In this document: positions 1 to 42,861 of the stretch, one piece after another
How positions within the stretch are numbered: position 1 is the first letter of the stretch
How the letters are laid out: every line of letters begins with the position of its first letter
Assembly: GCA_030145395.1 (NCBI GenBank)
Contig: JAQYVR010000090.1
Span: 1-42,861 of the forward strand
Direction of reading: 5' to 3'
Length of the DNA: 42,861 nt
Source of the DNA: Desulfobacteria bacterium
GTDB lineage: Bacteria; Desulfobacterota; Desulfobacteria; Desulfobacterales; C00003060
Notes under the pieces: model-generated
What the model saw: only the letters and a program-made list of their open reading frames with translations
What the model was told of the DNA's origin: nothing
Database searches by the model: none
Made by a program: the position numbers and the translations under genes

Positions 1-834
1 AGACAGGTAATTGACGAAGTCGAATACCTTCTTACGAATTATCAAAATATCAAGATGTTTATTTTTGACGACGATCTTTTTACCTTCCGTCGACAGTACG
101 TCATGAATTTTTGTCAGGCTTACAAGAATCTCTGTCCCATCCCTTTTGTAGTAAACGCTCATGTGGGCTTTTTTGATAAAGAGAGGGCACGTCATCTTGC
201 TAAGGCAGGGTGCAAGATTGTTAAGTTTGGAGTAGAAAGCGGGAGCGGCCGAATTCGCAGGCAGATTCTCCAGCGGCATATGAAAAACAAAAAGATCGTC
301 GAATCAATCCAGATGGCCCATCAATTTGGACTGCACACTTCTGTCTTCCTAATGATCGGTCTGCCGAATGAGACTTATGAAGATGTCATGGCCACTATTA
401 GACTAATGTCAAAGGCAAAACCAGGGCGATACAGGTGGTCGTTTTTCTTCCCTTTTCCACGCACTAAAGCTTATGAGCTAAGCGTTGAAGGGGGATACAT
501 TGATGATGAGAAGATGAGCAAGCTAGTGAATTTTACAGAAGCTTCCTGCCTTGACTTCGGGGAGAAACATAATCTCTTTCTTAAAAAGGTTGGGCGTGTT
601 ATGCCGTGGTTTGTGAACGCCTATTCAGATCTCGCTGTGGCTGACTTCTATAGAGACAGAGTGGAAGAGATCTTGGCCTTAGACGCCCATGCATGGGAAG
701 AGCGGGCTGATAGTATCCATGAAGAGGACAAGGATATTTCCCAAGATTTTGTGAAACAAGGACTCAATCACTATGCGATAAAATATAACCCATTTATGGG
801 AATCATCTCAGACTATTTTACAATAGAGGATTAG
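1..834 (+). CDS. Radical SAM protein, 3' part (5' end outside window)
   Basis: The reading frame is open from the first base and has no start of its own, so this is the C-terminal part (about 277 residues) of a longer gene. Near the start comes an FIFDDD segment, then FGVESGS and a GLPNET turn. These match the second half of a radical SAM TIM barrel of the kind that often follows a B12-binding domain (BchE/oxidoreductase type). The CxxxCxxC iron-sulfur motif would lie upstream, outside the window, so the cluster cannot be checked. The stop is only 2 bases before the next gene, a methyltransferase-like membrane protein, which suggests one operon with the two following genes. The substrate cannot be told from this fragment. 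Confidence 0.85.
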   Translation, partial: RQVIDEVEYLLTNYQNIKMFIFDDDLFTFRRQYVMNFCQAYKNLCPIPFVVNAHVGFFDKERARHLAKAGCKIVKFGVESGSGRIRRQILQRHMKNKKIVESIQMAHQFGLHTSVFLMIGLPNETYEDVMATIRLMSKAKPGRYRWSFFFPFPRTKAYELSVEGGYIDDEKMSKLVNFTEASCLDFGEKHNLFLKKVGRVMPWFVNAYSDLAVADFYRDRVEEILALDAHAWEERADSIHEEDKDISQDFVKQGLNHYAIKYNPFMGIISDYFTIED

Positions 835-836
835 CA

Positions 837-1409
837 ATGGCAACAGCTTTTGGGTTACAGCGATTCCTTCACAATATTCGATACCGCCGGGAACGCTTCC
901 GCCAATTCCTTGGCATCGTCTTTACCATCTTGGTCAGTGTTGCAGGCGAACCAAAGGAAATGTTGTTCTTTGCTGGTACAGCCATTGTTATCCTGGGTAT
1001 TGCAACCCGCCTGTGGGCATCAGGGCATATCAAAAAGAACAAAGTCCTTGCCACCGATGGGCCTTACGCATATGTCAGGCACCCCCTCTATGTGGGCAAC
1101 CTCACGCTGGGATGTGGGTTTGCCATTGCCTCCGGCTTATGGTGGTCTCCCATTTTGTTGTTGGGGCTACTCCTCGCTTTTTATCCTCCTGCCATCAGTC
1201 GAGAAGATGAAAAGCTGCATCGCAGGTTTCAACAGGAGTGGGAGCAATGGCGCAAATCGACCCGGGCGCTTATTCCACGCCTTACTCCCTATCGGCCCGG
1301 CCAACGTGGCGGTTGGTCGTTTATGCAAAGCCTGCGGCACAACGGCGAACCCATTATCGCCCTGTTTCTACTCTTTTGGCTGTACGTCCTCTACTTGAGG
1401 CTCCATTGA
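837..1409 (+). CDS. Isoprenylcysteine carboxyl methyltransferase-like membrane protein
   Basis: A 190-residue membrane protein with hydrophobic segments near residues 25-60, 85-115 and 170-188. The family signature is clear: GPYAYVRHPLYVGN (about residues 74-87), followed by EDEKLHRRF and EWEQWRKSTRALIPR, which form the S-adenosylmethionine site in the ICMT/phospholipid N-methyltransferase superfamily. Bacterial members methylate unknown small or lipid substrates, since protein prenylation is not expected here. The ATG at 837 follows the radical SAM stop by 2 bases, so translation is probably coupled. A second long frame over the same bases lacks these motifs and is a shadow. Confidence 0.85.
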   Translation: MATAFGLQRFLHNIRYRRERFRQFLGIVFTILVSVAGEPKEMLFFAGTAIVILGIATRLWASGHIKKNKVLATDGPYAYVRHPLYVGNLTLGCGFAIASGLWWSPILLLGLLLAFYPPAISREDEKLHRRFQQEWEQWRKSTRALIPRLTPYRPGQRGGWSFMQSLRHNGEPIIALFLLFWLYVLYLRLH

Positions 1410-1438
1410 ACTGTCCAGTGGCGCCGATATTGACGGAT

Positions 1439-2137
1439 ATGGATAAACTCACCGAAAACCAACTTCTTCAATGGGTCAGGGATCGCGTCAAAACTAAGTC
1501 AAACATTTTTGACCGCGGTTCTCAGGGCCATGTCTATCTGTATGAAGGCAACGGGCAGCGTCTAATCCTCAAGACTCCTACGGGTTGGGGGCTTGGCGGA
1601 TTCATCCGCTGGCTGATGTTGCGCAACGAGTACAGGGCATACTCCAGGTTATCTGACATGCGCGGCATACCGCGCTGTTACGGCCTTCTCGACGGACGCT
1701 ACCTGGTGCTCGAATGCATCGGCGGGGCTCCGGTACGAAGAGCCCGGATTACGGATCGGGGCATGTTCTTCGAAACCCTATTGGGCCTGATCAAAGAGAT
1801 GCACAATGCCGGGGTGGCGCATGGCGATCTCAAGAAAAAGGACAACCTTCTGGTTGTCGAAGGACGGACGCCCTGTGTGATCGACTTTGGGGTGGCTGTC
1901 GTCTGGAAACCGGGTTTTGCACCCATAAATCACTATCTTTATAATCTTGCAAGGAAATTTGATTTCAACGCTTGGGTGAAATTGAAGTATGAAGGCAACT
2001 TCAAAAATATGACCGATGAAGACGCGGAGTACTACGACAGGACAATCGTTGAGACGGTGTCACGCTGGATCAAGCGGAGTTATCGGAGAGTCAAGAAAAG
2101 TCTTGGAGGCAGATCCAAAAACTACAATCACTTCTGA
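1439..2137 (+). CDS. Small kinase-fold protein (Kdo/RIO-like lipopolysaccharide kinase type)
   Basis: A 232-residue protein with a minimal eukaryotic-like kinase core. It has a glycine loop RGSQGHVYL (about 26-34), a candidate ATP-binding lysine in LILKTP (K45), a helix-C glutamate candidate (E64), the catalytic loop HGDLKKKDN (H128, D130, N136) and the metal motif DFG (149-151). The basic C-terminus (WIKRSYRRVKK) could sit against a membrane. This build fits the Kdo kinase/RIO-like group, which phosphorylates LPS sugars or other small substrates, but the substrate is unknown. I chose the ATG at 1439. The frame is open further upstream, but that extension overlaps the methyltransferase gene and looks like non-coding translation. 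It lies 29 bases after that gene and probably in its operon. Confidence 0.75.
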   Translation: MDKLTENQLLQWVRDRVKTKSNIFDRGSQGHVYLYEGNGQRLILKTPTGWGLGGFIRWLMLRNEYRAYSRLSDMRGIPRCYGLLDGRYLVLECIGGAPVRRARITDRGMFFETLLGLIKEMHNAGVAHGDLKKKDNLLVVEGRTPCVIDFGVAVVWKPGFAPINHYLYNLARKFDFNAWVKLKYEGNFKNMTDEDAEYYDRTIVETVSRWIKRSYRRVKKSLGGRSKNYNHF

Positions 2138-2252
2138 GCCTCCATCGGCACCCCCTATCGTCACGCATTCGGAGCGCGATTCTCAAGTTTCCCACGGGAC
2201 AATATATTCGGCGAAAAACTCGGCGGCAATCGGCTCGATGAAGCGGCCCTAA

Positions 2253-2570
2253 ATCAAGCTGGCCGATTTTGCTAAGGTTGGAAATTACTCTTCTTATTGT
2301 CGGTGTGTAAAAAGCGAAAGGCTTCCCAATGGCAAGAAAAAGGACAAAAACAATAAGAGGAATCGCAACAGATACCTATCATGGGCATATATAGAGGCAG
2401 CAAACTTTGCCATCAGATTCTGTCCAAAGGCACAAAGATTCTACCAATGCAAAAAGGCCGAGACTAATGGGATGGTTGCCATCAAGGCGCTGAGCAACAA
2501 AATATCCAGGGCATCCTATTACGTTATGCGTGATCAGGTACCCTGTGATGCAAGCAAACTTTTTGGTTAA
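2253..2570 (+). pseudogene. IS110-family transposase remnant (C-terminal part)
   Basis: An open stretch without a plausible start reads VGNYSSYCRCVKSERL, then RNRYLSWAYIEAANFA, ICH-like segments, and KISRASYYVMRDQ before a TAA at 2568. This matches the C-terminal Transposase_20 region and tail of IS110/IS1111-type recombinases (GNKYLAWAYVEAANFA type). A stop at 2250 and the lack of any N-terminal DEDD domain upstream show that only the last third remains. No clear IS ends were found. The bases between 2138 and 2252, and between 2571 and 2695, show no other recognisable gene. Confidence 0.75.
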
Positions 2571-2695
2571 TCAGTCTGGGTGCAGTAGTAAACCGGTAAC
2601 TTCAACCATTCTTTCGTAGTTATGGTGTCGTATCTACCTGTACACAAATAGGCCATTTGGCTACAAGTTCAGCCTGAGCCCTCAGCCTTGACGCT

Positions 2696-2869
2696 TCATT
2701 TGTCTATTGCCTTTGCCTCATCGATAAGCATGATGGGAATATCCTCCCTGATTTCATAAAGGAGTTTGCACTCATCACAGACAAGACCGTCTTTGGTCTC
2801 ATTAAGATAGATGTCTCCTTTGCATTTCGGACAGGCTAGAATATCCAGCAACTCTTGGCTGATTCCCAT
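2696..2869 (-). CDS. Trm112/YcaR (UPF0434) family small zinc-ribbon-like protein
   Basis: A 57-residue protein starting MGISQELLDILACPKCKG, with a second CDEC pair about 16 residues further on, then REDIPIMLIDEA. This is the Trm112p-like/UPF0434 signature (LLDILACPxCKG...IPIML). The two CxxC pairs probably hold zinc. Family members act as small activator subunits of methyltransferases in eukaryotes; the role in bacteria is not settled. A strong ribosome site (AGGAGGG) lies 7 bases before the ATG. In E. coli ycaR sits next to lpxK, so its place downstream of lpxK and the epimerase here fits conserved context. Confidence 0.85.
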   Translation of the reverse strand: MGISQELLDILACPKCKGDIYLNETKDGLVCDECKLLYEIREDIPIMLIDEAKAIDK

Positions 2870-2897
2870 GGTCTTTCCCTCCTTCCTAAGGAAACCG

Positions 2898-2968
2898 GTT
2901 AAGTTGTTGAGCAGTTGAGAGAAATAACGGCTGGGTTATCCCACCATCCACCCACTCAACGACTTAAC
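2898..2968. repeat. Inverted repeat between YcaR-like gene and epimerase
   Basis: GTTAAGTTGTTGAG (2898-2911) pairs with CTCAACGACTTAAC (2955-2968) with one mismatch. The right arm covers the epimerase stop codon and is followed by two more CTCAACGACT-like units up to about 2984. There is no T-run, so a terminator role is uncertain. It may be a short dispersed repeat. Confidence 0.45.
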
Positions 2969-3917
2969 CACTCAACGACTCAACTAATTCCTTCATCCAT
3001 TCGTACTCTCTGCGCAAACCATCCTGAAGCTGCACTTTTGGTTGATATCCCAGTTCTTCCGCTGCCTTGGTCATGTCCGCAAAGGTGTGTCGCACATCCC
3101 CTTTTTGTTTTTCCTCGTAACGAACTTCAATCTCACAATCCGCTATCTCTTGAATAAGCCGGATGACCTGATTCAAAGTAATACGCGACCCACCTCCGAT
3201 GTTGAATACTTCTCCAGGCAAACCGTTTTTACTTGCCATCCAGGTTGCTTCTACAATGTCATCCACATGCGTAAACTCCCTGCTCTGCTCACCGTCTCCG
3301 TAAACCGCAATATGTTTCCCCTCGGTTGCAGATCTAAGAAAGCGGTGAAACGCCATATCCGGCCGCTGGCGAGCCCCATACACAGTGAAGTAGCGTAGCG
3401 AAACCGCGGGCACGCCAAAGTTCTTATAGTATAACCAACAAAGGTGTTCGGCAGCCAACTTCGAAACGCCATAAGGAGAAATCGGACGGGGCAGGGAAGA
3501 TTCTCTCATGGGCAGATCTGTGGTATCCCCGTAAACCGAAGAGGAAGAAGCATAAACGAATTTCTGGATGGGGCTGGCCTTGCATGCCTCAAGCAGAACC
3601 TGCGTTGCAAGGACATTGTTATCAGAATAGATCTTGAAGCTCTCCCCCCAACTTGCCCGAACCCCAGCCTGCGCGGCTTCATGAAAAATTATGTCAACCC
3701 TGTCCAAAATCTTTGACAGGTCCACCGTCAATATGTCTGCCTCAACGAATTCAAAACCCTTATCGTGCATCATGCCGACAATATTTGCTTCCTTCATGGA
3801 CCTGGGATAGTAATCCATGAAATTATCGATGCCCACCACCCTCACTCCGTTCTTGAGCAAATATTCGCACAAATGCGAGCCGATGAATCCGGCTGCCCCT
3901 GTCACCAATGCCTTCAA
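2964..3917 (-). CDS. NAD-dependent sugar-nucleotide epimerase (SDR family)
   Basis: A 317-residue extended short-chain dehydrogenase. It has the NAD-binding GAAGFIG motif (7-13), the YASSSSVYG segment with the catalytic serine/threonine region (122-130), the YGVSK catalytic Tyr149/Lys153, and SLRYFTVYGARQRPDMA typical of UDP-glucuronate or UDP-hexose 4-epimerases. It probably interconverts UDP-sugars for LPS or other surface glycans; the exact substrate cannot be read from the sequence. I chose the TTG start at 3917 because AAGGAG stands 7 bases upstream and the protein then begins MKALVTG. A longer form from the TTG at 3977 would add 20 residues of unlikely sequence. It lies 80 bases after lpxK on the same strand. 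Confidence 0.85.
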   Translation of the reverse strand: MKALVTGAAGFIGSHLCEYLLKNGVRVVGIDNFMDYYPRSMKEANIVGMMHDKGFEFVEADILTVDLSKILDRVDIIFHEAAQAGVRASWGESFKIYSDNNVLATQVLLEACKASPIQKFVYASSSSVYGDTTDLPMRESSLPRPISPYGVSKLAAEHLCWLYYKNFGVPAVSLRYFTVYGARQRPDMAFHRFLRSATEGKHIAVYGDGEQSREFTHVDDIVEATWMASKNGLPGEVFNIGGGSRITLNQVIRLIQEIADCEIEVRYEEKQKGDVRHTFADMTKAAEELGYQPKVQLQDGLRREYEWMKELVESLSG

Positions 3918-3997
3918 ATTGCGTCTCCTTCCAGCTCTCTTTTCGGCCGTTGTAGTAACTTGATAAAATTTCCACAATCAAAAAGCTTCATGTTCAG

Positions 3998-5113
3998 TCA
4001 TGCACCGACCCGACTTTTCAAATAGCCTTCAAAAGCGTCTGTATCATCTTCAAACGAAATCGAAATCGTGAGAACTAGGAGTTGGGGCATTGATGGAATC
4101 TGGGTCCGGATGTTGACATAATCCTTCTCCGTCGTAATAATCGTGTCCGCTTTCAAGTCCCCTGCTCTTTTCCAAATAAGCCTGACATCCTTCTGAGAAT
4201 ACCGATGATGGTCCGGATATGAAAGGTAGCCCACAACACTGCCTCCAAGTTCGGAAACGGTTTCACGAAAGGTATCATTTCTGGCAATGCCGGAAAACAG
4301 GAAAAGCTTTTGTCTCTTTAGCGTCTGCAAATCGACTGGCTCCCTGTGCCCAGCTGTGAACAGCCCATCAGGGACATGCATACATCTGAACACAGGACGG
4401 CCTTGGGCATGTGTCTCGATAATGGGACTCACTGGAGTCAATGTGCCTTTCCCCGGCCATCTGGTGAGGATGAGGGCACTGGCACGTTTCATCTGCTCGA
4501 TAGGTTCCCGCAATATACCCCTTGGGATGCAATGACCGTTCCCAAAGGGTCGGGCGCTGTCCAAAAGCAGCAAGTTTAAATCCCGCTTCAAAGGCAAATG
4601 CTGAAATGCATCATCAAGCACCAAGACCGATGAGCCGAACTCGTTAATGGATCGCATCCCAACCTGGTAGCGGTCCTTTGAAACGAGCACGGGGATTCCT
4701 TTAAGCTTCGAGGCCAGGAGCTGCGGCTCGTCCCCCGATGCCTCCAGCTTCATTAATGTCGTCTTTCCATCCGAAACAACTCCCCCTGGCCGCTGGGCAT
4801 GACCCCCATATCCCCTGCTTACGACAGCCACATTATGGCCAAGCTTTTTCAATAGACCGGCCACATGCGCTGCCATAGGGGTCTTTCCAGTTCCGCCAAC
4901 AGTCATGTTCCCGATCGACACCACGGTGCACGGAAGGCTTCTCTGTTCAAGAATACCGCTCTCATATAACAAAATCCTTGACGTCACCGCCATCCGGTAC
5001 GCCCGGGAACAAGCATAAAGCGCCCATTCGAGAGGTGATGAAAAGTTCGGGGCCGCCGTATTCCCCTGAGTCATCACCCTTTCTACGGCATTGCGGATTA
5101 TGGAAAATCCCAT
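3998..5113 (-). CDS. lpxK: Tetraacyldisaccharide 4'-kinase LpxK
   Basis: LpxK phosphorylates the 4' position of the lipid A disaccharide at the inner membrane. The 371-residue protein has the family length, an N-terminal hydrophobic/amphipathic segment, and the P-loop VGGTGKTP (about 72-79) inside the usual SIGNMTVGGTGKTP context. VVSRGYGG follows, then the family motif DDAFQH and PRGILREP. The gene begins with ATG 14 bases after the lptG stop, so it belongs to the same transcript as lptF-lptG. The epimerase and the YcaR-like gene follow. Confidence 0.95.
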   Translation of the reverse strand: MGFSIIRNAVERVMTQGNTAAPNFSSPLEWALYACSRAYRMAVTSRILLYESGILEQRSLPCTVVSIGNMTVGGTGKTPMAAHVAGLLKKLGHNVAVVSRGYGGHAQRPGGVVSDGKTTLMKLEASGDEPQLLASKLKGIPVLVSKDRYQVGMRSINEFGSSVLVLDDAFQHLPLKRDLNLLLLDSARPFGNGHCIPRGILREPIEQMKRASALILTRWPGKGTLTPVSPIIETHAQGRPVFRCMHVPDGLFTAGHREPVDLQTLKRQKLFLFSGIARNDTFRETVSELGGSVVGYLSYPDHHRYSQKDVRLIWKRAGDLKADTIITTEKDYVNIRTQIPSMPQLLVLTISISFEDDTDAFEGYLKSRVGA

Positions 5114-5126
5114 ACCTCAACCATGT

Positions 5127-6203
5127 TCAATCGGCATTAAGCAGGACAAAAGTGCCAAGACATGCAAATATGGCGTTGGTTAGCCAAGCTGCTATGATTG
5201 GTGGCAACATCCCGCCATATCCCAATGATAAACAGAAGCTGTAAAGAGTCCAATAAAGAAATGCCATCCCAAGACCATAGAAAATACTAGCAGCAAGCCC
5301 TTCCTTTTTTTTCCTCCACAAGGCCAAACCAGCCCCAACAATGCTCATGATAACACAAACAAATGGAAAAGCTATTTTGGCGTTGAGGTCTACCCTGTAG
5401 CTGGTAGCATCGTATCCTTCTTCTTCCACGTCCCGTATATACGCGGACAGCTCGCCGTAGCTCATTTCTTCACACTTCTTAACCGCTCTGTTCAGATCCT
5501 CGGGAAGGAATCCAAGATTAACAGGACTTTCTACCCGATGGGATACCTTGTAGCTCCCGTCATCCTTCATCAGATCCTGCTGGACGACTTTGAACAAATG
5601 CCAGATCCCATCCCTGTACACGCCCTTTTGAGCATCAACCCGCTTTATTAAGCGGAAGCTTTTGTCAAAACAATTCAGTGTTACGCCGAATATAGTCTTA
5701 TCAGAGGGCCTGAAATATGTAATGTGGGCAATGGTGCGATTACCTTTTATCCAGATGTTCTTCTTCCTTGTCGTAACCGCAGATTCTTTCTTTACTTCAT
5801 TTTTCCATATTTCATTTGCTCCCCCCATGGTTATTGGTACTAATACCTCGTTAAGCGAGAAAAGAAGTGCAGTAAATATCAGGCCCATAACAAGGACAGG
5901 CTTAAAGACATAAAAGATGCTCACTCCAGCACTTTTCAAGGCTACCATCTCATTATTCTTTACCATGAGGCCAAAGACTATGAGCACGGCCAGCAACACC
6001 CCCACTGGTGTTACCTGTGCCACTACAAAAGGAATCCTGAGTCCAAAAAAGACAAGAACCCTTGAAAGGGGTAGGTTGGCATCCAAAAGGTTGTCGATCT
6101 TTTCAAAGAAATCGACCGTTAGATATATGCTCGCAACCGTTGTGAGCACAATACAAAAATACTTGAGTAATTCCTTGGTCAGGTATTTGTAAACTATTCT
6201 CAT
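5127..6203 (-). CDS. lptG: LPS export permease LptG (YjgP/YjgQ family)
   Basis: A membrane protein of 358 residues with about six helices, two or three at each end, and a periplasmic beta-jellyroll domain in the middle (about 100-260). It begins MRIVYKYLTKELLKYF, and VKNNEMVALKSAGVS marks the coupling-helix region that contacts the LptB ATPase. With LptF it forms the permease that takes LPS from the inner membrane to the Lpt bridge. I call it LptG rather than LptF from its second position and the DFFEKIDN start region, which is typical of LptG. An upstream GTG at 6221 would add six residues. The ATG at 6203 has only a weak AGGG site, so the start is open. Confidence 0.88.
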   Translation of the reverse strand: MRIVYKYLTKELLKYFCIVLTTVASIYLTVDFFEKIDNLLDANLPLSRVLVFFGLRIPFVVAQVTPVGVLLAVLIVFGLMVKNNEMVALKSAGVSIFYVFKPVLVMGLIFTALLFSLNEVLVPITMGGANEIWKNEVKKESAVTTRKKNIWIKGNRTIAHITYFRPSDKTIFGVTLNCFDKSFRLIKRVDAQKGVYRDGIWHLFKVVQQDLMKDDGSYKVSHRVESPVNLGFLPEDLNRAVKKCEEMSYGELSAYIRDVEEEGYDATSYRVDLNAKIAFPFVCVIMSIVGAGLALWRKKKEGLAASIFYGLGMAFLYWTLYSFCLSLGYGGMLPPIIAAWLTNAIFACLGTFVLLNAD

Positions 6204-6319
6204 GAAAGCCCTATTTCGCACAACAACCCTGTCAGGGTTGTATCACAAAAAAACCGATCAGTCTCGTCCATGGGCTACGTACGGCAAACGTTGACTTGAA
6301 CTGGAACAGCGAACGCTAA

Positions 6320-6345
6320 CCCTGCAGCTTGCTGCGGGGAGCTTC
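6320..6345. repeat. Short GC-rich hairpin between lptF and lptG
   Basis: CCCTGCAGC and GCTGCGGGG pair around a 2-base loop. On the minus strand the hairpin is preceded by TTGAAGCTCCCCGC, a lead like that of the hairpin at 11191. The rest of the gap 6204-6453 shows no gene. It could be a remnant end of an IS200/IS605-like element or a dispersed palindrome. Confidence 0.35.
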
Positions 6346-6453
6346 AATCTCACCGACCTACAATTGGCCGGCAAGTAATTCTGTCATACAACAGGCAGAA
6401 ATCCGCAGGAAACGCTTTGGATAGGTAATACACCCATTGTATATGGAAACTAC

Positions 6454-7626
6454 TCATGGCACACGGCTATTGGCCACACGAAATATTCTCGGCAATAGAG
6501 AAATTGCCTTCAGAGGGCGTTCCTTTGCACTCGAGATGAGCAAGTATAAACCAATAGCCCCAAGCACCAAGTTGGGGCCCCACATCCCGATAACCGGTGG
6601 ACAGATGCCCGATTCACCTAAGATCCACCCCGCGGACATCAATACATAATAAATGAGAAACAATAATAAACCAAGAACCATTCCTGAAGACTGCTTTGCA
6701 AACCTTGATTGGATCCCTAGGGGGACTGCTACAAGTCCAAGGACAAAACATGCAAAGGGGATGGAAAATTTCCTGTGATATTCCATCAGGGTCAAATCGT
6801 ACTTGGCATTTTTCTTTGCAGCCTCCTTCAAGCTCTGGCGTAATTCCACTAAACTCATCTCTTTTCTGCCTTTTCGGCCGTACTTTCTTGCAGATAGAAC
6901 CTGGGCGAGTTCCAGATTAAAATCGTAGGTGTCGAAGCTAACAGAATGTACTGTCTTGTTCTTCAGATCCACCCTATTGACAATTCCGTTGAACAGTCTC
7001 AACCCGAAGGTAAGTCTTTCCGCATCGCAGAAAAGCTTCCCGCTAGGGGCAACAACCGTAGTTACCATTCCTGCAGTCTGCCTGTCTTCAATAAAGACAT
7101 CGGTCAGGGTCTTGTCCTGTGGGTCGATTTCACTCACGTATAGCATGACATCCTTGAAACTGTCGATGAACGTCCTCGCTTTTAACCCTACGTCAATATT
7201 CGACGTGGCGGTTTCAAGGAGCAAGGCCTTAAAAGAGAGTCTCCCCCACGGCGATCCGTAAATGGACATAAAACCAGTCACCAAAAACCCCATAAGACAA
7301 AACACAAATACAGCAGGCAGAAACCTATAAATGCTAAATCCACTCGCCTTCAGGGCAACGACCTCATTATCGTGCGTCAATCTTAAGAAGCATAGCAGGA
7401 CACCCATCATGATCGACATGGGCACAACAAAGACCAGGAAAGAAGGTATGGAGTAGGTCAACATTAGGAGAACAGAAGAGACACTTACGCCATAGTTCAC
7501 GATCAAGCCGGTGATATCGAGTATCTTGGCCATCAGAAAAATAAAGGTAAATAAGACCAGGTTGATGAGAAAGGGGGGTATCATCTCCCTAAAGATATAT
7601 CTGCTGACAATGCTATTGATTTTCAT
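6454..7626 (-). CDS. lptF: LPS export permease LptF (YjgP/YjgQ family)
   Basis: A 390-residue membrane protein of the same family as the next gene on the strand. It has an N-terminal helix pair (MKINSIVSRYIFREMIPPF), the LTHDNEVVALKASGFS coupling segment, a periplasmic domain and C-terminal helices ending near residue 365. LptF and LptG form a heterodimer in the LPS exporter. LptA, LptB and LptC are not in this window. The ATG at 7626 is preceded by AGGAG at about 12 bases, a loose fit. A longer start at 7662 would add 12 residues (MREGLRQERNSY) of unlikely character. Confidence 0.88.
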   Translation of the reverse strand: MKINSIVSRYIFREMIPPFLINLVLFTFIFLMAKILDITGLIVNYGVSVSSVLLMLTYSIPSFLVFVVPMSIMMGVLLCFLRLTHDNEVVALKASGFSIYRFLPAVFVFCLMGFLVTGFMSIYGSPWGRLSFKALLLETATSNIDVGLKARTFIDSFKDVMLYVSEIDPQDKTLTDVFIEDRQTAGMVTTVVAPSGKLFCDAERLTFGLRLFNGIVNRVDLKNKTVHSVSFDTYDFNLELAQVLSARKYGRKGRKEMSLVELRQSLKEAAKKNAKYDLTLMEYHRKFSIPFACFVLGLVAVPLGIQSRFAKQSSGMVLGLLLFLIYYVLMSAGWILGESGICPPVIGMWGPNLVLGAIGLYLLISSAKERPLKAISLLPRIFRVANSRVP

Positions 7627-7788
7627 GTAACTGTTTCGCTCCTGACGGAGGCCCTCGCGCAAGAATGAGCTGTTTGCCGTGAGCTATCGAACGCCAAAAG
7701 GGAACTAATTTCTCCTTCGTGGCGCAATAATTACGCAGTGCCATCTGCCGAAGGACCTGCAATTTGCTGCTCTCACAGAGACCGGAAT

Positions 7789-8049
7789 TTACACCTCAAG
7801 TTTCTTTTCACTATCAAAGTGGCGCCAACCTCCACGATACCCTTGTCCCAGAATGATGTGGAAACTGAACTCCTCGATTATCTCCTGTCGGTATCGGGGC
7901 TGATGGCTCCCTATAAACGTAAGATTGTGAAAGTGGGGCTGACATCTTTCGAGAGTCGACTCATCTACCCCGCGTAACAAGATCAGAGCGCTTTTTCCTC
8001 TGAGGTGACTCGTATCCCCCAGAAAGACATATCGCTCAGTGAGAGCCAT
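7789..8049 (-). CDS. Short ORF overlapping PAP2 gene; possible C-terminal remnant of a GT39-type glycosyltransferase
   Basis: An 86-residue frame whose ATG (8049) lies inside the last codons of the PAP2 gene, a 14-base overlap, so translation could be coupled. The segment GDTSHLRGKSALILLRG, followed by a spaced stretch ending HIILGQGYRGGW, reminds me of the soluble tail of family-39 (ArnT/PMT-like) glycosyltransferases, which are often found next to PAP2 genes. No membrane helices or catalytic N-terminal part are present. If the resemblance is real, it is a truncated remnant rather than an enzyme. I cannot exclude a small independent protein or chance coding. Confidence 0.4.
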   Translation of the reverse strand: MALTERYVFLGDTSHLRGKSALILLRGVDESTLERCQPHFHNLTFIGSHQPRYRQEIIEEFSFHIILGQGYRGGWRHFDSEKKLEV

Positions 8050-8629
8050 TAACGTTAATTTGACTTTTCTTCTGAAAAAATCGACTGGCGAGCCAGACAC
8101 CCAAAACACCCAAAAGACTTCCCACGATCGCCCCAAAGAAAACATCAAGAGGATAATGAACACCGAGATAGACCCGAGAATAAGCAACCGCCAAGGCTAC
8201 TACATAGAAGAGAGGCCACCATGGTCTTATGTGATAACTGAGGAAAAAGGACGCGGCAAATACACTCGTGGCATGGGACGAAGGAAGACTGAGTGAATGT
8301 ATACCTTCTACCTGACTTACAGTCCCAGTTATAGACCAACTCCCCTTGTAAAGATGGACGGCTGACAGCATATCAAAAGGTCGGAGGCGACCAAAAAGCG
8401 GCTTTAGCACGAAATAGCAAAGCGAATCAGAAAAGGCAACGACCAGAATAACGCCCAGAACCATCAAAGGTTTTCGTCGAAGCAAAAAAAGGCCCCAGAG
8501 GACTAGCGGGACAATGAAATAATTAAAGTTAGAAATTATGGGCATCACATAATCAAAAAGCGTGTTCTGCCCGTCTCTGTTGATCAAATAGAAAAGCCTT
8601 ATGTCTACCTTCTCCAGATATTCCAACAT
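8036..8629 (-). CDS. PAP2-family membrane phosphatase
   Basis: A 197-residue membrane protein with all three PAP2 motifs: KPLFGRLRP (about 76-84), PSSHATS (about 115-121) and SRVYLGVHYPLDV (about 150-162), with the catalytic histidines in the second and third. The family removes phosphate from lipid phosphates: undecaprenyl diphosphate, lipid A (LpxE-like) or phosphatidylglycerophosphate. Its place between msbA and lptF makes a lipid A or undecaprenyl substrate attractive, but this is inference. It starts 61 bases after msbA ends. Confidence 0.88.
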   Translation of the reverse strand: MLEYLEKVDIRLFYLINRDGQNTLFDYVMPIISNFNYFIVPLVLWGLFLLRRKPLMVLGVILVVAFSDSLCYFVLKPLFGRLRPFDMLSAVHLYKGSWSITGTVSQVEGIHSLSLPSSHATSVFAASFFLSYHIRPWWPLFYVVALAVAYSRVYLGVHYPLDVFFGAIVGSLLGVLGVWLASRFFQKKSQINVNGSH

Positions 8630-8690
8630 TGGACGTTTAAATGTCTCACCTTGATGATTTTAATAGAAATGGCCCTGCACATGCTCGGCT

Positions 8691-10460
8691 TCAGGAGAGG
8701 GCTGGTTTATGATCGTTGTTCTTGAATTGCATGTTATAAAGTTTGTGATACTCACCGCTCAAGGCGAGGAGGTCTTCGTGTTTGCCTTCCTCCACGACCC
8801 TGCCATTCACAATGACGATAATTCGGTCAGCACTCCGGATAGTCGATAGCCTATGAGCGATCACAAAGGTCGTCCGACTCTTCATCAGGTTTTCAAGGGC
8901 CTCTTGAACCAGCAGCTCTGACTCACTATCCAAGGAAGAAGTTGCTTCATCCAAGATCAGGATGGGAGCATTCTTCAAAAGCACCCGGGCAATGCAAATG
9001 CGCTGCTTCTCACCTCCCGAAAGCCGCACCCCCCGTTCGCCCACGACAGTCTCGAACTTATCGGGAAAGCCCTGGATGAAATCATAAGCATGTGCGGCCT
9101 TAGCAGCCGCCATAATATCGGCATCTGAGGAATTCAGACGCCCATAAGCGATATTGTTTCGAATGGTGTCGTTAAAAAGAATAGGATCCTGGGTCACAAT
9201 GCCAATCTGATTACGAAGTGATTTAATGGTCACATCACGGATATCATACCCGTCGATGAGGACGGCCCCTTCGGTTACATCGTAGAATCGAGGAATCAAA
9301 TTTACCAGGGTAGTCTTACCTCCGCCGCTCATACCTACCAAAGCAACGATTTCGCTGTTCCTAACCTCAAGATCGATATCTTTCAGGACCATTTGGTCCT
9401 GGTACTTGAAAGAGATATTGCGAAAGACCACCGAGTAATTCCTCGGCTTGAGCTCAATGGCATTCTTGCTCTCCACAACGTCCGAATCAGTATCGAGGAT
9501 ATCATAGATTCGAACTACTGCGGCCAGCCCTTCCTGGATGACATTGTTCAGTTTACTGATCCTCTTGATGGGCTCATACAACATGATGAGGGCCGCCATA
9601 AAAGAAAAGAAAGTACCCGGTGTCGAGGTCCCTGTGATCACCTTATACCCGCCGTACCAAATAATAAGGGTAATGCCAATTCCACCCAGCAGTTCCATGA
9701 CAGGCGACGACATAGCTTTGACCATTACGGTCTTGATTTCGTACTTGAACAACCGAGCTGTTTTTTCAAAAAAGCGTTTATTTTCATAGGGTTCCATCCC
9801 GAAGGCCTTTACGATTCTAGTCCCTGTAAAGGTCTCGTGCAGGAGGGAACTCATATCAGCAACAGCTTCCTGGCACCGAGTGCTGAGCTTCCGCACCCGC
9901 CTGCCAAAACTCACAATCGGGATCACAGCCACAGGCAAAACAGTGACTGCAATCAAGGCCAGCTTCCAGTCTCGGTAGAAAATAACGAATAGCAAGCCTA
10001 TGATGGTAAAGAAATCCTTTAGCACCCCTGTAACAGCATCGGATACCATCCCTTTAACCTTACTGACGTCGTTAGTAATCCTCGCCATAAGGGTTCCAGT
10101 GTCATGTTTGTGGAAAAAAGACAGAGACAACATATGAATGTGACTGTATAGCTTGTCACGCAACCGTTTGATGATGCCGTGACCCACATAATTCATGAGA
10201 TAGGCCTGACCAAAGTAGCACGACCCTCTCAATATATAGAGAATGATGATAGCAAAAGGGAGGAGCCTCAACATCCTTATGTCTTTTTTGAAGAAGATTT
10301 CATCCAGCACTGGTTTTACAATGTAGGCAGTCGCAGCAGTCAGCGCTGCCACCGCCATCATGCATAACATGGCCAAGAACAGGCGAAGCCACTGTGCTTT
10401 CACCAGCTTCAAGAGTCGCCGACATATGCTAAACAAATCTATCTCACTATTTCTTGTCAC
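8691..10460 (-). CDS. msbA: Lipid A ABC exporter MsbA
   Basis: A 589-residue fused ABC exporter with six transmembrane helices in the first 320 residues and a C-terminal ATPase. The ATPase has the Walker A motif GMSGGGKTT, the signature LSGGEKQR, Walker B ILILDEATSSLD and a switch histidine in VIAHRLST. MsbA flips lipid A-core across the inner membrane using ATP. The neighbouring lpxB, acyltransferase and lptFG genes support MsbA over other exporters of the same fold. The start is a GTG at 10460, with no strong ribosome site visible. Confidence 0.93.
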   Translation of the reverse strand: MTRNSEIDLFSICRRLLKLVKAQWLRLFLAMLCMMAVAALTAATAYIVKPVLDEIFFKKDIRMLRLLPFAIIILYILRGSCYFGQAYLMNYVGHGIIKRLRDKLYSHIHMLSLSFFHKHDTGTLMARITNDVSKVKGMVSDAVTGVLKDFFTIIGLLFVIFYRDWKLALIAVTVLPVAVIPIVSFGRRVRKLSTRCQEAVADMSSLLHETFTGTRIVKAFGMEPYENKRFFEKTARLFKYEIKTVMVKAMSSPVMELLGGIGITLIIWYGGYKVITGTSTPGTFFSFMAALIMLYEPIKRISKLNNVIQEGLAAVVRIYDILDTDSDVVESKNAIELKPRNYSVVFRNISFKYQDQMVLKDIDLEVRNSEIVALVGMSGGGKTTLVNLIPRFYDVTEGAVLIDGYDIRDVTIKSLRNQIGIVTQDPILFNDTIRNNIAYGRLNSSDADIMAAAKAAHAYDFIQGFPDKFETVVGERGVRLSGGEKQRICIARVLLKNAPILILDEATSSLDSESELLVQEALENLMKSRTTFVIAHRLSTIRSADRIIVIVNGRVVEEGKHEDLLALSGEYHKLYNMQFKNNDHKPALS

Positions 10461-10492
10461 GGTCAGTATCTCACACAGAAAAACAGAACACC

Positions 10493-11170
10493 TTAGTATA
10501 TACTGTGGCCATAGTAGTGGTCCACCGTTCTCGTAATGCTGTTGAGCTCCTCTTCAAGTCTCATACGATAAAGCTCTCTTCCGTCCGCATCCAGTTTCCA
10601 CGGAACTGAAATGGGTGTGCCATAAATAACGTGACCTTTGTTGAACGGATAGGGCAAAATAAACCGGTCCCAACTGGCAAAAACTTTCAACCTCTTAGCA
10701 CTGTAACTGATCGGGACAATAGGATACCCCGTCTTTTGTGCCAGCGTGATGATTCCAGGCTGGACCTTGAACCGCGGCCCCCTTGGACCGTCCGGAACCA
10801 TACCGCCAGGACGGATTTCTTCTTTAAGGGCCTTAATGAGTTTGGCCATAGCCCGAACACCGTGCCGTGAGGTGGATCCGCGGATAGTCTCTTGGCCCTG
10901 GCGCTGCAGGATCTGTGTAATTATCTCTCCGTCCTTGGATTTGCTGACGAGAGCGACCCCACCCCACCCCTTGAAAAGATAGCTAGCCATCAGTATTCTC
11001 GAATGCCAGAAGGCAAATATAAACCTCCTCGACTCGATCTCCGCCCTGGCCTTCTCCAAGCCAACAACTCGAATCCGCATCGTCTTGAAAATCAGGTCGA
11101 CCAAACCTTTCCCCAGCCAGCCAACAAGCCACCACTTCAACCCAGCCCTTTGATCTGATTTTCTGTTCAT
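10493..11170 (-). CDS. DUF374 lysophospholipid acyltransferase-like protein
   Basis: A 225-residue protein of the LPLAT superfamily, DUF374 branch. It has FAFWHSRIL, with the acyltransferase histidine in an H-x4-5 setting, then VSKSKDGE, RGSTSRHGVRA and VPDGPRGPRFKVQPG, the last being the diagnostic DUF374 block. In this gene order it is a good candidate for the late acyltransferase that adds secondary acyl chains to lipid A, in place of LpxL. This is inference from context. I chose the ATG at 11170. The frame is open further upstream, but that part runs through a GC-rich palindrome and is not credible protein. Confidence 0.85.
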   Translation of the reverse strand: MNRKSDQRAGLKWWLVGWLGKGLVDLIFKTMRIRVVGLEKARAEIESRRFIFAFWHSRILMASYLFKGWGGVALVSKSKDGEIITQILQRQGQETIRGSTSRHGVRAMAKLIKALKEEIRPGGMVPDGPRGPRFKVQPGIITLAQKTGYPIVPISYSAKRLKVFASWDRFILPYPFNKGHVIYGTPISVPWKLDADGRELYRMRLEEELNSITRTVDHYYGHSIY

Positions 11171-11190
11171 TCTAACGCTATAGTGGTTGT

Positions 11191-11252
11191 GAAGCCTCCC
11201 CGCCCTGAAGGGCGAGGGTTCTGCCTTACGGCAGCACTTCGTGTGCGGGGAG
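11191..11252. repeat. Double palindrome upstream of the DUF374 gene (IS200/IS605-end-like)
   Basis: CGCCCTGAAGGGCG (11201-11214) is a near-perfect hairpin, followed by CTGCCTTACGGCAG (11221-11234). The leading GAAGCCTCCCCGCC resembles sequences found at the right ends of IS200/IS605 elements and tnpB genes. No transposase gene is present, so this may be a leftover end or a non-autonomous copy. Confidence 0.4.
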
Positions 11253-11337
11253 CGCGTGCCGGTCAAAAATATGTTCCGTTTACGGCAGTCTTTTTAAGTG
11301 GTTCAAAACAGATCATATTTCTGAAAACCGTTCTCAA

Positions 11338-12504
11338 TTAGTTGTTCGAAAGCAGGCTCAGCGCTACCTCAGCAGCCCGTTTCGACGCCCCTGGAGCGCC
11401 CAGCCTTTCTGCCACCCCCCGCAACTCAAGGCGAATCTGTGCAAGCCCTCTCTCATCTTTGATCATTTTGATCGCTTGTTCAGCAATCTGTTCGGCTGAG
11501 GCTTCATGTTGAATCAACTCTGGCACAACCGGCTTTTCTGCAACCAGGTTGGCCAGTCCTATATGCTTGACGCGAACCATCCGCTTCGCAAGCCAGTAAC
11601 TGAAAGGCGATAGTTTATACACGACGATCATAGGAGTTCCTGCTATAGCCGCCTCCAATGTCACGGTCCCCGAAGCCGTTATAACCAGTTTAGCCTCATC
11701 CAGGACGTCTCGAAGCCTCTCAGACACGATCAAGAATCTTGCCGTACTCCCCTGAACAATGGTCTCCACAACACGCTCACTCACGGAAGAGGCCACAGGT
11801 ATGGCAAAACGTATGGCGTCTATCCTTTCTGACAAAATCTCTGCCACCCCAACCATCGTGGGAAGAAGGCGAGAGACCTCCTCGTTGCGACTGCCGGGGA
11901 GAAGGCCTATGAGCACCCCCTCGCCCCCCAGTTCTTCAGATTTCTCTTGACTGCCCTCGAGTCGCATGCTGTCCAGTAAGGGGTGTCCCGCAAATGTAAC
12001 CGGCACATTCCATTCTCTGTAGAAATCCGCTTCGAAGGGGAAGATGACGACCATGTGATCAACCAACTTCTTGATCTTCTTGACCCTGGCAGTCCGCCAA
12101 GCCCAAACCTGAGGACTGATGTAATACATGACAGGCACACCCAGTTTCTTGGCCGCCGCAGCTACCCGAAGATTGAAGTCTGGAAAATCTATCAGGATGA
12201 GAAGGGCGGGGCGGATCTTCTTGAGGTCTTGCTTGGCCAGCCTGAGGACTCTATAAAGGAGGTTGATCTTTGAAATGGCCTCAGAAATTCCAACGACAGC
12301 CATTTGAGAGTTATCAACCCTTACGTCGACTCCAGCTCGTCGAAGGGAATCGCCACCTATCCCGAAAAATTCAAGATCCGGGTTGAGTCCCCGCATGGCC
12401 CTCACCAAGTGTGCCCCGTGAAGATCGCCGGAGGCCTCCCCCGCAATTATCATAACCTTTTGATTTCTATGTCCAGATGGCCGGTTGATGGACTGATCCT
12501 TCAA
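11338..12504 (-). CDS. lpxB: Lipid-A-disaccharide synthase LpxB
   Basis: A glycosyltransferase of family 19 that joins UDP-2,3-diacylglucosamine and lipid X into the lipid A disaccharide at the inner membrane. The 388-residue protein has the N-terminal signature MIIAGEASGDLHGA, GIGG, the ISPQVWAWR segment, LLPGSRNEEV and SGTVTLEAAI, all typical of LpxB. The start is uncertain: the frame opens with a TTG at 12504, while an ATG at 12453 would start directly at MIIAGEASG but with poor spacing. It follows the Gfo/Idh gene after 100 bases. Confidence 0.95.
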   Translation of the reverse strand: MKDQSINRPSGHRNQKVMIIAGEASGDLHGAHLVRAMRGLNPDLEFFGIGGDSLRRAGVDVRVDNSQMAVVGISEAISKINLLYRVLRLAKQDLKKIRPALLILIDFPDFNLRVAAAAKKLGVPVMYYISPQVWAWRTARVKKIKKLVDHMVVIFPFEADFYREWNVPVTFAGHPLLDSMRLEGSQEKSEELGGEGVLIGLLPGSRNEEVSRLLPTMVGVAEILSERIDAIRFAIPVASSVSERVVETIVQGSTARFLIVSERLRDVLDEAKLVITASGTVTLEAAIAGTPMIVVYKLSPFSYWLAKRMVRVKHIGLANLVAEKPVVPELIQHEASAEQIAEQAIKMIKDERGLAQIRLELRGVAERLGAPGASKRAAEVALSLLSNN

Positions 12505-12604
12505 CTAATCAGGGATATACCACCAGGTCAAAATGGTGCTGCAAGAGAACTTGGAGGGACACCAATCACAGTCTGCACCCAAGTCGACAGCAGACGAATA
12601 AATC

Positions 12605-13597
12605 CTAGAATGACCCGGTCTTTTTCAGAAAGTCCGTGTTGGTGGCTTCGATCTGGTCAACGATGTCAAGGGCGACCCGCAGGGCATTCCGTCCGTCCCT
12701 CGCGGATACCAATGGAACCTCGCGATCCCTTACCGACTGAACAAATGCCTCCAGCTCAGATTCGAGGGAATCAGTCTCCTCAAAGCTTCTTCGCTGCAAA
12801 GCCATACCGGGGATGGGAAGCGGCATGCCCTGCCCCCCCTTCTGGATGATGATAATCTCATTATCTGCATAATCGACCGAAACATAGGTGTCTTTCTGGA
12901 AAATACGTATCTTCCGCATATTCTTCAGGGAAATACGGCTGGCGGTTATGTTGGCCACACAGCCATTCTCAAAGACCAGCCGTACGTTGGCAATGTCCAC
13001 ACTGGAGGATACCACCGGAACACCAGACGCGTGAATACTCTTAACCGCGGACTTCACGAAGTTCAGTATGATGTCGATGTCATGGATCATCAGATCCAAG
13101 ATCACATCGACTTCTGTTCCTCGCACTTCTCCTCCCCCTGCAGGTCTCTTGGGAATATGCAGGCGGTGAGACTCTATGAAGAGAGGATGCCCCACAACCT
13201 CTCTCAGGGCAACCACCGCTGGATTGAATCGCTCCAGATGCCCCACTTGAATGATTCGGCCACGGGAATCTGCAATCTCTATGAGGTCATCCGCCTGTTC
13301 AAGTGTTTCTGTCATCGGTTTTTCGATCAACACATCCACATCATTCTGCAAGAAATCACGGCTGACAGAAAAATGCAGGGGGGTAGGTACCACCACGCTT
13401 ACTGCATCGACCTGCTCAATCAGATCTCTGTAGTCGGCAAAAGATTCCGTTCCCAAGCGTTTTGCTACACTTTCCGCCCTTTCGGGAATGACGTCCACCA
13501 CGCCCACAAGCTCCACGCCTTCAATCCGGGCATACTTCTCCGCATGAAACTTACCCAGATATCCAACGCCAACAACACCAACTCGTAATGATTTCAT
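12605..13597 (-). CDS. Gfo/Idh/MocA-family oxidoreductase in the lpx operon
   Basis: A 330-residue NAD(P)-dependent dehydrogenase with a Rossmann motif GVVGVGYLG (7-15), the family motif EKPM near residue 92, and the GHLERFNPA segment. Members of this family next to lpxA/lpxB include GnnA, which oxidises the 3-position of UDP-GlcNAc on the way to 2,3-diaminosugar lipid A. The GnnB aminotransferase is not in this window, so that role is unproven. Another sugar-nucleotide oxidation is also possible. The ATG at 13597 has a weak GAGTAAG site. A 357-base gap with a repeat element separates it from lpxI upstream. Confidence 0.85.
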   Translation of the reverse strand: MKSLRVGVVGVGYLGKFHAEKYARIEGVELVGVVDVIPERAESVAKRLGTESFADYRDLIEQVDAVSVVVPTPLHFSVSRDFLQNDVDVLIEKPMTETLEQADDLIEIADSRGRIIQVGHLERFNPAVVALREVVGHPLFIESHRLHIPKRPAGGGEVRGTEVDVILDLMIHDIDIILNFVKSAVKSIHASGVPVVSSSVDIANVRLVFENGCVANITASRISLKNMRKIRIFQKDTYVSVDYADNEIIIIQKGGQGMPLPIPGMALQRRSFEETDSLESELEAFVQSVRDREVPLVSARDGRNALRVALDIVDQIEATNTDFLKKTGSF

Positions 13598-13640
13598 GTC
13601 TTACTCAGTCAATATGAATGTCTAAAATGTTTACTCTATA

Positions 13641-13912
13641 GTGTCGTGTCTCGGAAAAAACTTTCATCAGTCTTCGGGCGCCGAAAGCCTTTTCCGAGCG
13701 ACATTGAGCATTTTCGGGCACGGAGTGAAGCTTTGCGCTATGAGACGTCAGCTGAGTGGAGCGTCAAAAATAACAAGCTGTTTGAGGGCCTTAGGCCCGA
13801 GTTGTTATGATTTAGCGGAACGAAGCTGACGTCCCGAAAATGGTCACGGAGCAAGGAAAATGGCTTGATTGCGAAGCCATATTGTTTGAACAAACTTCTG
13901 AGACACAACAAT
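13641..13912. repeat. Dispersed long-hairpin element, copy A
   Basis: This fills the gap between lpxI and the Gfo/Idh gene. GTGTCTC (13646-13652) and GAGACAC (13900-13906) are its outer inverted arms. GACGTCAGCT (13744-13753) pairs exactly with AGCTGACGTC (13824-13833). The core is a stem AATAACAA/TTGTTATGATT around GTTTGAGGGCCTTAGGCC-CGAG. Some 200 bases align with copy B at 32764-33060 in the same orientation. No gene is seen in 13598-13954. Confidence 0.85.
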
Positions 13913-13954
13913 AGGTTTTTAGGGGCCAGATCTTGCTTCTTTAAACGAGCAACT

Positions 13955-14767
13955 CTATCCCTTTTTTTCAATACCTATAATAGCAATGCCGTTTCTATCG
14001 GCGAGCGCAACCATCTCCTCCCTGTCAAAGGCCACCGTCCTACCGGCCTCAACAGCCAAGACCGAGGCCCCAACATGGCACATTGTTTGTATGGTCTTGA
14101 GCCCTACAGCGGGCACATCGAATCTCATATCCTGATTCGGCTTACTCGCCTTCACCACTACGGTCTTCTCCTCCCCGAGTTTCCCTCCCCGCTGAATAGT
14201 CGCATCCGTGCCGTCTATTGCCTCGACAGCCATGACCGAGCCGTCCCGGACAACCACACTTTGTCCTATATCTAATCTTCCAATCTCTTTGACTATACCC
14301 CACCCGAAACGGACATCGGCCGTCTCGGACTTGGTTGGCTTGCGCCGCGTCCAGCATCCTTTCTGTGCCAGGAGTTCAGGCAACAAGAAAGTGGAAGGAC
14401 GAACGGTGATATCCTCTTTTTCCAGCTCGCCGGCAAAGGCCCGAAGGAGCCCATCATCCTGCGTATGATCCATTGTGGCAAGGACCTTAAGGGCCCTCAG
14501 ATCTGGCCTCACCCCTGAAAACATCTTGGTCTTGGTAATGGCCCCAACCATCACTGCATCGTGGACCTCATTCTGTTTGAGAAACGAGATGAGGCGGTTT
14601 ACTTGACCGATCTTTACCCACCTTATCGCCTCAACAAGGGTTTCCAGTCGGGGGTCGGTTTCTCCAACATGGGCCACTGCGTAAACCTTTAACCCTCTTT
14701 GCCTCGCGGCCTTTGAGAAGATATTGGGGAACTGCCCGCTCCCCGCGATGAGTCCAATGCGTTCCAT
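13955..14767 (-). CDS. lpxI: UDP-2,3-diacylglucosamine pyrophosphatase LpxI
   Basis: A 270-residue DUF1009 protein that cleaves UDP-2,3-diacylglucosamine to lipid X, the step done by LpxH in E. coli. Diagnostic segments are GLIAGSGQFP (about 5-14), GAITKTKMFSG, MDHTQDDGLLRA and DMRFDVPAVGL. No LpxH-like gene is in the window, so LpxI serves this step as far as can be seen. It begins 5 bases after the lpxA stop, in the same operon. Confidence 0.95.
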   Translation of the reverse strand: MERIGLIAGSGQFPNIFSKAARQRGLKVYAVAHVGETDPRLETLVEAIRWVKIGQVNRLISFLKQNEVHDAVMVGAITKTKMFSGVRPDLRALKVLATMDHTQDDGLLRAFAGELEKEDITVRPSTFLLPELLAQKGCWTRRKPTKSETADVRFGWGIVKEIGRLDIGQSVVVRDGSVMAVEAIDGTDATIQRGGKLGEEKTVVVKASKPNQDMRFDVPAVGLKTIQTMCHVGASVLAVEAGRTVAFDREEMVALADRNGIAIIGIEKKG

Positions 14768-14772
14768 CCGGG

Positions 14773-15546
14773 CTATCTCGTTATCCCCCGCTCAGAGGAT
14801 TTGATGAACTCTATGAAATTGACAACCTCTGGTATCTGATCCACCTCTGCAGTTACCCTTTCAATCGCTTCATTCAAGGTCAACCCCAGTCGGAACAGGA
14901 CGCGATAAGTCTTCTTGAGGGCAAAAATTGTTTCTGTTGAAAAGTGATGGCGCTTCAAACCCACGGAATTCAACCCGTGGAGCTTGGCGCGGGGTGTGCC
15001 TGATGCCAGCACATACGGCGGGATATCCTTCGTCACAGCAGTCATGCCACCCACAAAGGCATACTGTCCGATCCGCACAAACTGGTGAACGGCTACAAAG
15101 GCACCCACGGTGGCACAATCTCCCACACTGATATGGCCGCCAAGGGTGGCGGCATTGGCAAAGATGACGTTACGCCCGGTGAAGCAGTCATGTGCAATGT
15201 GGGTATAGGCCATCAAGAAGTTCTCTTCGCCAACTTCGGTTATGCCACCACCGAACTCGGTCCCCCTATGAATTGTCACAAACTCTCGAATCGTCGTTCC
15301 CCGACCAATCTTTACGACCGTCTTCTCTCCCTTGAATTTCAGGGACTGAGGAACAGCACCAATGGCTGCGTGTTGAAATATTTGACAATCTGGTCCAATG
15401 GTCGTGTATTGGTCTATGGTGACGTGAGGGCCAACAACTGTGCCAGCCTCTATCTGAACGTCAGGGGCTATGACAGCGTAGGGACCAATCTGAACATCAG
15501 AATCGATCTCGGCCTTAGGATCAACGATTGCAGTAGGATGTATCAT
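14773..15546 (-). CDS. lpxA: UDP-N-acetylglucosamine acyltransferase LpxA
   Basis: LpxA adds the first 3-hydroxyacyl chain in lipid A synthesis. The 257-residue protein is a left-handed beta-helix of hexapeptide repeats with a helical C-terminal domain. The catalytic histidine is in IAHDC (H119, equal to H125 in E. coli). HRGT and HQF motifs are present. The residue matching the E. coli acyl-length ruler (G173) is a glycine, G167. The ATG overlaps the fabZ stop by 4 bases (ATGA), so translation is coupled. Confidence 0.96.
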
Positions 15547-15989
15547 GATTTGTCTTCCGTCATGGCCATGACCTCAGCCTCTGCAACCAAAGTTCCATCC
15601 ACAGTTGCCTTGCCGGACATTTTTGAAACCTGTCCGCGTCTTTTTGTCCAGATTATCTCAATGACCAGTTGGTCTCCCGGAGTCACAGGCTTTCTGAAAC
15701 GGGCCTTATCAATGCCCATAAAATAGATCAGACCTTTCCAATTCTCGTTGGAGCGAGAAGCATAAACAAGGATACCTCCTACCTGCGCCATGGCTTCAAC
15801 AATGAGCACCCCCGGCATAACAGGTGTTCCAGGGAAGTGGCCCTGGAAAAACGGCTCATTGATAGTCACATTCTTGAGGCCAACTATGCGTTCATTCGGT
15901 ATCATCTCCAGGATTCGATCCACGAGGATAAAGGGATACCGATGCGGCAGAAGCTCCATGATCTTGCGAATGTCATATATCGTTTCCAT
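15543..15989 (-). CDS. fabZ: 3-hydroxyacyl-ACP dehydratase FabZ
   Basis: A 148-residue hotdog-fold dehydratase of fatty acid synthesis. It has [14 protein letters not shown] (about 13-26) and the catalytic histidine/glutamate block [20 protein letters not shown]. FabZ competes with LpxA/LpxD for 3-hydroxyacyl-ACP, which fits its usual place between lpxD and lpxA. The ATG follows a good ribosome site (GAGGAATGAGG). The 184-base gap before it, up to lpxD, shows no gene and no clear repeat. Confidence 0.96.
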
Positions 15990-16173
15990 GCCTCATTCCT
16001 CTCAAATGAGTTTGCCTTTGGTTGGGCCGGCTCAAGCTGTTGACATGCTGTGTGCACAGAGTGGACTGACGTGCCTAAGTTTGAAGGATGAAGAGCTTGT
16101 TGACTTGCAACGTCTTTTATATCGAACTTCGGCCCACTTTAGACACTTCAGGCAATTTACGTGCATTCCGTGA

Positions 16174-17220
16174 CTAATCCTCAGAAACCTTTTCCAGCCG
16201 TTCGATACGTTTTTCCAGTTCTCTTATCTTTTTCTTCATGTCCGGCAGTTTGGGGATGATATTGGAAACTTTCAACCAGAGTCGGTGAGGCATTTCCGGA
16301 GTACCAGAAACAATCTGATCGTCGGGTACGGATTTGGCAACTCCTGCTTGGCCTCCGACAGTTACACGGTTACCGATGGTGACATGTTGCGCTACCCCCG
16401 CCTGGCCAGCAAGGATTGAATGGTCACCAATCGTTACACTCCCTGCAATTCCCACCTGTGCAACCAGGACAGTATCTTCACCAACCACAACATTGTGAGC
16501 AATGGTTACTAGATTATCTGTCTTCACGCCTCGTTTGATCCACGTCTTCCCAAAAGTTGCCCGGTCAATTGTGTTGCAAGCGCCGATTTCTACGTCATCA
16601 TCAATGCGAACGCTGCCGATATGTGGAATCTTGTGATAGCGGCCCTCATCAGGTGCAAATCCAAAACCGTCACTACCTATCACAGAACCCGCATGGATGA
16701 TGACCCTGTCTCCAATCTCACAACGCTCCAAGATGCATACATTCGGATGCAGAACCACATCATCACCCACCGTCACACGATTATCAATCACCACCCCCGG
16801 ATGGACCGTCACGCGGTCACCCAAAGTAACGTCATCTCCGATGAACACACCTGGATAGATGGCAACATCAGCACCACACCTGAAATCCTTCCCGACATGG
16901 GAATCCTGGCTGACCCCAACCACCGGGCGGTGAACCGGATGGAATAAGGCAGATACCTTGGCCAGGGCCAAGGTCGGATTCTCAACACGAACAAGGATCT
17001 TCTTAGATTCCAAAATTTCAAGAGAGACAATCACAGCAGCTGCGCGGGTCTCCTCAAGGCGCTTCTTGTACCTGGCGGATGCAGCAAACGTGATATCATC
17101 CGGACCGGCATCATCAAACGGAGAAACACCTTTGATGACAAAATCGCCATCCCCCACAACCTCACCGCTGACCAGTTCCGCAATCTTTTGGACAGTTAGC
17201 TCCATGACCAAACTCGTCAT
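16174..17220 (-). CDS. lpxD: UDP-3-O-acylglucosamine N-acyltransferase LpxD
   Basis: LpxD adds the N-linked 3-hydroxyacyl chain to UDP-3-O-acylglucosamine. The 348-residue protein has the N-terminal uridine-binding domain (to about 100), a long left-handed beta-helix, the catalytic histidine in TIAHNVVVG, and a charged coiled-coil tail (MKKKIRELEKRIERLEK) typical of LpxD. The ATG overlaps the skp stop by 4 bases; a second ATG at 17205 would remove five residues. Confidence 0.95.
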   Translation of the reverse strand: MTSLVMELTVQKIAELVSGEVVGDGDFVIKGVSPFDDAGPDDITFAASARYKKRLEETRAAAVIVSLEILESKKILVRVENPTLALAKVSALFHPVHRPVVGVSQDSHVGKDFRCGADVAIYPGVFIGDDVTLGDRVTVHPGVVIDNRVTVGDDVVLHPNVCILERCEIGDRVIIHAGSVIGSDGFGFAPDEGRYHKIPHIGSVRIDDDVEIGACNTIDRATFGKTWIKRGVKTDNLVTIAHNVVVGEDTVLVAQVGIAGSVTIGDHSILAGQAGVAQHVTIGNRVTVGGQAGVAKSVPDDQIVSGTPEMPHRLWLKVSNIIPKLPDMKKKIRELEKRIERLEKVSED

Positions 17221-17789
17221 TCCTTTTTCTTTGACTTTGCGGAAGCGTCTTCCTTCTTGCTCCGCTTGGCATCCAAGGCATTGTATTTTTCTATGACCTT
17301 ATCAGTTATATCAATGGCCTTGGGCGCGTAAAGTACACCCCCCACACGGCGATCAACAATCAATGAGTAGCCGCCCGCTTTGCCTATTCCTTCAACTATC
17401 TCAAAAACGTCTTGTGTTATCTGCTTGGAGAGGTTGATGTTTAGTTCTCTCAGAACATCCTGATACCGTTTCTGCAGAGATTTGAACTCAGTAATCTTAT
17501 CGCGCAGGTCTTTTTCCTTTGCACCACGCGCATCATCACTCATGACTAATGCCTTTTGATCCAAGGTCTTTTTCAGCCCTTCAATCTCAGAGCCCTTCTC
17601 CTTGAGAACCTCTTCCATCTTTTTCCCCTGGCTCTTGATCTCCACAGACGACCTCTTGCCAGGATTCGATTTTTCGATCACTTGCTGGAGATCGACGACT
17701 CCAATTTTTTGCACCTCAGCCCCGTAAACGAATCCGCTAAGGCCGAACAAACAAAGGGTTAAGGTCAAAAATGTGGTACGCATCTTCAT
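17217..17789 (-). CDS. skp: Periplasmic chaperone Skp/OmpH family
   Basis: A 190-residue secreted protein. It has a signal peptide (MKMRTTFLTLTLCLFGLSGF, cut near VYGA/E), then KIGVVDLQQV, a long charged coiled-coil middle (about 45-125), and the ITQDVFEIVEGIGKAGGYSLIVDR block typical of OmpH/Skp. It holds unfolded outer-membrane proteins for BamA. A near-perfect ribosome site (AGGAGGT) lies 6 bases before the ATG. Unusually, 413 bases with a hairpin element lie between it and bamA. The C-terminus is very lysine-rich. Confidence 0.9.
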   Translation of the reverse strand: MKMRTTFLTLTLCLFGLSGFVYGAEVQKIGVVDLQQVIEKSNPGKRSSVEIKSQGKKMEEVLKEKGSEIEGLKKTLDQKALVMSDDARGAKEKDLRDKITEFKSLQKRYQDVLRELNINLSKQITQDVFEIVEGIGKAGGYSLIVDRRVGGVLYAPKAIDITDKVIEKYNALDAKRSKKEDASAKSKKKE

Positions 17790-17938
17790 AAAGGACCTCC
17801 TTTATTGGTCATTGGTTACTGTCATTTGCCTCTTGTTGGTAGATAATGGATGCTTGATCCTGGATATTCGTTTCAGCTTACTCTGAACCCGAAATCCGCA
17901 TGCCGACACAAAATGCAATCTCTCAAAGTGATAAGGTG

Positions 17939-18139
17939 GAGACCTTTGCATAGCTCCTTGGAACGCCCCTCATGAGCTTTTTGGGGCACCCAGCCGGGCG
18001 AAGCGAACGGCCCACGTCAGTGGGCAAATCCTGAACTGTTTGAGGCCATTAGGCTGAGTTTTCAGGATTTAGTGAGCAAGCCCGTAGGTGGGTCAAAAAG
18101 TTCATATAACTAAGTGAAAAGGGGTTATGCAAAGGTCTC
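17939..18139. repeat. Long-hairpin element, copy C, between bamA and skp
   Basis: GAGACCTTTGCATA (17939-17952) and TATGCAAAGGTCTC (18126-18139) are perfect 14-base terminal inverted repeats. Inside, AAATCCTGAA and TTCAGGATTT form a perfect 10-base stem around GTTTGAGGCCATTAGGC-TGAG, the same core as copies A and B but with a different stem sequence. Apart from this core and the following GATTTAG it does not align with them. The rest of the gap 17790-18202 shows only a GGTCATTGGTTACTG-like motif near 17808. Confidence 0.75.
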
Positions 18140-18202
18140 ACGGTGTAAACTTGCGCCAAATCCGAAATCGAAACTCACCGCCTACTGACCAGTGACAGAC
18201 GA

Positions 18203-20854
18203 CTAGAATGCCGACCCCATGCTGAACTCCCAACCACCATCACCTTTCTTACCGTCACCTCTCGAATCAGTCTCTAAAATGTAACCATACTCCAGACGCA
18301 TAGGTCCCATAGGAGAATACCATCGGACACCGAAGCCAACGCTCTCCCGCAGGTCAGAAAGATCTATATCTTCTCCATCGTTGTACGCATTCCCTGTGTC
18401 ATAGAAAAGTACCCCCATTAGACCCGCTTTTTTTGCGATCGGAACTATAAATTCCAGGTTGAACTGCACCATTTTGTCCCCGCCGATCTCATCGTCAGTG
18501 ACAGGATCCCTTGGGCTAATGTCCCGCCAGTCATAACCCCGGACCGAGTTCATGCCGCCCAAGTAAAAACGCTCCCACGTAGGGACCTCTCCAACCGCAT
18601 CATCATGTATATACCCGATGCGGCCATGCAGTAGCCCAACTGTATCCCAGAAAAGCGGGATATACCATCCAGAATCCCCAACATACTTTGTGAAACCAAT
18701 ATCGCCGCCAAAAGGTGTTCCCGCATGCTTAACCGTGATGCTGTTGTCCGAGCCTTCAGTAGGATTGAAAGTGCGGTCCCTTGAATCGCGACGTAAAACA
18801 CCGGTCAAGGTGTGGCCGACACTTTCTCCCTCCCACTCCCTGATCTCGAATGAAGCGTCGTCAGTGAGGTCCTCGATTTCTGACTTGTCATAGTTATAGG
18901 AAAGATGTACCCGCGTGTAATCAAAAACCGGATAGCTAAACCGAATGATACCGCCGATGCTGTCCTTATCATAGGTGTCATAGTCCCGAATCGAGTTGTA
19001 AACATCAAAACCTGCTGATAGAGGGATATCAAAGAGCCAGGGTTCAGTAAAGCTCAGGGTATACCTGGAGGCTTCTCCGCCCAGTTGGGCCCTCACATTT
19101 AAAACATGGCCGCGTCCAAATAGGTTTTTTTGTGCAACCGAAAACACTCCAAACAGATCGTCCTGAGAGCTATATCCAGCACCAAAGCTAAAAGCGCCCG
19201 TCGGTTTTTCTGTCACATCAATCTTCAGGGTCATCTTATCGTCAGCAGTCCCCTTGGCGGTATTTGCCCTTATGTCTTCAAAAAAGTCTAGGCGGTAAAG
19301 ATTTCGTACCCCTCGCTTCAGGCGTCTGCCGCTGAACAACTCCTGCTCATACACCTGCAGTTCTCTGCGAATGACCTTGTCACGTGTCTTGGTATTGCCA
19401 TTTATAATAATCTTTTCAAAATATACTGGTGGTCCTTTGTCGATCAAATATGTGACGTTGGCTGTAAGTTTCTCTGTGTCCTGGTCAATCCGCGGTGAAA
19501 TAGCCGCATAGGCATAACCTGCATCTGAGTAACTGTCCTGAAGGGCCAGAATGTCTTCTCGTATGAGTTCACGGTTGTAAACTTCTCCCCGGGCAATCTT
19601 CATTCTTTTTAGCATTTCGCTTTTGGGCTGAATCAAATCCCCGTCAATATCCACATTGCCAACCTCGAACCGGGAGCCTTCATCTATCTTGATGTTGATA
19701 AGGATTTCCTCCCCTTCATACGTCAGCTTCGGTTCAGCCACTTTTGCCTCAATGTAACCATGATTGTGATAGTATGCGGCAATCATAGACACGTCCTGGT
19801 CCAAGACTTCATGATCCAGATCTCCTGAAGACGTAAACCATGAGAAGAAACCTTTCTCCTTCGTCTTCATAAAATCCTTCAGTTTCTCACTGTCATAGGC
19901 CTTGTTTCCTTCAAAAGAAATGGCCTTGACGAATACCTTTTCACCCTCTTCGACAATAAAATCAACGTCAGCCCTATTCTCCGCCACGGGCTTTGTTTCA
20001 TAGGTCACCTTGACATTATGATATCCGTCTCCTTTGTAAAGATTTTCGATCTGTCTCAGGTCGCCTTGCAGCCTGTTTATGTTCAAAATCGAACCTAACT
20101 TGGCAGTGACGACATCTTTGATTTCTTCATCATCGAACTCTTTGTTATTCTTGACTCCAATGTTGCGAATCGTTGCGTTTTCAACAACTTGAAAAGTCAC
20201 GACTTTGCCACTTGGGTTGTCGGAGGACTCTACCCGAACATCGGAAAAATATCCCATTTTGTAAATTGACTTCAGATCGTCCTGCAGATGCCTTTTCAGA
20301 TAAATGTCTCCCTCTTTGGTCTCCATGACTCTCTTGATTGCTTCAGCTTCTATCCGTTTGTTCCCCGTTACGATGATCTCTGCCACCTTCTCACGCCTGA
20401 ATACCTTAATCCCAAGGTCCCTGGCCACTCTTTGAACAGAATCGAGAAGGATCTCAAGACCCTCCCCCTCCACATAAACAGGCTCTGGAGAAGCATCCCC
20501 ATATGATGCCATGACCTTGACATCAAGACTAAAGCGTTTGCCAATCTTGGTAAGACTACCCCATATTACAAAATCGGCCCCCGCATTGAGCCCCAATGTC
20601 CTTAAGCGGTTCAGGCCACCCTCCTCAGTGCCGGGCAGTAGTCCTTCAACTGATTCGTCACTCTCTACTATCACGACTCCCTGTTCTTCAAGCTGCTCTG
20701 CAACAATATCCCGGATCTGCCCCTTTAATTCATCAAGCCTTTCGGGTGCATGAACTCCGAACGGAAGTACAAGCACACGAACCTCTTCCTGGGCTACTGC
20801 GCTGGTGCCGCAAATCAACAACACGAATACACATAATAACAGCCTTTTCAACAT
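18203..20854 (-). CDS. bamA: Outer-membrane assembly factor BamA with an N-terminal TolB-like extension
   Basis: BamA inserts beta-barrel proteins into the outer membrane. The 883-residue protein has a signal peptide (cut after SAVAQ), then about 125 residues that resemble a TolB N-terminal domain (VRVLVLPF...GADFVIWGSLTKIG). Five POTRA repeats follow from about residue 155, the first being EIIVTGNKRI, and a C-terminal 16-strand barrel from about 560. The lid-lock VRGYDWR motif and final aromatic residue (SMGSAF) are present. I chose the ATG at 20854, since GAGG stands 5 bases before it, over the GTG at 20860. The gene starts 7 bases after the lolD stop. The extension makes it longer than E. 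coli BamA (about 810). Confidence 0.95.
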   Translation of the reverse strand: MLKRLLLCVFVLLICGTSAVAQEEVRVLVLPFGVHAPERLDELKGQIRDIVAEQLEEQGVVIVESDESVEGLLPGTEEGGLNRLRTLGLNAGADFVIWGSLTKIGKRFSLDVKVMASYGDASPEPVYVEGEGLEILLDSVQRVARDLGIKVFRREKVAEIIVTGNKRIEAEAIKRVMETKEGDIYLKRHLQDDLKSIYKMGYFSDVRVESSDNPSGKVVTFQVVENATIRNIGVKNNKEFDDEEIKDVVTAKLGSILNINRLQGDLRQIENLYKGDGYHNVKVTYETKPVAENRADVDFIVEEGEKVFVKAISFEGNKAYDSEKLKDFMKTKEKGFFSWFTSSGDLDHEVLDQDVSMIAAYYHNHGYIEAKVAEPKLTYEGEEILINIKIDEGSRFEVGNVDIDGDLIQPKSEMLKRMKIARGEVYNRELIREDILALQDSYSDAGYAYAAISPRIDQDTEKLTANVTYLIDKGPPVYFEKIIINGNTKTRDKVIRRELQVYEQELFSGRRLKRGVRNLYRLDFFEDIRANTAKGTADDKMTLKIDVTEKPTGAFSFGAGYSSQDDLFGVFSVAQKNLFGRGHVLNVRAQLGGEASRYTLSFTEPWLFDIPLSAGFDVYNSIRDYDTYDKDSIGGIIRFSYPVFDYTRVHLSYNYDKSEIEDLTDDASFEIREWEGESVGHTLTGVLRRDSRDRTFNPTEGSDNSITVKHAGTPFGGDIGFTKYVGDSGWYIPLFWDTVGLLHGRIGYIHDDAVGEVPTWERFYLGGMNSVRGYDWRDISPRDPVTDDEIGGDKMVQFNLEFIVPIAKKAGLMGVLFYDTGNAYNDGEDIDLSDLRESVGFGVRWYSPMGPMRLEYGYILETDSRGDGKKGDGGWEFSMGSAF

Positions 20855-20861
20855 CTTCACC

Positions 20862-21551
20862 TCAATCTATTGACAATGCTTTGCCGTCCACTAGTGTTAC
20901 CCTCCGAGACAACTTCTCAGCCAACTCCATATTGTGAGTGACTACCGCAGCTGTAATGCCGTCATCACGATTCAGTGAAATCAAAAGATCATGTATTGAC
21001 TCACCTGTTCTGGCATCCAGATTACCGGTAGGTTCGTCCGCTAAAAGGACAGATGGTCTAAGTACCAGAGACCTGGCTACAGCCACTCTTTGCTGCTCTC
21101 CCCCTGACAGTTCCCCAACAAGATGTCTGAGGCGATTCCCCAAGCCCACCCGGCTTAAGATAGCTTCAGCCTGTTCACAAGCTTCTTTGGCATTCACGCC
21201 TTTGATTAAAGCAGGCATCATGGTGTTTTCCAAGGCATTGAATTCTGGCAGCAGATGGTGAAACTGAAACACAAAACCGATGGTCTGATTACGAAAAGAG
21301 GCAAGCTTAGGCTCGTTGTAGGTGAAAACACTTTCTCCCCGATAGAAGATCTCCCCATGATCCGGTCGCTCCAAAGTACCCAAAACGTGGAGAAGAGTTG
21401 ACTTTCCCACACCCGACGCTCCCACAATAGCAACCATCTCGCCCTCGTAAATATCCAGATCAACACCTTGCAGTACATCCACACGATTACCATTAGTAAT
21501 AAAGGATTTGCGAACATTTGTGACCCGTATCAATGGCTGCTGATTATTCAT
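20862..21551 (-). CDS. lolD: Lipoprotein-releasing ABC transporter ATPase LolD
   Basis: A 229-residue ATPase of the MacB/LolD group with Walker A GASGVGKST, the Q-loop FQFHHLLPEF, signature LSGGEQQR and Walker B LLADEPTGNLD. It powers release of outer-membrane lipoproteins from the inner membrane with the neighbouring permease. I start it at the ATG at 21551, which overlaps the permease stop by 8 bases. A longer upstream frame lies inside the permease gene and lacks support. Confidence 0.93.
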   Translation of the reverse strand: MNNQQPLIRVTNVRKSFITNGNRVDVLQGVDLDIYEGEMVAIVGASGVGKSTLLHVLGTLERPDHGEIFYRGESVFTYNEPKLASFRNQTIGFVFQFHHLLPEFNALENTMMPALIKGVNAKEACEQAEAILSRVGLGNRLRHLVGELSGGEQQRVAVARSLVLRPSVLLADEPTGNLDARTGESIHDLLISLNRDDGITAAVVTHNMELAEKLSRRVTLVDGKALSID

Positions 21552-22806
21552 ACCTGATGGCTGCTGCAGGGTCCAATCTGGACGCCTGATACGAGGGATA
21601 GAGAGTGGCCAAAAAGCTGATGACAATGGCGGACAGAGCTATCAAGGCCACGTCGACCACCTGCACCCTAACCGGAAGAGTGGAAATGTAGTAAACATCG
21701 CTCGGAAGTTTTACGAATTCGTACCGCTTTAACAGAAAACAGAGCACGCTCCCTCCCATTATTCCGAGGATGGTACCCACTACTCCTATGACAAGACCGT
21801 CAAACATGAAAATCTTCATGATGCTTTTACTAGTTGCACCCATAGATTTGAGAATGGCAATATCCTTGTTTTTCTCCATGACCATCATAATAAGGGTGCT
21901 GATAATGTTGAAAGCAGCCACTAGAATGATCAAAACCAGGATGATAAACATGACGGTCTTTTCCAGCTTAAGGGCTGAAAAGAAGTTCTTGTTCATTTGC
22001 ATCCAGTCCTGTGTCCAGTAGCCAGTCCCCAGACGTTTGACAATAGATTTTGATATCTGATCAACATTGTAAATGTCGTCTACCTTAACTTCTACGCCAT
22101 GAACCGATGGCCCAAGTCTGAGGATCTGCTGCGCCGATTCAATGGAAACATAGGCAAAGGATGTGTCATAATCGTACATGCCTGAATCAAAAAGGCCTAC
22201 CACCTTAAACTTCTTCATGTGAGGTATGCGACCCCCAATGGGTGTCAGGCTACCACCAAAGGGGGATACAACGTAGACTTCGTCTCCAGGATACGCAGCC
22301 AACAGATGGGACAGCTCCTTTCCCAGGATGATGCCAGGCGACGCCTTCCCGCCCTCTGTTGAGCCGGCATGAGAATCAGGCACCCTTGTCAAGGCCTGTA
22401 AATCAGTCTCCTTCACACTCTTTTCAATGTCCACCACCTGTCCGGCACGAGAAGGATCAATCCCTCTCAAGATAGCCCCGGAGACACTTGAACCACGACG
22501 GAGCATAATTTGGCTGTAAATGAACGGAGCCGAGGCTTTTACCCCTTCTACCTCCTCAATCCCAGTCATCACCTCTTCATGTTGGTCCAACTTCCCATCG
22601 CGGCTCATGACCCGGATATGAGCGTTTGCCCCTAATATCTTGGACTTGATGTCTTTCCCGAATCCGGTCATTACTGCCAGCACGACCATCATCGCCATTA
22701 CCCCAAGCATAACCCCTGCAACGGAGATGAATGTGATGAGAGAGATAAAGGCCTGCTTGCGTCTCGCCCTAAGATATCGGAGACCGACAAAGAATTCAAA
22801 CGACAT
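21544..22806 (-). CDS. Lipoprotein-releasing permease LolC/LolE
   Basis: A 420-residue permease with one N-terminal helix (about 18-48), a large periplasmic domain (about 50-260) and three C-terminal helices. It begins FEFFVGLRYLRARRKQAF and ends DPAAAIRYE, both hallmarks of LolC/LolE. Only one permease gene is seen, so the transporter may be a homodimer (LolF-like) as in other species with a single gene; this is inference. RBS is AGG just before the ATG. Confidence 0.92.
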   Translation of the reverse strand: MSFEFFVGLRYLRARRKQAFISLITFISVAGVMLGVMAMMVVLAVMTGFGKDIKSKILGANAHIRVMSRDGKLDQHEEVMTGIEEVEGVKASAPFIYSQIMLRRGSSVSGAILRGIDPSRAGQVVDIEKSVKETDLQALTRVPDSHAGSTEGGKASPGIILGKELSHLLAAYPGDEVYVVSPFGGSLTPIGGRIPHMKKFKVVGLFDSGMYDYDTSFAYVSIESAQQILRLGPSVHGVEVKVDDIYNVDQISKSIVKRLGTGYWTQDWMQMNKNFFSALKLEKTVMFIILVLIILVAAFNIISTLIMMVMEKNKDIAILKSMGATSKSIMKIFMFDGLVIGVVGTILGIMGGSVLCFLLKRYEFVKLPSDVYYISTLPVRVQVVDVALIALSAIVISFLATLYPSYQASRLDPAAAIRYE

Positions 22807-22951
22807 AACCTGCTCTTTGTTATTCGTTAATAGTCATGGTGAGCTAACGCACGCAAAGTCAAAAGACTTAAGCTCATTCTCACTAAGAGTTTCTTCTCCG
22901 CTCAAGGCGGACAAACGTCAAGCACTATAGGCACTTTAGTTCAGTTAGTGC

Positions 22952-23130
22952 CCATCCATAAATCAGTCTCTTGGTGATGGGTACTGGCGTGAGTTTTCAA
23001 TCCAGAAATGAGGAATTTTCCGCAAGGTCAAGGAAATCAAGGGATTGCGCGGAGACGTACATTTGGTGCGTCGCACAAGCGATCCCGCAGATTGACGCCG
23101 AGATTGCGAAAAATGGCCATTTATGGATGG
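22952..23130. repeat. Inverted-repeat element with nested hairpins
   Basis: CCATCCATAAAT (22952-22963) and ATTTATGGATGG (23119-23130) are perfect 12-base ends. Inside, GGGATTGC pairs with GCGATCCC and GACGTAC with GTGCGTC, both with wobble positions, giving a nested hairpin around ATTTG. A 54-codon open frame (22977-23141, +) runs through it, but shows no recognisable protein and no ribosome site. The element occupies most of the 345-base gap between lysS and lolC/E. Confidence 0.6.
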
Positions 23131-23151
23131 AAACCAGTTAACTTTCTTCCT

Positions 23152-24630
23152 CTATTGACCAGCCTTTCTTAGCTGGGGGAAAAGGATTACTTCACGTATA
23201 GAGGCCGAGTCGGTTAGCAACATCACAAACCGATCGATTCCAACACCTTCGCCAGCCGTCGATGGCATACCGTATTCCAGTGCCACCACGTAATCCTCAT
23301 CCATATGGTGAGCTTCCTGGTCACCATCTTCTCGGTTCGCAACTTGATCCAGAAAGCGTCTTTTCTGGTCAGACGGATCGTTCAATTCCGAAAACCCGTT
23401 AGCAATTTCTCGTCCTCCAATAAAGAGTTCGAATCGCTCGGTGATGTCAGGTTCTTCGCTGCTCCTCCTCGCGAGAGGCGAAACCTCCACAGGATAGCCC
23501 ACAACAAACGTCGGCTCAATCAGCTTCGGTTCTACCAACACGTCAAACAGTTTCATCAGGATATTGCCAGCTCGCCTTGCTTTTTTGATCTCAACACCTT
23601 CTGATTTGGCAAAATCGAGCAAACGTTGTCGATCGTTCCACATGGAAGGCTCAATACCACCCAGTTCGCTCAAAGCATCTTTAAGCGTTAACCGGCGCCA
23701 TGGCCCAGTCATATCGATCGCGTTCCCCTGGTACGTAAAGTGTGTTTCTCCCAAAACCCGCTGTGTCACAAATCGAAACATCTCTTCGGTCAGGGACATC
23801 AGATCTTCGTAAGTCGCGTAAGCTTGATAAAACTCCAACATGGTGAACTCGGGATTGTGCCGGCTTGAGATTCCCTCGTTTCTGAAACTGCGATTGATTT
23901 CAAAAACCCGTTCAAACCCCCCTACTACAAGTCGTTTCAAATAAAGCTCTGGTGCAATCCGCAAGAAAAGCTCCATCCCTAAGGCATCGTGGAAGGTCTT
24001 AAAAGGAGTTGCCTCAGCGCCCCCTGGTACGGGTTGCATCATGGGAGTCTCAACCTCTAAGAAACTTCGCTCCAAGAGAAAATTACGAAAGGATTCAATT
24101 ATACGAGCCCTCTTAATAAATACATCCCGAACATTCGGGTTCATTAGGAGATCAAGGTACCTTTGGCGGTACCGTTTTTCTGGATCCCTCAACCCGTGGA
24201 ACTTCTCCGGAAGCGGCCTGATAGCCTTACAAAGGAGCCGAATCTCCTTGGCAAAAAGGGTCCACTCACCGGTCTTCGTCTGAAACACACTTCCTTTAAT
24301 TCCAATAAAGTCGCCAACATCAAATTGTTTGAACAAGGCGTATTGTTCCACACCGATCTCGTCTCGTTTTATGTACGCCTGAATCTGTCCGGTATAATCT
24401 CTAAAATGAATGAAAGCCGCCTTCCCAAAACCTCTTAGTGCCATGATGCGGCCTGCCATGGCAAAGACTGCGGTACTCTCCTCGCCCTCTTTCAGCTGAT
24501 GAATGTGTTCCCGCACACCATCAACCCTGTGTGACACCTCAAAGTCGTTGGGATAAAGCTCAATATTCTGGTCGGCTAAACCCCTTGCTTTTTCGCGTCG
24601 CTGGCGGATTATTTCACTCGTTTCGTCCAT
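23152..24630 (-). CDS. lysS: Lysyl-tRNA synthetase, class II
   Basis: A 492-residue enzyme that charges tRNA-Lys. It has the N-terminal OB-fold anticodon-binding domain (about 55-150) and the class II core: motif 2 FRNEGISSRHNPEFTMLE (about 247-264) and motif 3 GEGVGIDRFVMLLTD near the C-terminus. No frameshift or missing motif is seen. It stands downstream of the PilS-like gene but with a 182-base gap, so it may have its own promoter. Confidence 0.96.
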   Translation of the reverse strand: MDETSEIIRQRREKARGLADQNIELYPNDFEVSHRVDGVREHIHQLKEGEESTAVFAMAGRIMALRGFGKAAFIHFRDYTGQIQAYIKRDEIGVEQYALFKQFDVGDFIGIKGSVFQTKTGEWTLFAKEIRLLCKAIRPLPEKFHGLRDPEKRYRQRYLDLLMNPNVRDVFIKRARIIESFRNFLLERSFLEVETPMMQPVPGGAEATPFKTFHDALGMELFLRIAPELYLKRLVVGGFERVFEINRSFRNEGISSRHNPEFTMLEFYQAYATYEDLMSLTEEMFRFVTQRVLGETHFTYQGNAIDMTGPWRRLTLKDALSELGGIEPSMWNDRQRLLDFAKSEGVEIKKARRAGNILMKLFDVLVEPKLIEPTFVVGYPVEVSPLARRSSEEPDITERFELFIGGREIANGFSELNDPSDQKRRFLDQVANREDGDQEAHHMDEDYVVALEYGMPSTAGEGVGIDRFVMLLTDSASIREVILFPQLRKAGQ

Positions 24631-24716
24631 ACAGCAACGAGATCCTTTCGAAGATCGTTATTTATCTTCATAAATCGTCAATTTTTGAATTATTTACGAT
24701 CAAAACTCCCTATAGT

Positions 24717-24750
24717 CCCCATAAATCACCGTACATCGGGATTTGTGGGG
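24717..24750. repeat. Imperfect hairpin upstream of lysS
   Basis: CCCCATAAATC (24717-24727) pairs with GATTTGTGGGG (24740-24750) with one mismatch, and a further GATTTATCGGG follows. It lies in the 182-base gap between the sensor kinase and lysS. A leader or attenuation role for lysS is possible but not shown; no T-box features are visible. Confidence 0.3.
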
Positions 24751-24812
24751 ATTTATCGGGACGGGTAATGCGTTCTCTGTTGCAGTTCAGCTAACGTATT
24801 TGCCTGGAGGTG

Positions 24813-26492
24813 TCAAGGTAAAAGGCCTGGCAGGTCTATTCTCTTGAGGTATGCGGTGAAGGTACTCCCCTGGCCCTGTTGACTCTGAACATCCATGCGT
24901 CCGTTGTAAGATTCCAGAAGCCTGTAGACCACAGAGAGCCCCAAGCCGGTGCCATGCGACTTGGTGGTGAAAAAAGGATCAAAGATCTTGGCAATCGTGT
25001 CGTTTGACATCCCACAGCCATCGTCTTTCACCGTTACTTGCACCATATCTTCTGAAGCCTTCGAGGAGACCTGTATGGTTCCCCTCCCTTCAATAGCCTC
25101 AGCAGCATTCAAAAGTAAGTTCCACATGATCTGGTGTGTATGCTTTGAATCCATCTCTGTCCACACCTCGGGAGCAAGATCCTGGACCACGGTGATCCTG
25201 TTCTGCCAAATACCGTTTTTTCTGAAGAGCTCCAAAGTGTCTTCAACCGCTGAACTCAACTCTACAGGTGCTATATTGTCTGATGTGGGACGTGCAAAAA
25301 GAAGGAAATCATTTGCGAGGGCATTAAGCCGATCTGTTTCTCTCAGCACAATATCCATTAGTTTGTTGGCCACTGGAGTGATGTCCACCCCTTTCTTGAG
25401 TAGCTGGATCGAGCCACTCATGGATGCCAGGGGATTCTTCATTTCATGGGCAATACCGGCAGCCATCTCGCCAACGGCGGCCAATTTTTCCACCCTTTTC
25501 ACATGATCTTCCATGTTCTTGAACGCAGTTAAATCTTGAAAAATCAATAAGTTGCCTATTGACTTTCCGTCAGGCTCTTTCAATAAAGACATAGAAAAAC
25601 CCAAATAACCCATTGACCCGTCTTTCTTCGTGAATTCCATCTCATAACGGTATGGCCCCTTCTTGAGAGAAGCATCTGATGATGTCACGTGCTCCACCAC
25701 GTCCGGGAAGATGTTAGCCAAAGGCCTTCCCAACACCTCTTCTCGGTCAAATCCAGATATCTCCTCAGCTGCCCGGTTAAAGGTGCTTATGATACCTCCG
25801 GAGTTCAAAGTGAGAAGGCCGCTGTCAATACTGTGTATGATACTGCCACTAACGGCCTCCAGCTGTTCCAGATCTTTTTGTTTTGCCTGAAGCTCCTTCT
25901 CCGTTCTGAGGGTTTGCTGCGCGAGAGAGCTGCCCAGAAAGGCGACCAAAAAACAGGCCACCATCGTCATGAGGATCTTGTAAAACACATAGGACCCCTC
26001 ATGGTCCTGGATACTCAGGGCAGAGTCATAAAACGGTTTCAGGATTCCGTAGTATTCCAGATCCATCATGACCCCATACTGCACACTGCACAGGGTCGCC
26101 GTGATCATGCTCCCTTTCTTGTACAGAAAGATACAAGCGTAAACAATGACTACTAAATAAAGGAAGGAGAACACGCTATCAATGCTGCCAGTCACATATA
26201 TCAGGAAACTGACAAACAGGGTGTCCAGCCCGATTTGAACATAGGCGAACCTAAGACTGGGGCCGAGTCGCTTAAAGACTATAATGTATGCAAAGGTGAG
26301 AAGATAGACAGCTGCAATCAGTCCATAGAGAACGAGGAGGGGTGGGGCAAGCGATCCACGATCCTTGAACTGGACCAGAATGCTTGAACCCAGGAGAACT
26401 GTGACAAATATGACCCGCCAAAACATCAACCACTGGAGTCTTCTAAACAGAACGTCCTTGGAAGGCTGTTCCTTGGGATCAACTCCAGCCAC
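24813..26492 (-). CDS. Membrane sensor histidine kinase, PilS/NtrB type
   Basis: A 559-residue kinase with about six transmembrane helices (about 24-190), a short coiled linker, a PAS domain (about 215-327), a HisKA domain with the phosphorylated histidine in AHEMKNPL (H349), and a HATPase domain with NLLLNAAEA, DDGCGM and GTGLGLSVV. This is the layout of PilS, which controls pilin expression with PilR. It starts 4 bases after the pilC stop if the GTG at 26492 is used, which I prefer; a longer frame would overlap pilC. No response regulator gene lies beside it. Confidence 0.88.
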   Translation of the reverse strand: MAGVDPKEQPSKDVLFRRLQWLMFWRVIFVTVLLGSSILVQFKDRGSLAPPLLVLYGLIAAVYLLTFAYIIVFKRLGPSLRFAYVQIGLDTLFVSFLIYVTGSIDSVFSFLYLVVIVYACIFLYKKGSMITATLCSVQYGVMMDLEYYGILKPFYDSALSIQDHEGSYVFYKILMTMVACFLVAFLGSSLAQQTLRTEKELQAKQKDLEQLEAVSGSIIHSIDSGLLTLNSGGIISTFNRAAEEISGFDREEVLGRPLANIFPDVVEHVTSSDASLKKGPYRYEMEFTKKDGSMGYLGFSMSLLKEPDGKSIGNLLIFQDLTAFKNMEDHVKRVEKLAAVGEMAAGIAHEMKNPLASMSGSIQLLKKGVDITPVANKLMDIVLRETDRLNALANDFLLFARPTSDNIAPVELSSAVEDTLELFRKNGIWQNRITVVQDLAPEVWTEMDSKHTHQIMWNLLLNAAEAIEGRGTIQVSSKASEDMVQVTVKDDGCGMSNDTIAKIFDPFFTTKSHGTGLGLSVVYRLLESYNGRMDVQSQQGQGSTFTAYLKRIDLPGLLP

Positions 26493-26496
26493 TTCT

Positions 26497-27708
26497 CTAT
26501 CCGCCAACCACGCCTGCCATCTTGAAAATCGGCAGATACATGGCAATCACCAGTCCACCAATAGTCGTACCCAGAAATACCATCATAAAGGGCTCAATCA
26601 TGGAGGTCAAACCTTCAACTGCGGCATCCACCTCGTCATCGTAAAAATCGGCGATCTTTTCAAGCATGGCGTCGAGGGCTCCTGTCTGTTCGCCAACTGC
26701 CACCATCTGCACCACCATGGATGGAAACACCCCGCTCTCACCTAGTGGATCTGCCATTGTGCGCCCCTGGGTGATACCCGAACGGACGTCGTAGATGGCC
26801 CTCTCAACGGTCTTGTTGCCTGAGGTCTTTGCCACAATGTCGAGTGCCTCCAGGATGGGGACGCCGCTGCTGATCATCGTGCTCATGGTGCGGGTGAACT
26901 TGGCCACAGCGACCTTGCGCAAGAGGGGGCCGAAGACCGGTAATTTGAGCACGACGTCGTCCACCAGGACACGCCCCTTTTCAGTGCCATAAAAACGCTT
27001 AAATGCATAACCAAGAAGCCCGAGTCCGATAATCATGTAGACAATATTCCCTTTGGCAAAGTTGCTTATGGCGACCACAATCTGGGTGGGAACGGGAAGC
27101 GTCCCTCCAAAGTCAGCAAACATCTTTTCAAATACGGGGATGACAAAGACCAAGATCACAACGATGACCAGGACTGCAATAACGAGGACGATAGCAGGAT
27201 AGGTCATGGCTCCCTTGACTTGTCTCTTGAGCTTCATGGCCTTTTCCATGTATGCGGAAACGCGGTTCAAAATGGTATCTAAGATACCGCCCACTTCGCC
27301 TGCCGCCACCATATTAACAAACAACTCATCAAACACTTTTGGGTGTTTTCCCATGGCATCGGAAAGCGTAGAGCCCTCTTCCACGTTTTCCTTGACCTCT
27401 TTCAGGATGGCTTTAAAGGTCTTGTTCTCTTCCTGGGACTCAAGAATATTTAGGCTCTGAATCAGCGGGAGTCCGGCGTTGATCATGGTCGCAAATTGCC
27501 TTGCAAAGATCACCACATTTTTGGATTGTACCTTCGGCTGCATGAAGGAGACATTCTCAAAGAGATCCTTGCTCTTCTGCTTTATCTTGGTGGGTTTTAT
27601 CTGCATACGACGCAACTGTGCGCGCACTGCATGCTCGTGAGGAGCCTCTATTTCACCCTTCTGGGCTGCTCCCGACCTGTCTTCTCCCTTCCACGTAAAG
27701 ACCGGCAT
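26497..27708 (-). CDS. pilC: Type IV pilus inner-membrane platform protein PilC (GspF family)
   Basis: A 403-residue protein with the two repeated GspF domains (about 70-195 and 270-395), each followed by hydrophobic helices, and the N-terminal MPVFTWKGEDRSGA start typical of PilC. It has FARQFATMINAGLPL and FTRTMSTMISSGVPI, the paired domain openings. PilC anchors the pilus motor at the inner membrane. The ATG has AGTGAGGTG upstream. The ATPase genes pilB and pilT are not beside it, so it forms a two-gene unit with the sensor kinase. Confidence 0.93.
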   Translation of the reverse strand: MPVFTWKGEDRSGAAQKGEIEAPHEHAVRAQLRRMQIKPTKIKQKSKDLFENVSFMQPKVQSKNVVIFARQFATMINAGLPLIQSLNILESQEENKTFKAILKEVKENVEEGSTLSDAMGKHPKVFDELFVNMVAAGEVGGILDTILNRVSAYMEKAMKLKRQVKGAMTYPAIVLVIAVLVIVVILVFVIPVFEKMFADFGGTLPVPTQIVVAISNFAKGNIVYMIIGLGLLGYAFKRFYGTEKGRVLVDDVVLKLPVFGPLLRKVAVAKFTRTMSTMISSGVPILEALDIVAKTSGNKTVERAIYDVRSGITQGRTMADPLGESGVFPSMVVQMVAVGEQTGALDAMLEKIADFYDDEVDAAVEGLTSMIEPFMMVFLGTTIGGLVIAMYLPIFKMAGVVGG

Positions 27709-27912
27709 AGTTCACCTCACTCCGTTATTCATGGGATAGTTCGTTTGACAAAGCCCAAACTACGTTTTATATTTTTGATTTATCATAAACATTTATTGAA
27801 AACAAGAGGAGGTTCCTGCTCGGCTGATTGTTCAGGTGCGTTTCGCCAATTGTCCCGATGCGTTCAGAAGAAAATTGCCCTCTTCAGAGAGTCCGGGGCG
27901 TCCAGAATCTTG

Positions 27913-27941
27913 TTGACAAGCTCAAAATGCGTTGGTAAAAA
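27913..27941 (+). promoter_or_regulatory. Putative sigma-70 promoter for the PxxKW gene
   Basis: TTGACA (27913-27918), 17 bases of spacing, then TAAAAA (27936-27941, four of six consensus bases). It would give a 5' leader of about 60 bases before the ATG at 28008. The 299-base gap between pilC and this gene holds no other clear feature. Confidence 0.45.
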
Positions 27942-28007
27942 CGCTAACTTTTTTGTTCCGATGGACAAGATCATAAAATGACACAAAATGGAAAGGGGGT
28001 GATTCCG

Positions 28008-28286
28008 ATGGTTTGTACTACTGTAAAAGACAGCTTGGAGTGCATCTTTATGACAAAGAAAGGTTGTTCCTTTAATGGTGGCGGTTGCCACCCGGTCGTG
28101 GAGGATTGCCATGGATGTAACCGTGCTTCAGAGTTTTCTTCCGGCTGGTATTGCACAGCCTGTCCGGATCCTTCGGTTAAGTGGAAAAATGGGGACTGCA
28201 ACTTTGCCACCCATGTTACGAAGGAAACTCAGGTCAAGAATGCCAAGATCAATCCACTCAAGGCGTCCAAGAGAAAGGGTCGATAA
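28008..28286 (+). CDS. PxxKW family cysteine-rich small protein
   Basis: A 92-residue protein with nine cysteines in the first 64 residues (3, 12, 20, 27, 34, 37, 49, 52, 64), including CHGC and CTAC pairs, then the naming motif PDPSVKW (53-59) and GDCNFATH. The C-terminus is basic. The cysteine spacing suggests a metal site, perhaps iron-sulfur or zinc; the function is not known. I chose the ATG at 28008, which has AAAGGGGGTGA upstream, over an ATG 30 bases earlier that lies before this ribosome site. Confidence 0.85.
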   Translation: MVCTTVKDSLECIFMTKKGCSFNGGGCHPVVEDCHGCNRASEFSSGWYCTACPDPSVKWKNGDCNFATHVTKETQVKNAKINPLKASKRKGR

Positions 28287-28305
28287 GCTTGGATATGAGT
28301 TATTC

Positions 28306-28372
28306 GTCACTGGCCATTGGTCACTGGTTATGAAAATAGCGGATCATAATCATGTGACCAATGGCCAGTGAC
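28306..28372. repeat. Perfect 19-base inverted repeat between convergent genes
   Basis: GTCACTGGCCATTGGTCAC (28306-28324) pairs exactly with 28354-28372. The right arm ends on the stop codon of the aminotransferase gene. It could stop transcription from both sides, though it has no T-run. A related GGTCATTGGTTACTG occurs near 17808, so it is probably a dispersed repeat. Confidence 0.7.
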
Positions 28373-29565
28373 TAAACCAACTTCTCCAGAGCGTTCTCTA
28401 TCCTATCGAGCCCCTCCTTTATCGTTTCAAGCCCTGTTGCATATGAAAATCTTATAAAGTCGTCATCACCGAAGGCCATTCCTGGCACCAGGGCCACCCG
28501 GGCTTCGGTCAAAAGGTACTCGCAAAGGTCGACGGAGCCTTTTATTGTTTCTCCTTCTGTCTCGGTATTAAAATAATGGCTGAAATTCGGAAATGCGTAG
28601 AAGGCCCCGCCAGGCATATTGCAATGGACCCCTTTTATGGCATTCAATCGCTGCACTAAGTATTGTCGCCGCTCATCAAAAGCCTCGAGCATTGTCCTGA
28701 TCGAATCTTGGGGTCCGTTCAGAGCCACAACCGCAGCCTTCTGAGCTATCGAATTGGGGTTTGAGGTGCTCTGACTCTGGATTTTGTTCATCCCCGCTAT
28801 TATTTCGCGTGGTCCGGCCACATACCCGATACGCCAGCCTGTCATGGCATAGGTCTTGGACACCCCATTCACAATAAAGGTCTTGGACTTTGCCTCCTCA
28901 CTCACCTGGGCAATACTGTAAAAGGGTCTGTCGTCAAAAATCAGTTTCTCATATATTTCGTCTGACACGACCCAGATATCATGTTTTGAGATGACCTCGC
29001 TCAAGGCCCTTAATTCAGATTCGGTGTAGACCGAACCGGTCGGGTTGGAAGGACTGTTGAGAACCAGCAATCTTGTTCCGGGTGTAATGGCCGCCTCAAG
29101 AGATTCTGGCGACAATTTGAAATCACCTTCCTCCTCTGTGCCAACAACCACGGGATTAGCACCGGCAAGCGTCACAATCGGTGGATAGGACACCCAGTAA
29201 GGAGCAGGGATGATCACTTCATCGCCTGGGTTCAAGAAGGCCTGAGCCAAGTTGTAAAGAACATGCTTTCCTCCGCACGAAACCATGACCTCGTCGGATT
29301 CATAATTAAGATTGTTGTCACGCCTGAATTTTTCCACAATAGCGTCTTTTAGTTCAGGAATACCGCCCACCGCCGTATATCTTGTAAATCCTTCCTCTAT
29401 GGCCTGTACAGCCGCTTCCCTGATGTGCCTGGGCGTATCAAAATCGGGCTCCCCAACCCCGAAGCTAATGACATCAATCCCCGCTGCTCTCATCGACAAG
29501 GCCTTTGCATTCATCGCCAAGGTAGGCGACGGCTTGATATTGCTTATTCGCTCGGACATAATCAT
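28372..29565 (-). CDS. Aspartate-type aminotransferase (class I, PLP)
   Basis: A 397-residue class I/II aminotransferase, probably aspartate aminotransferase. It has FGVGEPDFDTP near the N-terminus, the LNSPSNPTG segment, VVSDEIYEKL, the PLP lysine in SKTYAMTGWR and the substrate arginine in FIRFSYA. It would pass amino groups between aspartate and 2-oxoglutarate. The related prephenate aminotransferase cannot be excluded. I chose the ATG at 29565, 4 bases after GGAAGG; the longer frame has no support. Confidence 0.9.
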   Translation of the reverse strand: MIMSERISNIKPSPTLAMNAKALSMRAAGIDVISFGVGEPDFDTPRHIREAAVQAIEEGFTRYTAVGGIPELKDAIVEKFRRDNNLNYESDEVMVSCGGKHVLYNLAQAFLNPGDEVIIPAPYWVSYPPIVTLAGANPVVVGTEEEGDFKLSPESLEAAITPGTRLLVLNSPSNPTGSVYTESELRALSEVISKHDIWVVSDEIYEKLIFDDRPFYSIAQVSEEAKSKTFIVNGVSKTYAMTGWRIGYVAGPREIIAGMNKIQSQSTSNPNSIAQKAAVVALNGPQDSIRTMLEAFDERRQYLVQRLNAIKGVHCNMPGGAFYAFPNFSHYFNTETEGETIKGSVDLCEYLLTEARVALVPGMAFGDDDFIRFSYATGLETIKEGLDRIENALEKLV

Positions 29566-29708
29566 TGTTCCTTCCTCAAACCTCTTCAGGGGTACGCTGC
29601 ATCGAAGCCTTTTTTCTTGACCTAAGGAATCCAGGTGACTATGAACAATAAACCCATGGCAGCACAAAAACAGCTACACTTGCATTCTGTGACGTCCAGT
29701 ACCAAAGA

Positions 29709-31991
29709 TTGAATCAAAAGGCAATTTCTTTGAAGCAAAAAAGACGTTTCAGTCATTTCATCCTGAAAATCAGAAGAACCCAGATTACGTCTGCGGGAAA
29801 ATGGATGTTCTATTATGTCCTGATAGGCCTCATAGCCGGTCTGGGCGCAATAGCCTTTCAATATCTATGCCAGGCAGGGCTGCATGTCTTCATGGATCAG
29901 ATGGCAGGCTACCGTCCGCCCCAGCCAGCTGGAGAGTCCCACCTTTTTCACCCGACGGAGACACCCTTCAGCCGCTGGATGCTTTTTTTTCTGCCAGCCT
30001 TTGGAGGCATAATAAGCGGCTGGCTGGTCTATACTTTTGCCCCCGAGGCAGAAGGGCATGGTACGGATGCCGCCATCGACGCTTATCACAATAAGGGAGG
30101 GTTTGTCCGTGGAAGGATACCCTTCATCAAGACAATAGCCTCTGCCCTAACCATAACCACAGGCGGGTCCGGGGGCCGTGAGGGGCCCATTGCTCAGATC
30201 GGGGCCGGATTTGGCTCTTATCTTGCGACAAGGTTGAAGCTCTCTGATAGGAATCGCCGCATCATGTTGGCAGCGGGGATGGGCGCCGGTATAGGAAGCA
30301 TCTTCCGGGCACCACTGGCCGGCGCACTCTTTGCGGCAGAAGTACTTTATTGTGACCCGGAATTTGAATCAGAGGTTATTATTCCAGCCGGTATCTCTTC
30401 TGTGGTTGCCTACTGCCTGTTTTGCCTAGTCTTCGGCTGGGGTTCACTCTTTGAATCTCAGGATTTTGTTTTCCGAAATCCCTTGGAATTGGGTCCCTAC
30501 ATTGTACTCGCTTTTGTATTGGTTGGGGGCGGCATCTTGTACATCAAATCGTTTTATGGTGTGCACCGCTTTGCCAAGACCCTGAAGGTTCCAAATCATA
30601 TCAAGCCTGCTATCGGTGGCCTGTGTGCAGGGGCCATAGGTTTTTTTCTCCCTCAAACCCTGGCCTTTGGTTACGGATTTGCCCAAATGGCCTTGGACAA
30701 TCAACTCCCCACGCTCCTTCTACTCGGCATCGCCCTGGGAAAAATACTCACCACCTCTTTTTCTATTGGTTCCGGAGGGAGTGGGGGGGTATTTGGCCCG
30801 TCGGTGGTGATCGGCGGAGCCCTTGGTGGAGCTGTTGGCAGGATCTTTAATGCCATCATGCCGGGGATTGTCACTCAGCCTGGGGCTTTTGTGGTGGTTG
30901 GAATGGCCGGGTTCTTTGCCGCGGTATCCAATGCCCCAATCTCGACCATTATTTTTGTGAGCGAGATGACCAATTCGTATCACCTTCTGCTGCCTAGCTT
31001 GCTGGTCTGCTCGCTCGCTTACCTGCTTTCTCGAAGATGGACAATCTATGTTAAACAAGTCCCAACCCGGATAGACTCCAATGCCCACCGCGGAGACTTC
31101 TTTGTAGACGTGTTAGGGACGATCCGGGTGAAAGAGCTCATGCCCCAGGTGAGACGAGTCGAAATGGTCTCCGAGCATATGCCCCTGGCTGAGTTCAGGA
31201 AGATGTTTTCTTCAACGGACCAGCACTATTTCCCGGTGGTGAATGCGGAAAGGAGGCTTACAGGAATATTCTCCATTAACGATGTTCGAGAAGTCATTTT
31301 TGATCAGCAAATTGGAAATCTTGTGGTCATGAAAGATATCGCCAGTTCGGATATCATTGTCACAACGCCCTCTGAAGACCTCACTGAAGTGCTCAAGAAG
31401 TTTACCATTCGCAATCTTCACAGACTCCCCGTGGTCAAAGATGAAGATCATGCGATTTTGCTGGGGATGTTGGACCGCAGAGAAGTAATCCAGTATTACA
31501 ACCAAAGGGTCGAAGAGATAAAGGCAAGTCACCAAAGAGTAGATATTGAATCACACCGCGAAATAAGCCAACTAAAGAACATACCGGTGCGCCTCGCTAT
31601 GAGACGGGAAATAGAGACCATACAGGCAGACATGCCAATTACTGAACTCAGGGTTTATCGTAGCAAGCTGAATAGCTTTCCGGTGGTTGACGCCCTGGGG
31701 CGATTAAGCGGCATTCTCTCTCTGTATGATTGTGAAGAGTACTTCAAACAAAATACTGAGGAGACTTCGACTGCACAAGATGTCGCCACACGCGATGTGG
31801 TAACCGTAACCGAGAATGACAGCTTATTCCTAGCCCTTACCAGAATCACCCAGGGAGATTTCGCCATACTCCCTGTAGTCGACAAAGATCATCCCGAGAA
31901 ACTCCTTGGCGTTATCAGCCTGAGGGACATCATGTCTACCTATGATGACATCGTGATTAAGAAAGGTGGCAGAGGGGAATCCGATACTTAG
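29709..31991 (+). CDS. CLC-family chloride channel/transporter with four CBS repeats
   Basis: A 760-residue protein with a CLC membrane domain (about 30-440) and a long cytoplasmic tail. The chloride filter motifs are GSGGREGP (153-160, with the gating glutamate E158) and GSGGVFGPS. The position matching the internal proton glutamate of E. coli ClcA (E203) is a valine, V212, next to a conserved E211, so it may be a channel rather than an exchanger. The tail has four CBS repeats, about residues 470-520, 530-590, 620-675 and 690-745, i.e. two Bateman pairs, which probably bind nucleotides. The TTG start at 29709 is uncertain; an ATG at 29805 would cut into the first helix. Confidence 0.9.
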   Translation: MNQKAISLKQKRRFSHFILKIRRTQITSAGKWMFYYVLIGLIAGLGAIAFQYLCQAGLHVFMDQMAGYRPPQPAGESHLFHPTETPFSRWMLFFLPAFGGIISGWLVYTFAPEAEGHGTDAAIDAYHNKGGFVRGRIPFIKTIASALTITTGGSGGREGPIAQIGAGFGSYLATRLKLSDRNRRIMLAAGMGAGIGSIFRAPLAGALFAAEVLYCDPEFESEVIIPAGISSVVAYCLFCLVFGWGSLFESQDFVFRNPLELGPYIVLAFVLVGGGILYIKSFYGVHRFAKTLKVPNHIKPAIGGLCAGAIGFFLPQTLAFGYGFAQMALDNQLPTLLLLGIALGKILTTSFSIGSGGSGGVFGPSVVIGGALGGAVGRIFNAIMPGIVTQPGAFVVVGMAGFFAAVSNAPISTIIFVSEMTNSYHLLLPSLLVCSLAYLLSRRWTIYVKQVPTRIDSNAHRGDFFVDVLGTIRVKELMPQVRRVEMVSEHMPLAEFRKMFSSTDQHYFPVVNAERRLTGIFSINDVREVIFDQQIGNLVVMKDIASSDIIVTTPSEDLTEVLKKFTIRNLHRLPVVKDEDHAILLGMLDRREVIQYYNQRVEEIKASHQRVDIESHREISQLKNIPVRLAMRREIETIQADMPITELRVYRSKLNSFPVVDALGRLSGILSLYDCEEYFKQNTEETSTAQDVATRDVVTVTENDSLFLALTRITQGDFAILPVVDKDHPEKLLGVISLRDIMSTYDDIVIKKGGRGESDT

Positions 31992-31997
31992 ATGGTG

Positions 31998-32744
31998 CTA
32001 AGATGGGTATTTGACATGCCTTAGGAAAAGCCCGTGAGCAGGGGCTGTTATCCCTGCTTTTTTTCGGTCCTTTGACATCAGAATCCTCTCAACATTTTCC
32101 GGCGATGTTCTCCCCAGCCCCACATCAGCAAGCGTTCCCACAATGTTTCGTACCATGTGCCGCAGGAACCCGTCCGCTTCAATGCTGAAAATCAAGTAAC
32201 CATCCGAATCTCTTCCTGTCAGGCTTAAGTCTATAACAGTCCGGACAGCATGCCGTCGGGCGCTGCCGGTTCCTTCAAAGGCTGAAAAGTCGTGCTGGCC
32301 CTTCAGGCAAAGCATCGCTGTCCTGATTGACTCGAGGTCAAGCGGTTTCCTGATGTGCCACGCGTGCTGCCTAAAGAGGGCAGCCGGAAGCGACCGATTC
32401 AAAATACGATAATCGTAGACCTTGCTCAGGGCGTCGTATCTAGCGTGAAAGATCTCTTCCACCAACACACAATCTTTGATGACAATGTCTGGAGGAAGGA
32501 GGCTGTTCAAGCCCTTCAAGAAGATGTCAGACGTCAGTCTCGTCTCCACACTGAAGTTCGCGACCTGGCCGGTAGCGTGTGCCCCAGCATCGGTTCGTCC
32601 TGATCCGATCAGGGTGACGGACCGTTCCGTCATCGTCTTTAACACGGCCTCCACGGTCCCCTGGATCGTACGCGTATTGCTTTGACGCTGCCAGCCGTGA
32701 TAGGCCGTTCCGTCGTATTCTAAAAGAAGCTTAAAATTCGGCAA
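31998..32744 (-). CDS. truA: tRNA pseudouridine synthase TruA
   Basis: A 248-residue enzyme that makes pseudouridine at tRNA positions 38-40. It begins NFKLLLEYDGTAYHGWQRQ, has the catalytic aspartate in GSGRTDAGAHA (about 50-60), and the C-terminal FLRHMVRNIVGTL block. The start is a TTG at 32744 with only a weak AGG before it. It converges with the CLC gene, whose stop is 6 bases away. Confidence 0.95.
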   Translation of the reverse strand: MPNFKLLLEYDGTAYHGWQRQSNTRTIQGTVEAVLKTMTERSVTLIGSGRTDAGAHATGQVANFSVETRLTSDIFLKGLNSLLPPDIVIKDCVLVEEIFHARYDALSKVYDYRILNRSLPAALFRQHAWHIRKPLDLESIRTAMLCLKGQHDFSAFEGTGSARRHAVRTVIDLSLTGRDSDGYLIFSIEADGFLRHMVRNIVGTLADVGLGRTSPENVERILMSKDRKKAGITAPAHGLFLRHVKYPS

Positions 32745-32763
32745 GGGAATACCTGATAGGGGT

Positions 32764-33060
32764 AGTGTCTTCTCCCTGAAATAAGTTTAATTGGTATGAC
32801 GCCAGCCAAAAGCCTTTTCCGAGCGACATTGAGCATTTTCGGGCACGGAGTGCTTCTTTTCAAGCCGTCAGGCGCAACCTTTGCGCTATTAGACGTCAGC
32901 TGAGTCCAGCGTTAAGAATCATAGACTGTATGAGGGCCTTAGGCCCGAGTTTCTATGATTCAGCGGAACGAAGCTGACATCTCGAAAATGGTCATCGAGC
33001 AAGGGAAATGGCTTGATGGAAGAGCCGCATTTCTTGAAGAAACTCGTGCGACACGACGTT
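32764..33060. repeat. Dispersed long-hairpin element, copy B
   Basis: The second copy of the element at 13641-13912, in the same orientation. The left segment CCTTTTCCGAGCGACATTGA and what follows is identical over some 40 bases. GACGTCAGCT pairs with AGCTGACATC, and the core stem is AATCATAGA/TCTATGATT around TGAGGGCCTTAGGCCCGAG. A stretch of about 30 bases near 32853-32880 is absent from copy A. It directly adjoins the next element at 33061. Confidence 0.85.
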
Positions 33061-33232
33061 AGAAGCCGTCTCAAAAAGGTGAATTAGGGTTCAGGGCAAG
33101 TCGTAGATCCCGAGCTTGCCGTCGGGGGCGCGGGAAGGTGAAAAAGCGCAGCATACACGGTAGTATGTGAGCATTTTGAGCCGACCCGCAACACCGCCAT
33201 GGGGCCTTAGACGCATTTTTGAGGTGGCTTCT
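33061..33232. repeat. MITE-like element ending on the argC stop codon
   Basis: AGAAGCCGTCTCAAAAA (33061-33077) and TTTTTGAGGTGGCTTCT (33216-33232) are 17-base terminal inverted repeats matching at 15 positions. The right end supplies two bases of the argC stop codon (33231-33233). Together with copy B it fills the 486-base gap between truA and argC. No coding sequence is seen inside. Confidence 0.7.
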
Positions 33233-34268
33233 AGAGAGGAAACGGGGGCTGATCAAGCCCGGCCGTCTCGGGAAATCCGAACATGATATTCATATTCTGG
33301 ACAGCCTGACCAGAGGCTCCTTTGACCAGGTTGTCGATCACTGAGATCAGAACCAGACGCTTTGTTCCTTCGGCCACTTGGAATCCTATGTCGCAGTAGT
33401 TTGTGCCCCTCACGTATATGGTATTAGGAAAGCTACCCTTCGGATAGACCCGAACAAAAGGTTTATCTGCATAAAAGGACTCGAGGCAGGAACTTACTTC
33501 CTGGGCAGAGACATCCTTCTTCAGTCCAACATAAATCGTGGTTAGCATTCCCCTTGTTATGGGCACAAGGTGCGGCGTGAAAGTCACGCGGATCTTGCGC
33601 TCGGCAAAGTGGCTCAGAACCTCGTCCATCTCTGGGTTATGGCGGTGCTCGGCCACGCTGTATGCCTTGAAGGCTTCATTTACCTCGCAAAAGTGTGTTG
33701 TCAGACTGACCGAACGGCCGGCGCCGCTGGTACCAGACTTGGAATCTGCAATAATGCTGTCACAGTCGATGAACGGGGCCTTTATCAGCGGCAGCAAAGG
33801 GAGAAGAACGCTTGTGGGATAACAACCTGGGTTCCCAACCAGAGAGGCCTTCCGGATCTCATCAGAATAGAACTCGGGGAGCCCGTAAACCGCTGTTTTG
33901 AGCAAATCTTTGGCCTCATGTGGCTCATACCAGGCTTCATACACACTAGGATCCTTGAACCTGAAATCCGCGCTCAGGTCTATGACTTTCTTTCCTCGAT
34001 GAATGAGTCCGGGCACAACTCCCATGGACGCCTTGTGAGGGATTGCTGTAAATATGACATCTGCTGCCTCGGATACAGAATCTTCTGAAAAGGCCTGGCA
34101 CGTCAGATTCACAATCCCGGCCATGGCGGGATAGACATCGGAAAACGGTTGTCCGGCATGCTGGCGGGAGGTTATCGTTGTTAGTTCTGCGTGTGGATGG
34201 GCCGATAAGATCCGTACCAACTCAGCACCTGCATAGCCGGTTCCACCAATAACTGCTACGTTAACCAT
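33231..34268 (-). CDS. argC: N-acetyl-gamma-glutamyl-phosphate reductase ArgC
   Basis: A 345-residue enzyme of arginine synthesis that reduces N-acetylglutamyl phosphate with NADPH. It has GGTGYAGAEL at the N-terminus, the catalytic cysteine in GNPGCYPTS (about 148-156), and HRHNPEM with the active-site histidine. I chose the ATG at 34268, since GGAGGGGG stands just before it, over an upstream frame of nine residues. No other arg gene is in the window. Confidence 0.95.
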   Translation of the reverse strand: MVNVAVIGGTGYAGAELVRILSAHPHAELTTITSRQHAGQPFSDVYPAMAGIVNLTCQAFSEDSVSEAADVIFTAIPHKASMGVVPGLIHRGKKVIDLSADFRFKDPSVYEAWYEPHEAKDLLKTAVYGLPEFYSDEIRKASLVGNPGCYPTSVLLPLLPLIKAPFIDCDSIIADSKSGTSGAGRSVSLTTHFCEVNEAFKAYSVAEHRHNPEMDEVLSHFAERKIRVTFTPHLVPITRGMLTTIYVGLKKDVSAQEVSSCLESFYADKPFVRVYPKGSFPNTIYVRGTNYCDIGFQVAEGTKRLVLISVIDNLVKGASGQAVQNMNIMFGFPETAGLDQPPFPL

Positions 34269-34319
34269 GTTCCCCCTCCACAAGAAGCGAGCCAAAATGC
34301 CTTAAACGACCTGATTCTG

Positions 34320-34348
34320 ACCCTATGGTAAGCAAATCCCCTTGTCAA
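34320..34348 (-). promoter_or_regulatory. Possible promoter for argC
   Basis: On the minus strand TTGACA (34348-34343) is followed after 17 bases by TAGGGT (34325-34320), a weak -10. It lies about 50 bases before the argC start. The remaining bases up to infA (34349-34521) show no gene or clear terminator. Confidence 0.3.
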
Positions 34349-34521
34349 ACCAAAAATGGGCGCAATTCCCCCATTGTTCCGGGAAGATCAAGCAGAATAT
34401 GCCAAGAAGGCTTCAGGGACAGCTTTAGAGCGGGAAACTGACTGCGGACAGAAAAGCAGATTTGAAGATGGAAGCAAAATGGGCAAGCAAAGTCAGGACA
34501 ACGGGTTCGCTTGTCTGCGCA

Positions 34522-34740
34522 TTACTTAAATCGATACGTAATTCTGCCCCGGGTTAAGTCATACGGCGAAAGCTCGACTGTTACAACGTCTCCGGGCAGG
34601 ATCTTGATAGAGTATTTCCGCATTTTTCCACAGGGATGGGCCAGTATCTGATGCTTGTTCTCCAACTCAACCTTGTAGGTGCCGTGCGACATGTCTTGGA
34701 GCACCTTGCCCTGTACCTCGATGGGTTCTTCCTTGGCCAT
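34522..34740 (-). CDS. infA: Translation initiation factor IF-1
   Basis: A 72-residue S1-like OB-fold protein, the exact family length. It begins [13 protein letters not shown] and has the [17 protein letters not shown] and [14 protein letters not shown] blocks typical of IF-1. It assists start-site selection on the 30S subunit. The ATG has a strong GGGGGTGAG site. It lies 129 bases after rpsI, with a possible terminator between, so it may be a separate unit. Confidence 0.96.
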
Positions 34741-34811
34741 AAATCAGCTCACCCCCTTTTGCGGTTGTAAGGAAAAAATGACACCTTGTACCATATGCTG
34801 GGACAGAACCG

Positions 34812-34858
34812 ACAAAAAAGGAAGAGACCCGAAGCCCCTCCCTTTCAACGAATGCAAA
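34812..34858 (-). terminator. Possible terminator after rpsI
   Basis: On the minus strand GAAAGGGAGGGGC, a TTCG loop and GGTCTCTTCC can form an imperfect hairpin, with several G-U pairs, before a run of six T. The place is right for ending the rplM-rpsI transcript. The mismatches make this tentative. Confidence 0.4.
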
Positions 34859-34869
34859 TGAGCAACCAC

Positions 34870-35259
34870 CTAGCGCTTCGAATACTGAAAATTAGCCCGT
34901 GCGCCTTTTTGGCCGTATTTCTTCCGCTCTTTCACCCTGGCATCACGCCTGACAAGACCCGCCTTCTTCAGTATTGACCTGAACTCTGGATTATACTGAA
35001 GCAAAGCCTTCGTAATACCATGCCGAATGGCAGCTGCCTGACCTGAAATACCACCTCCGGTGACATTGACTTTCACGTCAAAAACACCGTACGTATCTGT
35101 CAGGACAAGGGGCTGTTCTACGACCATTTTAGCAGTCTCCCTGCCAAAATAATCCTCGATGGTTCTATCATTAACCGTGATGATTCCCTTGCCAGACTTT
35201 AGCCACGTTCTGGCTATAGAGGTTTTCCGTTTTCCTGTAGCGTAATAAGATTCTGCCAT
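34870..35259 (-). CDS. rpsI: 30S ribosomal protein S9
   Basis: A 129-residue ribosomal protein. It starts [19 protein letters not shown], has [15 protein letters not shown] in the middle and ends with the basic tail [10 protein letters not shown] that reaches into the 30S P site. It starts 15 bases after rplM, the usual S9-L13 pair. Confidence 0.97.
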
Positions 35260-35274
35260 AAGATACTCCCGGCA

Positions 35275-35703
35275 CTAAGGCTGCAATGTTTCGGGTTTCT
35301 GTGCCACATGTGGGTGCTCGGACCCAGCATAAACCTTTAGTTTTTTCAACATGTTGCGCCCGAGTCTGTTCTTGGGAAGCATTCCTCTAACCGCACGCGT
35401 GACTAAATCCTCGGGACGCTTTTCTAAAAGCTGCTTGGCGGTCATTGATTTAAGCCCACCCATGTAACCGCTGTGGCGATGATAGAGCTTTTGATCCCAC
35501 TTCTTGCCAGTCAGCGCAATTTTTTCTGCGTTGATGACAACGACGTGGTCTCCAGTGTCCACATGAGGTGTATAAATGGGTTTATGCTTTCCCCGGAGGC
35601 GAACTGCAACGAAACTAGCCAGCCTACCCAGGACGCACCCTTGCGCATCTACAATGTACCACTTTCTCTCGACCTCTGTCGGTTTTGCACTATACGTTTT
35701 CAT
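35275..35703 (-). CDS. rplM: 50S ribosomal protein L13
   Basis: A 142-residue ribosomal protein of normal length. It has [35 protein letters not shown], the YMGGLK block and [15 protein letters not shown], all typical of L13. It is the first gene of the rplM-rpsI pair and has a good promoter upstream. Confidence 0.97.
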
Positions 35704-35744
35704 GATTCAATCTTCTCAACTCCCAAAAACTTCTGAAAAGGAAT

Positions 35745-35773
35745 TATTTATTATCTACAGGGCTCTGTGTCAA
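35745..35773 (-). promoter_or_regulatory. Promoter for rplM-rpsI
   Basis: On the minus strand a consensus TTGACA (35773-35768) is followed after 17 bases by TAAATA (35750-35745) in an AT-rich stretch. The rplM ATG is about 42 bases further on. Confidence 0.55.
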
Positions 35774-35857
35774 GAAAAAAATCGTATGCCAAAAGGGCTT
35801 GGGCGTGCCGACCTGATTTCAGCTCTTCTTTTCCCTTGCCCGCAGCGACTATTTTGT

Positions 35858-35886
35858 TTGACATCCCCCTCTATTTCCAATACATT
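35858..35886 (+). promoter_or_regulatory. Promoter upstream of the CYTH gene
   Basis: TTGACA (35858-35863), a 17-base spacer and TACATT (35881-35886, four of six consensus bases). The CYTH start codon at 35967 is about 80 bases further on. It faces away from the rplM promoter. Confidence 0.5.
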
Positions 35887-35966
35887 GCAATGGTTATGGA
35901 GCTCGGATCAGCTTCAGGAGACGCCAATGTCCGCCCAACACATGAATCCCGAATCGAGTAACGCCT

Positions 35967-36575
35967 ATGCACGGTCCTCTCGAAATCGAAGTAAAGTTTC
36001 ATCTGCCCGAAATTGAACCCATACGAGACCAACTCCTCGCCATGGGGGCCACCGATTCCGGCCGGGTGTTTGAAACCAATATCAGGTTTGAGAATGAATC
36101 AAAAACCCTGAAAAAACGGGGCATTTTATTGAGGCTCCGAAAAGATGATCGCATCCTGCTGACCTTCAAGTCAAATCTTTCTCGTCCCGATACTCAATTT
36201 AAGGTGCACCGGGAACTGGAGGTAGAAGTAGGAGATTTTCGTGTCTGCCACTCCATTTTAGAGGGTATGGGATTCCACCCGGAGCAAGCCTATGAGAAAT
36301 GGCGGGAGACCTTTGTTCTTAACAACACGCAGCTTCTTATCGATACCATGCCCTATGGTGTCTTCCTCGAAATCGAGGGACAAAAATCTGACATCCGTGA
36401 CATTGCGGATAGGATTGGCCTCCATTGGAAAAAGAGGATTCTGCTGAACTATCTTGAGATCTTTGAAATAGTCCAGCGGGAAGAGGGTCTCGGTTTTACG
36501 GACATAACGTTTGAGAATTTCGAAACAATACATCTTGACATAGGAAAACACCTGTCCCTACTCTATGCAGGGTAA
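35967..36575 (+). CDS. CYTH-domain protein (class IV adenylate cyclase/triphosphatase-like)
   Basis: A 202-residue protein with the N-terminal EIEVKF (ExExK) signature of the CYTH superfamily, a run of charged strands (LLRLRKDD, LTFKS, HRELEVEV) that line the triphosphate tunnel, and YEKWRETF and FLEIEG further on. Members cleave inorganic or nucleoside triphosphates, or make cyclic AMP (CyaB). The sequence cannot decide between these. No strong ribosome site is seen before the ATG at 35967. Confidence 0.85.
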   Translation: MHGPLEIEVKFHLPEIEPIRDQLLAMGATDSGRVFETNIRFENESKTLKKRGILLRLRKDDRILLTFKSNLSRPDTQFKVHRELEVEVGDFRVCHSILEGMGFHPEQAYEKWRETFVLNNTQLLIDTMPYGVFLEIEGQKSDIRDIADRIGLHWKKRILLNYLEIFEIVQREEGLGFTDITFENFETIHLDIGKHLSLLYAG

Positions 36576-36604
36576 ACCATAAACTTGCGAGAAGCCGCCA
36601 AATA

Positions 36605-36862
36605 GACGGCACAGTAAAAAGCTCCAGATGCAAGGCGCGGGACTCTTGAGGAATGAGGCGTACACAAAAGGCTCAAGGCATAAGGCCAAAGGCACAAGGC
36701 CGAATGACGCAACTCAAACTCCCCTGAGCCTTGCGCCCTGCGCCATATTCATACATTGCAATGATTTACCCTGTTAAATCGGCTCCGCCGTCTCGCCCAG
36801 CGAGAATTTAACAGGGCGGGGACGAACCGCAACGCCGCAGGTGGACTTTTTACGAAGCCGTC
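36605..36862. repeat. Composite inverted-repeat element between CYTH and EEP genes
   Basis: GACGGC-ACA-GTAAAAAG (36605-36621) at the left matches CTTTTTAC-GAA-GCCGTC (36846-36862) at the right as inverted ends. Inside lies a run of AAGGCTCAAGGC-like units (about 36676-36705), partly mirrored by GAGCCTTGCGCC near 36726. A separate perfect hairpin CCCTGTTAAAT/ATTTAACAGGG stands at 36769-36816. It looks like one element with others inserted. It fills the 303-base gap; no gene is seen. Confidence 0.6.
36769..36816. repeat. Perfect 11-base hairpin within the composite element
   Basis: CCCTGTTAAAT (36769-36779) and ATTTAACAGGG (36806-36816) are exact inverted repeats around a GC-rich loop. It is about 60 bases before the EEP gene start and could be a structure in its leader or a nested palindrome. 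Confidence 0.6.
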
Positions 36863-36878
36863 CGATTGGATCGAATTA

Positions 36879-37643
36879 ATGAACACACTGTCGGTGCTAT
36901 CCCTTAATCTCCGCTTTGGTCTTGCTGACGATGGGCTCAATGCATGGGAGCATCGCAAGGCAAGCGTGGTAAAGCTTTTCAGGGAACATAGCCCTGACTT
37001 GATTGCCACCCAGGAAGCCAATGATTTCCAGATCGATTTCTTGGCGCAGAACCTGTCTGAATATTTGTATATAGGCAGACGGCACCCTTCACCTAAATTC
37101 TGGCAGGACAACATACTGTTTTATCGAAAAACCATAGTCTGCAAGGATGAGCTCCACCTTTTCCTGAGTGAAACACCCCATGTCCCAAGCCGCTCTTTTG
37201 GAAGCCGTTTTCCCAGACAGGCCACACTGGGGTTGTTCCATGTAAATGACCAGCCGCTGATATGTATTAACACACACTTTGATTTTGAGAACCCGGCCCA
37301 GATGGGAGCGGCACGGCTGATTAAAGAACAACTGGCGTCATATGATAATGATATTCCAACCATTCTCATGGGCGATTTCAATGCCACACCCGAAAGCCTT
37401 TGTTATCGATGGCTCACCGGGGATGACGTCGATGAAGAAAGCGGCCTCAATTTTAGTGAAACCTTCAAGATGCCTTACCCCAGTACACTCCATAGATTCA
37501 CGGGGAAACCAGCTGGCGGTTACATTGACTGGATACTGTATAGGGGGCCTATACGGCTTAGGGGGTGTGATGCCGTACAAGAGCCAGTAGACGGGATCTA
37601 CCCCTCAGACCACTTCCCTGTAACGGCTGTCTTTGAGCCATAA
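36879..37643 (+). CDS. Endonuclease/exonuclease/phosphatase (EEP) family hydrolase
   Basis: A 254-residue protein with the EEP fold motifs in order: SLNLRFG (about 8-14), PDLIATQEAN with the metal glutamate (about 39-48), INTHFDFEN, MGDFNATPES (metal Asp/Asn) and YPSDHFPV (catalytic Asp-His). Relatives cleave DNA, phosphoinositides or other phosphodiesters; the substrate is not clear. It has no signal peptide. No clear ribosome site precedes the ATG. Confidence 0.88.
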   Translation: MNTLSVLSLNLRFGLADDGLNAWEHRKASVVKLFREHSPDLIATQEANDFQIDFLAQNLSEYLYIGRRHPSPKFWQDNILFYRKTIVCKDELHLFLSETPHVPSRSFGSRFPRQATLGLFHVNDQPLICINTHFDFENPAQMGAARLIKEQLASYDNDIPTILMGDFNATPESLCYRWLTGDDVDEESGLNFSETFKMPYPSTLHRFTGKPAGGYIDWILYRGPIRLRGCDAVQEPVDGIYPSDHFPVTAVFEP

Positions 37644-37766
37644 CAGGCTATATGGTCTGGGCTATTTCAGGACGGGCAAACAGAAGCCGCGCGAACCGGC
37701 TTCGAACAGACTTGTCAACAACGCAGTCATTGCTGGAAAGAAACTAAACCCAGGGAGTGAAAAACA

Positions 37767-38966
37767 ATGCTCACAGACATCCAATTAGACAGATATGCAG
37801 ACGTCCTGCTGTGGGGTCTGAGGACCGCAAGGACAGGAAAGTACGGGAAGAATGATGTTGTTTTGATCAGATGCGATCTCAGCGCCGTCAAGTTGGCCCA
37901 GCGCCTCCAAGCCAAGATTCTTGATATGGGAATGCACCCAATCCTGCGCATGGGATTGACATCTGAAATGGAGCGCATCTTTTACGAGAAGGCTAACAAC
38001 AAACAACTCGTTTTTGAGTCGCCTGGCGAAAAGGAGTTCCACAAGAATATACACGGCAGCTTGTATCTGTATGCGCCTGAATCCTTGACCCATCTCAGCG
38101 AGATAGACCCAAGAAAGATTTCTAAGGCGGCTGTGGCGAGAAAACCTCTGCGTGATATTCTTCATAAACGAGAAGAGATGGGGAGGTTTGGCTGGACCTT
38201 ATGTATGCTCCCCACGTCCGAACTAGCAAAACACGCTGGACTTTCCATGAGGCAATACACGAACCAGATCATCAAAGCGTGTTACCTTGACAGAGATGAT
38301 CCGGTTAAAGCGTGGAAGACCATCCATAAAGATGCCATGGCTGTCAAGAAATGGATGAACAGCATGGAGGTAAAACACTACCGTATAGAGTCAGAATCGA
38401 TCGACCTAAGAATCACCCCAGGAAAGCGCCGAAGGTGGATCGGCATCTCCGGACACAACATCCCCAGTTTTGAAATCTTTATCTCCCCTGACTGGAGGGG
38501 AACAGAAGGGGTTTATTTCGCCAATCAACCCTCTTTCCGAAGTGGAAATCGGGTGGAAGATGTCAAATTGGAGTTCAAGAGGGGGAAGACCGCAAAGGTT
38601 GAAGCCAAAAAAGGGAAAGATTTCATAAAGAACCAACTGTCTATGGACAAAGGCGCCAGCGGCATCGGGGAGTTTTCTTTGACCGACAAACGGTTTTCCA
38701 AGATTAACAAGTTTATGGCCAACACCCTCTTTGACGAGAATTACGGGGGACGTTACGGAAACTGCCATATTGCCCTGGGTTCGTCTTATTCCGACACATA
38801 CGATGGCAATCCCGCTCGCTTGACAAAGGAGATGAAAAAGAAAATAGGGCTCAACGATTCAGCCCTTCACTGGGACTTGGTGAACACCGAGAAGAAAACG
38901 GTGACCGCCTATCTGACTTCCGGAGCAAAGGTGATAGTTTACGAAAATGGAATGTTCAAAGTCTAG
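37767..38966 (+). CDS. M29-family metallo-aminopeptidase
   Basis: A 399-residue leucyl-type aminopeptidase of the thermophilic M29 family. The metal ligands and active residues are all visible: E236 in IPSFEIF, E302 in IGEFSL, H334 in CHIALG, and H368 and D370 in HWDL. Family members are dimers with two metal ions that remove N-terminal residues from peptides. A GGGAGTG site lies 8 bases before the ATG. The following lipoprotein gene overlaps its end by up to 20 bases. Confidence 0.92.
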   Translation: MLTDIQLDRYADVLLWGLRTARTGKYGKNDVVLIRCDLSAVKLAQRLQAKILDMGMHPILRMGLTSEMERIFYEKANNKQLVFESPGEKEFHKNIHGSLYLYAPESLTHLSEIDPRKISKAAVARKPLRDILHKREEMGRFGWTLCMLPTSELAKHAGLSMRQYTNQIIKACYLDRDDPVKAWKTIHKDAMAVKKWMNSMEVKHYRIESESIDLRITPGKRRRWIGISGHNIPSFEIFISPDWRGTEGVYFANQPSFRSGNRVEDVKLEFKRGKTAKVEAKKGKDFIKNQLSMDKGASGIGEFSLTDKRFSKINKFMANTLFDENYGGRYGNCHIALGSSYSDTYDGNPARLTKEMKKKIGLNDSALHWDLVNTEKKTVTAYLTSGAKVIVYENGMFKV

Positions 38967-40242
38967 GTTAAGAAACGTGCAAAGAGTGATGTCGGCATGC
39001 ATAATCTGCTGTATCCTTCTCATGGGCTGCGCAGGCTCTCAGCTGAACTGGCAATCACCCTATAGAGAACTCTCTTCCCTTGAGGAAGGCGACATACTCC
39101 ATCTTCCAACCGGTATCAAGATAACCAAGGAGCAATTGACACATATGTTGGGTGCCGCGCAAGTAATTTATGTGGCTGAAACACATGACAATATACACAG
39201 CCATAAGGTACAGCTAGAAATTCTCAAGGCACTGGCAGAGCGCCACCCCCAGAAAATGGCCGTAGGAATGGAAATGCTCAAGAGGTCTTCCCAAGACGCA
39301 GCTGATAAGTGGATATCAGGGAGGCTGGGTGAAAAGGATTTCGTGAAAGTGTGGATAGAAAATTGGAGTAACAACTTTGAGTATTACAGATCTATCCTGC
39401 GTTACATGCGAGACAACAAGATACCCCTTGTGGCTCTTCTGGCTCCTGACGACTGGACGGAAAAAATAAAGAATGAGTCGTCGATTAAAACGAAAGAGCA
39501 TGAGGACACGTTACCGGAAATGGACTATGAAGACCCGTACTATTTTGACTATATAAGGGCCTTTTTCGGTGAACATCCAATGGGCGGGATAGATTTCGAT
39601 GATTTTTATAAGGTCCAGGTATTACGGGACGAATCCATGGCCGAAAGCATAACCGAATATCTTCAAAGCGAACAAGGCAGGGATAAGAAAATACTGATTT
39701 TCGCGGGCGGGCACCATGTTCAATACGGCTTTGGTATCCCGCGTCGCGTCTTTCGCCGCCTTCAAATACCCTATGCCATTGTTGTGCCCATAACCATTCA
39801 CATTCCGGCTGAAAAGATGCACAAAGTAATGCATGTCCACCTGCCGGAGATTCCATTTCAGCCAGGCGACTTTGCTTGGATTGTGGGCTACGAGGATCTA
39901 CGTGACCAGAAGGTGTATCTTGGAGTCATTGTCCAAGACACGGATGACGGAGTAAAGGTATTGGGAATGCTCAAAGATTCAACAGCGGAAGAAGTTGGGT
40001 TGCAGAAAGACGACATCGTAACAGCTGTTGACGGAGAGCCGGTTGAAACCAAGTTTGATCTGACCTATCTGATCGGCTTGAAGGAACCAGGCGATAAAGG
40101 GCTGATAGAGGTATTGCGAAACAACGAGTCATTACGATTTGAGGTCACATTCCGGACAAACGGGAACTTAGGGGGAGTGCCCCAACACGGGGGTGCTGAA
40201 GCAATGGAAGTGTTGCGTGATGGGCCTGTCGGGAAAAAATAA
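38947..40242 (+). CDS. ChaN-like lipoprotein with a C-terminal PDZ domain
   Basis: A 431-residue lipoprotein with lipobox LLMGC (cysteine 28). Residues about 60-290 form a ChaN/haem-binding uptake domain with YVAETHDNIHSH (his-rich start), GMEMLKRSSQ, and FAGGHHVQYG. About 340-410 is a PDZ domain (GMLKDSTAEEVGLQKDDIVTAVDG). ChaN proteins bind haem at the membrane; some relatives are peptide hydrolases. The ATG at 38947 overlaps the aminopeptidase gene by 20 bases. A GTG at 38977 would give a shorter signal peptide and is also plausible. Confidence 0.85.
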   Translation: MECSKSRLRNVQRVMSACIICCILLMGCAGSQLNWQSPYRELSSLEEGDILHLPTGIKITKEQLTHMLGAAQVIYVAETHDNIHSHKVQLEILKALAERHPQKMAVGMEMLKRSSQDAADKWISGRLGEKDFVKVWIENWSNNFEYYRSILRYMRDNKIPLVALLAPDDWTEKIKNESSIKTKEHEDTLPEMDYEDPYYFDYIRAFFGEHPMGGIDFDDFYKVQVLRDESMAESITEYLQSEQGRDKKILIFAGGHHVQYGFGIPRRVFRRLQIPYAIVVPITIHIPAEKMHKVMHVHLPEIPFQPGDFAWIVGYEDLRDQKVYLGVIVQDTDDGVKVLGMLKDSTAEEVGLQKDDIVTAVDGEPVETKFDLTYLIGLKEPGDKGLIEVLRNNESLRFEVTFRTNGNLGGVPQHGGAEAMEVLRDGPVGKK

Positions 40243-40321
40243 TGGCCCCGCCCCGGCACCCGCCTTTTCAGTATTCCGATACCCCGCCTAAACGGCAAAG
40301 GCGATTGCTACGAGAAGACAC

Positions 40322-40828
40322 GTGAGTTCAGCACACCATAGACATTCGGTCTGTTCAGCTTGGCAGCTTTGGATTCTTATCGCCCTTCTGTTGGCTGGTT
40401 GCAACGAGCCTTCATCCGACCCGTCCTTTGACTCCCATATACAAGATTTGGAGCTGGTTAAGCTTATTACAGGCGATGAAGCAATCGAGGCCATCAACAA
40501 GCTCCATGGAATGCACATCGATGTTGCAGGGGGCTTGATAGCTCATTATGAAGGCATGAATGACAAAGCGACCATATGGGTGTCAGAAGCCTCGTCTCAG
40601 GATCTTGCAGAAGAGCAAGTTGTGGTTATGATTCAAAAGATGAAAAGCAATGCAAGATCACCTTTCAGTCATTATCGTTCTATGAACAAAAAGGGTTTTA
40701 GAGTCATTGCATTTGATGGCATGGGGCAGGTTCATTATGTCTTTAGAGACAACAAGTGGGTCTATTGGATCAGCGCGAATGCCAAGCAGATAGATATAGT
40801 TTTGCAGCACGTGTCCGGAGCAGAATAG
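40322..40828 (+). CDS. Lipoprotein of unknown function
   Basis: A 168-residue protein with a clear lipoprotein signal: basic-polar N-terminus, hydrophobic core LWILIALLLAG and the lipobox cysteine (residue 27). After it comes an acidic region and a compact mixed alpha/beta domain (KATIWVSEA, GFRVIAFDGMGQVHYVFRDNKWVYWISA). I recognise no family. The start is a GTG at 40322 with GAGAAG upstream. It stands 79 bases after the ChaN gene and may share its transcript. Confidence 0.75.
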   Translation: MSSAHHRHSVCSAWQLWILIALLLAGCNEPSSDPSFDSHIQDLELVKLITGDEAIEAINKLHGMHIDVAGGLIAHYEGMNDKATIWVSEASSQDLAEEQVVVMIQKMKSNARSPFSHYRSMNKKGFRVIAFDGMGQVHYVFRDNKWVYWISANAKQIDIVLQHVSGAE

Positions 40829-40835
40829 ACAAGGA

Positions 40836-41573
40836 CTAAACCCTTTCAACTTCATCCACCAGTCCGGTGACGACCTCGCTCGCTTTCCCCTTTAAAAAGA
40901 TGTCTGTTATGTGTGTAGTAAGGACGGTAGGTTCTATATTGATCTCGATGATCTTTGCCCTTGCCATCCTCGCTATTTGAGGGATGCTGTTTGCAGGGGA
41001 AACCGTTGCGGAGGTACCCACAACCAAGAGGACCTGGCAGGAAGAGGCCAGTTCATGAGACTCGCGCACAGGCTGGGTCGGAATGTCCTCTCCAAAGAAA
41101 ATCACATCTGGCTTGAGGATTCTGTCACAGGCGCACCTTGGAGGCAGCTCCCCATTCAGCTCGTCTGCCCTATATTGCCGGTTACACGAGAGGCAAGAGA
41201 GGGTTCCACAGTTGCCATGATATTCGATGATGCTGGTGGCACCGGCTTCCTGGTGAAGGTTGTCGATATTCTGAGTGATGATGCTATGCAGCAACCCCAT
41301 CTTTTGTAGTCGGGCGAGGCCCTTGTGTGCAGGATTGGGCCGGGCGCTACTAATCACTTCAGACATCTCGCGGAGCATCATCCAGACTTTTTCAGGGTCA
41401 GCCCGAAAGGCATCGATAGTTCCGTATTCCATGGGGTCAAAGCGTTCCCACAGTCCGCCGGCACTACGAAAATCCGGAATCCCGGACTCCACGGAAATGC
41501 CGGCACCTGTCAGGGCCACGGTTTTCTGGGCCTGACAGATCATTTCCGCTGCTCTTCTGATCTTCTCTTGCAC
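40836..41573 (-). CDS. Sir2-family NAD-dependent protein deacylase
   Basis: A 245-residue sirtuin that uses NAD to remove acyl groups from lysine. It has GAGISVESGIPDFR (about 23-36), TQNIDNLH (about 99-106), the catalytic histidine in YHGN, four zinc cysteines (CLSC and CAC, about 128-149), FFGE, and VVGTSATVSPA. The Tyr/Arg pair typical of desuccinylases (SIRT5 type) is not obvious, so deacetylase is more likely. It converges with the unknown lipoprotein gene, 7 bases apart. Confidence 0.93.
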   Translation of the reverse strand: MQEKIRRAAEMICQAQKTVALTGAGISVESGIPDFRSAGGLWERFDPMEYGTIDAFRADPEKVWMMLREMSEVISSARPNPAHKGLARLQKMGLLHSIITQNIDNLHQEAGATSIIEYHGNCGTLSCLSCNRQYRADELNGELPPRCACDRILKPDVIFFGEDIPTQPVRESHELASSCQVLLVVGTSATVSPANSIPQIARMARAKIIEINIEPTVLTTHITDIFLKGKASEVVTGLVDEVERV

Positions 41574-41788
41574 CCTCTATCCCCAGATCGGACTCAGATT
41601 CCCTTGCCCACCATCCTGACATCACATCAACTCAACATGGCATTCTATCAGATATTTCCACTTATTCCAATTGTAATGGAACAGAGTCCCTCCCACTTCA
41701 TGAGATAATTCCTTGTAAACTGTGCCCGGGTTGCATTACAATTTATTATCATGAAAGGCATCGGTTTCATCACGCAAAAAGGAAGTGT

Positions 41789-42700
41789 ATGAAAATGTTA
41801 AACACGTTTCTACAGGAATGCCTGACGATTTCCTTGCTGGCTGCAATAAAAGCCGGCGAAGCTATACTTTCCGTCTATCAAGGTCATATTGATGTGACAT
41901 ACAAAGACGACAAATCGCCTCTGACGCTCGCCGATGAACGAGCTCACGATGTCATTTTGAATTACTTGTCCTCGAAAGCCTCCGGACAGATACCTCTTCT
42001 CAGTGAAGAAGGAAAACACCTTCAGTATGATGAGAGAAAGAGCTGGGAGTATTTCTGGCTTGTCGACCCCCTGGACGGAACCAAGGAGTTCATTAAGCGG
42101 CGAGGAGAATTCACTGTCAATATCGCGTTAATCAAAAAGGATCGGCCCGTGTTGGGAGTTGTTTTTGTGCCTGCTGTCGACTCCTTGTATTTTGCCGCAG
42201 AAGGACTTGGCTCGTACAAGGTGAACAGCGCGAATACACTGGAGCCATTTTTGAACAATGTGGGAAGCACAACAGACTATAGCGCGCTGATCGAGCAAGT
42301 TGTCGATCTCGCAAAGAGATTACCACAGGATCAGCCCGGCAATGGACTGGAGAAGAAACTCACTGTTGTAGGCAGTCGCTCGCATGGCTCGGCGGCCGTT
42401 GAAGCCTTCGTCCAAGCAGTGAAAAAGAAATGGAGAGACGTGGAATTCGTCTCTGCAGGAAGTGCCTTGAAATTTGGTTTGATAGCAGAAGGTAGCGCAC
42501 ACATATACCCTCGACTCAGTCCGACCATGGAATGGGATACAGCAGCAGGACAGTGTGTAGTAGAGCAGAGTGGCGGGGTAGTATTACGTGTGGACAAAAA
42601 AATGGCGCTTGACTACAACAAGAGAGACCTTCGAAACCCCGAGTTCTTCTGCACCGGTAAACATTACAGGCATCTCGATAATCTCCTCCAACCAGCGTAG
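41789..42700 (+). CDS. cysQ: 3'(2'),5'-bisphosphate nucleotidase CysQ
   Basis: A 303-residue phosphatase of the inositol monophosphatase fold that hydrolyses PAP from sulfate assimilation. The metal site is complete: LLSEEGK (about 70-76), DPLDGTKEF (about 92-100) and EWDTAAGQ (about 247-254). FTVNIALI and the SRSHGS segment fit CysQ. A good ribosome site (AAGGAAG) lies 4 bases before the ATG at 41789; an ATG two codons later is possible. There are no sulfate genes next to it. Confidence 0.92.
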   Translation: MKMLNTFLQECLTISLLAAIKAGEAILSVYQGHIDVTYKDDKSPLTLADERAHDVILNYLSSKASGQIPLLSEEGKHLQYDERKSWEYFWLVDPLDGTKEFIKRRGEFTVNIALIKKDRPVLGVVFVPAVDSLYFAAEGLGSYKVNSANTLEPFLNNVGSTTDYSALIEQVVDLAKRLPQDQPGNGLEKKLTVVGSRSHGSAAVEAFVQAVKKKWRDVEFVSAGSALKFGLIAEGSAHIYPRLSPTMEWDTAAGQCVVEQSGGVVLRVDKKMALDYNKRDLRNPEFFCTGKHYRHLDNLLQPA

Positions 42701-42737
42701 ACAGAAGAGACTCTGACCTCAATGCGTGAGGAAGTCT

Positions 42738-42861
42738 TTACTGTGAGTAAAAACGGGTAATAGCGCGCGCAATATCCTGCGGAGTGGCCACTAAAGTAAT
42801 CACGGTCAGACCGGTTATCTCCCGCAGTTCATCTTGGGCAGATTGCTCGGTAGGATCGGCA
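42738..42861 (-). CDS. C-terminal end of an MshEN/GspE-N-type domain protein (5' end outside window)
   Basis: The last 40 residues of a gene that enters from the right. The segment ADPTEQSAQDELREITGL, then VATPQDIARAITRFY, is the second half of the MshEN (T2SS GspE N-terminal) fold, which binds cyclic di-GMP in some proteins. The gene stops directly after this domain, so no ATPase follows on this side. It may be a stand-alone domain or the tail of another architecture. Confidence 0.7.
   Translation of the reverse strand, partial: ADPTEQSAQDELREITGLTVITLVATPQDIARAITRFYSQ

Follow-up and report, generated by a model that had tools for sequence, protein, structure and literature searches.

A MITE-like repeat family of Desulfobacterales whose copies differ in length by short nested modules that probably spread on their own

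The small dispersed repeats (SDRs) of Nostoc and its relatives are reportedly 21-27 nt long and scattered through their genomes; they are said to lie inside minitransposons and tandem repeats, to nest in their own copies and to be confined to one clade. To our knowledge, how DNA pieces of ~23 bases multiply in genomes is an open question. Enzymes of the IS200/IS605 type insert single strands 3′ of their own short targets. Repetitive extragenic palindromes (REPs) are described in PMC3733652 as palindromes with a GTAG or CGTC tag. Among longer elements, those of the IS630 type insert at TA and duplicate it, according to PMC2170065, whose reference list includes a paper titled preferential transposition to TA in 5′-CTAG-3′. 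Here we describe a repeat family, type I, that resembles MITEs, and two modules, M1 and M2, that occur both within it and elsewhere. Our main reading, to which we give a probability of roughly 0.75, is that type I is a MITE-like family whose length steps come from inserted M1 and M2, and that these modules spread on their own at TT.

The window, the whole 42,861-nt stretch of DNA analysed, is one contig of a MAG of 2.87 Mb in 288 contigs (estimated completeness ~89%). It holds two same-strand copies of type I, as a sequence-only reading had reported; blastn aligns them with an E value of 1.5e-59 and 76% identity, with gap-free blocks of 187 nt (82%) and 55 nt (93%). The bounds given in that reading, 13641-13912 and 32764-33060, were nearly right: copy 1 proper occupies 13641-13911 (+, 271 nt) and copy 2 occupies 32765-33059 (+, 295 nt). 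Each is flanked by TA on both sides, at 13639-13640 and 13912-13913 for copy 1 (13639-13913 with its flanks) and at 32763-32764 and 33060-33061 for copy 2 (32763-33061). The left terminal inverted repeat of copy 1 is GTGTCGTGTCTCGGAA (13641-13656, +) and the right one, read as its reverse complement, is TTGTTGTGTCTCAGAA (13896-13911, -). A central hairpin, CTGTTTGAGGGCCTTAGGCCCGAGTT (13778-13803, +), has an apex that is common to palindromic repeats with other ends; the central hairpin of copy 2 is at 32926-32951 (+). The inverted repeats named earlier are present, both strands fold better than shuffles (RNA z -5.48 and -6.05), and, in line with the earlier statement that the copies contain no reading frame, there is no ORF of at least 90 aa inside either copy. 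Pfam matches confirm that copy 1 has lpxI (13955-14767, -) on one side and a Gfo/Idh gene (12605-13597, -) on the other and that lpxB, lpxA and lpxD are nearby, and they place copy 2 between genes for a tRNA pseudouridine synthase (31998-32744, -) and a semialdehyde dehydrogenase (33231-34295, -).

The strong fold on both strands and the location of copy 1 in a gap between co-oriented lpx genes are what one would look for if selection maintained the whole element, in the lpx operon for instance, as a transcribed structured RNA or as a palindrome that stabilises mRNA. We consider this very improbable, since no Rfam family matches the window at gathering score, copies lie at unrelated loci in both orientations, and the lpxI-Gfo/Idh gap has no trace of the element in 18 of 18 genomes of the genus (the 18, among 21 other genus genomes, that have Gfo/Idh and lpxI on one contig). 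The element is thus not tied to one gene neighbourhood, nor is it limited to the two copies in the window: a search of its own genome gave 42 type I matches with E ≤ 0.001, of which 11 are close to full length, and 20 of 40 relatives also have matches, the best being in the sister genome (G001). Because relatives lack the element in the lpx gap and matches are so many, we take copy 1 to be lineage-specific and the family to be dispersed. In many relatives (loci L074, L076, L081, L084, L085 and L091) the lpx gap is occupied by other repeats, AGTGCCTAAAGTGAACTAAAGTGAGC arrays among them, and it looks like a repeat hot spot.

Type I elements have common ends, GTGTCGTGTCTC, and 72 of 80 element ends abut TA, 60 of these 72 reading CTA. 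This count covers 40 elements, after 9 of 49 automatic end pairs had been dropped, mostly by eye, as spurious or doubled; in the full set of 98 ends, 83 had T at -2 and 83 had A at -1. Among the end pairs listed, 10-16 of the 16 terminal bases are complementary (cut-off 10). The same ends enclose three unrelated interiors, that of type I and two others of ~280-390 nt, type II (L094-L096, L101, L102, L109 and L110) and type III (L097, L099 and L100). Type II elements with these ends also occur at contig ends in one genome (G019; L228-L233), where they are nearly identical to each other; judged from sequence, this suggests that type II may have spread there recently. Directly beside copy 2, and sharing a TA with it, lies a second dispersed repeat (33062-33231, with ends GAAGCCGTCTCAAAAA .. 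TTTTTGAGGTGGCTTC). Repeats of this kind stand next to 10 of the 80 element ends, as expected if both prefer CTAG and each insertion recreates CTAG.

Type I elements are short and ORF-less, with terminal inverted repeats and multiple dispersed copies, as MITEs are, and the TA target with a preference for CTAG is that of MITEs of the IS630/Tc1-mariner group. The earlier proposal of a non-autonomous mobile element is well supported by the many copies, the inverted ends at TA or CTAG, the lack of an ORF and the absence of the element from the lpx site in relatives. We regard type I as a DNA element without genes that is probably mobile and belongs to a group of uncultured sulfate reducers. It would be a non-autonomous, MITE-like DNA transposon family, on whose ends a transposase acts in trans; insertion would probably occur at TA, preferably within CTAG, and an IS630-like enzyme may duplicate the TA. 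Plasmid records gave no match to it, and nothing on the family was found in the available portions of the literature on bacterial repeats, MITEs and Desulfobacter-type organisms.

Whether type I is a MITE derived from the IS630/Tc1-mariner group, with an autonomous partner that the assembly lacks, is, in our judgement, evenly balanced. The TA at 72 ends and the CTA(G) at 60 argue for it, as does the TA duplication of IS630-type elements (PMC2170065), and type I is like MITEs of that group in size, inverted ends, TA/CTAG flanks and the lack of an ORF. It is unlike them in that no partner IS was found, three interiors share its ends, and its copies carry nested mini-inserts. The IS630-type domain DDE_3 (PF13358) has no match in the genomes that hold most copies (G000, G001 and G003); as a source of type I it was rejected, occurring in 2 of 8 genomes (G011 and G016) with matching ends at neither locus. 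DDE_Tnp_1 was rejected likewise, its five loci in 3 of 6 genomes having no matching end pair. The transposase with matching ends that the sequence-only reading had proposed to look for, and with it an autonomous element with type I ends, was thus not found at the DDE_3 or DDE_Tnp_1 loci of these incomplete assemblies. Of the proposed mapping of ends and target duplications, the ends are now placed, with TA on both sides, and no locus-level empty site was found: for two copies (L005 and L101) a search gave none, with no conserved synteny, and the lpx gap in relatives is too diverged to read a target site. Since no copy was compared with an empty site and the searches gave no transposase bearing these ends, the link to IS630 is one that we infer; it bears only on where the transposase comes from and is no rival to what follows on M1 and M2.

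Type I copies come in stepwise lengths, 250-252, 271-272, 293-295 and 315 nt among the element candidates, and the steps correspond to M1 (+21) and to M1 plus M2 (+44). M1 is TAGCGC-N-GCTTCACTNCGTGC, 22-24 nt, and occurs on the minus strand in the left arm of type I and on the plus strand in the right arm. A long form of 45-48 nt contains M2, a module of 25-26 nt that reads TTGCG(G/C)CT..ACG(C/G)CTTGA followed by a tail. The short form is the one in copy 1 (TAGCGCAAAGCTTCACTCCGTGC, 23 nt, 13718-13740, -), where M1-less relatives have TT (AA on the plus strand). In copy 2, M1 spans 46 nt (32843-32888, -) because M2 (TTGCGCCTGACGGCTTGAAAAGAAG, 25 nt, 32853-32877, -) is inserted within it, at the TT of M1's GC-TT-CACT. 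Copy 2 was said to have 30 extra bases; extra bases there are, and the difference is 24 nt, nearly all of it this 25-nt insert in place of TT in copy 1. The sequence-only reading missed that a nested insert, repeated on its own, lies behind the length difference of the two copies. On our reading, type I copies differ stepwise because smaller elements, M1 and M2, have been inserted, M2 often inside M1, and nested modules of this kind explain fixed length steps among copies of one transposon family.

Both modules are found well beyond type I. The pattern TAGCGCN{5,35}CACTNCGTGC has 192 matches in 17 of 22 genomes of the genus and none in a reversed control. M1 lies in type I arms, in type II interiors, in arrays of the decamer ATTCCANNATTCCA, in palindromes (CTGGA..CCCGC palindromes and several that share the apex AACTGTTTGAG..CGAGTT) and at three different sites of a GGAATAC..GAGGA..GAAGCC repeat; these host sites were regrouped by eye. 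Nesting takes two forms, M2 in M1 and M1 in M1 (L266 and L268).

What the modules replace can be read from relatives of the same repeat family that lack them. For each M1 instance with clean flanks, we searched for its two 13-nt flanks, with at most 2 mismatches each, lying 0 to 8 bases apart. Such an M1-less relative was found for 78 of 137 instances (67 of 111 in an earlier run on a smaller locus set); the other 59 had none in the DNA searched. The commonest string in the gap is 2 nt long in 76 of the 78 and 1 nt long in two: TT in 69, CT in 6, T in 2 and TC in 1. By their flanks the hosts fall into 20 clusters; for 11 of them an empty relative exists, with TT in 10 of the 11, a count to be read with the clusters not fully independent, as several share the apex CGAGTT site. 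In other genera, 4 of 25 M1 instances have an empty relative, with TT three times and T once. As a control, only 12 of 548 random 23-nt windows near modules gave an empty relative, and several of those 12 overlap another module. M2, with its right flank set after the tail, likewise leaves a TT gap, whether its host is M1 or a type II interior. At no M1 or M2 site did we see a target duplication, and no more than the two T are lost. There is some variation in the rule, in that M1 loses one T in most hosts and not in M1-in-M1; for M2 and for M1-in-M1 both T are still present, which makes these plain insertions after TT.

We infer that the direction is insertion and not deletion, since it is the version with TT that preserves the decamer array's period. 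A rival view is that M1 and M2 are not mobile, and either passed from repeat to repeat through gene conversion or recombination, or are remnants of one ancestral long repeat that other copies have lost. In keeping with this, every instance with an empty relative lies in a repeat, each empty relative belonging to the repeat family of its filled counterpart, and some host clusters are alike around the apex hairpin. For neither module was a single-copy locus found that one genome has filled and another has empty, and an apparent orthologous locus with M1 (L177, L138, L119, L131 and L123) and without it (L040 and L301) was set aside as a dispersed ~200-nt host repeat. However, the flanks of the 20 host clusters are unrelated, so that recombination would have no homology to use; TT is replaced in nearly all clusters with empties, M1 lies in both orientations relative to type I, and random windows are rarely missing in relatives. 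We therefore think an immobile origin distinctly unlikely, and prefer insertion of M1 and M2 at TT as separate elements.

As to how they insert, M1 and M2 would most likely be placed 3′ of T or TT by an enzyme acting in trans that leaves no duplication, a mechanism we put forward tentatively. Candidate routes without duplication are single-strand insertion of the IS200/IS605 kind and RNA-templated insertion; the single-strand form in particular we regard as possible, if doubtful. An unlikely variant is that M1 is a REP moved by a RAYT-type Y1 transposase, with the M1 pairs of type I being REPIN-like. The size of M1 is right, TAG-like bases precede it, its left- and right-arm instances in type I are inverted, and Y1 transposases (Y1_Tnp) occur in 6 of 8 genomes. 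Yet neither GTAG nor CGTC precedes the stem, M1 and M2 taken alone fold no better than shuffles (a comparison that leaves aside one stretch, L110:1243-1267, cut out of register and lacking part of M2), and none of the 19 Y1 loci has a full-consensus M1 or M2 adjacent (a few degenerate loose-pattern matches were discarded by eye). In one genome (G007, 96% complete) M1 has 16 matches and Y1 has none. Going by PMC3116915 and PMC3733652, M1 and M2 are like REPs and REPINs with their RAYT in being small, intergenic, dispersed and presumably moved in trans, and unlike them in lacking both the GTAG/CGTC tag and a neighbouring RAYT (Y1) gene, in their weak palindrome and in their TT sites within repeats.

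Among the genomes sampled, M1 is restricted to one order. In the GTDB contig collection, the exact 23-nt pattern occurs in 24 stretches from 8 MAGs titled Desulfobacterales or Deltaproteobacteria. Within the order, 35 of 146 genomes match a loose pattern, as do 23 of 103 genera; single matches may be due to chance here, because the reversed control gives about a dozen. With a stricter pattern, 5 of 395 genomes of the phylum match; these 5 belong to the 17 genomes from the same order, and none of the 378 sampled elsewhere in the phylum does, nor does the control. Two exact M1 patterns had no match in IMG/VR viral contigs, and five module strings had no occurrence in the literature searched.

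The modules are 20-30 nt long, dispersed, found in diverse contexts and nested in themselves and in other small repeats, as SDRs reportedly are, and the cyanobacterial SDRs would be the closest known kind. The likeness is in size, dispersal, location inside minitransposons and tandem repeats, nesting and clade restriction; M1 and M2 differ in their phylum and sequences and perhaps in that two unrelated-looking modules follow one exact TT rule. We lean slightly towards the view that M1 and M2 are two of a class of 22-26 nt mobile DNA put at TT without duplication, in almost any dispensable repeat, in one order. If so, they would stand with the cyanobacterial SDRs among the smallest known mobile elements, and would show that a second phylum has such elements, whether they arose there or reached it. 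As a footprint the TT rule is exact and can be checked; together with the two sequences that share it and the list of genomes that carry them, it allows candidate enzymes to be put to the test.

Some smaller features of the modules and their hosts may be added. In favour of structure as the signal, one stem pair of M2 is C-G in 21 instances and G-C in 20, with no mixed pair among the 41, though these are largely two subfamilies; against it speaks the folding of M1 and M2 alone, which is no better than that of shuffles. At two loci (L119 and L123), a further insertion of ~100 nt (CCCTGGCCCAGACCTGG .. CGCCAGGGCGGGC) lies beside M1 in the same host repeat. One apex, AACTGTTTGAG-stem-CGAGTT, is common to palindromic repeats whose ends and stems differ (L027-L030, L115, L187, L190 and L193), and the stem bases beside this apex change on both sides together.
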